Shown: in pieces, positions 1 through 64,000 of the stretch
Layout: each line of letters begins with the position of its first letter
How positions within the stretch are numbered: position 1 is the stretch's first letter
DNA from: Paracidovorax wautersii
GTDB lineage: Bacteria; Pseudomonadota; Gammaproteobacteria; Burkholderiales; Burkholderiaceae_C
DNA: 64,000 nt
NCBI RefSeq assembly: GCF_031453675.1
Contig: NZ_JAVIZX010000001.1
Span: forward strand, 2,626,001-2,690,000
Reading direction: 5' to 3'
Notes under the pieces: model-generated
The model's input: the letters and a program-made list of their open reading frames with translations, nothing else
The model's database searches: none
What the model was told of the DNA's origin: nothing
Program-made: the position numbers and the translations under genes

Positions 1-1
1 C

Positions 2-193
2 GTGGTGGAGCGCGACGGCCACAAGGCCATGGTGATCGGCGAGAAGGGCGAGCGCCTGAAGCGCATCAGCACCGAGGCGCGGCAGGAGATGGAGCGGCTG
101 ATGGACGCCAAGGTGTTCCTCGAAGTGTGGGTCAAGGTCCGTTCGGGCTGGGCCGACGACGAGGCCCGGGTGCGCTCTTTCGGATATGAATGA
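2..193 (+). CDS. era: GTPase Era, C-terminal KH-domain fragment
   Basis: This is the last 63 codons of Era, the essential GTPase that binds the 3' end of 16S rRNA during 30S maturation. The gene begins before the window, so the G domain is not visible. The fragment holds the core of the KH RNA-binding domain, with the stretch [12 protein letters not shown] around residues 11-22 of the fragment and the family's usual ending. recO follows 240 bases downstream, which is the usual order in betaproteobacteria (rnc-era-recO-pdxJ-acpS). Identification is firm; only the 5' end is missing. Confidence 0.95.
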
Positions 194-195
194 CT

Positions 196-283
196 TCCCC
201 CTGAGTCGCCTGCGGCGCCTTCCCCCCAGGGGGACGACGCCAGCGGCCGGGCAAAGCCCGTTCCGCGGCGTCTGCTGGCGTGG
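196..283 (+). repeat. Dispersed repeat R2, copy A
   Basis: This repeat follows the era stop codon. It begins CCCCTGAG, has a GC-rich inverted segment (CGCC..GGCG), then AGGGGGACGAC and GGGCAAAGCCCG. A clearly related copy lies on the minus strand at 20071-20182, upstream of accD. The order of blocks is the same: CCCCTGAG, CTTCCCCC, AGGGGGACGAC, CAG.GGCC.GGCAAAGCC, GTTCC.CGG.GTC. It has no coding potential that I trust. Confidence 0.6.
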
Positions 284-373
284 CCTGCTCCGCGGCCTTC
301 TGACGGGTGACCGCGGCGTGGGGCTTGTGCACTGCTCGCTGCCGGTGCAGGTTACCTTGAACTGATATTGAAG

Positions 374-412
374 AAATCGGCCTCCAGCGCTTATCCATCA
401 AGCGCTTCTAGC
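374..412. repeat. Palindromic intergenic repeat R1 (copy 1)
   Basis: This is a degenerate copy of the window's commonest repeat, with core CAGCGCTT-N7-AAGCGCTT and flanking AAATCGG and TAGCT. It lies 21 bases before the recO start. Only the central arms are well kept. Confidence 0.55.
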
Positions 413-432
413 TCCTGAAAGCATAGCAAACT

Positions 433-1206
433 ATGGCCGCCCGCCGCGTTGCCGACGAACCCGCCTATGTGCTGCACCGCTACGACTGGAGCGAGTCCAG
501 CCTGATCCTGGAGACCTTCACGCGCCACTATGGCCGCGTGGCGCTGGTGGCCAAGGGGGCGAAGAAACCCACGTCCAACTTCCGCCCGGTGCTGCTGCCG
601 CTGCAGCCGCTGCGCGTGACCTATACGCTGGGCGCCGAGGGACATGGGGAGATCCATGCGCTCAAGGGCGCGGAGTGGGTGGGCGGGCACGTGATGCCGA
701 CTGGCGACGCGCTGCTGTCCGGCCTGTACCTGAACGAACTGCTGCTGCGGCTGCTGGCGCGCGAGGACACGCATGCCCCGCTGTTCGACGCCTATGCCGG
801 CGTGGTGCGCGTGCTGGGCAGCGAGCACGGCGACGCCCTGGAGCCCGTGCTGCGCAGCTTCGAGCTGCTGCTGCTGCGAGAGATCGGTCTGCTGCCGGCG
901 CTCGATGCCGAGACCTCCACGCTGGCCGCCCTGGAGCCCGGCGCACGCTATGCCCTGGTGCCCGAGGCCGGGCTGCGCCCGGTGTTGCCGGCCGACCGTG
1001 CCACGCTGGCCGGCAGCCAGTGGCAGGCGCTGCAGCGGGCGCTGGACGCGCCGGCGCACTACACGGCCACGCTGCGCGCCATCGCGACGGCGGAGGGCGC
1101 CGTGGCAGCCGACCTCAAGAGCCAGCTCCGCGCCGTGCTGCAGTACCACTGCGGCAGCCCGGTGCTGCGCACGCGCCAGCTGATGATGGATCTGCAGAAA
1201 CTCTGA
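433..1206 (+). CDS. recO: DNA repair protein RecO
   Basis: RecO is a 257-residue recombination mediator that works with RecR to load RecA on single-stranded DNA in the RecF pathway. The N-terminal OB-fold is seen in the run of residues around [20 protein letters not shown], then [11 protein letters not shown] and a conserved LLPLQPLRV segment. The helical C-terminal domain follows and lacks the four-cysteine zinc motif found in some RecO proteins. Length is normal for proteobacterial RecO. ATG at 433 is chosen because the family's N-terminal strand starts just after it; the Shine-Dalgarno signal is weak. It sits between era and pdxJ as in related genomes. Confidence 0.93.
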
Positions 1207-1235
1207 AATACAGCCGACCGGGGAGGGGACAGGAC

Positions 1236-2960
1236 ATGGATCACGGCCAAGCGAGACCTTGGATGCTGGCCTGGGCGCTCGCGCAGGGCGCTGCCCTGTG
1301 GGCATTGCACGGCGCGGTGGCGAAGGACCGGTGGGCGCTGCTCTGGCCGGTGTACGCCGTCGTGCTGGCGGTTCCGCTGACCTTGCAGTTGCTGGCCGCG
1401 CACCGTTCGCGCCACGGGTTGTGGCTGCAGGCGGCTGCTCTGGGCATGGTGTTCGCGGCGGCTGCGGGCTATGGGGGGCATGTCTCCGGGGCAGAGAACC
1501 GCGGGCAGATGGGGGCAGCCCTGGTGCTGCTGCTGTCCGGCAGCTGGTTCGTGCTGCTGCCCTTTGCCGAGCAGCGGCTGGCCTGCGGCACCTGGGCGCG
1601 CGACTACCCGCGGCTGTTCACCACGGCGTGGCGCCACGCCTTCCAGCTGCTGCTGGCCGGGCTGTTCACCGGCCTGTTCTGGGCGCTGCTGTTTCTGCTG
1701 GCGGGGCTGTTCCAGGTGCTGGGCGTCTCGCTCTTCATGCAGACCTTCACCAGTCTCCCCTTCGTGTACATGGCCACGCCGGTCGCGTTCGCCCTGGGCC
1801 TGTCGCTCTATGCCGCGCGGGAGGAGGCGCTGGCGGGCTTCTGGCGGTCCATGCTCCAGGTGCTGGGCTGGCTGCTGCCGCTGGCCTGCCTGATCGCGCT
1901 GCTCTTCCTGGCAGCGCTGCCGGTGCGTGGCCTCGCGCCGCTGTGGAAGACGGGGCACGCCACCGCGCTCATGCTCGGCCTGATCGGGTGGATGGTGTTT
2001 CTCTTCAACGTGGCCTGGAGCGACGGCCGGGAGGAAAGCCAGCGCTTCGGCCCTGCGCTGCAGCGCTTTGTCGCCATGGGCCTGCTGACGCTGCCGGTCT
2101 ACGCCGCGCTGTGCGCCTATGCCCTCGGCCTGCGGGTGGCGCAGTACGGCTGGACGGCCGATCGCGTCTGGGCCGCGCTGGCCGTGGTGCTGATGGCGGT
2201 GTACGCCGTCGGCTACGCGCTGGCCGCGTTGCAGCGCAGCGTGCCCTGGATGTCGATGGCGCGGCGCGTGAATGTGGCCGTTGCCTGGCTGGCCGTCGCG
2301 CTGGCCTTGCTGACCTGCACGCCGGTGCTGGACCCCGCGCGCATCGCCGTTGCCAGCCAGCTGGCCCGGCTGCAGGCGCAGCGGGTGGACGTGCCGGCCT
2401 TCGACTTCGGCTACCTGCGCTGGGATGCCGGCCGTGCCGGGCAGGCGGCGCTGGAGCAACTGACGCAGGAACAGAGCCATCCGCAGGCTGCGCAGATCCG
2501 TGAGCGGGCGCAGGCCGCCCAGCAGGACAAGAGCCGCTACGCGCGGCGCTCCGGGGCGCAGGCGCAGGTCTGGACGGCCGACACGCTGCGCGCCCGGCTG
2601 CGGCCCTTCCCGGCGGACGCGGCGCCGGACGCCGCATGGCTCGACTACCTGCTCGCACAACTGCGTGAGCACAAACTGTCGGTCACCTGCACCGACGCCG
2701 CGCCGTGCCCGGTGCTGCGCATCGACCTGGACGGCGACGGCCAGCCCGAGCAGGTGCTGCTAAGCGACTATCTCAGCCAGGTCTTCGTGCGCGAGAACGG
2801 GCAGTGGCGCGCGGCGGGGCGTCTGCAGGGCGGCAACCTGGGCAAGCTGAACGGCAAGCAGGCCCAGCAGTGGACAGAGCAGGGCGTTGCCACCCAGCCG
2901 CCCCGCTGGCATGACTTGGTGATCGGCGGCGAGCGCTATTCGGTGCGCCCGGCGGATTGA
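1236..2960 (+). CDS. DUF4153-type multi-pass membrane protein
   Basis: A 574-residue protein whose first 360 residues or so form about ten hydrophobic segments. A soluble C-terminal part of about 210 residues follows, rich in A, Q and R. The layout and the aromatic motif FRVGDY-free, YAAREEALAGFW-type helices resemble DUF4153 proteins of unknown function. Near the C-terminus is an acidic loop, DLDGDGQPEQVLL, like a calcium-binding or FG-GAP loop. ATG at 1236 is chosen because the purine-rich stretch GGGGAGGGGACAGG lies just upstream and the hydrophobic region starts after it; the open frame runs further upstream only inside recO. It begins 30 bases after recO and is probably co-transcribed. 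The family assignment is from memory and moderate in certainty. Confidence 0.7.
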   Translation: MDHGQARPWMLAWALAQGAALWALHGAVAKDRWALLWPVYAVVLAVPLTLQLLAAHRSRHGLWLQAAALGMVFAAAAGYGGHVSGAENRGQMGAALVLLLSGSWFVLLPFAEQRLACGTWARDYPRLFTTAWRHAFQLLLAGLFTGLFWALLFLLAGLFQVLGVSLFMQTFTSLPFVYMATPVAFALGLSLYAAREEALAGFWRSMLQVLGWLLPLACLIALLFLAALPVRGLAPLWKTGHATALMLGLIGWMVFLFNVAWSDGREESQRFGPALQRFVAMGLLTLPVYAALCAYALGLRVAQYGWTADRVWAALAVVLMAVYAVGYALAALQRSVPWMSMARRVNVAVAWLAVALALLTCTPVLDPARIAVASQLARLQAQRVDVPAFDFGYLRWDAGRAGQAALEQLTQEQSHPQAAQIRERAQAAQQDKSRYARRSGAQAQVWTADTLRARLRPFPADAAPDAAWLDYLLAQLREHKLSVTCTDAAPCPVLRIDLDGDGQPEQVLLSDYLSQVFVRENGQWRAAGRLQGGNLGKLNGKQAQQWTEQGVATQPPRWHDLVIGGERYSVRPAD

Positions 2961-3076
2961 CGCGCCCGGTGGCGGCGGTGGCGCCGCTACCGACCTTCTC
3001 GCGCCCCACCACCGCAGCGCCCTGCCGCAGATTGCTATATTGCCGAGCTTCACGCATCCGCCCCGCATCGCATCGC

Positions 3077-3847
3077 ATGACCACCTCCCATCCGCGCACC
3101 GCCCTGTCCGTCAACGTCAACAAGGTGGCGCTGGTGCGCAATACGCGCCACCTGGGCATTCCCAGCGTGACCCGTGCCGCCACGCTGTGCCTGGAAGCCG
3201 GCGCGCAGGGCATCACCATCCACCCGCGCCCGGACGAGCGCCACATCCGCGCGCAGGACGTGCACGAGCTGGCCGCGCTGATGCAGCAATGGCCCGGCCG
3301 CGAGTTCAACATCGAAGGCAACCCCACGCAGAACCTGATGGACTTCATCCGCCAGGTGCGGCCGGCGCAGGCCACCTTCGTGCCCGACAGCGAGGCGCAG
3401 TTCACCAGCGACCACGGCTGGAGCTTTCCGCAGGACGCAGAGCGCCTGCAGCCGCTGATCGCCGAATGCCGGGCCCTGGGCGTGCGCGTCAGCCTGTTCA
3501 TGGACCCGCTGCCCGAGCAGATGGCCGCGGCCCGCGCTGTCGGCGCCGACCGGGTCGAGCTGTACACCGAGCCGTATGCCGCCGCCTGGGGCACGCCCGA
3601 CCAGGCCACGCAGCTGGCGCGCTATGCCGCCGCCGCGCAGGCTGCGCTGGATGCCGGCCTGGGCGTGAACGCCGGGCACGACCTGAACCGTGACAACCTG
3701 GCGGCCTTTGTGCGCGACGTGCCTGGCCTGCTGGAGGTCTCCATCGGCCATGCGCTCATCGCCGACGCGCTGGAGCTGGGCTATGCCGCCACCGTGCGCG
3801 CCTACCAGCAGTGCATCGACGACGGCGTGGCGGCACGGCGCTCCTGA
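3077..3847 (+). CDS. pdxJ: Pyridoxine 5'-phosphate synthase
   Basis: PdxJ (256 residues) condenses 1-deoxyxylulose 5-phosphate with 3-amino-2-oxopropyl phosphate to make pyridoxine 5'-phosphate, the last ring-forming step of vitamin B6 synthesis. Family motifs are intact: LSVNVNKVALVRNTR near the start, GITIHPRPDERHI with the catalytic histidine and arginines, FNIEGNPT with the catalytic glutamate, and GVNAGHDLN with the second catalytic histidine. ATG at 3077 is chosen because LSVNVNKVA must lie close to the N-terminus; no strong ribosome-binding site is seen. acpS follows, the pairing found in many proteobacteria. Confidence 0.96.
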   Translation: MTTSHPRTALSVNVNKVALVRNTRHLGIPSVTRAATLCLEAGAQGITIHPRPDERHIRAQDVHELAALMQQWPGREFNIEGNPTQNLMDFIRQVRPAQATFVPDSEAQFTSDHGWSFPQDAERLQPLIAECRALGVRVSLFMDPLPEQMAAARAVGADRVELYTEPYAAAWGTPDQATQLARYAAAAQAALDAGLGVNAGHDLNRDNLAAFVRDVPGLLEVSIGHALIADALELGYAATVRAYQQCIDDGVAARRS

Positions 3848-3852
3848 AACCA

Positions 3853-3893
3853 TAGCTGCTTGCGCTTGATCATCAAGCGCTGAGGGCTGATTT
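3853..3893. repeat. Palindromic intergenic repeat R1 (copy 2)
   Basis: A well-kept copy with TAGCTGCTTGCGCTTGATCA followed by TCAAGCGCTGAGGGCT. It fills most of the 58-base pdxJ-acpS spacer. It could form a GC-rich hairpin in the mRNA, but no U tract follows, so it is probably not a terminator. Confidence 0.75.
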
Positions 3894-3905
3894 GACCTAA
3901 ACCCC

Positions 3906-4298
3906 ATGATCTACGGCATTGGAACCGACATCTGCGACGTGCGCCGCGTCCGGGCCAGCCTGGAGCGCCACGGCGACCGCTTCGCCGAGAAGGTGCTGGC
4001 CGAAGGCGAACTGGCCACCTGGCGGGCCCGCAGCGCCCGCTGGCCCGAACGCGGCGTGCGCTACCTCGCCACCCGCTTTTCGGCCAAGGAGGCATTCAGC
4101 AAGGCCGTCGGCATGGGCATGCGCATGCCCATGACCTGGCGCCACTGCGAGGTGGCCAACCTGCGTACCGGCCAGCCCGTGATCGTGCTGCACGGTGCGC
4201 TCAAGGAGTGGTTCGAGGCGCAGGGCCTGCGCTGCCACATCACCGTGACCGACGAGAGCGACTACGCGGCCAGCTTCTGCGTGGTCGAGAAGATTTAA
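3906..4298 (+). CDS. acpS: Holo-[acyl-carrier-protein] synthase
   Basis: AcpS moves the 4'-phosphopantetheine arm of coenzyme A onto the serine of acyl carrier protein, which activates fatty-acid synthesis. It has 130 residues, normal for the family. Magnesium-binding residues are visible as Asp8 in GIGTDI and Glu62 in [11 protein letters not shown]. The start is fixed by the family's MIYGIGTDI opening. It is separated from pdxJ and nagZ only by R1 repeats, so transcription is probably continuous from pdxJ. Confidence 0.95.
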
Positions 4299-4301
4299 GC
4301 C

Positions 4302-4346
4302 CAATCGCCCGCTGACGCTTGTGCAGCAAGCGCAGGCTGCTATCAA
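4302..4346. repeat. Palindromic intergenic repeat R1 (copy 3)
   Basis: The sequence CAATCGCCCGCTGACGCTT, then a short loop, then AAGCGCAGGCTGCTAT. It occupies the spacer between acpS and nagZ. Its flank order, AATCG on one side and GCTAT on the other, matches copies 1 and 11. Confidence 0.7.
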
Positions 4347-4368
4347 AACCACCATCTAACCCTTGCCC

Positions 4369-5460
4369 ATGATCGAACACGCTCCCCTGATCCTCGACGT
4401 GGCCGGCACCGCGCTCACCGCGGCCGACCGCCGCCGTCTGGCCCACCCGCTCACCGGCGGCGTCATCCTGTTCGCCCGCAACTGGGAAAGCCGCGCGCAG
4501 CTGCTGGAGCTCACCGCCACCATCAAGGCCGTGCGGGACGACCTGCTCATCTGCGTGGACCACGAAGGCGGCCGCGTGCAGCGCTTTCGCACCGACGGCT
4601 TCACGCACATCCCGCCGATGCGCGCCTTCGGCGAGCTGTGGATGAACGACGGGCAGGGCGCGAAGGCGCTGCCCGGCAGCGGCGCCCTGCGCGCCACCAA
4701 TGCGGCCACCGCAGCGGGCTACGTGCTGGGCAGCGAGCTGCGCTCCTGCGGCGTCGATTTCAGCTTCACGCCGGTGCTGGACCTGGACTACGGCGAGAGC
4801 GGCGTGATCGGTGACCGCTCCTTCCACCGCGACTCGCGCGTGGTGGCGCTGCTGGCCAAGAGCCTCATGCACGGCCTGCTGCAGGCCGGCATGGCCAACT
4901 GCGGCAAGCACTTCCCCGGCCACGGCGCCGTGCGGGCCGATTCCCATACCGAGATCCCGGTGGACAAGCGCAGTCTCAAGGCCATCCTGGCCGACGACGC
5001 CGCGCCCTACCCGTGGCTGTCGAGCACGCTCACCAGCGTCATGCCCGCGCACGTGATCTACCCCAAGGTGGATGCGCGCCCCGCCGGCTTCTCGCGCCGC
5101 TGGCTGCAGGACATCCTGCGCCAGCAATTGCGCTTCGACGGCGCGGTCTTCAGCGACGACCTCAGCATGGAGGGCGCGCGCCGCATCGAAGGCCAGGCCG
5201 TCAGCTACACCGACGCCGCCCTGGCTGCGCTCGACGCCGGCTGCGACCTGGTGCTGCTGTGCAACCAGAGCCTGGGCGACGGCGAGCCGGTGGACGAACT
5301 GCTGGACGGCCTGGAGGCCGCACAGCGCGCCGGCCGCTGGCAGCCAAGCCCGGACAGCGAATCGCGCCGCATCGCCCTGCTGCCCGAGACGCTGCCCCAG
5401 CCGTGGGACGAGCTGATGCTGCAGCCGGCCTACATGCAGGCGCTGGACCTGTTGCCCTGA
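4369..5460 (+). CDS. nagZ: Beta-N-acetylhexosaminidase NagZ
   Basis: NagZ is a cytosolic GH3 glycosidase that removes N-acetylglucosamine from anhydro-muropeptides in peptidoglycan recycling; its products feed the AmpR/AmpC signal in some bacteria. The protein has 363 residues. The GH3 signature GKHFPGHG lies at residues 179-186, the catalytic-loop histidine is in DSHTE at 191-195, and the nucleophile aspartate is in [10 protein letters not shown] (Asp263/264). ATG at 4369 is preferred to an in-frame TTG at 4363. It ends the era-to-nagZ gene run. Confidence 0.95.
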
Positions 5461-5482
5461 GTCCACCCCCGTTCTGAGCGCC

Positions 5483-5794
5483 ATGGCCTCTCCCAACTGC
5501 CGCTCCGTGGTGATGGCGTCGGCCTATGCCATCGGCCTGGTGCTGCTGGCCGCTGGGGTGGTGGTCATCCTGCGCATGCGCTGCGAGAACTTCGGCTGCA
5601 TGGGCATCGGCGTGGCGTGGTTCGCCTGGGCGGTCGCCGGGTTTCTGCCGGTGCTTGTGCTCGGGCTCTGGGCCCGCTGGCGGGCCGCTGCCGCCAGCCC
5701 GGTGCGGCGTTGGGTGGGCTGGGGCCTGTCCGCCCAACTCGCCGGCGGGCTGGCGCTGGCCGCCCTGTGGGGCTGGCGGACGCTGCGCTTCTAG
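5483..5794 (+). CDS. Small membrane protein of unknown function
   Basis: A 103-residue protein with three predicted membrane segments, at about residues 11-29, 41-62 and 78-96. Short positive loops (RMRCE, WARWRAA) lie between them. Cysteines occur at positions 6, 34 and 39. It starts 22 bases after nagZ in the same direction. I recognise no family. Start choice is tentative because no clear Shine-Dalgarno sequence is visible. Confidence 0.5.
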   Translation: MASPNCRSVVMASAYAIGLVLLAAGVVVILRMRCENFGCMGIGVAWFAWAVAGFLPVLVLGLWARWRAAAASPVRRWVGWGLSAQLAGGLALAALWGWRTLRF

Positions 5795-6106
5795 CGTTGC
5801 TGACCGGGGGGGCCTTGCCGAGGCGCTCCATCCAGGCGGTGTCAGTGGCCTTCTTTGCAAAGTTAAGCCCACGGGATGTATCTCCTGGTGTCCCTCTGGT
5901 TTCCCAAGGAGGGCGCCGCATGCGCAACAGGTTCACCAGGGGCTTGATAGCCATGGTGAAAAGAGGCGCAAGGGCTGCGTGTACCCGTTCTGGGGCTGAC
6001 ACATCGCGCTACAAGCCGGGTCAACGGGTGCGCGCATGCTTCGTTGGAACGGCAATAGTGCTTGGCAGTTGTCACCGCACCGCACCGCACCTGCAGGAGG
6101 TTTCCC
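5795..6106. other. Intergenic region before the DUF3300 lipoprotein gene
   Basis: About 310 bases without a convincing gene. A minus-strand frame across 5565-6002 has some ordinary-looking residues (LNFAKKATDTAWMERLGKA) but overlaps the previous gene and matches nothing I know. No terminator with a U tract, R1 repeat or clear promoter is visible. A perfect AGGAGG ribosome-binding site at 6095-6100 marks the next gene. Confidence 0.5.
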
Positions 6107-8104
6107 ATGCTGCGAGTTCCCGCCTCATCCAACGGTATTTCAGGCCTCTCTGCGCATCGCCATGGGTGGCGTGCGGCGATGGGCTGTGTGGCGGCCGCTT
6201 GCCTGATGGTGGCCGGCTGCGAACGCGTGACGCCATCCTCGCCACCTGCTCCGCAGGCCGCAGCGGCATCGGCCCCGGACGCGCCGGCCGCCGTACCCGT
6301 GGCCTATACGGCGCCCTCTGCCGATGCGCTCTACCAGATGGTCGCTCCCATCGCCCTCTATCCCGACAAGCTGGTGGCGCAGGTGCTGGCGGGTGCAACC
6401 TACCCCGACCAGATCACCGCGGCCGAAAGCTGGCTGGGCCAGAACCCTGGGCTGAAAGGCGCCGCTCTGGCAGGCGCGGCCGATGCGCAGCCCTGGGACC
6501 CCAGCGTGAAGTCGCTCACGGCCTTTCCGAACGTGCTGGAGCAGATGGCCTCCAACCTGCCGTGGACGACGGCGCTGGGCAAGGCCTACTACCGCGACCC
6601 CTCGGACGTCATGAACGCCATCCAGGCGATGCGCGCCCGCGCCGCCCGGCAGGGCACGCTCAAGAGCTCCGACCGCTTGCGCGTGGCCACCGTGCCGGCC
6701 GCCGCCCTGCCGCCGCTGTCACCACCCGCCCAGGCGCCCGTGTCGGTATATGCGGGCCCCGCCGTCGTGCCTGCGCCGGCAACCGTCATCACCATCGAGC
6801 CTGCGCAGGCGCAGACGGTCTATGTGCCGCGCTATGACCCGGCCGTCGTCTACGGAACGCCGGTGCCGGTGTACCCGAGCTACCGCTGGGCAGCTCCCGC
6901 GCCGGTCGCCGTGGCTGCCGGACCCGATCCGGTGGCCGTCGGGGCGCTGGCCTTCGGGGCGGGCGTGCTGGTCGCCGCCGTGGCCAGCCACCACCATGCG
7001 TGGGGCTGGGACGCATGGGACGTGCATTGGGGGGCTCCACCTCCGCCGCCGGCTGCGGTGGCCTGGGGGCCGGCGCCTCCGCCACCCCCCGCCTGGCGGC
7101 CGGCGGTGGTCTATCGCGGCAATACCTACGTGTCGAACTCGACGACGGTGATCGAGAACGTCCACCGGACCACGGTGAACAACCGCAATGTCTACGTGAA
7201 CGCTGCGGCGCAGCCGCCCGGACTGCCTGCGCCCGCCGCCGCTGCTGCAGCTGTTCTGCCGGCCCGTGGGCCGGGGGGTGGACCGGTAGCGCCTTCTCCG
7301 GCCGCCATTGCGACGCCTTCGCCGGATACCGCCCGGCAGGCGCTGCACCCGCAGCCCATGGCGACGGCGCTCCGGGCGGGTTCCGGCGAAGCGGTGCGGC
7401 CTGCACCGGGCGTGCACGGGTCCGGCAGGCCCGGCCCTGTGCTTGCCTCTGTGCCTGCGGGCGATCCCGTCGCCGTGCAGCATGCGCATGCGGGTCCCGG
7501 ACAGGGAATGCTCAGGGCAGGGATGCCGGGCGTTACCACCACCGCACCCGGAATGCCCGGCGCGCGGCCCGCACCCGCCACGGCGGTACTGCAGGAAGGT
7601 CCCGCCGGTCGCCATGACGGCGGCGGGGTAGACGCTCATGTGGCGGCCGCGCAGGAGCGTCACGCTGCGGTACCTTCCTCAGCCACTGCGGCGCGTGCAG
7701 AGCCGCCCATTGCGTTGATGGGGCAGCGGCCTGCCGCTGCTGCGCCTGCGCATCAGGACCGGTTGAATGTCCAGGCCCCCCGGGGCGCGGCGCTGGAGCT
7801 GCCAACGGCGCATACATCACAACCGCCGCAGCCGCCGGCCGCCCTCCGCGTCGCTACGCAGCCCCAGCGGCCCACATCGCAGCTTGCTGCAATGCAGCCG
7901 CCCGTCCACGCAGAGCCGCGTCACCTGCCGGTGGCGGCGATGCATGCACCGCAGCAGGCCGCGCCCCATGTGCCGTCCCACCCCGCTGCGATGCAGCCGC
8001 GGCCTGCGGCACCACCGCAGCAGGCGCAAGCGCCGCACGCACACGGGCCGCAGCAGCACGGCCCGGAGCGGGAGCACAGGCCGCACGGCGAGCATGGGGG
8101 CTGA
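6107..8104 (+). CDS. DUF3300-type lipoprotein with a long low-complexity tail
   Basis: A 665-residue lipoprotein. The signal peptide ends at a lipobox MVAGC with the lipid-bearing cysteine at residue 38. A DUF3300-like domain follows (ALYQMVAPIALYPDKLVAQ, then NPGLKGAAL, AQPWDPSVKSLTAFP and a conserved MNAIQAMRARA). A middle part is rich in Pro, Ala, Tyr and Trp, with the N/T-rich stretch GNTYVSNSTTVIENVHR. The last 270 residues or so are almost wholly Ala, Pro, His, Gln and Gly. Function is unknown; an outer-membrane or periplasmic location is inferred. The start at 6107 is set by AGGAGG seven bases upstream. The tail is longer than I expect for the family. Confidence 0.8.
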   Translation: MLRVPASSNGISGLSAHRHGWRAAMGCVAAACLMVAGCERVTPSSPPAPQAAAASAPDAPAAVPVAYTAPSADALYQMVAPIALYPDKLVAQVLAGATYPDQITAAESWLGQNPGLKGAALAGAADAQPWDPSVKSLTAFPNVLEQMASNLPWTTALGKAYYRDPSDVMNAIQAMRARAARQGTLKSSDRLRVATVPAAALPPLSPPAQAPVSVYAGPAVVPAPATVITIEPAQAQTVYVPRYDPAVVYGTPVPVYPSYRWAAPAPVAVAAGPDPVAVGALAFGAGVLVAAVASHHHAWGWDAWDVHWGAPPPPPAAVAWGPAPPPPPAWRPAVVYRGNTYVSNSTTVIENVHRTTVNNRNVYVNAAAQPPGLPAPAAAAAAVLPARGPGGGPVAPSPAAIATPSPDTARQALHPQPMATALRAGSGEAVRPAPGVHGSGRPGPVLASVPAGDPVAVQHAHAGPGQGMLRAGMPGVTTTAPGMPGARPAPATAVLQEGPAGRHDGGGVDAHVAAAQERHAAVPSSATAARAEPPIALMGQRPAAAAPAHQDRLNVQAPRGAALELPTAHTSQPPQPPAALRVATQPQRPTSQLAAMQPPVHAEPRHLPVAAMHAPQQAAPHVPSHPAAMQPRPAAPPQQAQAPHAHGPQQHGPEREHRPHGEHGG

Positions 8105-8450
8105 GGTGGCGGTGCACCGTGTAGAGACGCGGTACGGAGCTGACACGGCGCCGTCCTGTCGGACTTCAAGCCTCGGCCGGATCCAGGACCGCGTCTCCGC
8201 CAGGGGCCCGCTAGGGCGGGCCCCGCAGCAGCATCGCCGCCGCCCTGTGTGGGCTGTGCCCACTTCTCGCCACAGCATTGTCGGCGGGGTGAAGGAGATT
8301 ATTGGTTAAATTGGGCTGCAGGCCAATGAATGAAAGCGGATGTAGCTATAAATAATATAGCAATACCGCGCGGTCCTGCGCATTTGCCGCTTTGCTTCGC
8401 CGGCATGCCAGCCGTCCCGCAACCGCCCCCTCGCGGCTATGGATGCCGGT
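8105..8450. other. Intergenic region with a GC hairpin and an R1 remnant
   Basis: About 345 bases between convergent genes. At 8203-8224 is a perfect 9-bp inverted repeat (GGGGCCCGC/GCGGGCCCC, loop TAGG) without a U tract. At 8308-8358 is a degraded R1 copy: AAATTGGGCTGCAG, then AGCG and TAGCTATAAATAATA. This aligns with the better copy at 48277-48320. No gene is seen. Confidence 0.55.
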
Positions 8451-9116
8451 TCAGAGCGCGGGCGGCAAGCCTGCTGGCGGTGTGGGCGCAGCCGCGGGTG
8501 CGGTGGCCGCCGGGGTGGCGGGCTCGGCCGGCACGGTGGCCGCAGCCGGGGGCGGCGTGCCTTTCCAGCGCCGCACGACGCGCTGGAACATCAAGGCGTT
8601 GGGCACCTGGATGAAGGCCGGGTGCTCGTCATCGGCCCCGAAGTCTTCCAGCGTGGTGTAGAGCAGGTTGATGTCCACCACCCGGCCCTTGGCGCCGGGC
8701 TTTTCGGCCGTGTCGAGCACCTCGATGTAGTCGCCCAGCCGGAAGGGCCCCACGGTGAAGATCAGCAGCGCGCAGAACAGGTTGGAGAGCACGCTCCAGG
8801 CCGCGAAGAAGGCCACCGCCCCCACCGTGGCGAAGCCGGTGAAGGCGGTCCACAGCACCGTGGCCGATACGCCCAGGCGCTCCAGCACCAGCAGGACGGT
8901 GCTGCCCAGGATGATCCAGCGCAGCAGGCCGTTGACGGTCACCACCAGTTCGATGGGCCAGTGGTAGTGCTCGCCGGCGCGCCGCAGCAGGCGCCGCAGC
9001 AGGCGCTGCAGCAGCAGGGCGGCGATGACGATGGCCAGGATCTGTATCCCGGGCACGATGATGTCCAGCCAGTCCTGGATCCAGGGGGGCAGATGGTTCT
9101 TGAAGCGAAGCAGCAT
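8451..9116 (-). CDS. Small MscS-family mechanosensitive channel
   Basis: A 221-residue membrane protein of the MscS family, the channels that open under membrane tension and release solutes on osmotic downshock. Two hydrophobic helices come first. The pore-lining helix and the start of the beta domain follow: GFATVGAVAFFAAWSVLSNL, then GPFRLGDYIEVLD, as in MscS. The beta domain is short and the C-terminus is an Ala/Pro tail in place of the alpha/beta cage domain, so it belongs to the compact type. ATG at 9116 is preferred; an in-frame GTG at 9134 is possible and neither has a good ribosome-binding site. Confidence 0.8.
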   Translation of the reverse strand: MLLRFKNHLPPWIQDWLDIIVPGIQILAIVIAALLLQRLLRRLLRRAGEHYHWPIELVVTVNGLLRWIILGSTVLLVLERLGVSATVLWTAFTGFATVGAVAFFAAWSVLSNLFCALLIFTVGPFRLGDYIEVLDTAEKPGAKGRVVDINLLYTTLEDFGADDEHPAFIQVPNALMFQRVVRRWKGTPPPAAATVPAEPATPAATAPAAAPTPPAGLPPAL

Positions 9117-9277
9117 GGCGGTGGAATCGGTCACGGGCAATAGGGGGGCCGGGCTCCGGGCGCGGCGGGGTGTCTGGATCGGCAAGGATGGCGCTGCCCG
9201 GTGCGTGGCACCCATGGCGGCCGCGCCAGGGAAGAACGGTGGATGCGCAGGGCCGGGCCAGCGTCGTCGCCGGCAGC

Positions 9278-10315
9278 TCAGCCGCGCAGCTGCTCGACGG
9301 TGTCCATCTGCATCTCGAAGCTGAAGAAGCGGTTGCGGCCCTGGGCCTTGGCCGCGTAGAGCGCCTCGTCGGCACGCATCAGCATGCCTTCGGCGCTGGT
9401 CGTCTCGTCGGGGATGCAGGTGGTGATGCCGCCGGACAGGGTCAGCCGGTCGCCCAGGGGCGAGCCTTCGTGGGCGATGGCTCGCACCTTCAGCACCTTG
9501 CCGAGCGCGCGGGCGAACGTCATGGCGCCCGAGCGTGGCGTGTTCGGCAGGATCAGCGCGAACTCTTCGCCACCGTAGCGCGAGGCCACGTCCCGCGGGC
9601 GCACGCACACTTCGCGCAGCACGCGGCTGACTTCCTTCAGACAGGCGTCGCCCTGCACATGGCCGCGGGTGTCGTTGTAGTGCTTGAAATGGTCCAGGTC
9701 GCAGAGCATGAGCGTGAGCGGCGTGCCGTCGCGGCGCGCGGCTGCGATCTCGCTGTGCAGCAGGCGGTCGAAGCCGCGGCGGTTGACCAGGCCGGTGAGC
9801 GCGTCCACCTCGACCATCTCGTTCAGGCGCTGGTTGGCCTGATGCAGTTCCTCGGACAGCGAGACCAGGCGCCGGCGCATGTCCAGCAGGCGCCGCATGG
9901 CGCGCAGCTTGGCCACCAGCACGATGGGCTTGACGGGCTTGACCAGGTAGTCGTCGCCGCCGGCCTCGATCCCGCGCCACACGTCCAGATCGCTGTCCAG
10001 GGCCGAGAGGAAGATGATGGGGGTCCAGCCGCCGGGCTCGGACTCGCGCATCTGCTGCGCGACCCAGTAGCCGTCTTCGGCGCCGGCCAGGCGGATGTCG
10101 AGCAGCACCAGATCGGGACGGTGCTGGCGGAAGGCTTCGACGGCCGGGTGGGCCGAGCCGGCCTCGTGCACTTCGGTGATGCCGACGTGGCGCAGCTCGC
10201 CCACCAGCGCAGCCCGCATGGAGGCCTGGTCCTCGACGACCAGCACCGAAAAGGAGCCTGCTTCGGCAATGGGGGCCGAGGGAACGGGCTGGCCGGAGAT
10301 GGGGGTGACAGGCAT
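9278..10315 (-). CDS. Response regulator with diguanylate cyclase (GGDEF) output
   Basis: A 345-residue PleD-like protein. An N-terminal receiver domain (about residues 22-140) has the acidic pocket at Glu28/Asp29, phospho-acceptor Asp73 in LVLLDIRL and Lys126 in YLVKPVKP. A short coiled linker follows. The GGDEF domain (about 165-335) has an intact active site GGEEF at 248-252 and an inhibitory I-site RPRD at 239-242, five residues before it. It should make cyclic di-GMP when phosphorylated and be product-inhibited. The partner kinase is not nearby. It lies downstream of lysS on the same strand, separated by a hairpin element. Confidence 0.93.
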   Translation of the reverse strand: MPVTPISGQPVPSAPIAEAGSFSVLVVEDQASMRAALVGELRHVGITEVHEAGSAHPAVEAFRQHRPDLVLLDIRLAGAEDGYWVAQQMRESEPGGWTPIIFLSALDSDLDVWRGIEAGGDDYLVKPVKPIVLVAKLRAMRRLLDMRRRLVSLSEELHQANQRLNEMVEVDALTGLVNRRGFDRLLHSEIAAARRDGTPLTLMLCDLDHFKHYNDTRGHVQGDACLKEVSRVLREVCVRPRDVASRYGGEEFALILPNTPRSGAMTFARALGKVLKVRAIAHEGSPLGDRLTLSGGITTCIPDETTSAEGMLMRADEALYAAKAQGRNRFFSFEMQMDTVEQLRG

Positions 10316-10389
10316 GGGCGGTTCCGGTGGATCTCTGTGCGGGGCAGGGCACGCGCAGTGCCGTGCAGGCCAGTGTAGGCCCGCTCAGC

Positions 10390-10446
10390 ACGTGTTGACG
10401 ATCTCCCTGCGGCCGCGCAGCGGCATTTGCGAGATCGGCAACACGT
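10390..10446. mobile_element. Short palindromic element related to the 48.9-kb MITE-like element
   Basis: The arms are ACGTGTTGACGATCTC (10390-10405) and GAGATCGGCAACACGT (10431-10446), complementary at 15 of 16 positions. The centre is CTGCGGCCGCGCAGCGGCATTTGC. The left half aligns with the left end of the 267-bp element at 48910: both run CGTGTT.ACGATCT, then GGCCGCGCAG.GG..TTTGCG. It looks like an internally deleted relative. It sits between lysS and the GGDEF gene and ends four bases from the lysS stop codon. Confidence 0.6.
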
Positions 10447-10450
10447 TTTT

Positions 10451-12007
<1,557 letters not shown>

Positions 12008-12063
12008 TCCGCTGCCAAGGGGCGAGCGGGCAGGAGGGTAGAAGAAGGGCGAAACCCCCGATT

Positions 12064-13302
12064 CTAAGTTTCCTGGCCGCCCCCGGGGGCGCGGCAGTGC
12101 CCGGCGGATGCCTCGCAGGCACGCACGATCCAGGCCGTCCACAGCAGCAGCCCGGCGGCAGACGCGATGGACAGCCACCACACATGCGCGGCGGCCGTGA
12201 GTGAGAAGGCTGGTACGGCCGGCAGGCACAGTGCGACCCACTGCAGCGCCGCGAGCGCGATGGCCGCGCGCGAGAATCCCGTCGCCCGCCCTGACTGAAA
12301 GGGCAGGTGGCTGCAGGCCGCATGCACGCAGGCGGCCGCCTGCCACAGCGTGATGGGCAGCACATACGGCAATGCGGCCTGCCATCCGGGCAGCCAGCCC
12401 AGCGACAGCGCCGCTGCGCAGGCCGCGCCCAGCGCGCCCGCCAGCCCGGCGCCCGCCGCGCCGGCCCACAGCGGATGTGCGTGCCAACGTTGCCCGCGGG
12501 CCAGCAGCACCTGCGCCCAGGCGGTGTGCACTACCACGGGCACCATGCCCAGCAGGCGCAGCAGCACGGCCAGCAGGCCTGCCTCCGCCGCACCGTGCAC
12601 CCGCTGCCAGACCAGCAGCAGCGCCGCGCCGGTCGCGGCGTCCACGGCGGTGTGCGCCAACCGCAGCGCCGGGCTGCGCGAATCACGCTGGGTGGATTCT
12701 GCCGGCGCGGGAGCACTGCCGGGCGTCGCGGGTGGCGCGGCGCCCTCTGCCGCGCCGCGCAGCCACAGGCAACCCACCGCATAGCCGGACGCCGCGGCTG
12801 CCAGCAGCAACGGGGCGCCGGCGTCCGGCCAGGCCGAAGCGCCCACACCGGCGACGGCCAGCGCGCACACCGGTGGAACGGCCCGCGCACCGGCCGCCGA
12901 CAGCGGGGAGGCGGCGCGCAGCGCCACCGGTTGCGCGATGTACCAGCCGGCCTGCAGCACGGCCAGCAGCGCGGCCCAGCCGAGGCTGGCCGCCAAGGGG
13001 GCGCCGCCCCACACCATGGCCAGGGCCGCCACGGGCAGCAGCAGCGCCAGCCGCCGCGCCGTGCCCACCACGGCCTGGCGGCGCGCCTGCGCCACCGGCA
13101 CGTGTGCATCGGCCAGCAGGCGCAGCGGGCTCTGGGCCAGTGCGAGCGTCATCCAGAAGAACGCCACCTGTGCGATCACGGCGAAGCGGCCCACCGCGTC
13201 GGGCGCGAAGGCGCGCAGCATCAGCAGGCTGAACAGCGCCTGCGCTGTCAGCGAGGCTGCGCTGCCGAGCGCCACGGCCACCGAAGCGCGCGGCAGCTTC
13301 AT
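12064..13302 (-). CDS. Flippase-like polysaccharide transport membrane protein
   Basis: A 412-residue, very hydrophobic protein with about 12 membrane segments, rich in Ala and Leu. The N-terminal half ([21 protein letters not shown]) resembles O-antigen/teichoic-acid flippases of the Wzx/MATE-like fold. The likely role is to flip the lipid-linked glycan made by the genes upstream. Its ATG at 13302 overlaps the stop codon of the preceding glycosyltransferase as ATGA, which fixes the start and implies translational coupling. It is the last gene of the glycan operon; lysS follows in the same direction after 56 bases. Sequence similarity is general, so the family call is moderate. Confidence 0.65.
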
Positions 13303-14234
13303 GGCGTGAGCCCCATGTGGCGCCAGACGGCCATGCGGGCGACCACCCGGGGCCACGCGGCATCGGAGAGCGCTCCCGGAGGAAGCGCCGGCGGCAACTG
13401 CAGCGCATGCTCCAGCGCGGCGGTGGTTGCGGCACCGCCGGTGGCGCGCGCCGGCAGATAGCCGATCTGTGCACCGTGCTCTTGGGCAAAGCGGCGCACC
13501 CAGGGGTAGTCGGTGCTGGCCACCTGGAGGCCGGCCGCGCAGTATTCCAGCAGCTTGGTCGATGTCTGCTGCGTGAACGGCGCGCGGCGGGGCACCAGGT
13601 TCAGGCCGCAGCGGGCGGTGCGCAGCAGGGCGGCCACCTCAGGCTGGGGGACCCGGCCGGTGCAGGTGGTGCCCGGCAGCTGCTGCAGCGCCTCCAGCTC
13701 GGGCGGGAGCGCACCGATCAGCAGCAGGCGCCGGCCGGACCGCGCGATCGCGTTCAGCACAGGCAGAAAGCCCGCCAGCCGGCGCATCTCGCCCAGGTAG
13801 ACGAAATCGTGCGCCGGCGCGGCGGCGGCCGGTGTGGTGGCCGTCTGCAGCAGATTCGCGGGGATGCCCATGTCCCGGCACTCGTGCGGCACGCCGTCGG
13901 CAAAACCCATACGGTCGCGCACCCAGGCATTCTGGAAGATGCGGTAGTGCGGCCGGGGCTGCGTCCAGCGCTTGATCAGGTCCTTGGGCCAGGCCAGCGG
14001 CGGCACCGAGGCCGACGCGTATTCGTGCACCTGCCAGGCCTGGGGAAAACGCGCGGCCTGCGCCGGCGCCACGCGCCCGCACATCCACCAGACGAATCGC
14101 GCATCGGCCGGCACGGTATCCGAGCGGCGGTGCATGGCGGCCTGTGCCTGCCGTGACTGCAGCCAGTCCTGGTAGGCCGCCAGCTCGGGCAGATAGGCCT
14201 CGCCCGCATGGATGAAATGCACGGTGACCGTCAT
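13299..14234 (-). CDS. Glycosyltransferase of the glycan operon (second of two distal GTs)
   Basis: A 311-residue protein with a GT-B-type C-terminal half. It shows DFVYLGEMRRLAGFLPVLNA, LLLIGALPPELEAL and then NLVPRRAPFTQQTSTKLLEY, the family's nucleotide-sugar binding region. An N-terminal sheet begins MTVTVHFIHAGEAYLPEL. It should add one sugar to the growing lipid-linked glycan; donor and acceptor cannot be read from sequence. Both ends overlap neighbours by ATGA (start 14234, stop 13299), so it is coupled to the genes on either side. Confidence 0.75.
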   Translation of the reverse strand: MTVTVHFIHAGEAYLPELAAYQDWLQSRQAQAAMHRRSDTVPADARFVWWMCGRVAPAQAARFPQAWQVHEYASASVPPLAWPKDLIKRWTQPRPHYRIFQNAWVRDRMGFADGVPHECRDMGIPANLLQTATTPAAAAPAHDFVYLGEMRRLAGFLPVLNAIARSGRRLLLIGALPPELEALQQLPGTTCTGRVPQPEVAALLRTARCGLNLVPRRAPFTQQTSTKLLEYCAAGLQVASTDYPWVRRFAQEHGAQIGYLPARATGGAATTAALEHALQLPPALPPGALSDAAWPRVVARMAVWRHMGLTP

Positions 14235-15298
14235 CGCCGCACCAGCACCTGGGATAGGGCATCGCTCCACTGCTGCGCAAAGCGTGCCGGATCGTGCGCG
14301 CCGAGCACCGCGTTCAGCGCGGCTTGCACTTCGGCCGCCGGCAGGCCCAGCACGCGCACCACGGCCTGCGCCAGCGCTGCGGGGCTGTCGCCGGCCGCCA
14401 GCAACGGAGCGGCAGCGCCGCACACGGTCTCCTGCAGGGCGGGCAGCGGCGGCGCGACGAAGGGAAGGCCCGCCGCCGCGGATTCCAGCACGCTCAAGGG
14501 GCAGCCGCCCTCGTAGCGCGAGGCCAGCACCGTCAGGCGCCAGGCCGGGTCGATCGCCTGGTGGCGAGGGCGCTCGCCCGCAAAGACCAGGCGCCCGGCG
14601 GCGCACAGGTCGGCGCCTTCCGCTTCCAGGGCCGCGCGCAGCGGGCCATCGCCGACCAGCGTGAGACGGTAGGTGCGTGGTAGGGCGCGCAGCATGGCGA
14701 TCAGGTGCTGCGGGGCTTTCTCGGGGGCGAGGCGGCCCACGTAGCCCAGTTCCACGGCAGCGCCGGCGGTGATGGCGGTGTGCGCGGACAACGGGGCGGC
14801 GCGTTGCCGCACGGCATTGGGAATCACCCAGCCGCGGCCCGGCGCGATGGCACGGCCTGTAAAGGCTTCGAATGATTGACGGGTATGTGCGGAGTTGAAG
14901 ACGTAGGCCGGTATGCGGCGGTACAGCCACCGCAGGACGGCCTGGCGGGCCGGCGGCACCGGCGCCTGTGCCAGCACCTCCTGCAGCGGGCCGTGCACCC
15001 ACACCAGACAGGGCCTGCGGCGCAGTTGCGCCAGGGCCCGACCCACGTAGGCGGTACGGAAATTGTTGGTGGCCACGATGGCGTCGCACCGCCACGCGGC
15101 CCGCGCGAGCGCGGCGGGCGAGGTGCGGTTGAGCGCCTCCACTTGCAGCCCCTCCCAGCCCAGCGCCTGCAGGCCGTGCTGCAGCTCGTCGATCATGGCG
15201 TTCACGCCGCCGGTGGCGTCGTTCTCCTGCAGCAGCAGGATGCGGGCCTGGCGTGGCGCGTGCGGCGGAGAGCGGTCCATGGGCGGAGGCGGGGCCAT
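14231..15298 (-). CDS. GT4-type glycosyltransferase
   Basis: A 355-residue GT-B glycosyltransferase. The N-terminal domain starts ARILLLQENDATGGVNAMID and has the acceptor-side motif VATNNFRTAYVGRAL. The C-terminal domain has ELGYVGRLAPEKAPQHLI, TLVGDGPLRAALE and the E-x7-E donor-binding motif in RYEGGCPLSVLESAAAGLP. The start at 15298 is set by a TGATG overlap with the corrected stop codon of the sugar transferase upstream. A later in-frame ATG at 15280 is possible. The open frame continues far upstream only because the sugar transferase is frameshifted into it. Confidence 0.85.
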   Translation of the reverse strand: MAPPPPMDRSPPHAPRQARILLLQENDATGGVNAMIDELQHGLQALGWEGLQVEALNRTSPAALARAAWRCDAIVATNNFRTAYVGRALAQLRRRPCLVWVHGPLQEVLAQAPVPPARQAVLRWLYRRIPAYVFNSAHTRQSFEAFTGRAIAPGRGWVIPNAVRQRAAPLSAHTAITAGAAVELGYVGRLAPEKAPQHLIAMLRALPRTYRLTLVGDGPLRAALEAEGADLCAAGRLVFAGERPRHQAIDPAWRLTVLASRYEGGCPLSVLESAAAGLPFVAPPLPALQETVCGAAAPLLAAGDSPAALAQAVVRVLGLPAAEVQAALNAVLGAHDPARFAQQWSDALSQVLVRR

Positions 15299-16627
15299 CA
15301 GCGGGCGCCGAAGCCCGTGGCGACGATACGCACGGTCTTGTAGGCGATGAGCAGGTCCAGCGCGATGGAGTAATGCGCCAGGTAGTACAGGTCGTAGCTG
15401 AGCTTGGTGGCGGTTTCCGCCTCGCTGCCGGCGTAGCCCTGCTGCACCTGCGCCCAGCCCGTCAGGGCCCGGGCGGACCAGGTGGCGGTAGGCGTACGCC
15501 GGGATGCGCCGGGTGAATTCCTCCACGAAGGCCTGCTGCTCCGGCCGGGGCCCGATCAGGCTCATGTGGCCGCACAGCACGTTCCACAGCTGGGGCAGTT
15601 CGTCCAGCCGCGTGCGGCGCAGCACGCGGCCCAGGCGGGTGATGCGGGCATCGCCGGTGCGGGCGAAACGCGCAGCGGCGTCCTGCGGGTGGTGCTGCAT
15701 GCTGCGCAGCTTCCACAGGCGGAACGGCTGCCCGTCACGGCCGACGCGGATCTGCGAGAACAATGCCGGCCCGGGCGAGTCGCACCGGACGGCCAGGCCG
15801 AGCAGGGCGCACAGCGGCAGCCACAGCGGCAGCGTGGCTGCGCACACGGCAAAGTCCAGCCCGCGCTTGAAGAGGTCGTAGCTGGGGCTGACTTCCAGAT
15901 CCCACAGCGAGCGGGCGTCGTGCGGCACCACCACCTTGCGGCCGCTCAGCAGCTCGGCCAGCTGTTCGACCGTGTACAAGCGCATTCGTGCCAGGCGCAG
16001 GGCGCTGATCATCTGCTCCGGGCCGCACGTAGCGCCGGAGGCGCGCTCGTCGATCACCACACCGTCCCAGTGCCTGGCGGCCGCCGCCTCGCCCTGCCAG
16101 GGCTGCAACTGCAGGCGCGGCGCGAGGCCTGCGACGGGCTGGCCGACGAGGGCCTCCAGCCGCTGCGGCACGCTGGGGTCCAGATAGGCCAACTGCCATA
16201 CCTGGCGCCGCTGTTGCAGCCAATGGCCCCAGAGGAACCAGACGGTCGCGAGCAGGTAGGACAACAGCACGGCGCCGCGCGAATAAGGCTGCTGCGCCAG
16301 CGCAAAGCCCAGCGGCGTGAGCAGGTAGGGCAGGCTGGTGGCGGCGAGGATGAAGCTGCTGCGCTCCATGGCGGGCAGATGCGCGCCCTTGTAGATCCAG
16401 CGGGCCGACACGGCATAGGGCAGCGCGCACCACAGGACGGTCTGCGCGAACTGGTAGGTGGCCCGCCCGGTGTGCTCCAGCAAGAGCGCCATGGCGTAGG
16501 CGAGCACCAGCGTGGCCATGCCGGCCAGGCTCCAGCGCAGCACGAAGCCCCGCTGGCGCGCTGGCATGGCGTGCCCCAGCTGGGGCAGGCCCGCAGCAGC
16601 GAGCGGGGAAGGGGAGGGTCGGGTCAT
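15298..16627 (-). pseudogene. Undecaprenyl-phosphate sugar phosphotransferase, one-base frameshift
   Basis: This is a polyprenyl-phosphate hexose-1-phosphate transferase (WcaJ/WbaP type), which starts repeat-unit synthesis by loading the first sugar phosphate on undecaprenyl phosphate. About four N-terminal membrane helices and a CoA-binding-like middle come first. The catalytic C-terminal domain has SYDLFKRGLDFAVCAATL, SPGPALFSQIRVGRDG, LWKLRSM, RTRLDELPQLWNVLCG and MSLIGPRPE. After HLVRPG the expected LTGWAQVQQGYAG is read only if one C is removed from a GGGCCC run at about 15465-15470. The corrected reading runs LSYDLYYLAHYSIALDLLIA and stops at 15298, overlapping the next ATG. Corrected length is 442 residues. 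It may be a real mutation or a sequencing error. Confidence 0.85.
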
Positions 16628-17772
16628 GCGAGAGCTCGCTCGTAGGCGCGCAGCACGCCTGCGGCCATGGTGTCGGGGGCGTGGTGCTGGGCGTAGCGTG
16701 CCCGGGCTGCCTGGCCCAGTCGCCCGCGCAAGGCGGGGTCCGCTGCCAGTCTCAGCAGGGCGTCGGCCAGCGCAGCGGGATTGTTGGGCACACGCAGGCC
16801 GCAGGTGTCGTCTGGCAGCAGTTCCCGCGTGCCCGGCAGGTCGCTGGCCACGATGGCCTGGCCGGCGCGCATCGTCTCGATGACGGCGAGCGGCAGGCCC
16901 TCGTGGTCGGAGACCAGCACGCCGATGGCATGGCGTGCCAGGCGCTGCGGCACATCGTCCACATCGCCTGTGAAGCTGATCTGCGCCAGGCCCAGCTGCT
17001 GCGCCTGGGCCTCGAGGGCGCCGCGCATCGGCCCGTCGCCGATGAGTGTGGCGGGCAGCTCGCGCCCGAGCGCATCGCGCACGCGGCCAAGGGCCTGCAG
17101 CAGCAGATCGGGCCGCTTGGGCGCTGCCAGGCGGGCCACCATGGCGATGCGGGGTGTGTCGTCTGCGGGCCGGGCGCGCTCCTCGCAGTCTTCCACGCCG
17201 TTGTGCACCACGAGGACGCGGTCGCGCGCGATGGGCAGGGTCCGCGCCAGCTGGGCCTCGTGGCCGGAGACGCACACCATCGCGCGGGTGAGCGGCGCCA
17301 GCGCGCACTCCACGGCCCAGGCGGGTATGCGGCGCGACCACGGCGCACCGGCCTTGAACGCAAAGCCGTGCACGGTGTAGACCACCGGCACGTGCGCCAG
17401 GCGGCCGGCCAGCCGGGCGACGACGCCTGCCGCGGCGCTGTGCGCATGCAGCAGGTCGGCAGGGTGTGCTTGCAGGTGGCCGCGCAAGGTGCGTACGGCA
17501 CGCCACACGGCCGAGGGCGTGAGCCGGTTGCCCAGATCGGGGATCCGCAACACGGGAATGGACCGGGTCTGCAGGGCCTGGGCCAGCGGTGGCTGCGTGT
17601 CGCTGCCGCCGATGGCGACCTGCGGTGTGATCCGGCCCGTGGCCTGCTGCGCGCTGCACAGGGTGCGCACATGGGTCTGAGCGCCTCCGGCCTCGCCCTT
17701 GGTGATGACGTGGAGGATGTTGAGCGTGCGGTGTGGAGGGGCCGCCGGCGCGGGCGATGCGCCCTGGGTCAT
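16624..17772 (-). CDS. GT4-family glycosyltransferase
   Basis: A 382-residue glycosyltransferase. The N-terminal glycine-rich motif is LNILHVITKGEAGGAQTHV. The C-terminal domain shows RIAMVARLAAPKRPDLLLQA, TLIGDGPMRGALEA and the E-x7-E motif in SDHEGLPLAVIETMRAGQ. The architecture is that of WcaL- and PimA-like retaining enzymes. It probably adds an early sugar after the priming transferase downstream. Its stop codon overlaps the next start as ATGA, and it begins eight bases after the LON-domain gene. Confidence 0.88.
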   Translation of the reverse strand: MTQGASPAPAAPPHRTLNILHVITKGEAGGAQTHVRTLCSAQQATGRITPQVAIGGSDTQPPLAQALQTRSIPVLRIPDLGNRLTPSAVWRAVRTLRGHLQAHPADLLHAHSAAAGVVARLAGRLAHVPVVYTVHGFAFKAGAPWSRRIPAWAVECALAPLTRAMVCVSGHEAQLARTLPIARDRVLVVHNGVEDCEERARPADDTPRIAMVARLAAPKRPDLLLQALGRVRDALGRELPATLIGDGPMRGALEAQAQQLGLAQISFTGDVDDVPQRLARHAIGVLVSDHEGLPLAVIETMRAGQAIVASDLPGTRELLPDDTCGLRVPNNPAALADALLRLAADPALRGRLGQAARARYAQHHAPDTMAAGVLRAYERALA

Positions 17773-17779
17773 GGGGCGA

Positions 17780-18418
17780 TCATGGGGCGATGCCCGTGCG
17801 GTCCAGCACGTCGCCCACCAGCTCCAGGCGCAGCAGCGGGTTGTCCAGCGCCATCAGCTGTTGCTTGAGGTCGACCGGAACGGGCAGCAGTTCGCACCAG
17901 CGGTTCGCCACCCAGCCGCAGTCGGCCAGCTGATCCGGCGTCGGGTCGGGCAGGGTGGCGGCGGCTTCCGCATCGCGCTGGCGCAGCTGACCCAGTACCT
18001 GGGCCAGGGCGGAGGGAATGCGCTGCAGGTCTTCCGGCACCGCCACTACCGTGTCGGCAGGCAGTTGCTCCACATCGGCCACCCACAGCCCGCTCGGAAG
18101 GCGCTCGCGCCGCTGGATGCGAAAGCGCTGCGTGCCGCTGGCCTGCAGCAGGACCAGGCCGGCCTGGGGGCTGTGCAGGCTGTCGATGGCGGCCAGCGTG
18201 CCTACGTCGTGCAACTCCTCCTGCGGTGCGCCCGCCTGGCGCACTTCGCTGCCCTGCCGCAGGCCGACCACGCCGAAGGGTGCACCGGCCTGCTGGCACT
18301 TGCGCACCATGTCCAGGTAGCGCACCTCGAACACGCGCAGCGGCAGCAGTCCGCCCGGAAACAGCACAGTACCGAGCGGAAACAGCGGGAGGGAAGACAG
18401 GGTGAGGGGGCGGGGCAT
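17780..18418 (-). CDS. LON N-terminal-domain (PUA-like) protein
   Basis: A 212-residue protein made only of the substrate-binding domain of Lon protease, without ATPase or protease domains. It opens LPLFPLGTVLFPGGLLPLRVFEVRYLDM, the family hallmark, and later has FGVVGLRQG and VGTLAAI. Such stand-alone proteins are common in proteobacteria and their role is unknown. ATG at 18418 is chosen because the hallmark follows at once. Upstream frame extends through the divergent yggT start and is not credible. It heads the glycan operon, apparently by position only. Confidence 0.85.
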   Translation of the reverse strand: MPRPLTLSSLPLFPLGTVLFPGGLLPLRVFEVRYLDMVRKCQQAGAPFGVVGLRQGSEVRQAGAPQEELHDVGTLAAIDSLHSPQAGLVLLQASGTQRFRIQRRERLPSGLWVADVEQLPADTVVAVPEDLQRIPSALAQVLGQLRQRDAEAAATLPDPTPDQLADCGWVANRWCELLPVPVDLKQQLMALDNPLLRLELVGDVLDRTGIAP

Positions 18419-18496
18419 GGCGGAAGGGCGGGACCAGGCCGCTATCATCCCACGGCCTGCGGGGGTTGCGCTGCGGGCTCTTTGCCGGACCCATCC

Positions 18497-19045
18497 ATGC
18501 TGTACCAGATTGCTTCCTTCCTGCTCGACGTCATCGGCGGACTGCTCACCGGAGCCTGCCTGCTGCGCCTGTACATGCAACTGCAGCGCGTGCCGTTCTC
18601 GAATCCCGTGGGCCGGCTCGTGTTCGCGCTCAGCGACTGGCTGGTGCTGCCCCTGCGCAAGGTGATCCCCTCTGCCGGCGGGTGGGACCTGGCCTGCCTG
18701 GTCGGCGCGCTGCTGCTGCAGCTGGCGCAGTACCTGCTGCTGTGGCTGATGCTCGGGGCCGGCGCCGGCCTAGCGTGGCTGCCCTGGCTGGCCGTGTTCG
18801 GGCTGGCACGGGTGGCCGTGTCGGGCCTGATGGGTTTGCTGATCGTCTATGCCGTGCTGTCGTGGATCCAGACGCGCTCGCTCATCGGCGACGTGATCGC
18901 CCGCCTGTGCGATCCGGTGCTGCGCCCCGTGCGCCGCGTGGTGCCCCTGCTGGGCGGTGTGGATCTGTCGCCGCTGGTGCTGCTGGTGCTGCTGCAGGTG
19001 CTGATGATCGTGCTGGGCCACCTGCAGGGCGCGGTGATGCGCTGA
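18497..19045 (+). CDS. yggT: YggT-family membrane protein
   Basis: A 182-residue membrane protein with two YggT repeats. Each has a hydrophobic helix followed by a re-entrant motif, PFSNPVGRLVFALSDWLVLP in the first and RLCDPVLRPVRRVVPLLGGV in the second. The family is linked to cell envelope and division functions in several bacteria, but its molecular role is not settled. The start at 18497 gives the usual MLYQIASFLLDVIGG opening. It is divergent from the LON-domain gene, with a 78-base shared upstream region. Confidence 0.88.
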   Translation: MLYQIASFLLDVIGGLLTGACLLRLYMQLQRVPFSNPVGRLVFALSDWLVLPLRKVIPSAGGWDLACLVGALLLQLAQYLLLWLMLGAGAGLAWLPWLAVFGLARVAVSGLMGLLIVYAVLSWIQTRSLIGDVIARLCDPVLRPVRRVVPLLGGVDLSPLVLLVLLQVLMIVLGHLQGAVMR

Positions 19046-19070
19046 GCGGTATTCGACTATTTACCCCATA

Positions 19071-19120
19071 AAAATAGCTGCTGGCGCTTGCTGTACAAGC
19101 GCGAGCAGCTATTTTTTTGA
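19071..19120. terminator. R1 repeat acting as a bidirectional terminator (copy 5)
   Basis: AAAATAGCTGCTGGCGCTTG, short loop, then CAAGCGCGAGCAGCTATTTTTTT. The stem is about 17 bp with an A run on one side and seven Ts on the other. It lies between convergent yggT and accD and can end both transcripts. A near-identical copy, sharing the downstream GATAGTGCGGT as well, lies at 40511-40570, also between convergent genes. Confidence 0.8.
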
Positions 19121-19143
19121 TAGTGCGGTACTGGCGGTGCGCG

Positions 19144-20016
19144 TCAGGCCACGGAATCTGCCGGCAGGCGCTGCAGCATGGCCAGGCTGCGGGCGATGGT
19201 GTCGCGCAGTTCGCGGCGGTCGCAAATGAAGTCCACGGCACCCTTGGTCTGCAGGAACTCGGCGCGCTGGAAGCCCTCGGGCAGCTTCACGCGCACGGTG
19301 GATTCGATCACGCGCGGGCCGGCAAAGCCGATCAGCGCCTTGGGCTCGGCCACCACGATGTCGCCCACGAAGGCGAAGCCGGCCGACACGCCGCCCATGG
19401 TCGGGTCGGTCAGCACGCTGATGTAAGGCAGGCCCTTCTTGGCCAGGCGCGTGAGCGCCGCATTGGTCTTGGCCATCTGCATGAGCGACAGCAGGCCTTC
19501 CTGCATGCGGGCGCCGCCGGTGGCGGTAAAGCACACGAACGGCACTTTCTGCTCGATGGCGGTTTCCACGCCGCGCACGAAGCGCTCGCCCACCACGCTG
19601 CCCATGGAGCCGCCCATGAAATCGAACTCGAAGCAGGCGGCCACCAGGTTGATGCTCTTCACCGCACCGCCGATGACGATGAGGGAGTCGGTCTCGCCGG
19701 TGTTCTCCAGCGCTTCCTTCAGCCGCTCGGTGTACTTGCGGCTGTCCTTGAATTTGAGCGCATCCACGGGCAGCACTTCCTGGCCGATCTCATAGCGCCC
19801 TTCCGGGTCCAGGAAGGCGTTGAGGCGGGCGCGCGCGCCGATGCGGTGGTGGTGGCTGCAGTGGGGGCAGACGTTCTGGTTCTGTTCCAGATCGGTCTTG
19901 TAGAGCACGGTCTCGCAGCTCGGGCACTTGATCCACAGGCCTTCGGGCACCTGATGGCGCTCTGCGGGGTCGGTCTGCTGGATCTTGGATGGCAGGAGTT
20001 TTTCGAGCCAGGACAT
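19144..20016 (-). CDS. accD: Acetyl-CoA carboxylase carboxyltransferase subunit beta
   Basis: AccD is the beta half of the carboxyltransferase that makes malonyl-CoA, the first committed step of fatty-acid synthesis. It has 290 residues. An N-terminal four-cysteine zinc ribbon (CPSC...CPHC) is followed by the crotonase-fold core with [19 protein letters not shown] and [14 protein letters not shown]. The start at 20016 has the Shine-Dalgarno sequence AAAGGAA. It follows trpA on the same strand, as in many proteobacteria, across an R2 repeat. Confidence 0.96.
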
Positions 20017-20070
20017 GAGAATTCCTTTGGTTGGATGGGCCAGCGAAGCAGGGCCTCTGAAGCCGGCGTG

Positions 20071-20182
20071 CCCCCAGGCCAGGGACACCGTGGAACCGGC
20101 TTTGCCGGGCCACTGGTGTCGTCCCCCTTCCCGCGCATCAGCGCGAGAGAAGGGGGAAGCGGCGGAAGCCGCTCAGGGGGTA
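20071..20182 (-). repeat. Dispersed repeat R2, copy B
   Basis: This lies between trpA and accD, on the minus strand. Read in that direction it begins CCCCCTGAGCGGC, passes CTTCCCCCTTCTCTCGCGC, AGGGGGACGACACCAG, GGCCCGGCAAAGCCGG and GTTCCACGGTGTCCC, and ends near GGGGGC. It is longer than copy A (196-283), which lacks the central CTCTCGCGC part. It begins 10 bases after the trpA stop codon. Confidence 0.65.
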
Positions 20183-20192
20183 GTGCCGTATT

Positions 20193-21056
20193 TTATGCGT
20201 CCAGCGCCTTGCGCACCCCGCGCAGGAAGTCCACCGTCACCGGGACCACCTTCTCGTGGGGCTGCTCTTCGATCAGCTGGATGATGCGGCTGCCGATGAC
20301 CACCGCGTCCGCCACGCGGCCGATGGCCTGGGCCGTCGCCGCATCGCGGATGCCGAAGCCCACGCCCACCGGGATCTCCCGCACGTGCTGGCGGATGCGG
20401 GGCAGGGCCGCCTCCACGGCGCCCGTGTCCAGCGCGCCGGACCCTGTCACGCCCTTGAGCGACACGTAGTACACGTAGCCGCTGGCCACGCGCGCCACCT
20501 GCTGCATGCGCTCTTCGGTGCTGGTGGGGGCCAGCAGGAAGATCAGGTCCATGCCGTGGGCGCGCAGGTCGGCCGCGAAGGCCTCGCATTCTTCGGGCGG
20601 GTAGTCCACGATCAGCACGCCGTCCACGCCGGCTTCGGCTGCATCTCGCACGAAGGCCCCCGCGCCGCGGCGCTGGTCATAGCGCTCGACCGGGTTGGCA
20701 TAGCCCATCAGCACCACGGGCGTGGTGCTGTTGCGCTGGCGGAAGCTGCGCACCTGTTCCAGCACCTGCGCCATGCCGATGCCGAGGGACAGGGCCTTTT
20801 CCCCCGCCTTCTGGATGACGGGACCGTCGGCCATGGGGTCGGAGAACGGCACGCCCAGTTCGATCACGTCGGCGCCAGCCTCCACCATGCCGTGCATGAG
20901 CGCCGGCGTGATGTCGGCGAACGGAAAGCCCGCCGTCACATAGGGAATGAGTGCCTTGCGGCCCTGTTCGCGCAGCCGCGCGAACGTCGTGGCGATGCGC
21001 GAGACCGCGGGCGGTGCCGCCTGTGGCGCCACGGAGGAAAGCGGCTGCTGGCTCAT
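20193..21056 (-). CDS. trpA: Tryptophan synthase alpha subunit
   Basis: TrpA cleaves indole-3-glycerol phosphate to indole and glyceraldehyde 3-phosphate and passes indole through a tunnel to TrpB. It has 287 residues. Visible motifs are [10 protein letters not shown], the catalytic glutamate in [18 protein letters not shown], the catalytic aspartate in [13 protein letters not shown], and [11 protein letters not shown]. The start at 21056 overlaps the trpB stop as ATGA, so the two are translated in step. Confidence 0.96.
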
Positions 21057-22321
21057 GCTGCGGCCCCTCCCTTGACCACGTGGCCGCGCATCGAGGGCCG
21101 GTCGTAGAAGTCCACGCCCGACAGGTCGGCCACCGTGCCGATGTCCTTGTCGCCGCGGCCGGAGAGGTTGACCAGGATGGACTGGTCGGCGCGCATCGTT
21201 TTGGCGAGCTGCATGGCATAGGCCACGGCGTGGCTCGACTCCAGCGCGGGGATGATGCCTTCGGTGCGGCAAAGGTAGTGGAAGGCCTCCAGCGCCTGGG
21301 CGTCGGTCACGCCCACGTACTCGGCGCGGCCGATCTCCTGCAACCAGGCGTGCTCGGGGCCCACGCCGGGGTAGTCCAGGCCGGCGCTGATGCTGTGCGT
21401 TTCGGTGATCTGGCCGTTGTCGTCCTGCAGGATGAAGGTGCGGTTGCCGTGCAGCACGCCGCTGCTGCCGCGCTGCAGGGAGGCCGAATGCTTGCCGCTG
21501 TCCAGGCCTTCGCCCGCCGCTTCCACGCCGATCAGGCGCGTGGCCTTGAACGGAATGTAGGGGTGGAAGATGCCCATGGCGTTGCTGCCCCCGCCGACGC
21601 AGGCAACGACGGCGTCCGGCTGCTCGGCGGCGATGCGTTGCGCGCCCAGCAGGGATGGCATCTGCTCGATGCACTCGGTGCCGATCACGCTCTGGAAGTC
21701 GCGCACCATCATCGGATAGGGGTGCGGGCCCGCCACCGTGCCGATGATGTAGAAGGTGTTGTCCACATTGGCCACCCAGTCGCGCATGGCTTCATTCAGC
21801 GCGTCCTTCAGCGTGCGGCTGCCCGATTCGACGGGCACCACCGTGGCGCCCAGCAGCTTCATGCGGTAAACATTGGGGCTCTGGCGCTTGACGTCTTCGG
21901 CTCCCATGTAGACCACGCACTCGAGGCCGTAGCGCGCGCAGATCGTCGCCGTGGCCACGCCGTGCTGGCCGGCTCCGGTCTCGGCAATGATGCGCGGCTT
22001 GCCCATGCGCTTGGCGAGCATGGCCTGGCCGATCACGTTGTTGATCTTGTGTGCGCCGGTGTGGTTCAGGTCTTCGCGCTTGAGGAAGATCTGCGCGCCA
22101 CCCATCTCGCGGCTCGTGCGGGCCGCGTGGTAGACGGGCGAGGGCCGGCCCACGAAATGGGCGAGTTCGTAGTGGAATTCGGCCAGGAACTCCGGGTCGT
22201 TCTGGTAGCGCGCGTAGGCCTCGCGCAGTTCGTTGATGGCGTGCGTCAGCGTCTCGCTGACGAAGCTGCCGCCGTAGGGCCCAAAGTGGCCCGCGGCATC
22301 GGGTTGCTGGTAATCAGACAT
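21053..22321 (-). CDS. trpB: Tryptophan synthase beta subunit
   Basis: TrpB is the PLP enzyme that joins indole and serine to give tryptophan. It has 422 residues. The PLP lysine lies in [16 protein letters not shown], the glutamate of the active site in [12 protein letters not shown], and the phosphate-binding loop in [10 protein letters not shown]. The start at 22321 directly abuts the trpF stop codon at 22322, consistent with coupled translation. Confidence 0.97.
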
Positions 22322-23054
22322 TCAGAGATAGGGTGCAGGTGCCGCATCGGCCGCGCGCACGGCGGCGATGAAGCGGTGGATCTTGTCGGCGTCCTTGATG
22401 CCCTTGAGGGTGGAGCCACCCGGGCCATCGGCTTCGACGCCGGAGGAGACATCAACGGCCAGCGTCTTGCAACGCGGGCGAACCTGCCAGATGCCATCGG
22501 TCACGTTTGCAGGCGTGAGTCCACCAGACAAAACGAGGTGACAGTCGACGCTTGGTGGAAGGAGTGACCAATTGAAAGCCTTGCCGCCGCCGCCATAGCC
22601 TTCGACGTGGGCGTCGAGCAGGATGGCCTGGGCGCGAGAGTGATCCTGGGCATATTCTACGAGGTCGAACCGGGCCGCACCGTCGCCCAGGGGAATCCGT
22701 GCGGCGCGCAGGAACGGGCGCCGGCCACCGTCCGTGGCCGTCCAGCAGTCCTCTGCGGATTCATCTCCATGAAATTGCACGATAGCGCCCGGCACCATTG
22801 CGCTGGCAGCTATCACTTTGTGAGCATCCTCGTTCACGAACAGCAAGACCGGCGCGACGAACGCCGGCAGCCGGCGGGCCAACTGCGCAGCGCGCTCGGG
22901 CGTGACCGCCCGGGGGCTGGGGGCGTAGAGCACGAAGCCCACCGCGTCGGCACCCGCCGCCACGGCGGGCGTCCACGTCCTGCTCGCGCGTCAGGCCGCA
23001 GATCTTGATGCGGGTGCGTGCGGGAGGGGAGGGTGCGGAGGCTTCTTCGTTCAT
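22322..23054 (-). pseudogene. trpF: Phosphoribosylanthranilate isomerase, one-base frameshift
   Basis: TrpF converts phosphoribosylanthranilate to its carboxyphenylamino-deoxyribulose form in tryptophan synthesis. The N-terminus, RIKICGLTREQDVDA with the catalytic cysteine, is in one frame. The rest, AAGADAVGFVLYAPSPRAV to the end with LQFHGDE-type VQFHGDE and the catalytic aspartate in LAVDVSSGVE, is in another. Removing one C from a GCCCGCC run at about 22967-22969 restores DAAVAAGADAVG and a product of about 243 residues. The start at 23054 overlaps the truA stop as ATGA. As the gene is otherwise perfect, a sequencing error is as likely as a true mutation. Confidence 0.88.
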
Positions 23055-23878
23055 GGCAGCCAATCATACGCAGCGGTACGCGAGGGAAGGCCCCACGCCG
23101 CGTCGTACATCGGCCCCAGGAAATACAGCCCGTCCGGCGAAAACGTGGGCGCAGCGGCGTCCCGCGACCGGGCATCGCGCACGGCACGCATCCAGTCCGG
23201 GGGCTGCTGGCCCTGGCCGATGGCGATCAGGCAGCCCATGATGTTGCGGATCATGTGGTGCAGGAAGGCATTGCCCTCGAACTCGAAGCGCCAGTAGCAG
23301 GGCATCCAGTCCGTGTGGGGCGTGGCGCTTTCCGCCGTGTCGCCGCCCCGCTGCGTGATCGCAATGCGATGCAGCGTCTTGATGGGCGTCTTGGCCTGGC
23401 AGGCCGATGCGCGGAACGACGTGAAGTCGTGCTCGCCCAGCAGATGGGCGGCGGCCGCACGCATGGCATCGCCGTCCAGCGGGTGGTACACCCAGCCGAC
23501 CCGGCCGGCGTCCACACTGGGGCGCACGGGCGACTGCAGCAGCACATAGGCATAGCGCCGCGCCACAGCGCTCGCGCGGGCGTGGAAAGCCTCGGGCACA
23601 GGCTGCGCCCATTGCACGGCGATGTCCGGCGGCAGGAAGGTGTTGGTGCCGCGCACCCACGAAAACGGGGCGCGCTGCAGCGGCGTGTCGAAGTGCACCA
23701 CCTGCATCAGCCCGTGGACACCGGTATCGGTTCGGCCTGCGCACAGCGTGCTCACGGGCTGCGTGGCGAAGCGGCCCAGGGCCGCTTCCAGGTGGTCCTG
23801 CACGGTGTTGCCGGAGGGCTGGCTCTGCCACCCGTTGTAGGCCTGGCCGTTGTAGCTGACGCCCAGCGCGATCCTCAT
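23051..23878 (-). CDS. truA: tRNA pseudouridine(38-40) synthase
   Basis: TruA makes pseudouridine at positions 38-40 of the anticodon arm. The 275-residue product has the N-terminal MRIALGVSYNGQAYNGWQSQ, the catalytic aspartate in AGRTDTGVHGL, and FHARASAVARRYAYVL. ATG at 23878 matches the family start; ATG codons at 23890 and 23908 are in frame and cannot be excluded. Order fimV-truA-trpF is also known in Pseudomonas and supports a single long transcript. Confidence 0.95.
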   Translation of the reverse strand: MRIALGVSYNGQAYNGWQSQPSGNTVQDHLEAALGRFATQPVSTLCAGRTDTGVHGLMQVVHFDTPLQRAPFSWVRGTNTFLPPDIAVQWAQPVPEAFHARASAVARRYAYVLLQSPVRPSVDAGRVGWVYHPLDGDAMRAAAAHLLGEHDFTSFRASACQAKTPIKTLHRIAITQRGGDTAESATPHTDWMPCYWRFEFEGNAFLHHMIRNIMGCLIAIGQGQQPPDWMRAVRDARSRDAAAPTFSPDGLYFLGPMYDAAWGLPSRTAAYDWLP

Positions 23879-23942
23879 GGCAGGCCCCATGGCCGGGACA
23901 CCCGGCACGCCGTGGTGCGCCGGGTCGTCCTGCGCCTGTGCA

Positions 23943-26669
23943 TCAGCCGAGCTCGGAGAGCAGGCGCTGCGCGCGGGCCTTCAGCGGACCCGAGGCTTCG
24001 GCAATCACTTCCTCGATCAGCGTGCGTGCGCCTTCGCTGTCGCCGATGGCGTTGAACTCCTCCGCCAGCGCGAGCTTGGTGGCCAGGGGATCGTCCGGCA
24101 GTGCGGCGTCGGCGGGGCCAGCCGCGGGCGCATCGCTGGCAGGCGGCTGGGTGCCGGTGCCGCTCTGGGCCGGCGTGTCCAGGTCCAGCGACAGGTCGCC
24201 CAGATCGAATTCCAGCGGTGCAGGCGCGCTGTCGGCTTTGCCGTCGAGCGGGGCCTGGGCGGAGTCGAGCAAGGACAGATCGCTCGCATCGAAGTCGGCT
24301 CCGTCGGCCTTGCCGGCGCCGAGGCGGCCGGGTTGGGTGTCCGCCGGAGCGTCCCAGGCGCCGTCCGGCAGATCAAGGTCGAAGTCGGGAGCGCTCGGCT
24401 GGGACGGGTCATTGACGGGTGCCGGAGCCGGGGCCGTGGGAGCGGCCGGCGCGGCAGGGGAGGCGGCCAGGCCTGCAGCGGTGCCGGCTGCCGCGGCCGC
24501 GGCGGCTGCGGCAAATGCGCCGGGCGGGGCGGCGGGCGCGTCCGGGGCAGGCGGTGCCTCGGTCAACGCATCGCCAGGCAGGTCGAGGTCAAGATCCAGG
24601 TCGAGATCGGGCGGGAGTGCCGACGGGAAGGCATTGGCGGTCTCGGGCATGGTGCTGGCGAAACCGCCGGCGGGCAGGGCCGCAGCAGCGCCCGCCTGCG
24701 CACCGAGCAGGCCCGGGTGGCCGCCCGGCCGGTACAGCGGGTTCTCGGCGTCGAGCTCGCGGCCCAGGTCGGCGATGCGCGCCCAGTCCGGGCCTTGCCC
24801 GTCGGTCAGGCGGAAAACGTCGCGGGCCACGTTTTCGAACGCCTTGCGGTCCTGGCGCTTGGCATAGATCTCGCCCAGCTTGACGTGCACGGAGGTGCGG
24901 TCGGGGTTGTGGCGGATCGCTTCCTTCAGGATTTCTTCGGCCTGGAGGTCGCGGCCATAGGCCAGGTAGACATCGGCCTCGGCCACCGGATCCACGTCGC
25001 CCCCGGCGTCGAGCTGGCTCGGCGAGTAGGCCATGGACGAACCGGTCGTCAGTTCGCTGCTGGAGGTGTCCACGCGCTGGCCGCCGCTGTTGCCAAAGAA
25101 GGAGTCCGGCGCGAGCCGGCTTTCCATGAAGGAGCTGTCGACGCCCTGCTGGGCGCGGCGGCGCTGCGCCATCCGGTAGCCGCCATAGCCCAGCAGAAGC
25201 AGCACGATCGCCAGGGCGCCGCTGGCAAACAGCGGGTCGTCGAACAGCGCGTCGAAGAAGCTGGGCTCTTCCACGGGCGTGGGTGCGGGCAGGGCGGCGC
25301 CTGCAGCCGCTGCTGCGGAGGCTGCCACCGCGGCCGGTGCTGCCGCGACAGACGCCGCTGGTGCCGGTGCCGACGCTGCGCTGTCAGCTGCCGAAGCCAC
25401 GGCAGCGGGCTCGCTGGCAGGGGCCGCCGGTGCAGGCGCGGCCACAGCAGGAAGGCCCGCCAGCGCTGCGGCACTGGCCGCGGCGGCCGGGCTGCTGGCG
25501 CCTGCTGCAGGCGTGCCTGCGGGGGCGCTGGAGGCCGCGCTGAGCCGGTCCAGCTCGGCGATGTTCTTGTTCAGCTCGGCCATGCGTGCGGATGCGTCGT
25601 TGGCCTGCTTTTCCTTGGCGAGCTGCTCTTCGGCTTTCTGGGCCTGCACGCCGCCCTTGGACAGGGTCAGCTTGTCAGGGGCCGCTGTGGCGGGCTTCCT
25701 GTCTTCCACCTGGGTCTGGACCGAGCCGCTGGCGGAGCGCTCTGCGGCGGCCACGCCGGCAGCGGGGGCTGCTGCAGCCAGGCGGCGGCGGAATTCGTTG
25801 AAGTCCCGGCTCTGGGCCGCCATGATCTGGCGCGCCTCGCCTTGCGGCACGGCCTGGGCCTGCGCGGCATCGGGGATCTGCAGCACGGCGCCCGAGCGCA
25901 GGCGGTTGACGTTGCCGCGGACGAATGCATCCGGGTTGGCACGCATCATCGCGACGAGCATCTGATCGAGCGAGACGCCGTCCTGGCGGTAGGCGTTGGC
26001 CAGGCGGCCGGCAGTGTCGCCCTGGCGGACGGTCACCTCGGTGGAGGACTGCGCTGCTGCTGCGGCGGCGGGCGCGGTAGCGCGCGGGCGCTCTGCGGCG
26101 CGGCTGGCGGGCGTGGGTGTGCCAGCCACTGCTGGCGCAGCCGGCGGCGGGGATGCGGGTGCAACGGCCTGGGCGGGCGCGCGCGCCACGGAGGGCGATG
26201 GCAACGGGGGCGTGACCTGGGGCGCGGCCGTGATGGGGGCCGGCGCACGGCCCGCAGCCGGCGGGTCGAACAGCATCGTGTAGCTGCGCACGACCTGGCC
26301 GGCATTCCAGGATGCGTCGATCACCAGGTCGACGAACGGGTCGTTGATGGGGCGGCTGCTGGACAGGCGCAGGAACATGGAGCCGTCCGGGCGGCGCTGC
26401 AACTGCACCTGCAGGGCGCTGACGGTGGGCGAGTATTCGAGGCCTTGCGCACGGAAGACCGCGGGCGAGGCCGTGGTTGCACGCAGGGACTCCGCTTCCG
26501 AGGCGGTGATCTGGGGCAGATCGATCTCGGCCCGCAAGGGCTCGCCCAGTGCGGACTGCACCGTGACCCGGCCCAGGGCGAGTGCAGACGCATCGTTGGC
26601 GTACAGGCCAGCCGACAGGACGGCCGCGGCGGCCAGGGCAGAGAACTTCCAACGATGCATGTGTGACAT
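23943..26669 (-). CDS. fimV: FimV/HubP-type peptidoglycan-binding polar protein
   Basis: FimV-like proteins sit at the inner membrane and cell pole and support type IV pilus assembly. The product is about 908 residues. In order: a signal peptide (about 1-31), a conserved FimV N-terminal domain (LALGRVTVQSALGEPLRAEI), a LysM peptidoglycan-binding domain (TVRQGDTAGRLANAYRQDG), a coiled-coil stretch (MAELNKNIAELDRLS), and one membrane helix (ALAIVLLLLGYGGY). A long acidic D/L/A-rich cytoplasmic part with one TPR-like unit follows. It ends in the FimV C-terminal helix domain (DPLATKLALAEEFNAIGDSE). ATG at 26669 is preferred; 26660 and 26717 are also possible. No pilus gene is nearby. Confidence 0.92.
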   Translation of the reverse strand: MSHMHRWKFSALAAAAVLSAGLYANDASALALGRVTVQSALGEPLRAEIDLPQITASEAESLRATTASPAVFRAQGLEYSPTVSALQVQLQRRPDGSMFLRLSSSRPINDPFVDLVIDASWNAGQVVRSYTMLFDPPAAGRAPAPITAAPQVTPPLPSPSVARAPAQAVAPASPPPAAPAVAGTPTPASRAAERPRATAPAAAAAAQSSTEVTVRQGDTAGRLANAYRQDGVSLDQMLVAMMRANPDAFVRGNVNRLRSGAVLQIPDAAQAQAVPQGEARQIMAAQSRDFNEFRRRLAAAAPAAGVAAAERSASGSVQTQVEDRKPATAAPDKLTLSKGGVQAQKAEEQLAKEKQANDASARMAELNKNIAELDRLSAASSAPAGTPAAGASSPAAAASAAALAGLPAVAAPAPAAPASEPAAVASAADSAASAPAPAASVAAAPAAVAASAAAAAGAALPAPTPVEEPSFFDALFDDPLFASGALAIVLLLLGYGGYRMAQRRRAQQGVDSSFMESRLAPDSFFGNSGGQRVDTSSSELTTGSSMAYSPSQLDAGGDVDPVAEADVYLAYGRDLQAEEILKEAIRHNPDRTSVHVKLGEIYAKRQDRKAFENVARDVFRLTDGQGPDWARIADLGRELDAENPLYRPGGHPGLLGAQAGAAAALPAGGFASTMPETANAFPSALPPDLDLDLDLDLPGDALTEAPPAPDAPAAPPGAFAAAAAAAAAGTAAGLAASPAAPAAPTAPAPAPVNDPSQPSAPDFDLDLPDGAWDAPADTQPGRLGAGKADGADFDASDLSLLDSAQAPLDGKADSAPAPLEFDLGDLSLDLDTPAQSGTGTQPPASDAPAAGPADAALPDDPLATKLALAEEFNAIGDSEGARTLIEEVIAEASGPLKARAQRLLSELG

Positions 26670-26757
26670 CAGATGTGTAGGTGAAGCGGTCCGGGCGAGC
26701 GGCGTTGTTCTTGTCATGGGAATGGGCCGGCCCGGTTCGTGAAATTATGTAAAAAGC

Positions 26758-26786
26758 ACCATAGCATCAATGGTTTGCACTGACAA
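26758..26786 (-). promoter_or_regulatory. Sigma-70-type promoter of fimV
   Basis: On the minus strand TTGTCA (26781-26786) and TATGGT (26758-26763) are 17 bases apart, close to the consensus. A start near 26750 would give an 80-base leader. Further upstream, at 26850-26873, GGTTACC and GGTAACC form a 7-bp inverted repeat with a 10-base spacer that could bind a regulator. Confidence 0.6.
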
Positions 26787-26917
26787 GCCAAGCTCTGGGG
26801 CCCGTTGCGGGGCCTGCATTTTGAGGGCGGGCAGAGGGGTGGGGCTGTTGGTTACCGACAACGAGGGGTAACCACCTGTTTCAGAATGTGCAAACCTATG
26901 CGTCCGGTGGCGCGCCG

Positions 26918-26945
26918 AAAAAAAGGGGCCTGGGGCCCCTTTTTT
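26918..26945 (-). terminator. Intrinsic terminator of asd
   Basis: Read on the minus strand, AGGGGCC-CCA-GGCCCCT forms a hairpin, preceded by A residues and followed by seven Ts. It starts seven bases after the asd stop codon and separates asd from fimV, which has its own promoter. Confidence 0.85.
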
Positions 26946-26951
26946 GCTGTC

Positions 26952-28082
26952 TTACGCGTCGAGCAGGATGCGCAGCATGCGCCGCAGCGGCTCGGCCGCG
27001 CCCCACAGCAGCTGGTCGCCGATGGTGAACGCGCCGATGTACTCGGGACCCATCGCCAGTTCGCGGATCCGGCCGACGGGAATCGTCATGGTGCCCGTCA
27101 CGGCCACGGGTGTCAGGTCCTTGAGCGTGGCCTCGCGCGTGTTGGGAACGACCTTCACCCACTCGTTGTCGGCGGCGATCATGGCTTCGATGTCGGCCAC
27201 GGGCACGGCCTTCTTCAGCTTGAAGGTCAGGGCCTGGCTGTGGCAGCGCATGGCGCCCACGCGCACGCAGAAGCCGTCCACCGGCACGGCCGGCGTGCCG
27301 AAGCCTTCGCCCTGGCCCATGATCTTGTTGGTCTCGGCCATGCCCTTCCACTCTTCCTTGGACATGCCGTTGCCCAGGTCCTTGTCGATCCAGGGGATCA
27401 GGCTGCCGCCCAGGGGAACGCCGAAATTGGCGGTCTCAGCCTCCGACAGGCTGCGCTGCTTGGCGATGACCTTGCGGTCGATTTCCAGGATGGCGCTCTT
27501 GGGGTCGTCGAGCAGGGCGCGCACCTCGGCGTTCAGGGTGCCGTACTGCGTGAGCAGCTCGCGCATGTGCTGCGCGCCGCCGCCGCTGGCCGCCTGGTAG
27601 GTCTGGGTGCTCATCCACTCGACGAGGCCTGCCTTGTACAGAGCGCCCACGCCCATCAGCATGCAGCTCACGGTGCAGTTGCCGCCCACCCAGTTCTTGC
27701 CGCCCTTGGACAGGGCGTCCTTGATGACGGGCATGTTGACCGGGTCCAGCACGATGACCGCGTCGTCCTTCATGCGCAGGGTGGAGGCGGCATCGATCCA
27801 GTGGCCGTTCCAGCCGGCGGCGCGCAGCTTGGGGAAGACTTCGGTGGTGTAGTCGCCGCCCTGGGCAGTGATGATGATCTCGCAGCGCTTGAGCTGGTCG
27901 ATGTCGAAGGCGTCCTGCAGCGTGGTTTCGTTCTTGGCCTGCGCTGGGGCCTTGCCGCCCGCGTTGGAGGTGGAGAAGAACAGCGGCTCGATGAGACCGA
28001 AGTCGCCCTCGGCCTGCATGCGATCCATCAACACGGAGCCGACCATGCCGCGCCAGCCGACCAAACCTACCAACTTGCTCAT
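26952..28082 (-). CDS. asd: Aspartate-semialdehyde dehydrogenase
   Basis: Asd reduces aspartyl phosphate to aspartate semialdehyde, the branch point to lysine/diaminopimelate, threonine and methionine. It has 376 residues and is of the long proteobacterial type. The NADP loop is [16 protein letters not shown], the nucleophile is Cys136 in [12 protein letters not shown], and the C-terminal [21 protein letters not shown] is present. SD-like AAGGGGC lies before the ATG. hom and thrC, which use its product, are 17 kb away. A Thr/Ile-rich leader ORF lies 100 bases upstream. Confidence 0.96.
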
Positions 28083-28182
28083 TTCAACGCCCCTTCAGTT
28101 TAAGTAACAGTGCCCGACCGGGACTGACTTCTGCCCCGGCTCGTCTGGGCCAGGGAGGGCGCACGACGATACCGGAGCTGGG

Positions 28183-28284
28183 TCAGCCCTTAATGGTCGT
28201 GGTTTTGGTGGTGATTGCGCGCGTGGCCACGCCTGCCAGGGCGGCAGAGGCGGTGTTCAAGGCGAACGGGCGAGCGGCAAACAT
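28183..28284 (-). CDS. Putative threonine/isoleucine leader peptide of asd
   Basis: A 33-residue ORF starting MFAARPFALNTASAALAG and ending ATRAITTKTTTIKG before TGA. The last 14 codons include six Thr and two Ile, a run typical of attenuator leader peptides such as ThrL. It lies 100 bases before asd, an enzyme of threonine and isoleucine synthesis. The ATG is nine bases below a TACAAT box, so the transcript may be leaderless, which would explain the missing Shine-Dalgarno sequence. No U-rich terminator is present, so control would have to be by translation of asd or by Rho. The role is inferred. Confidence 0.5.
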   Translation of the reverse strand: MFAARPFALNTASAALAGVATRAITTKTTTIKG

Positions 28285-28292
28285 GGAGAGCG

Positions 28293-28298
28293 ATTGTA
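28293..28298 (-). promoter_or_regulatory. Probable -10 box (TACAAT) for the asd leader transcript
   Basis: TACAAT on the minus strand lies downstream of the leuB terminator. Transcription would begin at 28284-28286, at or within two bases of the leader ATG. No good -35 box is seen at 16-18 bases, so the call depends mainly on the -10 match and position. Confidence 0.45.
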
Positions 28299-28369
28299 GT
28301 CCAAGCGGCTCGTATGCGTGTTGTGCATCGGCCCATGCCTGTTGCGGAACCGCCGCATCGGGCCGCCGC

Positions 28370-28393
28370 AAAAAAAAACGGCCCGAAGGCCGC
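28370..28393 (-). terminator. Intrinsic terminator of the leu operon
   Basis: On the minus strand CGGCC-TTCG-GGCCG is followed by a run of nine Ts. It starts about 33 bases after the leuB stop codon. The stable TTCG loop and U tract make this a convincing terminator. Confidence 0.88.
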
Positions 28394-28425
28394 TTTCACG
28401 CGAGGACGCTAGCTTTGACTGCCGG

Positions 28426-29496
<1,071 letters not shown>

Positions 29497-29513
29497 GTCT
29501 TTGCTTCTCTTTC

Positions 29514-29556
29514 TATAGCTGGTTGCGCTTGTTGCATAAGCGCTAGAGGCCGATTT
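29514..29556. repeat. Palindromic intergenic repeat R1 (copy 7)
   Basis: TATAGCTGGTTGCGCTTG, loop, then ATAAGCGCTAGAGGCCGATTT. It fills the leuD-leuB spacer within an operon, so it is transcribed and must allow read-through. Confidence 0.7.
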
Positions 29557-29585
29557 CCATCAGAGGCCGGGCGTGGCGCCGGCGG

Positions 29586-30239
29586 TCAGGACGCCATCGT
29601 GTGTGCGAGCCACGGCTTGGTGGCCAGGCGCTCGGCTTCGAACGCCTTGATCTTGTCGGACTGGCGCAGGGTCAGGCCGATGTCGTCGAAGCCGTTGAGC
29701 AGGCAGTACTTGCGGAAGGCGATCACGTCGAACGGGATCTCTTCGCCCTGGGGCTTGACGATCACCTGGCGCTCCAGGTCCACGGTCAGTTCGTAGCCCG
29801 GGAAGGCGTACACCTCGTCGAACAGCTGGGCGATCGTGGCCTCGGGCAGCACGATCGGCAGCAGGCCGTTCTTGAAGCTGTTGTTGAAGAAGATGTCGGC
29901 AAAGCTGGGCGCCAGGATGGCGCGGAAGCCGTACTGGTCCAGCGCCCAGGGGGCGTGCTCGCGGCTGGAGCCGCAGCCGAAATTCTTGCGCGTGATCAGG
30001 ATGCTGGCGCCCGCGTAGCGCGGCTGGTTGAGCACGAAGTCGGGATTGGGCTTGCGGTCGGATTCGGGCACGCCGGGCTGGCCCGGCTGGTCCAGGTAGC
30101 GCCACTCATCGAACAGGTTGGGGCCGAAGCCCGTCTTCTTGATCGACTTGAGGAACTGCTTCGGGATGATGGCGTCGGTGTCGACGTTCTCGCGGTCCAT
30201 GGGGGCCACGAGGCCCTTGTGAATGGTGAATTTCTGCAT
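29586..30239 (-). CDS. leuD: 3-isopropylmalate dehydratase small subunit
   Basis: LeuD is the small swivel-domain subunit of isopropylmalate isomerase, partner of LeuC. It has 217 residues. It begins [20 protein letters not shown] and has the family signatures [31 protein letters not shown] and [19 protein letters not shown]. The start at 30239 is that of the family. A tiny lipoprotein gene separates it from leuC. Confidence 0.96.
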
Positions 30240-30256
30240 GGTGCTAATCCGTTGGC

Positions 30257-30382
30257 TTACTTGGCGGCGCGCTCGATGGCACTGCCGGCGCGCTGCACGT
30301 CCTGGCCCATGCCCTTGACGGTGTTGCAGCCGGCCAGCGCAAAGGCGGCGGCCAGGGCGAGGAGGAGGGCGGTCTTTTTCAT
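30257..30382 (-). CDS. Entericidin-like small lipoprotein
   Basis: A 41-residue lipoprotein. [19 protein letters not shown] is a signal peptide with lipobox LAGC (Cys19), followed by [18 protein letters not shown], which matches entericidin A/B proteins. Entericidin B promotes and A opposes lysis in Escherichia coli stationary phase; which role this one has cannot be told. AGGA lies eight bases upstream of the ATG. It is nested between leuC and leuD on the same strand with 27- and 17-base spacers, so it is expressed with the leucine genes. Confidence 0.85.
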
Positions 30383-30409
30383 GGGAGTTCCTGGAAAAAG
30401 GAAGAGCGA

Positions 30410-31831
30410 TCAGGCGAACTGGCGCACATCCACGAAGTGGCCGTGCACCGCCGCGGCGGCGGCCATGGCGGGCGACACCAAGTGCGTACGTCCGCCCGCC
30501 CCCTGGCGGCCTTCGAAGTTGCGGTTGCTGGTGGAGGCGCAGCGCTCGCCGGGCTCCAGGCGGTCGGCATTCATGGCCAGGCACATGGAGCAGCCGGGTT
30601 CACGCCACTCGAAGCCGGCGGCCTTGAAGACCTTGTCCAGGCCTTCGCGCTCCGCCTGTTCCTTCACCAGGCCGGAGCCGGGCACCACCATGGCGACCTT
30701 GATGTTCTTGGCCACCTTCTGGCCCAGCTTCTTCACCACGGCGGCCGCCTCGCGCATGTCCTCGATGCGGCTGTTGGTGCAAGAGCCGATGAAGACCTTG
30801 TCCACGAAGATGTCGGCCAGCGGCTTGCCGGGCTCCAGGGCCATGTAGGTCAGCGCGCGCTCGATGGCACCGCGCTTGTTGGCGTCCTTTTCCTTGTCGG
30901 GGTCGGGCACGCGGGCGTCCACGCCCAGCACCATCTCGGGCGAGGTGCCCCACGTCACCTGCGGCAAGATGTCGGCCGCATTCAGGGTGACGACGGTGTC
31001 GAACTTGGCGTCCGCATCGGAGTGCAGCGTCTTCCAGTACGCCACGGCCTGGTCCCATTCCACGCCCGTGGGCGACAGGGGGCGGCCCTTCACGTACTCG
31101 ATGGTCTTGTCGTCCACGGCCACCAGGCCGGCGCGGGCGCCGCCTTCGATGGCCATGTTGCAGACCGTCATGCGGCCTTCCATGCTGAGCGCGCGGATGG
31201 CGCTGCCGGCGAATTCAATCGTGTAGCCCGTGCCGCCGGCGGTGCCGATCTTGCCGATGATGGCCAGCACGATGTCCTTGGCCGTCACGCCCAGGCCAAC
31301 CTTGCCATCCACCTGCACCAGCATGTTCTTGGCCTTCTTGGCCAGCAGGGTCTGCGTGGCCATCACGTGTTCGACCTCGCTGGTGCCGATGCCGTGGGCC
31401 AGCGCGCCGAACGCGCCGTGCGTGCTGGTGTGGCTGTCGCCGCACACCACGGTCATGCCGGGCAGGGTGGCGCCGTTCTCGGGGCCGATCACGTGCACGA
31501 TGCCCTGGCGTTTGTGCATGAACGGGAAGAACGCCGCCGGCGAGATGGTCGCCATGTTGTCGTTCAGCGTGGTGATCTGTTCCTTGCTGATCGGGTCGGT
31601 GATGCCGTCGTAGCCGGCCTCCCAGCCCGTGGTGGGCGTGTTGTGGTCGGCCGTGCCCACGATGGAGCTCATGCGCCAGACCTTGCGGCCGGCCTCGCGC
31701 AGGCCCTCGAACGCCTGCGGGCTGGTCACCTCGTGCACCAGATGGCGGTCGATGTAGAGGATGGAGGTGCCGTCCTCTTCGGTGTGGACGACGTGTTCGT
31801 CCCAGATCTTGTCGTACAGGGTGCGTCCCAT
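30410..31831 (-). CDS. leuC: 3-isopropylmalate dehydratase large subunit
   Basis: LeuC carries the 4Fe-4S cluster that isomerises 2- to 3-isopropylmalate with LeuD. It has 473 residues. It begins [15 protein letters not shown]. Cluster ligands are in the [10 protein letters not shown] region upstream neighbour CGDSHTS, in [17 protein letters not shown], and in [13 protein letters not shown]. It follows the LysR gene by 22 bases on the same strand, so that regulator may share its transcript. Confidence 0.97.
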
Positions 31832-31853
31832 GGCAGTCTCTTTTCGTGGGGGA

Positions 31854-32873
31854 TCAAAGGGGTGGAGAGGATTCTAGGAGTGCCGCTGGCGGGGCAGCGG
31901 CCGGCATGGTTGCATCGCGTAACGGCGCTGCCGCCGCGTCGCTGCGGGCCACGTCCGGGGCCGGCGCCAGGTGCTCGACCAGCAGCCGTGCGGTGACGGG
32001 CAGGGTGTCGAAGTCGCGCGCCACCAGGCGCAGTTCGCGCTCGGCCCAGGGCTCGTTCAGGGCGATGGCGTGCAGCCGGCCCACGCCCTGCATCAGGGCG
32101 AAGGCCCGGTCGGGCAGCAGGCCCACGCCCAGGCCGTTGTCGATCATGCGGCACATGGCGTCCAGGCCGGTGACCTGGATGCGCTGGCGCAGCGGCCGCG
32201 CCGCCTGGGCCGCCGCCTGGCGCATGGCCAGGCTGATGCTGCTGTTGGCCTGCAGGCCGACGATGTCCCACTGCAGCACCTCGTCGAAGCCCACGCGGCC
32301 CTGGCGGGCCAGCGGGTGGCCCTGCGGCACGACGACGACCAGGCGGTCGCGGCGGTAGGGGCGGCTGTCGAGCCCCTCCGCCACGCCGGCCGCGCTGGCA
32401 TGGCACAGGCCCAGGTCCGCCGCGCCTTCGCGCACGGCGTTCAGCACATCGGGGCTCAGGTGCTCCTGCAGATCGATCTTGACCTGCGGGTGCTGGGCAG
32501 AGAAGGCGCCCAGGTCCTCGGGCAGGAACTGCACGATGGCCGAGATGTTGGCGTGCATGCGCACATGGCCGCGCACGCCGTCGGCGTATTCGCTCAGCTC
32601 GCCCTGCATGCGTTCCAGGCCGAAGAGCACCGTGCGGGCGTGGTGCAGCAGGCTTTCGCCCGCAGGCGTGAGGGTGACGCCGCGGCTGTGCCGGTACAGC
32701 AGGGCGGTGTCCACGGCGGCTTCCAGGTCCGACAGGCGCTTGCTCACGGCCGAGGCCGCGATGAACTCGCGCTCGGCCGCGCGGCCGATGCTGCCCAGTT
32801 CGCACACGGCGACGAACAGTTGCAGCGAGGTCAGGTCGATGCGGCGCGCAAAACTGCGCTCGGAGCTTTTCAT
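31854..32873 (-). CDS. LysR-family transcriptional regulator
   Basis: A 339-residue LysR-type regulator. The winged helix-turn-helix is seen at residues 10-70 ([20 protein letters not shown], then [40 protein letters not shown]). The rest is the two-lobed effector domain, with a 30-residue Ala/Pro tail. It lies directly upstream of leuC in the same direction, unlike the usual divergent layout, so a role in leucine control is possible but unproved. Effector and targets cannot be read from sequence. Confidence 0.9.
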
Positions 32874-33068
32874 GGGGCGGAGCGAATTCTTTTGTTCTCG
32901 TTTGACGAGGTGATTGGTATTTTCCTACACGAAAAAACTATCAGCCATCGCAGACCGCGATGTCGTCCATCGCGGGGAGGGCATCTTGGCTCGCGTGCTA
33001 TTAAGAATGGAGCGTGCAGCGCTTGCTTCGCGCCGACCTTGATGGTTTATGACCTTGAATCCTCCCAG

Positions 33069-33098
33069 GCATAAGCGCAAGCAGCTATCCCATTGATA
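33069..33098. repeat. Palindromic intergenic repeat R1 (copy 8, one arm)
   Basis: Only the right arm is well kept: CATAAGCGCAAGCAGCTAT followed by CCCATTGATAG. A possible left arm, with GCAGCGCTTGC, is 50 bases upstream at about 33016, so this copy may be split or decayed. Confidence 0.55.
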
Positions 33099-33130
33099 GC
33101 AACACCGTCGTGCGCGGAGGGGCCCCAAAC

Positions 33131-33165
33131 AAAACCGCCCCGCGGCCATGCGGGCGCGGGGCGGT
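33131..33165 (-). terminator. Intrinsic terminator of grpE-dnaK-dnaJ
   Basis: ACCGCCCCGC (33134-33143) pairs fully with GCGGGGCGGT (33156-33165). On the minus strand the hairpin is followed by TTTTGTTTGG. It lies about 40 bases after the dnaJ stop codon. Confidence 0.82.
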
Positions 33166-33207
33166 CTGCAAGGGGCTGCGCGGCCGGCAGGCCGGCCACG
33201 GGGCGCG

Positions 33208-34353
33208 TCAGGTGAACAGGTTCTTCAGCTTGTCGGTCCAGCTCTCGCCGCTGGGCGAGTGCTTGCCGCCGCCCTTCTTGAGCGACTCGTCCAGCTCCTT
33301 GAGCAGCTTGCGCTGGTGCTCGGTGAGCTTCACGGGCGTCTCCACCGCGATGTGGCAGTACAGATCGCCCGGGTAGCTGGAGCGCACGCCCTTGATGCCC
33401 TTGCCGCGCAGGCGGAACTGCTTGCCGGCCTGTGTGCCTTCGGGAATGTCGATGGCCGCCTTGCCCTGCAGGGTCGGCACCTCGATCTCGCCGCCCAGCG
33501 CCGCGGTGATAAAGCTCACGGGCACCTGGCAGTGCAGGTCGTCGCCGTCCCGCTCGAAGATGTCGTGCTTGCGGATGCGGATCTCGATGTACAGATCGCC
33601 CGGCGGCCCGCCGTTGGTGCCCGGCTCGCCATTGCCCGTGCTGCGGATGCGCATGCCGTCGTCGATACCGGCGGGGATCTTCACCTCCAGCGTCTTCTGC
33701 TTCTTGACCTTGCCCTGGCCGTGGCAGGTGCCGCACGGCTCGGGAATGATCTTGCCCGTGCCGCGGCAGTGCGGGCAGGTCTGCTGCACGCTGAAGAAGC
33801 CCTGGCGCATCTGCACCGTGCCGGAGCCCTGGCAGGTGCCGCAGGTCTTGGCGCTGGTGCCCGGCTTGGCGCCGCTGCCGTGGCAGGTCTCGCAGCTGTC
33901 CCAGTTGGGGATGCGGATCTGCGCGTCCTTGCCCTTGGCGGCCTCTTCCAGCGTGATGTCCATCGCATAGCTGAGGTCGTTGCCGCGGTAGACCTGGCGC
34001 CCGCCCGCGCCCCGCGCGCCGCCGCGCTGCTGGCCGAACATGTCGCCGAAGATGTCGCCGAACGCCTCGGCAAAGCCGCCGAAGCCTTCCGCGCCCGGCC
34101 CGCCGGGGCCGCGCATGTTCGGGTCCACGCCAGCGTGGCCGTACTGGTCGTAGGCCGCGCGCTTCTGCGGATCGGAGAGCATCTCGTAGGCCTCCTTGGC
34201 CTCCTTGAACTTCTCTTCCGCCGGCTTGGCCGCATCACCCTGGTTGCGGTCCGGGTGGTGCTTCATCGCCAGCTTGCGATACGCCTTCTTGATCTCTTCG
34301 TCCGAGGCGTTCTTGGGAACGCCCAGAACCTCGTAAAAGTCTCTCTTGGACAT
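33208..34353 (-). CDS. dnaJ: Chaperone protein DnaJ (Hsp40)
   Basis: DnaJ stimulates the ATPase of DnaK and hands it unfolded proteins. The 381-residue product has the J-domain at residues 4-70 with HPD in [11 protein letters not shown], a Gly/Phe-rich linker, and four CxxCxGxG zinc repeats starting at CETCHGSG. The C-terminal substrate domains follow. It is the type I form. A GC-rich hairpin lies in the spacer after dnaK. Confidence 0.97.
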
Positions 34354-34382
34354 GGTATTTCCGGTGCCGGTGGGAACAGGAA

Positions 34383-34419
34383 CGCCGCGCTGGCCCCTGG
34401 GGAGGGGCCGGGCGCGGCG
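34383..34419 (-). other. dnaK-dnaJ intercistronic hairpin
   Basis: CGCCGCGCTGGCCCC (34383-34397) pairs with GGGGCCGGGCGCGGCG (34404-34419), with one G-T or mismatch position. There is no U tract, so it is unlikely to end transcription. It could stabilise the dnaK part of the mRNA or lower dnaJ output relative to dnaK. Confidence 0.6.
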
Positions 34420-34450
34420 GCTAGGGTGCTCGTGCCCGCTCGCGCGGTGA

Positions 34451-36406
<1,956 letters not shown>

Positions 36407-36448
36407 GTTGTTCTCCGATGTCTGAAAAAAGAGTGGATAGCCGTAACT

Positions 36449-36457
36449 TGTGGATAA
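36449..36457 (-). promoter_or_regulatory. Perfect DnaA-box sequence upstream of dnaK
   Basis: TTATCCACA on the minus strand, with a second weaker match (CTATCCACT) 16 bases downstream. Next to it is a GCGGCTT/AAGCCGC hairpin. A perfect match of nine bases could be chance in 64 kb, so binding by DnaA is a guess. Confidence 0.35.
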
Positions 36458-36514
36458 CTTGCGCGGCTTCAAGCCGCCCGGTCCGGAAATTTGCGCGGCG
36501 GCCGTAAGGGGGGC

Positions 36515-37066
36515 TTACTTGGGTGCGGCCACGGTCACCAGGGCCGGGCGCAGCACGCGGTCGGCGATGACGTAGCCCTTTTGCAGCACGGACACGACGG
36601 TGTTGGCCTCCTGGTCGGCCGGCACGACGCTGATGGCCTGGTGGCGGTGCGGGTCGAACTTTTCGCCGGCGGCCGGCTGGATGGCCAGCACCTTGTTGCG
36701 CTCCAGCGCTGCGGTGAGCTGGCGCAGCGTGGCGTCGGAGCCCTCGCGCAGCTGCTCGATGGTGGCGTCCTTGATCGCCAGGGCGGCGGTCAGGCTGTCG
36801 GCGACGGGCAGCAGGCTTTCGGCAAAGCTCTCGATGCCGAACTTGCGGGCCTTGGAGACCTCCTCTTCGGCGCGGCGGCGGGCGTTTTCGGCCTCGGCCT
36901 TGGCGCGCAGGAACTGGTCGGCCAGGTCGGCGCTCTTGGCCTTCAGCTCGGCCAGCTCGTTTTGCAAGCGGCTGAGTTCATCCGAGGCATGCGCGGCCAT
37001 GGCGGCTTCGACTTCTTCGGGCGCTGCGGAGGTCTCGGGGGCGTTGGCGGATGGTTGGTCGGACAT
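36515..37066 (-). CDS. grpE: Nucleotide exchange factor GrpE
   Basis: GrpE releases ADP from DnaK. The 183-residue protein has an acidic N-terminus, a long coiled coil (about residues 30-90: [20 protein letters not shown]), and the C-terminal beta domain with the signature [20 protein letters not shown]. The start at 37066 leaves a short 5' region under a sigma-32 promoter. It heads grpE-dnaK-dnaJ. Confidence 0.96.
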
Positions 37067-37104
37067 AGGGTTTCTTCTGAAATAGTGGAACACGATACGC
37101 GCGG

Positions 37105-37133
37105 CACTTGGGTGCAGCGGCCCGTATTTCAAG
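37105..37133 (-). promoter_or_regulatory. Sigma-32 (heat-shock) promoter of grpE-dnaK-dnaJ
   Basis: On the minus strand CTTGAAA (37127-37133), 14 bases, then CCCAAGTG (37105-37112). The consensus is CTTGAAA-N11-15-CCCCATNT. It would start transcription near 37098, about 30 bases before grpE. Confidence 0.75.
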
Positions 37134-37217
37134 CGCTGTAGGCGCGCGGCAGCTGCACGGAGGCATGGCCGCAGGCGGCGGGAGCCCCGGCCCGGGGCGC
37201 GGGAGGAAAGGGCAGAG

Positions 37218-37246
37218 TGTACAAGCCCCGGATGCAGGGCTATAAT
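37218..37246 (+). promoter_or_regulatory. Sigma-70 promoter of the rpsF operon
   Basis: TGTACA (37218-37223), 17 bases, then a perfect TATAAT (37241-37246). It lies 66 bases before the rpsF start and back to back with the grpE heat-shock promoter. Confidence 0.7.
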
Positions 37247-37311
37247 CGGCGGCTTTGCCTTGCCACACTGCTTCTGGACGCAGCAGGTGGTGTCATCCAA
37301 AAGGAGTCTGC

Positions 37312-37695
37312 ATGCGTCATTACGAAATCATTTTGTTGATCCACCCGGATCAGAGCGAACAAGTTCCAGCCATGCTGGAGCGCTACAAGGGCATGATCAC
37401 CGCCGGCGGTGGCAAGGTGCACCGCGTGGAAGACTGGGGCCGCCGTCAACTGGCGTACCTGATCAACAAGCTGGCCAAGGCCCACTACCTGTGCGTGAAC
37501 ATCGAAGCCGACCAGGCCGTGATGGCTGAACTGGAGCACGCCTTCAAGTTCAACGACGCCGTGCTGCGCCACCTGACGGTTCAGAAGAAGAAGGCCGACA
37601 CGGGCCCGTCTTCGATGATGAAGACCGTCGAGCGCGAAGAAGCCCGCAAGGCCAGCCAAGCCGAGTTCGCCGCTGGCGAGCGCGAGCAGCGCTGA
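37312..37695 (+). CDS. rpsF: 30S ribosomal protein S6
   Basis: S6 (127 residues) binds the central domain of 16S rRNA as a pair with S18. The sequence [19 protein letters not shown] and [20 protein letters not shown] are diagnostic, followed by a basic, disordered tail. AAGGAG lies six bases before the ATG. It is first in rpsF-priB-rpsR-rplI. In other bacteria the S6-S18 pair binds the 5' leader of this mRNA; no such structure is obvious here. Confidence 0.97.
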
Positions 37696-37720
37696 TCGGT
37701 CGCTTCCTTCCCCCGGAGGA

Positions 37721-38026
37721 GTGGAAAACCACGTTGCCCTGACTGCCTGTATCGCCGAGGCCCAGCCTTTGCGCTACACGCCCGCCGGATTGCCAGCCCT
37801 GGATCTGAAGCTCGAACATGGTTCGCGCCAGCAGGAAGCGGGCACCGAGCGAGAGGTCAAGGTGGTCGTGAAAGCGGTGGCGTTCGGCGCGCTCGCAGAG
37901 CGGCTGTCCCGCCAGGCCATCGGTAGTCTCTGGACTTTCCAGGGCTTTCTGGCCACACCGCGACACGGCAAGGGCTTGGTGTTCCACATCCAGGACATTC
38001 AACAAAATTCATTTTCAAGAGGCTAA
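37721..38026 (+). CDS. priB: Primosomal replication protein N (PriB)
   Basis: PriB is a single-stranded-DNA-binding OB-fold protein that helps PriA restart stalled forks. The 101-residue product shows [33 protein letters not shown] and [15 protein letters not shown]. It lies between rpsF and rpsR as in most proteobacteria. The only sensible start is GTG at 37721, but the GGAGGA Shine-Dalgarno sequence touches it, which is much too close. A start at CTG 37739 would have normal spacing from it but would trim the first strand. Confidence 0.9.
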
Positions 38027-38028
38027 CA

Positions 38029-38310
38029 ATGGCCACGTTCAAGAAGTTCAACAAAGACAAGCGCCCGAAGCGCAACACCCAGTCGCTGCTGTTCAAGCGC
38101 AAGCGTTTCTGCCGTTTCACGGTCGCTGGCGTGGAAGAGATCGACTACAAGGATGTCGACACGCTGCGTGACTTCATCGCTGAAAACGGCAAGATCATCC
38201 CCGCACGCCTGACCGGCACGCGCGCCATCTACCAGCGTCAGCTGAACACCGCCATCAAGCGCGCCCGCTTCCTGGCTCTGGTGCCCTACAGCGACCAGCA
38301 CAAGATCTAA
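38029..38310 (+). CDS. rpsR: 30S ribosomal protein S18
   Basis: S18 (93 residues) pairs with S6 on 16S rRNA. Diagnostic parts are [20 protein letters not shown] and the basic [26 protein letters not shown] lies seven bases before the ATG. It starts three bases after the priB stop codon. Confidence 0.98.
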
Positions 38311-38321
38311 GGAGTACGACC

Positions 38322-38774
38322 ATGCAAATCATCCTGCTCGACAAGGTCGTCAACCTCGGTAACCTGGGCGAGATCGTCAAGGTCAAGGACGGCTACGCAC
38401 GCAACTTCCTGATCCCGTCGGGCCGCGCCCGCCGCGCCACGGAAGCCAACAAGGCCGAGTTCGAAGCCAAGCGCGCCGAACTCGAAAAGGCGGCTGCCGC
38501 CAAGCTGGCAGAAGCCCAGGCCCAAGGCGAAAAGCTCGGCGGCACGACCGTCAAGCTGACGCAGAAGGCCGGCGTGGACGGCCGCCTGTTCGGCTCCGTC
38601 ACCAACCACGACATCGCCGAAGAGCTGAACAAGCAAGGCTACAAGGTCGTGAAGGCCCAGGTCCGCCTGCCCAATGGTCCGATCAAGACCGTTGGCGACA
38701 GCACGATCAGCGTGGCTCTGCACACCGATGTGGTGGTGGAAGTCACCGTGTCGGTGTACGGCGAAACGGCTTAA
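38322..38774 (+). CDS. rplI: 50S ribosomal protein L9
   Basis: L9 (150 residues) has two globular domains joined by a long helix. The N-domain [20 protein letters not shown] and the linker rich in Ala, Glu and Lys are plain, as is the C-domain with [23 protein letters not shown] lies seven bases upstream. It ends the operon at a strong terminator. Confidence 0.98.
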
Positions 38775-38810
38775 TCGCCCAACGCCCGGAGCACCGACTT
38801 CGACACAGAG

Positions 38811-38838
38811 GCCGCCTTCGGGCGGCTTTTGTGTTTTT
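38811..38838 (+). terminator. Intrinsic terminator of the rpsF operon
   Basis: GCCGCC-TTCG-GGCGGC followed by TTTTGTGTTTTT. It lies 36 bases after rplI and separates it from dnaB. Confidence 0.88.
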
Positions 38839-38937
38839 GGGACGATAAGTTGTCCACCGCCATGCACCGGGTGTCAACGGGTTGTCCACAGGTTTGTCCC
38901 CGCCGCAAGCTGCGGCCCGTCCTCAAGGAACTCGTCC

Positions 38938-40374
38938 ATGTCTGCCGTGATGCCTCCGCTCGAAGACGATTTCTCTCCCGCGGCGCCCGCCGCTGCCTCT
39001 GCGCTCGATCCGCAGGTCGCGCAGTTGCGCGTCCCTCCGCACTCGATCGAGGCGGAGTCGAGCGTGCTGGGTGGCCTGCTGCTGGACAACAACGCCTGGG
39101 ACCGCGTGGGCGACCTGCTGGTCGATGGCGACTTCTACCGGCATGAGCACCAGCAGATCTACGCGGCCATCGGCAAACTGGTCAATGCCAGCAAGCCGGC
39201 CGACGTGATCACGGTGTTCGAGGAACTGCAAAGCCTGGGCCAGGCGGCGGAGGTGGGCGGGCTGGCCTACCTCAACAGCCTGGCGCAGTACGTGCCCAGC
39301 GCCAGCAACATCCGCCGCTACGCCGAGATCGTGCGGGAGCGTTCGGTGCTGCGCAAGCTGGTCACGGCCAGCGACGAGATCTCCACCAACGCCTTCAACC
39401 CCAAGGGCAAGACGGTGGAAAAGATCCTGGACGAGGCGGAGTCCAAGATCTTCGCGATCGGCGAAGAAGGCTCTCGCATGAAGCAGGGCTTCCAGTCGCT
39501 GGACAACCTGGTCATCGACCTGCTCGATCAGGTGCAGGAGATGGCGGACAACCCCATGGACGTGACCGGCGTGCCGACCGGCTTCGCCGACCTGGACCGG
39601 ATGACGTCCGGCCTGCAGGCGGGCGACATGATCGTGCTGGCCGCGCGCCCCTCCATGGGCAAGACCTCGTTCGCGGTGAACATTGCCGAGCATGTGGCGC
39701 TCAACGAGGGCCTGCCGGTCGCCATCTTCTCCATGGAAATGGGCGCCGCCCAGCTGGCGGTGCGTATCGTGGGCTCCATCGGCCGCGTGAACCAGGGCAA
39801 CCTGCGGACCGGCAAGCTGACGGACGAGGAATGGCCGCGCCTGACCGAGGCCATCGAGCGCCTGCGCACCGTGTCGCTGCACATCGACGAGACGCCGGGC
39901 CTGACTCCGGGCGAGCTGCGCGCCAACGCCCGGCGCCTGGCGCGCCAGTGCGGCAAGCTCGGCCTTATCGTGGTCGATTACCTGCAGCTGATGAGTGGCT
40001 CGGGCGCCGGTAGCGCGGACAACCGCGCCACCGAACTGGGCGAAATCTCCCGGGGCCTGAAGATGCTGGCCAAGGAACTGCAGTGCCCGGTGATCGCGCT
40101 GTCGCAGCTCAACCGCTCGGTGGAGCAGCGCACCGACAAGCGGCCCATGATGTCCGACCTGCGCGAATCGGGCGCCATCGAGCAGGATGCGGACATCATC
40201 ATGTTCATCTACCGCGACGACTACTACAACAAGGACTCCAAGGAGCCCAACGTGGCCGAGGTCATCATCGGCAAGCAGCGGAACGGCCCTACGGGCACGG
40301 TGAAGCTGTTCTTCCAGAAGAACCAGACGCGTTTCGAGAACCTGGCCCAGGGCTACGGCGGCGACGATTACTGA
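38938..40374 (+). CDS. dnaB: Replicative DNA helicase DnaB
   Basis: DnaB is the hexameric helicase of the replication fork. The 478-residue product has an N-terminal domain opening RVPPHSIEAESSVLGGLLLD. The RecA-like motor has Walker A RPSMGKTSFA, SMEMGAAQLAVRI, Walker B LIVVDYLQLMSG and the arginine-finger region QNRSVEQRTDKRPMMSDLRE-type sequence. ATG at 38938 has AAGGAA upstream. In the leader, TTGTCCACC (38850) and TTGTCCACA (38882) are one or two changes from a DnaA box. Confidence 0.97.
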   Translation: MSAVMPPLEDDFSPAAPAAASALDPQVAQLRVPPHSIEAESSVLGGLLLDNNAWDRVGDLLVDGDFYRHEHQQIYAAIGKLVNASKPADVITVFEELQSLGQAAEVGGLAYLNSLAQYVPSASNIRRYAEIVRERSVLRKLVTASDEISTNAFNPKGKTVEKILDEAESKIFAIGEEGSRMKQGFQSLDNLVIDLLDQVQEMADNPMDVTGVPTGFADLDRMTSGLQAGDMIVLAARPSMGKTSFAVNIAEHVALNEGLPVAIFSMEMGAAQLAVRIVGSIGRVNQGNLRTGKLTDEEWPRLTEAIERLRTVSLHIDETPGLTPGELRANARRLARQCGKLGLIVVDYLQLMSGSGAGSADNRATELGEISRGLKMLAKELQCPVIALSQLNRSVEQRTDKRPMMSDLRESGAIEQDADIIMFIYRDDYYNKDSKEPNVAEVIIGKQRNGPTGTVKLFFQKNQTRFENLAQGYGGDDY

Positions 40375-40510
40375 CGGCGGGCGGGGCGCTCTGGCGGGCC
40401 TGCAGGGGTGCCCGCCGTGCGCCTGCGTTGCCTTCGCCGTCCGCGGGGCCGCCTGCCGTCGGCGGGCACGGGTCGGGCAACAACAACGGGTGGCGACGGA
40501 TTTCCAATGA

Positions 40511-40570
40511 AAAATAGCTGCTGGCGCTTGTGTATCAAGCGCCAGCAGCTATTGTTTTGATAGTGCGGTG
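40511..40570. terminator. R1 repeat acting as a bidirectional terminator (copy 9)
   Basis: AAAATAGCTGCTGGCGCTTG-TGTAT-CAAGCGCCAGCAGCTATTGTTTT. The stem is about 17 bp and perfect in the core, with A-rich and T-rich flanks. It lies between convergent dnaB and the gene at 40578. It shares its whole length and the following GATAGTGCGGT with copy 5 at 19071. Confidence 0.8.
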
Positions 40571-40577
40571 GGTCAGC

Positions 40578-40946
40578 TCAGCGGGTGAGGGCCCAGGCCA
40601 GCAGGCCGATCGTCACCACGCCTGTGGCGACGCTCCCCCACAGCAGCCGCTGGCTGCGTACGCGCAACGCATCGATGGCGCGCACCAGCTGCGCGTTCTG
40701 CTCCGCCAGCGACTGGATCAGCACCGCCGAGGCGCGCTGCTCTTCCTCGAGCTGCGTGATGCGCGCCTGCATCGCCTGCAGCGGATCCACGGGCGCACCG
40801 GTGGCCGCTATCGGCGCAGCCGCCCCGGGCGGCGTCTTCTGCGTGGAGCCCAGCAGCTTGCGCGCGGCCTGCATGATCTGCGGCGTGGCCTCGATCACGT
40901 CGCCCCACGGGACCAGCTTCAGGGCGGTCATCCATCCCACGGCCAT
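40578..40946 (-). CDS. Coiled-coil protein with one C-terminal membrane anchor
   Basis: A 122-residue protein with an N-terminal amphipathic part (MAVGWMTALKLVPWGDVIEA), an Ala/Pro linker, and a coiled coil (MQARITQLEEEQRASAVLIQ). One membrane helix at the very end (LLWGSVATGVVTIGLLAWAL) suggests a tail-anchored protein. I do not recognise the family. It starts three bases after the phoH stop codon and is probably made with it, so it may tether the PhoH protein or a partner to the membrane. Confidence 0.65.
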   Translation of the reverse strand: MAVGWMTALKLVPWGDVIEATPQIMQAARKLLGSTQKTPPGAAAPIAATGAPVDPLQAMQARITQLEEEQRASAVLIQSLAEQNAQLVRAIDALRVRSQRLLWGSVATGVVTIGLLAWALTR

Positions 40947-40948
40947 GG

Positions 40949-42784
40949 TCAGAGCACCTCGCTGGCGAAGTCGGCCAGGCGCGAGCGCTCGCCGCGTGCC
41001 AGGGTGATGTGGCCGCTGTGCGGCCAACCCTTGAAGCGGTCCACCGCGTAGGTCAGGCCGGAGGAGCCTTCCGTGAGGTAGGGCGTGTCGATCTGCGCCA
41101 GGTTGCCCATGCAGATGATCTTCGTGCCGGGACCCGCGCGGGTGATCAGCGTCTTCATCTGCTTGGGCGTCAGGTTCTGCGCCTCGTCGATGATCACGTA
41201 CTTGTTCAGGAAGGTGCGGCCGCGCATGAAGTTCATGCTCTTGATCTTGATGCGGCTGCGGATCAGCTCGTTGGTGGCCGCGCGGCCCCATTCGCCGGCG
41301 TTGCCGCCGTCGCCCTTGGCCAGGAATTCGAGGTTGTCGTCCAGCGCGCCCATCCACGGGCCCATCTTTTCCTCTTCGGTGCCGGGCAGGAAGCCGATGT
41401 CCTCGCCCACGCTGACGGTGGCGCGGGTCATGATGATCTCGGTGTAGCGGCGGTCGTCCAGCACCTGCGTGAGGCCCGCGGCCAGCGCCATCAGCGTCTT
41501 GCCGGTGCCGGCCGTGCCGGTGAGGGTGACGAAGTCCACATCCGGGTCCATAAGCAGGTTCATGGCGAAGTTCTGCTCGCGGTTGCGGGTGTTCACGCCC
41601 CAGACGGTGTTCTTGGACGAGCCGTAGTCCTTGAGCGTCTGCAGCACGGCCGTCTTGTCGCGGATCTCGCTGACCCGGGCGAACAGGCTGGGCTCGCCGG
41701 GCGCCTCGAAGTACACGAACTGGTTGATCATCAGTTGCGGCACGATCGGCCCGCCGATGCGATAGTACGTGTGCGCGCCGCTCTGCCAGCTCTCGACGTT
41801 CTTGCCGCTCTTGACCCAGAAGTCGGGTGGCAGGGCCAGCAGGCCGGAGTAGAGCAGGTCGCCGTCCTCCAGCGTCTTGTCGTTCTGGTAGTCCTCGGCG
41901 TGCAGGCCCAGGGCGCGCGCCTTCACGCGCATGTTGATGTCCTTGGACACCAGCACCACCTCGCGCGGGGCGTGCAGCTTGCGCAGGGCTTCCACCACGC
42001 CCAGGATCTGGTTGTCGGCCTTGCCCTGGGGCAGGCTGGTGGGCAGGCTGTAGTCGAGCGGCGCGGTCTGGAAGTACAGGCAGCCGCCGGCCGCCTTCTG
42101 GCCGGTGGAGTCCAGCTTCAGGCCGAGGGCGATGTCCGCGCCCTGGGCGGCGGCCAGCGCGTCCAGCGTGCGGCTGGCCTGGCGGCCGTTGCGGGCCACT
42201 TCGGTCATGCCCTTCTTGTGGCCGTCGAGTTCCTCCAGCACGATCATCGGCAGGAAGATGTCGTGTTCCTCGAAGCGGAACAGGCTGGTCGGATCGTGCA
42301 GCAGCACGTTGGTGTCCAGCACGAACATCTTCTTGGGACCCGTGCCGCGCTGCTTGCGCGTGCGGCCGGCCGGCGCCGTGGTCATGGGCTCGTGGGCCGC
42401 ACGCACGGGCGCGGAACTGGGCGCGCTGGCCGCTGGCGAGGTGGCAGGAACCGGGGCGGGCGTGGCCCGGCTGGCAGGCGCCGGTGCGGTGGCGGGGGAT
42501 TTGCGGCCGCGGGCCGGGGTGGGTGCAGGCGTAGCCGTCGTCGTGGCCGCTGCGGTCGGCGCCGGCGCGGCGGTGCTGGCACGTGCGGCAGGAGCGTCCT
42601 GCCGGCGTTCTGCGGCGCGCGTGGAGGTGCTCGCGCTCTTCCTGCGGGTGCCGCGTGCGGCGGGCGCATCGGCGGCGGAGATATCTTCTAGAACAGGGGT
42701 CTGTGGTTCCAGGGCCGCCGGGTTGTTATAGGCATCCGGGGAGAGCAGTGCGGCGCGCTTCGTGGGGGCGGGGGGCAGGGGCAT
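40949..42784 (-). CDS. PIN-PhoH fusion ATPase/ribonuclease
   Basis: A 611-residue protein of the PhoH2 type. Residues 1-150 are a low-complexity Ala/Pro/Thr/Arg segment. A PIN RNase domain follows, with MFVLDTNVLLHDP and the acidic residues of LEELDGHKKGM and VVLVSKDINMRVKA. A PhoH helicase-like ATPase comes last, with Walker A GTAGTGKTLMALAAG, MTRATVSVGEDIGFLPG and Walker B YVIIDEAQNLTPKQMKTLI. Members couple RNA unwinding and cleavage; the cellular target is not known. The N-terminal extension is longer than usual. The start at 42784 is the only one that includes it; 42387 is a possible shorter start. Confidence 0.92.
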   Translation of the reverse strand: MPLPPAPTKRAALLSPDAYNNPAALEPQTPVLEDISAADAPAARGTRRKSASTSTRAAERRQDAPAARASTAAPAPTAAATTTATPAPTPARGRKSPATAPAPASRATPAPVPATSPAASAPSSAPVRAAHEPMTTAPAGRTRKQRGTGPKKMFVLDTNVLLHDPTSLFRFEEHDIFLPMIVLEELDGHKKGMTEVARNGRQASRTLDALAAAQGADIALGLKLDSTGQKAAGGCLYFQTAPLDYSLPTSLPQGKADNQILGVVEALRKLHAPREVVLVSKDINMRVKARALGLHAEDYQNDKTLEDGDLLYSGLLALPPDFWVKSGKNVESWQSGAHTYYRIGGPIVPQLMINQFVYFEAPGEPSLFARVSEIRDKTAVLQTLKDYGSSKNTVWGVNTRNREQNFAMNLLMDPDVDFVTLTGTAGTGKTLMALAAGLTQVLDDRRYTEIIMTRATVSVGEDIGFLPGTEEEKMGPWMGALDDNLEFLAKGDGGNAGEWGRAATNELIRSRIKIKSMNFMRGRTFLNKYVIIDEAQNLTPKQMKTLITRAGPGTKIICMGNLAQIDTPYLTEGSSGLTYAVDRFKGWPHSGHITLARGERSRLADFASEVL

Positions 42785-42820
42785 GGTGCAAGGGCCTCGC
42801 GAAAGGAAGGGTCAGAAAGC

Positions 42821-42852
42821 AAAAAGCCGCCTGGAGGCCAAGGCGGCTTTCG
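42821..42852 (-). terminator. Intrinsic terminator of bcp
   Basis: AAAGCCGCCT (42823-42832) pairs with AGGCGGCTTT (42841-42850). On the minus strand it is followed by TTTTTGCTTTC. It lies about 90 bases after bcp. Confidence 0.82.
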
Positions 42853-42939
42853 GGTCGGGGGAGGACGTTGCGTTTCTCAGCGGCATTGACCCATTATGCA
42901 TGCTCCCCGTGACGCACCGCGGCGATACGCCGCAGCGCC

Positions 42940-43425
42940 TCAGGCGGCTTTTTTCAGCGCCTTGATGGACTTCACGGCCTTGAGGACTTCGTCCACGTGG
43001 CCGGGCACCTTCAGGCCGCGCCATTCCTGGACCAGCAGGCCGTCGGGGCCCACCAGGAAGGTGCTGCGCTCGATGCCCTTGACCTTCTTGCCGTACATGA
43101 TCTTGTTCTTGACCACGCCGAACATGTGGCACATCTTCTCTTCGGTGTCGGCGATCAGTTCGAAGGGCAGCTCGAGCTTTTCCTTGAAGTCGTCGTGCGA
43201 CTTCATGTTGTCGCGCGACACGCCGAACACCGCAGCGCCGGCCTTCACGAAGTCCTTGTACTTGTCGCGGAACTGCATGGCCTCGGTGGTGCAGCCGGGG
43301 GTGTTGTCCTTGGGATAGAAGTACAGGATCAGAATCTGGCCGAGGTGCGAGGTGTTGGATACCTTGACTCCGCCGGTCGCGTTGGCTTCAAATTCTGGGA
43401 GGGGTTTGTTGACAACGATCGCCAT
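42940..43425 (-). CDS. bcp: Thioredoxin-dependent peroxiredoxin (Bcp/PrxQ)
   Basis: Bcp (161 residues) reduces hydrogen peroxide and organic peroxides using thioredoxin. The peroxidatic Cys45 lies in PKDNTPGCTTEAMQFRD. The resolving cysteine of typical Bcp (five residues on) is absent, and later cysteines occur only near position 97. FGVSRDNMKSHDDF and YGKKVKGIERSTFLV are typical. It therefore looks like a 1-Cys or atypical form. It is alone in its transcription unit. Confidence 0.93.
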   Translation of the reverse strand: MAIVVNKPLPEFEANATGGVKVSNTSHLGQILILYFYPKDNTPGCTTEAMQFRDKYKDFVKAGAAVFGVSRDNMKSHDDFKEKLELPFELIADTEEKMCHMFGVVKNKIMYGKKVKGIERSTFLVGPDGLLVQEWRGLKVPGHVDEVLKAVKSIKALKKAA

Positions 43426-43571
43426 GGCACTTCAATCTCTCTGGATGTAGTCGTTGATAAGTCGGGGGAGCGGGTGTGTTATTGCTCTTGTAGGGCCCCC
43501 GACCGCAACCCGAGATTTTACCCCGAAACGACCTCTGACGCGACTCGCAGTCTGTAACCAAAGAACACAAA

Positions 43572-43949
43572 TCAGGGGGTGGTTTCCAGCAGCAGCGCCG
43601 CGACCACGTTGCGGCCTTCGCCCGCCAGGATGTTGTAAGTGCGGCAGGCGGCCTGGGTGTCCATGGTCTCCAGGCCGATGCGGCGGGCCATCAGCGGCTG
43701 CAGCCAGGCCGGCGGCGGAAACCGGTTGCGCGCGCCGCTGCCGAACACGATCAGCTCCGTATCCAGCTCGGCCAACTGGGCGAAGTGCTCCGGCGTGAGG
43801 TCCTCGAAGCGGGTGCAGTTCCACGGCTGGCGCTGGCCGCGGGAGCCCACCACCACGCTGGCGGTGAGGCGTTCGCCATCGATGCCGATCCAGCCCGGGC
43901 CATAGCCGCTGATGGTCTGGGCGTCGGAGCGGTCGGGCTGGAATTTCAT
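43572..43949 (-). CDS. Mth938/NDUFAF3-type domain protein
   Basis: A 125-residue protein of the DUF498/Mth938 family, small beta/alpha proteins of unclear function. The sequence has GYGPGWIGIDGERLTASVVV, the conserved LDTELIVFGSGARNRFPPP and a closing MDTQAACRTYNILAGEGRNV. The mitochondrial relative NDUFAF3 aids complex I assembly. No ribosome-binding site decides the start, but ATG at 43949 fits the family. Confidence 0.85.
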   Translation of the reverse strand: MKFQPDRSDAQTISGYGPGWIGIDGERLTASVVVGSRGQRQPWNCTRFEDLTPEHFAQLAELDTELIVFGSGARNRFPPPAWLQPLMARRIGLETMDTQAACRTYNILAGEGRNVVAALLLETTP

Positions 43950-44111
43950 GGGGTGTCCGGTGGGCAGACGGCCCGTGGCGGGCCGCCGGGGGCAGGGGCG
44001 CGAAGGCCCGGGCTGGCGGTGGGAACTGTGGTCAAATTATAGGTTTCGCCAGGTGCGCGCGCCTGGTGCGGCATCCATCTCCCTTTCCGGCCCATTGTTG
44101 CCCCGCAGAGC

Positions 44112-45341
44112 ATGAAGACCGTCCACAAATCCGCCAAGCTCAGTAACGTTCTCTACGATGTGCGGGGCCCTATCGTGGATGCGGCCAAGCAGATGGAGGA
44201 CGAGGGCCAGAAGATCATCAAGCTGAACATCGGCAACCTCGCGCCGTTCGGCTTCGATGCGCCGGAAGAGATCCAGCAGGACATGATCCGCAACCTGCCC
44301 AACTCGGCGGGCTATTCGGACAGCAAGGGCATCTTCGCCGCGCGCAAGGCGGTGATGCACTACACCCAGCAACAAGGCGTATCGGGCGTGACGCTCGACG
44401 ACATCTACCTGGGCAACGGCGCCAGCGACCTGATCGTGATGGCCACCACCGCGCTGCTCGACGACGGCGACGAGCTGCTGGTGCCCGCCCCCGACTACCC
44501 GCTGTGGACGGCGTCCGCCAGCCTGGCCGGCGGCAAGCCCGTGCACTACCTGTGCGACGAGGCCAACGGCTGGATGCCTAACCTGGACGACATCCGCAGC
44601 AAGATCACCCCGCGCACCCGCGGCCTGGTGGTCATCAACCCCAACAACCCGACCGGGGCGCTGTACTCCGACGAGTTGCTCAAGGGCTTGGTGGAGATCG
44701 CGCGCGAGCACGGGCTGGTGCTCATGGCCGACGAGGTCTACGACAAGGTGCTGTACGACGGCGTGGAGCACACGGCCATCGCCAGCCTGTCGACCGATGT
44801 GCTGACGCTGACCTTCAACTCGCTTTCCAAGGCCTACCGTTCGTGCGGCTACCGCGCGGGCTGGATGGTGGTGTCCGGCAACAAGGCCGTGGCCCGCGAC
44901 TACATCGAAGGCCTGAACATGCTGGCCAACATCAAGCTGGGCTCGAACGTGCCCGGCCAGTGGGCCATCCAGACCGCGCTGGGCGGCTACCAGAGCATCA
45001 ACGACCTGGTCCGCGAGGGCGGGCGCCTGCGGCGCCAGCGCGACCTGGCTTACGAACTCATCTCGGCGATCCCGGGCGTGAGCTGCGTGAAACCCAAGGC
45101 GGCGCTCTACATGTTCCCCCGCCTCGACCCGGCGATGTACCCCATCGCCGACGACCGCCAGTTCTTCATGGAAGTGCTGCGCGCGACCCGCGTCATGCTG
45201 GTCCAGGGTTCGGGCTTCAACTACCCGGACAACCAGCACTTCCGCATCGTCTTCCTGCCGCACGAGGACGACCTGCGCGTGGCGATCGGCCGTCTCGCAG
45301 ACTTCCTCGCGCAATACCGCCAACGCCACGGTACGGCCTGA
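44112..45341 (+). CDS. alaA: Alanine/valine-type transaminase AlaA
   Basis: A 409-residue PLP aminotransferase of fold type I, very close to Escherichia coli AlaA (YfbQ), which makes alanine from pyruvate and glutamate. The shared features are KLNIGNLAPFGFDAPEEIQ, VINPNNPTGALYSDELL, ADEVYDKVLYD and the PLP lysine, at roughly residue 240, in FNSLSKAYRSCGYRAGWMV. It precedes hom and thrC, which links amino-group transfer with threonine synthesis, though an 11-T run and an R1 copy lie between. Confidence 0.9.
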   Translation: MKTVHKSAKLSNVLYDVRGPIVDAAKQMEDEGQKIIKLNIGNLAPFGFDAPEEIQQDMIRNLPNSAGYSDSKGIFAARKAVMHYTQQQGVSGVTLDDIYLGNGASDLIVMATTALLDDGDELLVPAPDYPLWTASASLAGGKPVHYLCDEANGWMPNLDDIRSKITPRTRGLVVINPNNPTGALYSDELLKGLVEIAREHGLVLMADEVYDKVLYDGVEHTAIASLSTDVLTLTFNSLSKAYRSCGYRAGWMVVSGNKAVARDYIEGLNMLANIKLGSNVPGQWAIQTALGGYQSINDLVREGGRLRRQRDLAYELISAIPGVSCVKPKAALYMFPRLDPAMYPIADDRQFFMEVLRATRVMLVQGSGFNYPDNQHFRIVFLPHEDDLRVAIGRLADFLAQYRQRHGTA

Positions 45342-45347
45342 AACTCC

Positions 45348-45405
45348 TTTTTTTTTTTGATAGCTGCATGCGCAATCAGAACAAGCGCTGCAGCGTGATT
45401 TGACT
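45348..45405. repeat. T tract and palindromic intergenic repeat R1 (copy 10)
   Basis: Eleven Ts at 45348-45358 are followed by GATAGCTGCATGCGCAATCA, then ACAAGCGCTGCAGCGTGATT. It fills most of the alaA-hom spacer and ends 12 bases before the hom ATG, leaving no room for a normal Shine-Dalgarno sequence. Confidence 0.7.
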
Positions 45406-45417
45406 GATATCTCGACC

Positions 45418-46764
45418 ATGAAACCGATTCAAGTAGGCCTCCTGGGCATTGGCACCGTGGGCAGCGGCGTCTTCAACGTGCTGCAGCGCAACCAGGAAGA
45501 GATCCGCCGCCGCGCGGGCCGCGGCATCGAGGTGACCATGGTGGCCGACCTGGATGTGGAGCGCGCCCGTGCCGTGGCCGGCGCGAACGTGCAGGTGGTG
45601 AACGACGCCCGCGCCGTGATCGCCAATCCCGACATCGACATCGTGGTCGAGCTGATCGGCGGCTACGGCATCGCCAAGGCGCTGGTGCTCGAAGCCATCG
45701 CCGCCGGCAAGCACGTGGTGACGGCCAACAAGGCCCTGCTGGCCGTGCACGGCACCGAGATCTTCGCGGCCGCATCGGCCAAGGGCGTGATGGTGGCCTT
45801 CGAGGCGGCCGTGGCCGGCGGCATCCCCATCATCAAGGCGCTGCGCGAAGGCCTCACGGCCAACCGCATCCAGTGGATCGCCGGCATCATCAACGGCACG
45901 ACGAACTTCATCCTGTCCGAAATGCGCGACAAGGGCCTGGACTTCGACGTGGTGCTGAAGGAAGCGCAGCGCCTGGGCTACGCCGAGGCCGACCCGACCT
46001 TCGACATCGAAGGCGTGGACGCCGCGCACAAGGCCACCATCATGTCGGCCATCGCGTTCGGCATTCCGGTGCAGTTCGACAAGGCCTATGTGGAAGGCAT
46101 CACGCAGCTGGCCGGCGCGGACATCAAGTACGCCGAGCAGCTGGGCTACCGCATCAAGCTGCTGGGCATCGCCAAGCGCCGCTCGGGTGCAGACGCCGAC
46201 GGCGTGGAGCTGCGCGTGCACCCCACGCTGATCCCGGCCAAGCGCCTGATCGCCAACGTGGAAGGCGCCATGAACGCCGTGGTGGTGCAGGCCGATGCCG
46301 TGGGCACCACGCTGTACTACGGCAAGGGCGCGGGCAGCGAGCCCACGGCCAGCGCCGTGATCGCCGACCTGGTGGACATCACCCGCCTGGCTTCGGCTGA
46401 CCCCGAGCACCGCGTGCCCTACCTGGCCTTCCAGCCGCACACCCTGGACAAGGCGCAGGCCCAGCTGCCGGTGCTGCCGGCCAGCGAATTCGCCACCAGC
46501 TACTACCTGCGCCTGCGGGTGGCCGACCAGGCCGGCGTGCTGGCCAAGGTGACCGGCTTGCTGGCCGGTGCCGGCATCAGCATCGACGCCGTGCTGCAGC
46601 GCGAAGCCGATGAGGTGGGCGGCGAAGGCTCCACGCAGACCGACCTCATCATCCTGACGCACGAAACCCGCGAAGGCACGATGAACGACGCCATCGCGCA
46701 GATGCAGGCGCTGCCCACGGTGCTGGCGCCCATCACGCGCATCCGCAAGGAGGAGCTGAACTGA
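45418..46764 (+). CDS. hom: Homoserine dehydrogenase
   Basis: Hom reduces aspartate semialdehyde to homoserine, the precursor of threonine and methionine. The 448-residue product has the NAD loop VGLLGIGTVGSGVFNVLQR, the catalytic region TANKALLAVHG, the substrate motif GIINGTTNFILSEM and FDIEGVDAAHKATIMSAIAF. A C-terminal ACT domain (YYLRLRVADQAGVLAKVTGL) suggests feedback control by threonine. An in-frame TTG at 45400 is also open. The ATG lacks a Shine-Dalgarno sequence because the R1 repeat abuts it. It overlaps thrC by TGATG. Confidence 0.95.
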   Translation: MKPIQVGLLGIGTVGSGVFNVLQRNQEEIRRRAGRGIEVTMVADLDVERARAVAGANVQVVNDARAVIANPDIDIVVELIGGYGIAKALVLEAIAAGKHVVTANKALLAVHGTEIFAAASAKGVMVAFEAAVAGGIPIIKALREGLTANRIQWIAGIINGTTNFILSEMRDKGLDFDVVLKEAQRLGYAEADPTFDIEGVDAAHKATIMSAIAFGIPVQFDKAYVEGITQLAGADIKYAEQLGYRIKLLGIAKRRSGADADGVELRVHPTLIPAKRLIANVEGAMNAVVVQADAVGTTLYYGKGAGSEPTASAVIADLVDITRLASADPEHRVPYLAFQPHTLDKAQAQLPVLPASEFATSYYLRLRVADQAGVLAKVTGLLAGAGISIDAVLQREADEVGGEGSTQTDLIILTHETREGTMNDAIAQMQALPTVLAPITRIRKEELN

Positions 46765-48194
46765 TGCTGTACCTCTCCACGCGCGGCCACCCGGACCGCA
46801 AGCGCTTCTGCGACATCCTGCTCGAAGGCCTGGCGCCCGATGGCGGGCTGTACCTGCCCGAGCGCTATCCGCAGATCGATGACGCGGCCCTCACGCGCCT
46901 GCGCAAGGCCTACCACGAGCAGGGCTACGCCGAGCTGGCGTTCCAGATCCTGTCGCTGTACATCGACGACATTCCGGCGGCTGACCTCAAGCGCCTGTGC
47001 GAGAAGACGTACACGGCCGAAGTCTTTGGCACCGGCGAGATCGTGCCGCTGCGCCACCTCGAAGACGGCCTCTGGCTCGAAGCCCTGTCCAACGGCCCCA
47101 CGCTGGCCTTCAAGGACATGGCCATGCAGCTGCTGGGCAACCTGTTCGAGTACGAACTGGGCCGCCGCGGCGAAGAGCTGAACATCCTCGGCGCGACCAG
47201 TGGCGACACCGGCAGCGCGGCCGAGTACGCCATGCGCGGCAAGCAGGGCGTGCGCGTCTTCATGACCAGCCCGCACGGCCGCATGAGTGCCTTCCAGCAG
47301 GCGCAGATGTTCAGCCTGCAGGACGAGAACATCCACAACATCGCCATCGAAGGCGTGTTCGACGACTGCCAGGACATCGTCAAGGCCGTGAGCAACGACC
47401 TGGCGTTCAAGCGCCAGTACAAGATCGGCACCGTCAACTCGATCAACTGGGCGCGCCTGCTGGCGCAGGTCGTGTACTACTTCGCCGGCTACGTGCAGGC
47501 GACGGAGCGCAACGACCAGAAGGTGAGCTTCACCGTGCCGTCGGGCAACTTCGGCAACGTCTGCGCCGGCCATGTGGCGCGCATGATGGGCCTGCCCATC
47601 GACAAGCTGGTGGTCGCCACCAACGAGAACGACGTGCTGGACGAGTTCTTCCGCACCGGCGTGTACCGTGTGCGCGGCAGCGCCGACACGCACGAGACGT
47701 CGAGCCCGTCGATGGACATCAGCAAGGCCAGCAACTTCGAGCGCTTCGTGTTCGACCTGCTGGGCCGCGATGCCGCGCAGACCCAGGCACTGTTCGGCGA
47801 AGCCCTGACCCAGGACGGCCGTTTCGACCTGAGCCAGGATGCGCGCTTTGCCGACGCGGCCGCGAAGTACGGCTTCCTGAGCGGCAAGAGCACGCACGCC
47901 GACCGCCTTGCGACCATCAAGGACAACTACCAGCGCCACGGCGTGACCATCGACACCCACACCGCCGACGGCGTGAAGGTGGCGCTGCAGCACCGGGGCG
48001 ACCCGGCGGTGCCGATGATCGTGCTGGAGACGGCCCTGCCCATCAAGTTCGCCGAGACCATCTTCGAAGCCCTGGGCCATGCGCCCGAGCGGCCGCCGAA
48101 GTTCGACGGCATCGAGGCCCTGCCCAAGCGCGTGCACGTCATGCCGGCCGATGTGGCCCTGGTGAAGGCCTACATCGCACGGCATTGCGATTGA
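46764..48194 (+). CDS. thrC: Threonine synthase
   Basis: ThrC turns phosphohomoserine into threonine with PLP. It has 476 residues and is the longer class. The PLP lysine lies in NGPTLAFKDMAMQLLGNLF, with the phosphate loop in VPSGNFGNVCAGHVARMMGL and SGDTGSAAEYAMRGK. Its ATG shares one base with the hom stop codon, giving coupled translation. No homoserine kinase gene is next to it in this window. Confidence 0.96.
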   Translation: MLYLSTRGHPDRKRFCDILLEGLAPDGGLYLPERYPQIDDAALTRLRKAYHEQGYAELAFQILSLYIDDIPAADLKRLCEKTYTAEVFGTGEIVPLRHLEDGLWLEALSNGPTLAFKDMAMQLLGNLFEYELGRRGEELNILGATSGDTGSAAEYAMRGKQGVRVFMTSPHGRMSAFQQAQMFSLQDENIHNIAIEGVFDDCQDIVKAVSNDLAFKRQYKIGTVNSINWARLLAQVVYYFAGYVQATERNDQKVSFTVPSGNFGNVCAGHVARMMGLPIDKLVVATNENDVLDEFFRTGVYRVRGSADTHETSSPSMDISKASNFERFVFDLLGRDAAQTQALFGEALTQDGRFDLSQDARFADAAAKYGFLSGKSTHADRLATIKDNYQRHGVTIDTHTADGVKVALQHRGDPAVPMIVLETALPIKFAETIFEALGHAPERPPKFDGIEALPKRVHVMPADVALVKAYIARHCD

Positions 48195-48276
48195 TGCCGT
48201 CCACCGCCCTGCGGCCCTGCGCGCCGGGGCTGCGGCGGTGCAGGGTGGCGGAACGCTGAATCCTGGGTTCGATGCC

Positions 48277-48320
48277 AAATCGGGCTGCAGCGCTTGTCCA
48301 TCAAGCGCTGACAGCTATTA
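48277..48320. repeat. Palindromic intergenic repeat R1 (copy 11)
   Basis: AAATCGGGCTGCAGCGCTTG, loop, CAAGCGCTGACAGCTATTAAAT. It lies between thrC and mobB and ends next to a weak in-frame ATG at 48322. Confidence 0.75.
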
Positions 48321-48348
48321 AATGAAGAGTGACGGCAGGAGTGGCAGC

Positions 48349-48909
48349 ATGAAGGTGGTCGGCTTTGCCGGGTTCTCGGGCAGCGGCAAGACCACGCTGA
48401 TCGCCCAGCTCATCCCGCTGCTGCGCGTACGCGGCCAGCGCGTGTCGGTCGTCAAGCATGCGCACCACCGCTTCGACATCGACCACCCGGGCAAGGACAG
48501 CTGGCGCCACCGCGAGGCCGGTGCCTTCGAGGTGGTGATCGCGTCCGACCGGCGCCTGGCGCTGCTGCGCGAATTCGAGCAGCGGCAGGAGCCCTCGGTG
48601 CACGACCTGCTGGCCGAACTGGACCCGGCCGTGGACTGGGTGCTGGTGGAAGGCTTGAAGGAGGCCGATGTGCCCAAGGTCGAGGTCTGGCGCGCACCGT
48701 CCGCCGATTACGCGGCGCGCCCGGCGCGCTATCCTGAGGACGCCTGGGTGCAGGCCATCGCCACCGATCGTGCCGACCAACTGCCCCAGCCCACGGCGCT
48801 GCCCGTGTTCGACGTGCACGCCCCCACGCCGCTGGCCGACTGGCTGCTGGCCCATGGCCCCCGTTTTGACTATGCACCGCGCGGCGTGCCCGCAGCGCGT
48901 GTGCCGTAA
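48349..48909 (+). CDS. mobB: Molybdopterin-guanine dinucleotide biosynthesis protein MobB
   Basis: MobB is a small GTPase that assists MobA in attaching GMP to molybdopterin. The 186-residue product has P-loop VVGFAGFSGSGKTTLIAQL, VVKHAHHRFDIDHPGKDSW and VDWVLVEGLKEADVPK-type residues. The start at 48349 has AGGAG upstream; an earlier ATG at 48322 has none. moeA and moaD follow across the MITE-like element. Confidence 0.93.
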   Translation: MKVVGFAGFSGSGKTTLIAQLIPLLRVRGQRVSVVKHAHHRFDIDHPGKDSWRHREAGAFEVVIASDRRLALLREFEQRQEPSVHDLLAELDPAVDWVLVEGLKEADVPKVEVWRAPSADYAARPARYPEDAWVQAIATDRADQLPQPTALPVFDVHAPTPLADWLLAHGPRFDYAPRGVPAARVP

Positions 48910-49176
48910 GAACGTGTTTACGATCTTCCAGGGGCCGCGCAGTGGTGTTTGCGGGAGGGGATGCAAGGCGCGGTGCGCAGTGGATAGCTCGGCTATCCAC
49001 AAGCGCCGCAACGCCGCAGACCGCCCGCAAACGCCACTGCCCGAAGGGTTGGAGCGAAATCGGGCGATTGAACGCCTCGAATGCTTGCATGGGCATGAGC
49101 CCATGCGGCGCATCCGAAGCGTCCACTCATTCCGATTGCGCTCCAACGCGACCCCTGCGAGATCGTAAACAAGTTC
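48910..49176. mobile_element. MITE-like element with 30-bp TIRs and nested hairpins
   Basis: 267 bases filling the mobB-moeA gap. The termini 48910-48939 (GAACGTGTTTACGATCT...) and 49147-49176 (...AGATCGTAAACAAGTTC) are complementary at 26 of 30 positions. Inside are two adjoining hairpins. One pairs 48939-48955 with 49024-49040 (16 of 17) around a perfect 9-bp hairpin at 48980-49000 (GTGGATAGC-TCG-GCTATCCAC). The other pairs 49049-49063 with 49132-49146 (14 of 15) around an 8-bp hairpin at 49087-49106. TAA flanks both ends (48907-48909 and 49177-49179), as a target duplication would. No ORF encodes a transposase, so it would need one in trans. A shorter relative lies at 10390-10446. Confidence 0.75.
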
Positions 49177-49191
49177 TAAGGACCTTCTCCG

Positions 49192-50427
49192 ATGCGCCCT
49201 CCGATGAAGCCGCTGGCCGATGCGCTGGCTGATCTGCTGGCCCAGGCCACCCCGTTGGCCGGGACCGACACCGTGGACACCTTCGATGCCGACGGCCGCG
49301 TGCTGCGCGCCGCGGCCGTGTCGCCGCTGCAGGTGCCGCCCCAGGACAACAGCGCCATGGACGGCTACGCCGTGCGCTGCGCCGATGTGGCTGCCGCCGG
49401 CGCCGTGCTGCCGGTGTCGCAGCGCATTCCCGCCGGCAGCCTGGGCACGCCCCTGGCCGCCGGCACGGCCGCCCGCATCTTCACCGGCGCGCCGCTGCCC
49501 GAAGGGGCGGACGCCATCGTCATGCAGGAGGACTGCGAAGCGCTGGACGAGGGCCGCAGCGTGCGCGTGAACGCCGTGCCCGCCGCGCACCAGTGGATCC
49601 GCCGCGCGGGCGAGGACATCGCCCTGGGCGCGCAGGTGCTGGCCGCCGGCACGCGCCTCACGCCCGCCGCCCTGGGGCTGGCCGCCAGCATCGGCCTGGG
49701 CCGGCTGGACGTGGCCCGCCGCCCGCGCGTGGCCCTGTTCTCCACGGGCGACGAACTGGCCATGCCCGGCGAGGTGCCGCCCGAGCAGATGAAGCCCGGC
49801 GCCATCTACAACAGCAACCGCTTCTTTCTGCGCACGCTGCTGCAGCGGCTGGGCTGCGAGGTGACCGACCTCGGCATCGTCCCCGACCGGCGCGATGCCA
49901 CCATCGAGGCGTTGCGCAGCGCCAGCGCCTCGCACGACGTGATCCTGACCAGCGGCGGCGTGTCCGTGGGCGAAGAGGACCACATCAAGCCGGCCGTCGA
50001 AGCGCTGGGCGCGCTGCACCTGTGGCAGATCGCCATGAAGCCGGGCAAGCCTTTTGCCTACGGCCAGATTCCGCGCGCCGGGGGCGTGGCGCACTTCATG
50101 GGGCTGCCGGGCAATCCGGTGTCCAGCTTCATGACCTTTCTGGTGCTGGTGCGGCCCTTTCTGCTGCGCCTGCAAGGCGTGCAGGACGTGGCGCCCAAGG
50201 CGTTTGCCGCCACCGCCGGCTTCGATTTGCCGCGGGCCGACAAGCGGCGCGAATTCCTGCGCGTGCGCCAGGGCGCGGACGGGCGCCTGGAGCTGTTCAG
50301 CCACCAGGGCTCGGGCGTGCTCACCTCCACCGCCTGGGGCGATGGCGTGGTCGACAACCCGCCGGAAACCCCCATCGCGCGTGGCGACACCGTGCGCTTC
50401 ATTCCCTTTGCCGAGCTGATGTCATGA
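49192..50427 (+). CDS. moeA: Molybdopterin molybdenumtransferase MoeA
   Basis: MoeA inserts molybdate into adenylated molybdopterin. The 411-residue product has VPPQDNSAMDGYAVRCADVA, the ATP/molybdopterin-binding SGGVSVGEEDHIKPAVEALG and MKPGKPFAYGQI with FMGLPGNPVSSFMTFLVLVR. ATG at 49192 has AAGGA (49178-49182) nine bases upstream, and this site touches the end of the MITE-like element. moaD overlaps its stop codon as ATGA. Confidence 0.96.
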   Translation: MRPPMKPLADALADLLAQATPLAGTDTVDTFDADGRVLRAAAVSPLQVPPQDNSAMDGYAVRCADVAAAGAVLPVSQRIPAGSLGTPLAAGTAARIFTGAPLPEGADAIVMQEDCEALDEGRSVRVNAVPAAHQWIRRAGEDIALGAQVLAAGTRLTPAALGLAASIGLGRLDVARRPRVALFSTGDELAMPGEVPPEQMKPGAIYNSNRFFLRTLLQRLGCEVTDLGIVPDRRDATIEALRSASASHDVILTSGGVSVGEEDHIKPAVEALGALHLWQIAMKPGKPFAYGQIPRAGGVAHFMGLPGNPVSSFMTFLVLVRPFLLRLQGVQDVAPKAFAATAGFDLPRADKRREFLRVRQGADGRLELFSHQGSGVLTSTAWGDGVVDNPPETPIARGDTVRFIPFAELMS

Positions 50428-50693
50428 CCGACGCCGTCCACAAGACCATCGAGGTGCGCTACTTCGCCTCCATCCGCGAAGCCGTGGGCCAGGGCAGCGA
50501 AACCGTGCGCACCACGGCCGCCACGCTGGGCGCCCTGCGCGACGAGCTCATCGCGCGCGGCGCGCCCTGGGCCGACTGCCTGGCCCGCGGCCGGGCCGTG
50601 CGCATGGCGCTCGACCAGACCATGAGCGGCGACGACGTGGCCCTGGCCGACCGCGCCGAGGTGGCGTTCTTCCCGCCCGTCACGGGCGGGTGA
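50424..50693 (+). CDS. moaD: Molybdopterin synthase small subunit MoaD
   Basis: MoaD (89 residues) is the ubiquitin-like sulfur carrier of molybdopterin synthase. The fold is seen in IEVRYFASIREAVGQGSE and AEVAFFPPVTGG, ending in the Gly-Gly tail that is thiocarboxylated. It overlaps moeA by ATGA. Its partner moaE is 2.7 kb away on the same strand. Confidence 0.94.
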   Translation: MTDAVHKTIEVRYFASIREAVGQGSETVRTTAATLGALRDELIARGAPWADCLARGRAVRMALDQTMSGDDVALADRAEVAFFPPVTGG

Positions 50694-50751
50694 TCGCGTT
50701 GCAGCGGCGGCTCGCCAGCGTGAGGGTGGACGCTGCATGCTCCTGAAGATG

Positions 50752-50835
50752 TAGCTGGTTGCGCTTGAAAATAAAGGATTTCGGATAGATTTATATCTGA
50801 AGTTTTTGCGTATCAAGCGCAGGCAGCTATGTTCT
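50752..50835. repeat. Palindromic intergenic repeat R1 with a 43-bp insert (copy 12)
   Basis: The left arm TAGCTGGTTGCGCTTG (50752-50767) and right arm TATCAAGCGCAGGCAGCTAT (50811-50830) are those of R1. They are separated by 43 AT-rich bases (50768-50810), where other copies have four to eight. The insert has the inverted repeat AGATTTATATCT. The right arm also contributes the TAG stop codon of the DapA-like gene (50827-50829). Confidence 0.7.
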
Positions 50836-51801
50836 TGGTAGCGGGTCGCAGCCAACCAACCGCGCCAATACCGCGTCCTGCTGCTCTGCAAGCGCCACCA
50901 TGTGCTGCGCCAAAGCGGGCGATGCCGCCGTCATCGGCGCCCGCAAGCCGCCCTCCATCTGCCCCTGCGCAGCGAGCAGCGCCTTGATCGGCGCCGGGTT
51001 GGGCTCGGCAAAGAACGGCTCCACCAGCGGCAGCAACGCCTGCCAGAGCTGCCGAGCGCGCTGCAGGTCGCCGGCAGCGATCGCCTGCATGCACTGCACC
51101 CAGCGCGCCGGCTGCCAATGCGCGCTGGCTGCGATGGCGCCGGCCCCGCCCGCGGCCATGGTGGCGAAGATCTGCGCGTCCTCCCCGGCCAGCACCTGCA
51201 GCGCGCCATCGGCGATCAGCGCCTGCGTCTTCGCCGCCTGGCCGCCGCAGTCCTTGAGGGCGCGGATGCGCGGGTGGCGGGCCAGGGCGCGCAGCGTGGC
51301 CAGCTCCAGCGTGGCGCCCGTGCGGTAGGGAATGTCGTAGACGATGAGCGGAAAGGCGCTGGCCTCGGCAATGGATTCGAACCAGCCCTGCAGGCCCGCC
51401 TGGGACGGACGGACGTAGTGCGGCGGCGGCACCAGCAGGCCCGCCAGCGGGCGGTGCGCCAGGCTGCGCACGCGCGCCAGCACATGGCCCAGGTGGTAGC
51501 CGGACAGCCCCATCACCACGGGCAGGCCGTCCGCTGCGGCAAGGACGGTGTCCAGCACCGCGTCCTGCTCGGCTTCATCGAGCGCGGCGGCCTCGCCGGT
51601 GGAGCCGCAGGCAACGAGGCCGGCGATGCCCTGGCCGCGCAGGCTGTGCACCAGCGCGCGCAGGGCGGCGTGGTCGACCGGATCGGCTCGATCGGCCTGA
51701 TCGGCAGGGCCGCGGCGGAACGGCGTGACGAGCGGAATCCACAGGCCGGAGAAATCGGCGACGGGGCCCGCAGGCGTGGGGCGGGAGAGGGGCGATGGCA
51801 T
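50827..51801 (-). CDS. DapA-family aldolase paralogue
   Basis: A 324-residue member of the dihydrodipicolinate synthase/N-acetylneuraminate lyase family. The family motifs are GLVACGSTGEAAALDEAE, the tyrosine in PLIVYDIPYRTGATLELA and the Schiff-base lysine in RIRALKDCGGQA. It may be a true 4-hydroxy-tetrahydrodipicolinate synthase or an aldolase for another 2-oxo acid; context (molybdenum genes) does not tell. ATG at 51801 is chosen for AAGGAT seven bases upstream; 51816 and 51858 are in frame. Confidence 0.85.
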   Translation of the reverse strand: MPSPLSRPTPAGPVADFSGLWIPLVTPFRRGPADQADRADPVDHAALRALVHSLRGQGIAGLVACGSTGEAAALDEAEQDAVLDTVLAAADGLPVVMGLSGYHLGHVLARVRSLAHRPLAGLLVPPPHYVRPSQAGLQGWFESIAEASAFPLIVYDIPYRTGATLELATLRALARHPRIRALKDCGGQAAKTQALIADGALQVLAGEDAQIFATMAAGGAGAIAASAHWQPARWVQCMQAIAAGDLQRARQLWQALLPLVEPFFAEPNPAPIKALLAAQGQMEGGLRAPMTAASPALAQHMVALAEQQDAVLARLVGCDPLPRT

Positions 51802-51917
51802 CGGAACATCCTTCATGGCAGAACACGACCGAAAACAGGCCGTCGGATGGACGCACACGCATGCCGTTCAGGCAGGCGATCGATGCAAGAGAGAAGGGGA
51901 AAAGAAAGCCTGCCAGG

Positions 51918-51948
51918 CGGTTCCGTCGCTCATCCGGACGGAACCGCA
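51918..51948 (-). terminator. Probable terminator downstream of the 52.1-kb gene
   Basis: GCGGTTCCGTC (51918-51928) and GACGGAACCGC (51938-51948) are perfectly complementary over 11 bases. On the minus strand, T-rich sequence (CTTTCTTTTCC) follows within 10 bases. The next gene, the DapA paralogue, starts 117 bases on. Confidence 0.6.
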
Positions 51949-52078
51949 GCTCCGGTCAGATGAGCTGGGGGTTTTTTGGCTTTGCCTGCGCAGCCGGGCC
52001 TCTGCGGCAGGGCGCAGGAGTCAAGGGTGGCGTGGTGTGCAGACATGGCCGGCAGTATATCCAGCCGGGCGTGGCGGA

Positions 52079-52405
52079 TCAGGCCGGGGGCGTGGCGGCG
52101 GGCAGCTCGGGGCAGCGCCACTCCAGCAGTTCGGCCAGGCGCAGCGTGATCCAGCGGGCCTCGGCGGGCGAGACGCCGGCGCCCGCATCGCGCAGGCCGG
52201 CGTGGATGCGCAGCAGGATGTCGGACTCTGACGGCGCCTGCACGTGGTAGAGCGTCTGCGCCTGCTCCACCAGGTGGCAGGCGAGGTCTTCGCACAGCTC
52301 GTAGCGGGCGCGCACCACGGCGGCCGGCTCCGTGAGGCGGTTGCGCGCGTCGCTGTACACGGCCATGAACGACGGCGGGACGAGGATCTGGTTGTCTTCG
52401 GACAT
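52079..52405 (-). CDS. Small conserved hypothetical protein
   Basis: A 108-residue soluble protein: MSEDNQILVPPSFMAVYSDA, then a helical part with ARYELCEDLACHLVEQAQT, WITLRLAELLEWRCPELP. I recall similar Comamonadaceae proteins with the doubtful name ATPase with chaperone activity, but no ATPase motif is present here. Its start at 52405 is fixed by family resemblance. Function unknown. Confidence 0.65.
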   Translation of the reverse strand: MSEDNQILVPPSFMAVYSDARNRLTEPAAVVRARYELCEDLACHLVEQAQTLYHVQAPSESDILLRIHAGLRDAGAGVSPAEARWITLRLAELLEWRCPELPAATPPA

Positions 52406-52440
52406 GGCGCCATTGTCTGCCCGCCACCGCGCACGGGCAT

Positions 52441-52470
52441 AAAAAAAAGCGCGGACGGCGCCGCGCTTTT
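52441..52470. terminator. Bidirectional terminator
   Basis: AAAAGCGCGG-ACGGCG-CCGCGCTTTT is a perfect 10-bp stem. On the minus strand it ends in eight Ts and closes the small membrane-protein gene at 52492. Confidence 0.82.
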
Positions 52471-52491
52471 GTGGGAGTGGAAGAGGGCCGC

Positions 52492-52653
52492 TCAGGAGCG
52501 CTGCTGCGGGTCCTTCGCGCCGCGTGCTGCCTGGGGCGCATCGCCCTGCGTGAACAGCCAGACGAAGAAGCCCGCCATGCACAGCATGATGCCGATGCCC
52601 ACGGCGCTGAACAGGCCGACCTGGGTGGTGAAGAGTTCCTTGAGCAGATGCAT
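52492..52653 (-). CDS. DUF3149-type small membrane protein
   Basis: A 53-residue protein, MHLLKELFTTQVGLFSAVGI, with one membrane helix to about residue 35 and a charged tail. This matches the DUF3149 pattern (short, LKDLFTTDVGLLS-like opening). GGAGGAAA lies 10 bases upstream of the ATG. Function is unknown. It is too short to be picked out by length alone. Confidence 0.7.
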   Translation of the reverse strand: MHLLKELFTTQVGLFSAVGIGIMLCMAGFFVWLFTQGDAPQAARGAKDPQQRS

Positions 52654-52777
52654 CGCGCTTTTCCTCCGTCATCGTTGTGGATGGAGGCGATTGCAGCGCG
52701 CGGGCAACCGGCGGTCTTTGCGCCACGTCAACGGCGGCGGGCCGTGCCGGCGCCGGGCGGCGGCCGTTTGCGGGCGG

Positions 52778-53032
52778 TCAATCCGGCACGAAGCGCGATT
52801 CGAAGCGCTCCATGTCCTGCGTCAATTCGAAGGTGACGAGCTGGCCCATCTTCATGTCCGACAGCCGGCAGGCCGCGAACAGGCTGTACTTGCCGCGCAG
52901 GTCGAAGCTGGGCAGGTCGATCAGCGCGTAGGGGTGGGGCACGAACACCTCGTGCTCGAACACCACGCGGTGCTCGTTGCGCGGGGAGGGGAAGAGCTTG
53001 TAGCGGTCGGTGGTGATGGTCTGCGTGGCCAT
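52778..53032 (-). CDS. Hypothetical protein of 84 residues
   Basis: A small soluble protein, MATQTITTDRYKLFPSPRNE, with a beta-rich middle (HRVVFEHEVFVPHPYALIDL) and acidic C-terminus. I recognise no domain. It is divergent from the gene at 53118, with about 85 bases between. Codon use is typical of the genome, so I judge it real. Confidence 0.55.
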   Translation of the reverse strand: MATQTITTDRYKLFPSPRNEHRVVFEHEVFVPHPYALIDLPSFDLRGKYSLFAACRLSDMKMGQLVTFELTQDMERFESRFVPD

Positions 53033-53117
53033 GGCGGGGGTACAGTTCGGTTGTCGCGGGCGCACGGGGTGTGGCCCGCATCCACGCCGCTATTGTCCCA
53101 GGAGAAGCTTCGCACCG

Positions 53118-53348
53118 ATGGCCCGCAACCCGAATGAATGGACCCAGAAGATCATGGCCCTGGTCAAGGCCGGCAACGCGCCCGCCGCCACGGCGCAGAT
53201 CCGCGTGGCGCCCACCGTCGCCGACCTGAAGCGCCTGCAGACGGCGCTGGCCGCGCCCGGCGCGCCCGCGGCCGCCAAGACCCTGCACACGGTGGTCGAG
53301 GAGCAGATCGTGGCCCTGTCCGCGCCCCGCCTGCACCGTTCGCCATGA
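53118..53348 (+). CDS. Small gene coupled to moaE
   Basis: A 76-residue protein, MARNPNEWTQKIMALVKAGN, helical and rich in Ala, with TVADLKRLQTALA. No domain is recognised. Its stop codon overlaps the moaE start as ATGA, so it is almost surely translated with moaE. It may assist molybdopterin synthase or only share the transcript. Confidence 0.6.
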   Translation: MARNPNEWTQKIMALVKAGNAPAATAQIRVAPTVADLKRLQTALAAPGAPAAAKTLHTVVEEQIVALSAPRLHRSP

Positions 53349-53857
53349 ACGGCACGCCCCGTCCGGCCGATCCGTCAGCCCGCGCGCTGGCCTGCGTGGC
53401 CATCCAGACCGCCGACTTCGACGTGGCCGCCGAGCTGGCCGCGCTGCGGGCGCAGGATGCGCGCGTGGGCGCCGTGTGCAGCTTCGTGGGCGTGGTGCGC
53501 GACCGCAACGAGGGCGACAGCGTCGCCTCGATGGAGCTGGAGCATTACCCGGGCATGACCGAGAAGTCCATCGCCGCGATGGTGGACGCGGCCTACGCGC
53601 GCTTCGACATCTTCGGTGCGCGCGTGGTGCACCGCGTGGGCCTGCTGGCGCCGCTCGACCAGATCGTGCTGGTGGCTGTCACGTCGGCCCATCGCGGCGA
53701 GAGCTTCCAGGCGTGCGAATTCCTCATGGACTACCTCAAGACCCAGGCGCCGTTCTGGAAGAAGGAAGTCACCCCTTATGGCGCCCGCTGGGTGGATGCC
53801 CGCGTGAGCGACGACGCGGCGCTGGCGCGCTGGGGCATCGCCGCCTCCAACGCCTGA
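53345..53857 (+). CDS. moaE: Molybdopterin synthase catalytic subunit MoaE
   Basis: MoaE (170 residues) takes sulfur from MoaD to convert precursor Z to molybdopterin. It shows VGAVCSFVGVVRDRNEGD, LELEHYPGMTE-type MELEHYPGMTEKSIAAMVDA, VVHRVGLLAP and the catalytic lysine in APFWKKEVTPYGARWVDAR. Its ATG overlaps the small gene before it. Confidence 0.95.
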   Translation: MNGTPRPADPSARALACVAIQTADFDVAAELAALRAQDARVGAVCSFVGVVRDRNEGDSVASMELEHYPGMTEKSIAAMVDAAYARFDIFGARVVHRVGLLAPLDQIVLVAVTSAHRGESFQACEFLMDYLKTQAPFWKKEVTPYGARWVDARVSDDAALARWGIAASNA

Positions 53858-53903
53858 AGGCGGCGCGCCGGCCCCGGGTCCCGCGGGTGCCCGGTTTGGG
53901 GTG

Positions 53904-53950
53904 AAATAGGCCTCTGGCGGTTGCTGGATAAGCGCGGGCAGCTATCAATA
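53904..53950. repeat. Palindromic intergenic repeat R1 (copy 13)
   Basis: AAATAGGCCTCTGGCGGTTG, loop, ATAAGCGCGGGCAGCTATCAAT. It follows moaE and precedes the clpB promoter. Arms are moderately decayed. Confidence 0.6.
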
Positions 53951-54008
53951 GGTGAGCGATATGGGCGCATGGCGGTCGTCCCGTGGTCTGCCTCTGCCGC
54001 GTGCAGTG

Positions 54009-54037
54009 CTTGAAAAGTGGCCCGCCTTGCCCCAGAT
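54009..54037 (+). promoter_or_regulatory. Sigma-32 (heat-shock) promoter of clpB
   Basis: CTTGAAA (54009-54015), 14 bases, CCCCAGAT (54030-54037), close to the consensus CTTGAAA-N11-15-CCCCATNT. Transcription would begin near 54044, about 20 bases before clpB. The same 14-base spacing is found at grpE. Confidence 0.8.
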
Positions 54038-54063
54038 GAACGGCAATTCGGAGGACATTGACC

Positions 54064-56673
<2,610 letters not shown>

Positions 56674-56749
56674 GCTGGAGACAGGCCGCGGTCGCCGGCA
56701 CGCACCACCGTGCGGCGGCGAACGCGGCCCTGCCAGAAAGGGGCATGGT

Positions 56750-57094
56750 TTGAACGATTTGGTGGCCGGCTTGGTCCGGTGGACGCTGCGGCTGGTGGTC
56801 GTTGCGATGGGCGTCGTGGTGTTTCTGAGCCTGCTGTTCGCAGCGGCGCTGCTGGCCGCGGTGTGGGGCCTGCGGGCCCTGTGGGCACGCGTGACCGGCC
56901 GTCCCGTCATGCCCTGGACGATGCGCATGGACCCGCGCACGGGCTGGAGCACGGTGTACCGCAGCACGGCCCGCTGGTCGGCCCGCGGCGCGGCGACCGG
57001 CGCCGAGGCACCGGATGCCGCCCCCGGCATGCGCTCGCGCGAACTGCCCGGCGCGCGCGACGTGAGCGATGTCGAAGCGCGCGAAGTGCGCTGA
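56750..57094 (+). CDS. Small single-pass membrane protein
   Basis: A 114-residue protein. One or two membrane helices (residues 8-45: WTLRLVVVAMGVVVFLSLLF) are followed by a basic, partly disordered tail. No domain is recognised. It uses a TTG start at 56750 with AAAGGGG eight bases upstream, while the nearby ATG at 56745 gives a two-codon frame. It lies 76 bases after clpB. Confidence 0.55.
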   Translation: MNDLVAGLVRWTLRLVVVAMGVVVFLSLLFAAALLAAVWGLRALWARVTGRPVMPWTMRMDPRTGWSTVYRSTARWSARGAATGAEAPDAAPGMRSRELPGARDVSDVEAREVR

Positions 57095-57326
57095 TCAGGC
57101 CTCGCACTGTCTTTCTCTCGTAACCGCCTGCGCCGGACCCGCCTTCGCTTCGTGCCGGTGCCGGTGCCGGTGCGACGGCGGCCTATGCGCCTCGCCTTAT
57201 TTCTCTCTCTCTGCCACGCCGCGCGGGCGGCCCATCCCGGAACGCCGTGGATGAGTGATGCCATTGAGTGGGCTTGGAGACGCCCGTTTACAGGCCGTTG
57301 CACGCCCGGTGCCTATGATGCTTGCC

Positions 57327-58763
57327 ATGACGCCTGACGCTATCCGCAACCAGTTCGAAGTCCAACGCCAGGCCAGTCGCGCGCACATCGACGTGCCGCT
57401 CTTGGTGCGCCGCGAGCGCCTGCTGCGCATGCGCAAGCTCATCGACGAGCACGGCCCGGCGCTGGCCGCAGCCGTGCAGGCGGACTTCGGCATGCGGTCT
57501 CCGCGCCTGACGGAAGTGGCCGATCTGCTGGTGCTGCGGGCGCAGCTCTCGCACACCCTGCGGCACCTGTCGCGCTGGTGCCGCCCGCGCAAGGTGCGCA
57601 CGCCATTGCACCTGCAGCCCGCGCAGGCCTGGATCGCGCGCCAGCCGCTGGGCGTGGTCGGCGTGATCGCGCCGTGGAACTACCCCGTGCAGCTGGCGCT
57701 GGGGCCCGCCATCGCGGCGCTGGCGGCCGGCAACCGCGTGATGCTCAAGCCCAGCGAGCTCACGCCGCACACGTCCGCGCAGCTGGCGGCGCTGGTGGCG
57801 CAGTTCTTCTCCCCAGACGAGTTCTGCGTGGTGCAGGGCGATGCGGCCACCGCCGCGCTGATCGCCTCGCTGCCCTTCGACCATCTGGTCTTTACCGGCT
57901 CCACCGCCGTGGGCCGCAAGGTGGCCCAGGCCGCCGCCGTCCACCTGACGCCCACCACGCTGGAGCTGGGCGGCAAGTCCCCCTGCATCATCGACGCCGA
58001 CTGCGACCTGCGCGACGCGGCGCTGAAGATCGCGCACGGCAAGCTGCTCAACGCCGGCCAGACCTGCATCGCGCCCGACTATGTGCTGCTGCCGCACGGC
58101 AGCGAGAGCGCCTTCGCCGAGGCCTACCGCGCGGCCGTGGCGCAGCTGTTTCCCTACTTCGAGGGCAATCCCGACTACGCATCGGTCATCAATGCGCGCC
58201 ACCTGGCACGGCTGCGCACCATGCTGCAGCAGGCCCAGACGCAGGGCGCGCAGATCGAGGTGCTGGAGCCCGTGCCCGGATCGCCCCCGCCGCCGCCGCA
58301 GGGCATCGGCGATGGGGTGGGCCGGCAGATGCCGCCGGTGCTGGTGTTCGGCGCCACGCTGAACATGCAGCTGATGCAGGAAGAGATCTTCGGCCCCGTG
58401 CTGCCCGTGCTGGGCTACGAGCGGCTGGACGACGCCATCGCCCACATCAACGCCGGGCCGCGCCCGCTCGCCATGTACTGGTTCGGCCGCAGCGAGGCGG
58501 TGCGCGACGACGTGCTGCGCCGCACGGTCAGCGGTGGCGTGACGGTGAACGACACGCTGATGCACGTGGCCCACGACAACCTGCCTTTCGGCGGCGTGGG
58601 CGACAGCGGCTGGGGGGCCTACCACGGCGAGGCGGGCTTTCTGCGCTTTTGCCACCAGAAGTCCGTCATGGCGCAGTCGCGGTGGTCCCTGGGGCACTGG
58701 CTGTATCCGCCGTACGGTGCACGCTTCGACCAGGTGGTGGGGCTGATGCGCCGCTGGCTCTGA
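57327..58763 (+). CDS. Coniferyl-aldehyde-type dehydrogenase
   Basis: A 478-residue NAD(P)-dependent aldehyde dehydrogenase of the CalB subgroup, which oxidise coniferyl and other aldehydes. The general base glutamate is in TLELGGKSPCII, the nucleophile cysteine in LNAGQTCIAPDYVL, and LGVVGVIAPWNYPVQLALGP is the substrate-side motif. The C-terminal SVMAQSRWSLGHWLYPPYG is common to the subgroup. ATG at 57327 is preferred to 57315 and 57318. The actual substrate is not known. A (GTGCCG)4-like microsatellite lies upstream at 57152-57174. Confidence 0.85.
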   Translation: MTPDAIRNQFEVQRQASRAHIDVPLLVRRERLLRMRKLIDEHGPALAAAVQADFGMRSPRLTEVADLLVLRAQLSHTLRHLSRWCRPRKVRTPLHLQPAQAWIARQPLGVVGVIAPWNYPVQLALGPAIAALAAGNRVMLKPSELTPHTSAQLAALVAQFFSPDEFCVVQGDAATAALIASLPFDHLVFTGSTAVGRKVAQAAAVHLTPTTLELGGKSPCIIDADCDLRDAALKIAHGKLLNAGQTCIAPDYVLLPHGSESAFAEAYRAAVAQLFPYFEGNPDYASVINARHLARLRTMLQQAQTQGAQIEVLEPVPGSPPPPPQGIGDGVGRQMPPVLVFGATLNMQLMQEEIFGPVLPVLGYERLDDAIAHINAGPRPLAMYWFGRSEAVRDDVLRRTVSGGVTVNDTLMHVAHDNLPFGGVGDSGWGAYHGEAGFLRFCHQKSVMAQSRWSLGHWLYPPYGARFDQVVGLMRRWL

Positions 58764-58805
58764 GGTTTTCGGCAGGTACGGCGGCCCTCGGGTTGCGGTA
58801 GGCGA

Positions 58806-58861
58806 ATGCTATTGAATTGGTAGCTATCTGCGCAGTATTGGCGGGCGGTGCAGCCGATTGG
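58806..58861. repeat. Palindromic intergenic repeat R1 (copy 14, decayed)
   Basis: TAGCTATCTGCGCAGTATTG and then GCGGGCGGTGCAGCCGATT. The outer TAGCT and CAGCCGATT are kept but the inner arms no longer match. It follows the aldehyde dehydrogenase. Confidence 0.5.
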
Positions 58862-58999
58862 ATCGCAAAAGGGCGACTGCCGTAGATTGCATGGGGCGCG
58901 GCGCCAGAGGGCGCCGGTGGACCGAGAAATCTCATTTGCGCGACAATCACGGGTTTTTCGTTTTCCCTTCACCGTTTCCCGGTTCGATTGTTTCTCCCC

Positions 59000-59521
59000 A
59001 TGTCCAGTATCCAGGTCCGTCCCGCCACCCTCCGTGATGCCAAAGCCATTGCACAGATCCACACGCAATCCGCGACGGAGGCTTACCGCGGTTTGGTTCC
59101 AGACGACCAATTGAAATCCATGTCTTCGGTCGAGAAACGCCAGGCCTACTGGCGCGAGGCGATCGAGTATTGCGAGCCCCAGGTCCAGGTCGCCGTCGAC
59201 GGCGACAAGATCGTCGGCTTCGTCGGCTTCGACCGTTCGCGCGATGAGAAGTCCCGTCCCACCACCGGTGAGATCTGGGCCATCTACGCCGCCCCCACGC
59301 ACTGGAGCCAGGGCGTCGGCGTGGCCCTGTGGGACGCCGCCCGCGACGGCCTGCAGGAAGAGGGCTGCACCAACGTGACCGCCTGGGTGCCGCTGCGCAA
59401 CGAACGCGCCTTGCGCTTCCACGAGCTGGCCGGCTTCAAGCGTGAAATGACCACGGCCAAGACGGCCGTGATCGGCGGCGTGAAGATCGAGGAAGTGCGC
59501 CTCAAGCGCCCCTTGAACTGA
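59000..59521 (+). CDS. GNAT-family N-acetyltransferase
   Basis: A 173-residue acetyl-CoA-dependent acetyltransferase. The acetyl-CoA pocket is formed by IWAIYAAPTHWSQGVGVALW, the family's Q/RxxGxG/A motif, then VTAWVPLRNERALRFHELAGF. The substrate is unknown. ATG at 59000 is preferred; a TTG at 58988 is in frame. A pyrimidine-rich stretch fills the upstream region and no ribosome-binding site stands out. Confidence 0.88.
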   Translation: MSSIQVRPATLRDAKAIAQIHTQSATEAYRGLVPDDQLKSMSSVEKRQAYWREAIEYCEPQVQVAVDGDKIVGFVGFDRSRDEKSRPTTGEIWAIYAAPTHWSQGVGVALWDAARDGLQEEGCTNVTAWVPLRNERALRFHELAGFKREMTTAKTAVIGGVKIEEVRLKRPLN

Positions 59522-59567
59522 GCCGCGCTGCCTGCACCGAACGTCGTCCACCCCGCCGCGCCTTCGC

Positions 59568-60761
59568 ATGATCCACTGGACCACCACCGCCTCTGGGCAG
59601 GAGCACAGCGCGCGCTGGCGCTCCGAAAGCGGCGCCCTGGCGCCGCACCGCGTGGTGCTGGCCGATGACACGCTGGCAGCGGACGCCGCCTACCGCATGG
59701 CCTGCGAGGGCACGGGGCTGCTCTGGCAGGGCGACTTCCAGAACGCCCGCCATCTGCTGCAGGCGCTGATGCGCCGCGCGGATGCGCGCTCCGCCGGCCG
59801 TGGCGGCAGCGCACGGGGCCGCGGCAAGGGCAGGGCGCCCAAGCCCGCGGCCGCAGCCGCCGGAGTCACGCCCGAACAGGCCTTCCATCTGCACCGGCAG
59901 GCGCAGGCCCAGCGGGCCCGTACGCTGGGCCAGGTGCTGATCCCGGTGGAGGGTGACTACCGCATCGCCCTGCGCCGCGCGCCCGACCTGCAGCAGGTGC
60001 TGACGCAGGCCTGGGGGCCGGCCACGGGCGAGCCCTGCGTCGTCTCCCTGCGCGAGCTGCTGGGGCTGGTGGGCGCGTTCGAGTGGCGCAAGAAGGGCGT
60101 GGAGATTCCCGCCCTGGGCGCCCCCCCGGGCAACCGCATCCACCCGCACTACGGTGTCTTCTCGCCGGTGCGCGGCGAGTACATCGACCTGGTGGCGGCC
60201 GCGCCGCTGCCCGCCGGCGCCAAGGCGCAGGCCTTCGACATCGGCACCGGCACCGGCGTGCTGGCCGCCGTGCTGGCGCGCCGCGGCGTGCAGCGCGTGG
60301 TGGCCACCGATCAGGACCCCCGGGCCCTGGCCTGCGCGCAGGACAACCTGCAGCGCCTGGGTGCCGCCGCGTCGGTGGAGGTCGTGCAGGCCGACCTGTT
60401 CCCGCCCGGCCGCGCCGCGCTTGTGGTGTGCAATCCACCCTGGGTGCCCGCCCGCGCCAGCTCGCCCATCGAGCATGCGGTGTACGACGAAGGCAGCCGC
60501 ATGCTGCGCGGCTTTCTTGCTGGTGTGGCCGAACACCTGGCGCCGGGCGGCGAGGCCTGGCTGATCCTGTCCGACCTGGCCGAGCACCTCGGGCTGCGCC
60601 CGCGCGCACAGCTGCTGGAATGGATCGCTGCGGGCGGCCTGCGCGTGGTGGAGCGGCATGATGTGCGCCCGCGCCACGCCAAGGCCGCCGATTCCACTGA
60701 CCCGCTGCACGCGGCCCGCGCGGCCGAGCTCACATCGCTGTGGCGCTTGGCCACGGCCTGA
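59568..60761 (+). CDS. Class I SAM-dependent methyltransferase
   Basis: A 397-residue methyltransferase. The N-terminal 90 residues are a separate domain, joined by a basic Gly/Arg linker (SAGRGGSARGRGKGRA). The catalytic domain has motif I AFDIGTGTGVLAAVLA, motif II VVATDQDPRALACA, and NPPW in VVCNPPWVPA. NPPW is shared with N-methyltransferases such as HemK and RsmC, so a nitrogen in protein or RNA is the likely target. The linker suggests nucleic-acid or ribosome binding. It starts 46 bases after the GNAT gene. Confidence 0.85.
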   Translation: MIHWTTTASGQEHSARWRSESGALAPHRVVLADDTLAADAAYRMACEGTGLLWQGDFQNARHLLQALMRRADARSAGRGGSARGRGKGRAPKPAAAAAGVTPEQAFHLHRQAQAQRARTLGQVLIPVEGDYRIALRRAPDLQQVLTQAWGPATGEPCVVSLRELLGLVGAFEWRKKGVEIPALGAPPGNRIHPHYGVFSPVRGEYIDLVAAAPLPAGAKAQAFDIGTGTGVLAAVLARRGVQRVVATDQDPRALACAQDNLQRLGAAASVEVVQADLFPPGRAALVVCNPPWVPARASSPIEHAVYDEGSRMLRGFLAGVAEHLAPGGEAWLILSDLAEHLGLRPRAQLLEWIAAGGLRVVERHDVRPRHAKAADSTDPLHAARAAELTSLWRLATA

Positions 60762-60804
60762 GGCGCCGCTGCAGGCCGCGCCGCCGCGCTGCAGGCGTAT
60801 TGCG

Positions 60805-61299
60805 CTAGGCCGGCAGCAATTGCTCCATGCGTTCCCGCACCGACGCCGCCCGCTCCGGCCCGGCCAGCAGCGTGATCTCGTCCAGCAGTGCCTCGCTCAC
60901 GTCGAGCATGCTGCTGCGGTCCCGCGCGTTGCGCAGCGCCTCGTGGAAGCTCTGCGCCAGCAAGGCGTTGCGGCGCGCGAACATGCGTTCGCAGATGTCG
61001 AACAGGTACATGCGCGTGCCCGCCAGCGATTTGGGGGCGACGTCTGTGGTGGCCGCGGAGGCGGCGTCGGGTGCCGCGGCCGCGTTGCCGGGAGCGGCGC
61101 CTGCGGCGTCCACCGCAACCAGATACCCTTGCTGGACGAGCCCGTCGACGATCTGCGCGCCGCCGCCGCTGTACATCGCGTGCAAGGTCTCCAGTGGGGT
61201 GCCGTCGGCCAGCAGGAGCAGGGAGCGCTCACGCAGGCTCAGCGTGCGGACGCCCGGAGACAGTTCCAGGCGGGCTTTGTCGGTTTTGAGCAGCAGCAT
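60805..61299 (-). CDS. Hypothetical protein of 164 residues
   Basis: A soluble protein opening MLLLKTDKARLELSPGVRTL, then SLRERSLLLLADGTPLETLH. An Ala-rich linker separates this from a helical C-terminal half. The opening looks like a small winged-helix or beta domain, but I do not recognise a family. It lies alone on the minus strand, convergent with the methyltransferase gene. The start at 61299 has no ribosome-binding site. Confidence 0.55.
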   Translation of the reverse strand: MLLLKTDKARLELSPGVRTLSLRERSLLLLADGTPLETLHAMYSGGGAQIVDGLVQQGYLVAVDAAGAAPGNAAAAPDAASAATTDVAPKSLAGTRMYLFDICERMFARRNALLAQSFHEALRNARDRSSMLDVSEALLDEITLLAGPERAASVRERMEQLLPA

Positions 61300-61443
61300 C
61301 GGGGAAGGGAAGGCGGTGCGCCCGCAGCCCCTCGGGCTGCAGGAACCGCCCATTGGAAGCGACCTGCGTGACGCCGTGATGACGCGGCGCGCCCCCAGAA
61401 TGCAGGCCTGCTGCACGCCCAGCTCTGCTGTGGTCTTGATATG

Positions 61444-61495
61444 CTATAAAAAATATAGCTGCTTGCGCTTGATGGACGGGTGCAAGCGGCCCAAT
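61444..61495. repeat. Palindromic intergenic repeat R1 (copy 15)
   Basis: CTATAAAAAATATAGCTGCTTGCGCTTGAT, loop, TGCAAGCGGCCCAATTGAT. It lies between the 60.8-kb gene and dusC. The A6 run and the TATAGCTGC-TTGCGCTT arm are well kept; the right arm less so. Confidence 0.6.
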
Positions 61496-61568
61496 TGATG
61501 ATGAATCTGTGTGACCTGCCAATGAAGGACTGCCGTGCGCCGCTGGCATGGCTGGGAGCGGTGCGGCC

Positions 61569-62531
61569 ATGACCACCCTGCTGCTGGCGCCCATGGAGGG
61601 GTTGCTCGACTTCGTGCTGCGTGACGTGCTCACCAGCGTCGGCGGCGTGGACCGCTGCGTCTCGGAGTTCATCCGCGTCACCGACAGCCTGCTGCCCGAC
61701 AAGGTGTTCCTGCGCTACCTCCCCGAGCTGAACCACGGCGGGCGCACGCTGGCCGGCGTACCGGTGCGGGCGCAGCTGCTCGGCTCCGACCCGTCGAGCC
61801 TGGCCGAGAACGCCGCGCGGCTGGCTGCGTTGGGCCCGGAGGGCATCGACCTGAACTTCGGCTGCCCGGCCAAGGTGGTGAACCGCCACGGCGGGGGCGC
61901 GGCGCTGCTGCGCGAGCCCGAGCGCATCGCGGGCATCGTGGCCGCGGTGCGGCGGGCCGTGCCGGCGCACCTGCCGGTGTCGGCCAAGATGCGCCTGGGC
62001 TACGACGACACACGCCTGGCGGTGCAATGCGCGCAGGCCATGGTGGACGGCGGTGCGTGCGAGCTGGTCGTGCATGCCCGCACCAAGGCCGATGGCTACC
62101 GGCCGCCAGCCTATTGGGAGCAGATACCGGCCATCCGCGCCGCGGTGAACGTGCCGGTGGTGGCCAACGGCGAGATCTGGACGGTGGAGGACGCACAGCG
62201 CTGCCGCGTGGCCTCCGGCTGCGATGCCCTCATGCTGGGCCGCGGCATCGTGGCCGATCCGGGACTGGCGCTGGCGATCCGCGCCGCAGATGCCGGTAAA
62301 CCTGCCGGGGGCGCCATGCTGGAATGGCCGGCCCTGCTGCCGCATTTGGAGCGCTTCTGGCAGCTGGTGTGCGCCGATCTGGAGCCGCGTCAGCGGGCCG
62401 GCCGGCTCAAGCAGTGGCTCAACCTGCTGCGCCGCCGGTTCTCTGAGGCGGAGGCGGCCTACCAGGAGGTGCGCACCATGACGGACCAGCGAGCCATCAC
62501 CGACTGGCTGGCGGCGCAGCAACCCGAATAG
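61569..62531 (+). CDS. dusC: tRNA-dihydrouridine(16) synthase DusC
   Basis: A 320-residue FMN-dependent enzyme that reduces U16 of tRNA. The TIM barrel starts TTLLLAPMEGLLDFVLRDVL. It has IDLNFGCPAKVVNRHGGGAAL with the catalytic cysteine, LVVHARTKADGYRPPAYW and VANGEIWTVEDA. The ending helical domain is that of DusC rather than DusA or DusB. ATG at 61569 follows the family start; TTG/ATG choices upstream are possible. Confidence 0.93.
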   Translation: MTTLLLAPMEGLLDFVLRDVLTSVGGVDRCVSEFIRVTDSLLPDKVFLRYLPELNHGGRTLAGVPVRAQLLGSDPSSLAENAARLAALGPEGIDLNFGCPAKVVNRHGGGAALLREPERIAGIVAAVRRAVPAHLPVSAKMRLGYDDTRLAVQCAQAMVDGGACELVVHARTKADGYRPPAYWEQIPAIRAAVNVPVVANGEIWTVEDAQRCRVASGCDALMLGRGIVADPGLALAIRAADAGKPAGGAMLEWPALLPHLERFWQLVCADLEPRQRAGRLKQWLNLLRRRFSEAEAAYQEVRTMTDQRAITDWLAAQQPE

Positions 62532-62615
62532 TCGAGGCCGGCCGTGTCGCCGGCTGAGCGGGAGCGCTTCGCTGCGCCGGACGAAGCCTGTGTGTCCCGC
62601 GCGGCGATGGGCTCA

Positions 62616-64000
62616 TCAAAGCAAATGGTCCGGCGCCAGCGGCCCCAGCAGCTTGAGCAGCAGCCGCAGGCCCAGGCTGCTGTCGGGGTCGGTGCGCGCA
62701 TCCTGCAGGCCGCTGCCTTCCGGCGCACGCCACACCAGCCCCCCTCCGTCCTGCCGCTCCACGCGCCAGGCGCCCGTGCGCATCGCATCCTCGATCTGCT
62801 CCGATGCCTCGCGCGAGAGTTCGCGGCTGCGGATCAGCAGCGCGATCTCGGTGTTCTGCAACTGCGAGCGCAGGTCGAGGTTCATCGAGCCGATCACCAG
62901 CAGCCGCCCATCGACCACCATCACCTTGGAGTGCAGCATGGAGCGCGATTCGCCCGCTGCGCTGGCGCCCGAGCTGCCGAACGCCGAGCCCACGCCCGCC
63001 TGTTCGCTGCGCATCTCGTACAGCTCAATGCCCATGTCTAGGAGCTCCTCGCGGTGCCGGGCATAGCCCACGTGCGCGATGGGTGCGTCGTTCGAGGCCA
63101 GCGAGTTGGTGAGGATGCGCACGCGCACGCCGCGCGCACGGGCCTCGGCGAAGGCGGCCTTCATGTCGGCGCCCGGTACGAAATAAGGAGAAATGATGAG
63201 CAGTTCCTGCCGGGTGCGGCCCATCAACTTGAGCAAACCGTCCACCACCGTGTCGCCGGACGAGGTGGTGGGAATGGCCCGAGGAGGCGCGCCCGAGGTG
63301 CCGGTTTCGTCGGCTGCAGGCCCGCCGGCCTCGCTGGCTTGCGCGTTGGACGACGGGGTCGGCGCCCTGGTGGCTGCGTGCGCCGTCTTCTGCACAGCGG
63401 CGCGCTGAACGGGAGTGTCTGCGTTCGGGCTGGAACCTTCAGCGCCCGCGGCCGCGGTCACAGCCGCGGCTTCGGCGCTGTCGTCCAGCGGAATCTTGGT
63501 GGGCTGGTCCGCCAGCATCACGGCCGGGGCCCAGACGAAGGGCACGGCGCGCAGGTCCATGGCCTGCTTGTTCCAGACGCGCGCGCGCTGCTCGGCCGTG
63601 CTGCCTCCAGGGCCGGGCCGGGGCTCGCCATCCGGCGGGGTGGGCCCGCCGGATGTGGTGGCGGACGCGCCAGCCGAGGCGGGGGGCTCCAGCTGCGCCG
63701 GGTTGTTGGGTGCTGGTGGGGCTGCTGCACCGCCTCCATCCTGCGCGGCCGCCGTGCTGCCATCGTCGCGCAGCACCTGGGCCCGGATGCGCGCCAGTTC
63801 CTCTTGGCTGATCAGCGAGGGCACGGGGTAGGCGCGCGGGTTGTTCCAGTAGGTGTCGAAGCTGCGCGACATCTCCTGCACGATCGGTCCGACGGCCAGC
63901 ACATCCATGTCGACGAAGTTGGCCGCGTCGGAGATGCCGAAGTAGGCGTCGCCCAGGTTGCGGCCGCCGGTCACGCCCATCACGTTGTCGGCCAGGAACA
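62616..64000 (-). CDS. Phospholipase D-superfamily protein (cardiolipin synthase type), 3' part
   Basis: The visible 460 residues or so are the C-terminal part; the gene continues beyond the window. The second HKD motif is complete: MLHSKVMVVDGRLLVIGSMN, with His, Lys and Asp. Only the tail of the first half (VTGGRNLGDAYFGISD) is seen, so the first HKD motif is probably just outside. Between the two lies a low-complexity Ala/Pro/Gly insert of about 100 residues (roughly fragment residues 75-215). Likely role: cardiolipin synthesis or a related phosphatidyl transfer at the membrane. The substrate is not determined. Confidence 0.85.
   Translation of the reverse strand, partial: FLADNVMGVTGGRNLGDAYFGISDAANFVDMDVLAVGPIVQEMSRSFDTYWNNPRAYPVPSLISQEELARIRAQVLRDDGSTAAAQDGGGAAAPPAPNNPAQLEPPASAGASATTSGGPTPPDGEPRPGPGGSTAEQRARVWNKQAMDLRAVPFVWAPAVMLADQPTKIPLDDSAEAAAVTAAAGAEGSSPNADTPVQRAAVQKTAHAATRAPTPSSNAQASEAGGPAADETGTSGAPPRAIPTTSSGDTVVDGLLKLMGRTRQELLIISPYFVPGADMKAAFAEARARGVRVRILTNSLASNDAPIAHVGYARHREELLDMGIELYEMRSEQAGVGSAFGSSGASAAGESRSMLHSKVMVVDGRLLVIGSMNLDLRSQLQNTEIALLIRSRELSREASEQIEDAMRTGAWRVERQDGGGLVWRAPEGSGLQDARTDPDSSLGLRLLLKLLGPLAPDHLL

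Follow-up and report, generated by a model that had tools for sequence, protein, structure and literature searches.

The window (the whole stretch of DNA analyzed, 64 kb) contains an element of 267 bp at 48910-49176, between two genes that carry the labels mobB and moeA, as named in the preliminary description of the window. The terminal inverted repeats of the element (left, 48910-48939, + strand; right, 49147-49176, - strand) match at 26 of 30 positions, as that description had it, and 100,000 base shuffles give 19 at most; a repeat finder returns terminal arms of 31 nt at 48909-48939 and 49147-49177, with 87% identity. The first 17-20 bp of the left repeat are common to IS5-family elements of related genomes. 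The TAA reported on either side is likewise present. Its left copy (48907-48909; assigned as one half of a target duplication from sequence, ORFs and flank comparison) is the stop codon of mobB, which the element abuts, again as described; the right copy (49177-49179) merges into an AGGA 5' of moeA, and 12 bases separate it from the moeA start (49192). The element is too short to encode a transposase, and the ORFs of the window that cross 48910-49176 continue from outside.

The interior had been described as two adjoining nested hairpins with perfect inner hairpins of 9 and 8 bp, and the repeat finder bears this out. Hairpin 1 (48940-49039, + strand) consists of an outer stem (arms 48936-48958 and 49021-49043; 23 nt, 87%), conserved internal loops and the apical 9-bp hairpin (48980-49000). 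Hairpin 2 (49048-49147, + strand) consists of an outer stem (arms 49048-49063 and 49132-49147; 16 nt, 94%), a variable middle and the apical 8-bp hairpin (49087-49106). A 3-bp mini-stem, CCC...GGG (49040-49048, + strand; helix 6 of the alignment), lies between the two. The predicted RNA folding energy of the element is -175.9 kcal/mol. Dinucleotide shuffles average -103.4 (sd 5.0), which puts the element at z -14.5; with DNA parameters, z is -11.8. This anatomy and this fold are far beyond chance. The window also contains, at 10388-10448 (+ strand), a 61-bp relic of the same family in which the two ends and the foot of hairpin 1 survive and the remainder of both hairpins is gone.

Copies, flanks and empty sites

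The genome of the window (4.57 Mb) contains at least 40 matches of at least 150 bp (81-100% identity), and 39 of these are close to full length. (This count is a lower bound, since 40 of 89 candidates were scored.) A pattern made from the ends, with up to 2 mismatches allowed, matches this genome 92 times and its reversed control not at all. The 39 full copies are 253-281 bp long, and their two ends are alike at 17.1 of 18 positions on average. Five internally shortened copies (199, 168, 168, 164 and 49 bp) each carry different deletions. A possible 4.3-kb pair of family ends lies at 2552931-2557279 of the same genome, with the 49-bp relic at its left end.

The family extends outside this genome. 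The search for further copies that had been proposed for the element yields many at home, and at least 26 of 299 genomes of the host's family have at least one (match at 1e-10, two candidates scored per genome). Ten genomes searched at 1e-8 give at least 40 matches in one (G065), 23 in another (G262) and 6, 5, 3, 2, 1, 0, 0 and 0 in the others. Named carriers among the matches listed are Acidovorax, Paracidovorax, Polaromonas, Curvibacter, Variovorax, Paucibacter and unnamed Burkholderiales. Plasmid records give one match, in Comamonas odontotermitis, and phage records give none at 1e-5. The load of G065 (2.5 Mb in 230 contigs) is very high (283 candidates, of which the 40 that were scored all matched), and contigs of the Burkholderiaceae MAG Xx448_bin5 are similarly loaded among the matches listed. 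Copies at L163, L176 and L188 (pattern scan, among the matches listed) lie on contigs of a MAG labelled Desulfovibrionaceae; these may be mis-binned contigs or the result of transfer.

Target duplications, which had been suggested as a check, are evident in the flanks. The 3-bp sequences on the two sides are identical in 27 of the 39 full copies of this genome and in 54 of 128 full copies from other genomes, and are then invariably TNA; matching flanks are absent from the remaining 12 of 39 and 74 of 128. TNA adjoins at least one end in 38 of 39 and 110 of 128 copies, respectively. Where the flanks match, a C precedes and a G follows (CTNAG) in 16 of the 27 and 25 of the 54. The target is CTNAG-like, with a 3-bp TNA duplication.

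Relatives also provide the empty sites that had been called for, at one locus. The mobB-moeA gap measures -1 to 24 bp in 15 congeners, compared with 282 bp in the genome of the window, and in a 16th, in which mobB was not matched, no element end is found in the 80 bases 5' of moeA. All 16 of the other genomes of the genus that were examined are without the element at this locus.

IS5-family elements sharing the ends

Elements of ~845 bp in related genomes carry two ORFs that match transpos_IS5_3 (NCBIfam), DUF4096 and DDE_Tnp_1. Paired ends (alike at 13 or more of 18 positions and 700-1100 bp apart) are found at 21 of 27 loci examined, which represent 19 distinct places; a matching TNA duplication is present at 11 of the places and absent from 7, and one is without a left flank. 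The first 20 bp of the element in the window are identical to the end of one IS (L283) and its first 17 bp to the end of another (L282). The end types TTTACGATCT and TTCAAAGTCT occur in ISs as well as in copies of the short element that have the same core. Comparison of the interior of the element with seven IS bodies yields only short matches, with E values of 0.18 or worse. The possibility that the element is a deletion derivative of an IS5 element was rejected, its interior being without notable match to these seven bodies beyond the ends.

The search for a transposase with these ends, which had also been proposed, thus leads to IS5-family elements in relatives and finds none in the genome of the window. 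There, neither DUF4096 (PF13340) nor DDE_Tnp_1 (PF01609) is matched at E 0.001, and the protein sequence of the partner transposase is not matched at 1e-40. At 1e-40, 13 of 299 genomes contain a close relative of the transposase, among them 3 of the 26 carriers of the short element (G088, G065 and G243). In most carriers, therefore, the partner is either absent or more diverged. Among DDE_Tnp_1 loci in 21 carriers, 2 of 30 have ends of the family type. Since no partner is found in the genome of the window, the family is probably an orphan there.

In G065 (L090, 1481-2442), an IS5-family element is inserted at the TGA stop codon of a 485-aa ORF. Directly behind it, with a single TGA shared between the two, lies a 116-bp element that resembles the present one and has related ends. 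In G088 (L112, 1478-2568), the right end of the IS is repeated 245 bp further on, with assembly N in between; a rearrangement or a misassembly is possible.

Judged by its termini, flanks and distribution, the element is in all likelihood a non-autonomous transposon (MITE) whose movement would depend on IS5-family transposases (DUF4096 + DDE_Tnp_1) acting in trans.

Conservation of the fold and selection

Interior and ends together can fold, by prediction, as a three-way junction, and this capacity is conserved across genera; the interior is as unusually ordered as had been surmised. In an alignment of 62 copies with 92 pairs (from which 16 copies that were incomplete or doubtful, including L039, are excluded), 96.8% of the cells are paired, compared with 87.8% in shuffles. 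Both sides have changed at 58 of the 92 pairs (29.4 in shuffles) and covariation amounts to 0.268 (0.107 in shuffles); none of 500 shuffles is as high. Shifting the partner by 1-3 columns lowers the paired share to 36-41%. Watson-Crick changes on both sides are found in at least one copy for 76 of the 92 pairs when all 161 copies are considered, and for 74 of the 92 among 56 cluster representatives. The full fold is nevertheless inessential, because a 201-bp derivative lacking the top of hairpin 2 is present in G065 at two sites (L307 and L309), each with its own duplication.

In the 39 copies of the genome of the window, private substitutions fall alike on paired and unpaired columns (79 in 184 and 37 in 83, respectively). 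Of the 79 at paired columns, 42 end unpaired, compared with 58 expected at random, and 18 restore a pair; where a pair could be broken, 39 of 58 private changes break it, with ~74% expected under random placement. Of the interior pair variants, 20 of the 57 private ones are standard pairs, as are 21 of the 27 that two or more copies share (Fisher p 0.0004). Within the interior, hairpin 1 gives 11 of 31 private and 16 of 19 shared, and in hairpin 2 alone the contrast is weak (9 of 26 private, 5 of 8 shared); the terminal ends give 13 of 31 private and 17 of 22 shared. That shared variants are paired and private variants mostly are not suggests selection on the lineages that spread rather than on copies that have landed. 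With increasing divergence, the fraction of differing interior pairs that stay standard is not monotonic (0.75, 0.58, 0.64, 0.73, 0.74 and 0.64 in successive bins), although two-sided changes climb from 6% to a peak of 59% and stand at 53% in the final bin.

The chances that the fold is selected for propagation, and so has a role in spreading, appear about even on this comparative evidence, and it is more likely that the fold acts as DNA than as host RNA. A more specific proposal, offered tentatively and at rather long odds, is that the folded interior is a cis-acting determinant: a three-way junction of the mobile DNA that would stimulate the DDE (IS5) transposase, perhaps because extrusion of the junction lets the two ends meet. 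If true, this would account for selection on the fold being visible only in spreading copies. For an element of the double-strand DDE type, a boost that depends on the structure of single-stranded or cruciform DNA would be unusual.

Palindromes undergo correction of one arm from the other by template switching. The paired changes might accordingly reflect this mutational process, with no selection on the fold. Gradual arm correction would likewise produce the observed difference between shared variants (presumably the older ones), which are paired, and private variants, most of which are not. Against it stands a stretch of internal loop in hairpin 1 (positions 99-112 of the element) that hardly varies among the 62 copies, even though about half of its positions have no partner; mismatches of this kind would be lost if one arm were corrected from the other. 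The argument is limited to hairpin 1, because the unpaired columns of hairpin 2 are more variable than its paired ones (mean entropy 0.96 versus 0.66). On balance, this alternative to selection is unlikely.

A functional RNA that is cotranscribed with the upstream gene and kept by the host (as a terminator, or a processing or stability element, for example) is an improbable reading of the interior. The predicted RNA fold is very stable, to be sure, and copies often lie directly 3' of genes. G-U cells of the interior outnumber A-C cells in the full set of 161 copies (194 to 155), and in the hairpins of 23 relatives taken alone (33 to 15). The counts from the 161 copies exclude two U-G pairs, one of them the commonest form at its position, in 108 of the 161 copies, and the other poorly kept (66 copies), which are a small point in favor of RNA. 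However, when related copies are down-weighted to the 56 cluster representatives, G-U and A-C cells become nearly equal (72 and 69), as they are among private variants of the genome's own copies, ends included (17 and 18), so that an RNA read from one strand is not indicated. Private variants, moreover, disrupt pairing at close to the random rate, copies at stop codons are oriented 27 to 15 with respect to the gene concerned (p 0.09), the 16 congeners do without the element between mobB and moeA, and Rfam covariance models give no match up to E 1 in 48800-49300. The preliminary description had left the choice between a trans-mobilized element and a structured RNA. Copies, duplications, empty sites and IS ends favor the former; RNA as a host function is not supported, given the near-random breaking of pairs and the lack of a clear orientation bias, of a clear G-U excess and of an Rfam match.

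Stop codons, proposed mechanism and known systems

Of the full copies flanked on each side by 150 bases or more, 15 of 39 in the genome of the window and 27 of 128 elsewhere coincide exactly with a predicted stop codon. Unique copies number 122 among the 128, and 27 of the 122 are at stops. The counts are approximate because the home-made gene caller misses genes. Specific targeting of stop codons, at first a striking idea, is most improbable: although 15 of 39 exceeds the 16-18% expected from TNA alone (p 0.002), and a one-sided motif (CTNA or TNAG) predicts 26-30%, a CTNAG that lies outside coding sequence is often a stop codon anyway (10 of 20 in the window, 18 of 40 in the flanks of copies), 15 of 39 is indistinguishable from 0.45 (p 0.43), the proportion in other genomes is the 27 of 128 already given, and the observation is largely accounted for by a CTNAG-like target together with loss of insertions within genes. 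The true expectation lies between these values, because the full CTNAG is found in only 16 of the 27 own copies with an intact duplication. Frequent insertion at stop codons fits a process that needs no special targeting, with the mix of targets leaving the exact expectation uncertain.

The proposed course of events is that an IS5-family transposase would recognize and bind the ~17-bp ends, cut, and then insert the element into CTNAG. At a stop codon, the 3-bp duplication would restore the stop, and thereby leave the protein unchanged. The fold may aid propagation; in single-stranded or extruded DNA it could, for instance, draw the two ends close to each other. Insertion at stop codons suggests a route into operons such as mob-moe that does not alter proteins. 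The family can be thought of as a natural experiment on ordered interiors of bacterial MITEs, in which comparing private with shared variants tells selection for spreading apart from selection for a host function, by sequence alone.

A literature search, in which subscription journals were thinly covered, found no description of the present family. The record of Polaromonas sp. JS666 carries a copy (L169; among the matches listed), and Mattes and coworkers reportedly described a MITE in this strain in 2008. A review of MITEs cites Mattes et al. 2008 for MITEs in Polaromonas (PMC10969869), and perhaps the present family has already been seen in JS666.

The element is a MITE of a known kind with an unusual interior. 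With IS5-family ISs it shares the first 17-20 bp of the ends, the TNA duplication (which is typical of the IS1031 group within that family) and the CTNAG-like target; it differs from them in its interior, which matches none of the seven IS bodies beyond stretches at chance level. ERIC, Correia/NEMIS and QMITE2 are likewise short, with terminal repeats, small duplications and a foldable transcript, but they differ in ends and targets, and the two-hairpin interior conserved between genera belongs to the present family. Stable stem-loop transcripts are described as typical of MITEs in the same review (PMC10969869). REPINs are described as miniature mobile DNA, with a hairpin that undergoes compensatory change, and as dependent on RAYT tyrosine transposases (PMC3116915). 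In contrast to such RAYT-tied elements, the present family has ends in common with DDE ISs and 3-bp duplications; the duplication and the DDE-type partner speak against its being a REPIN.
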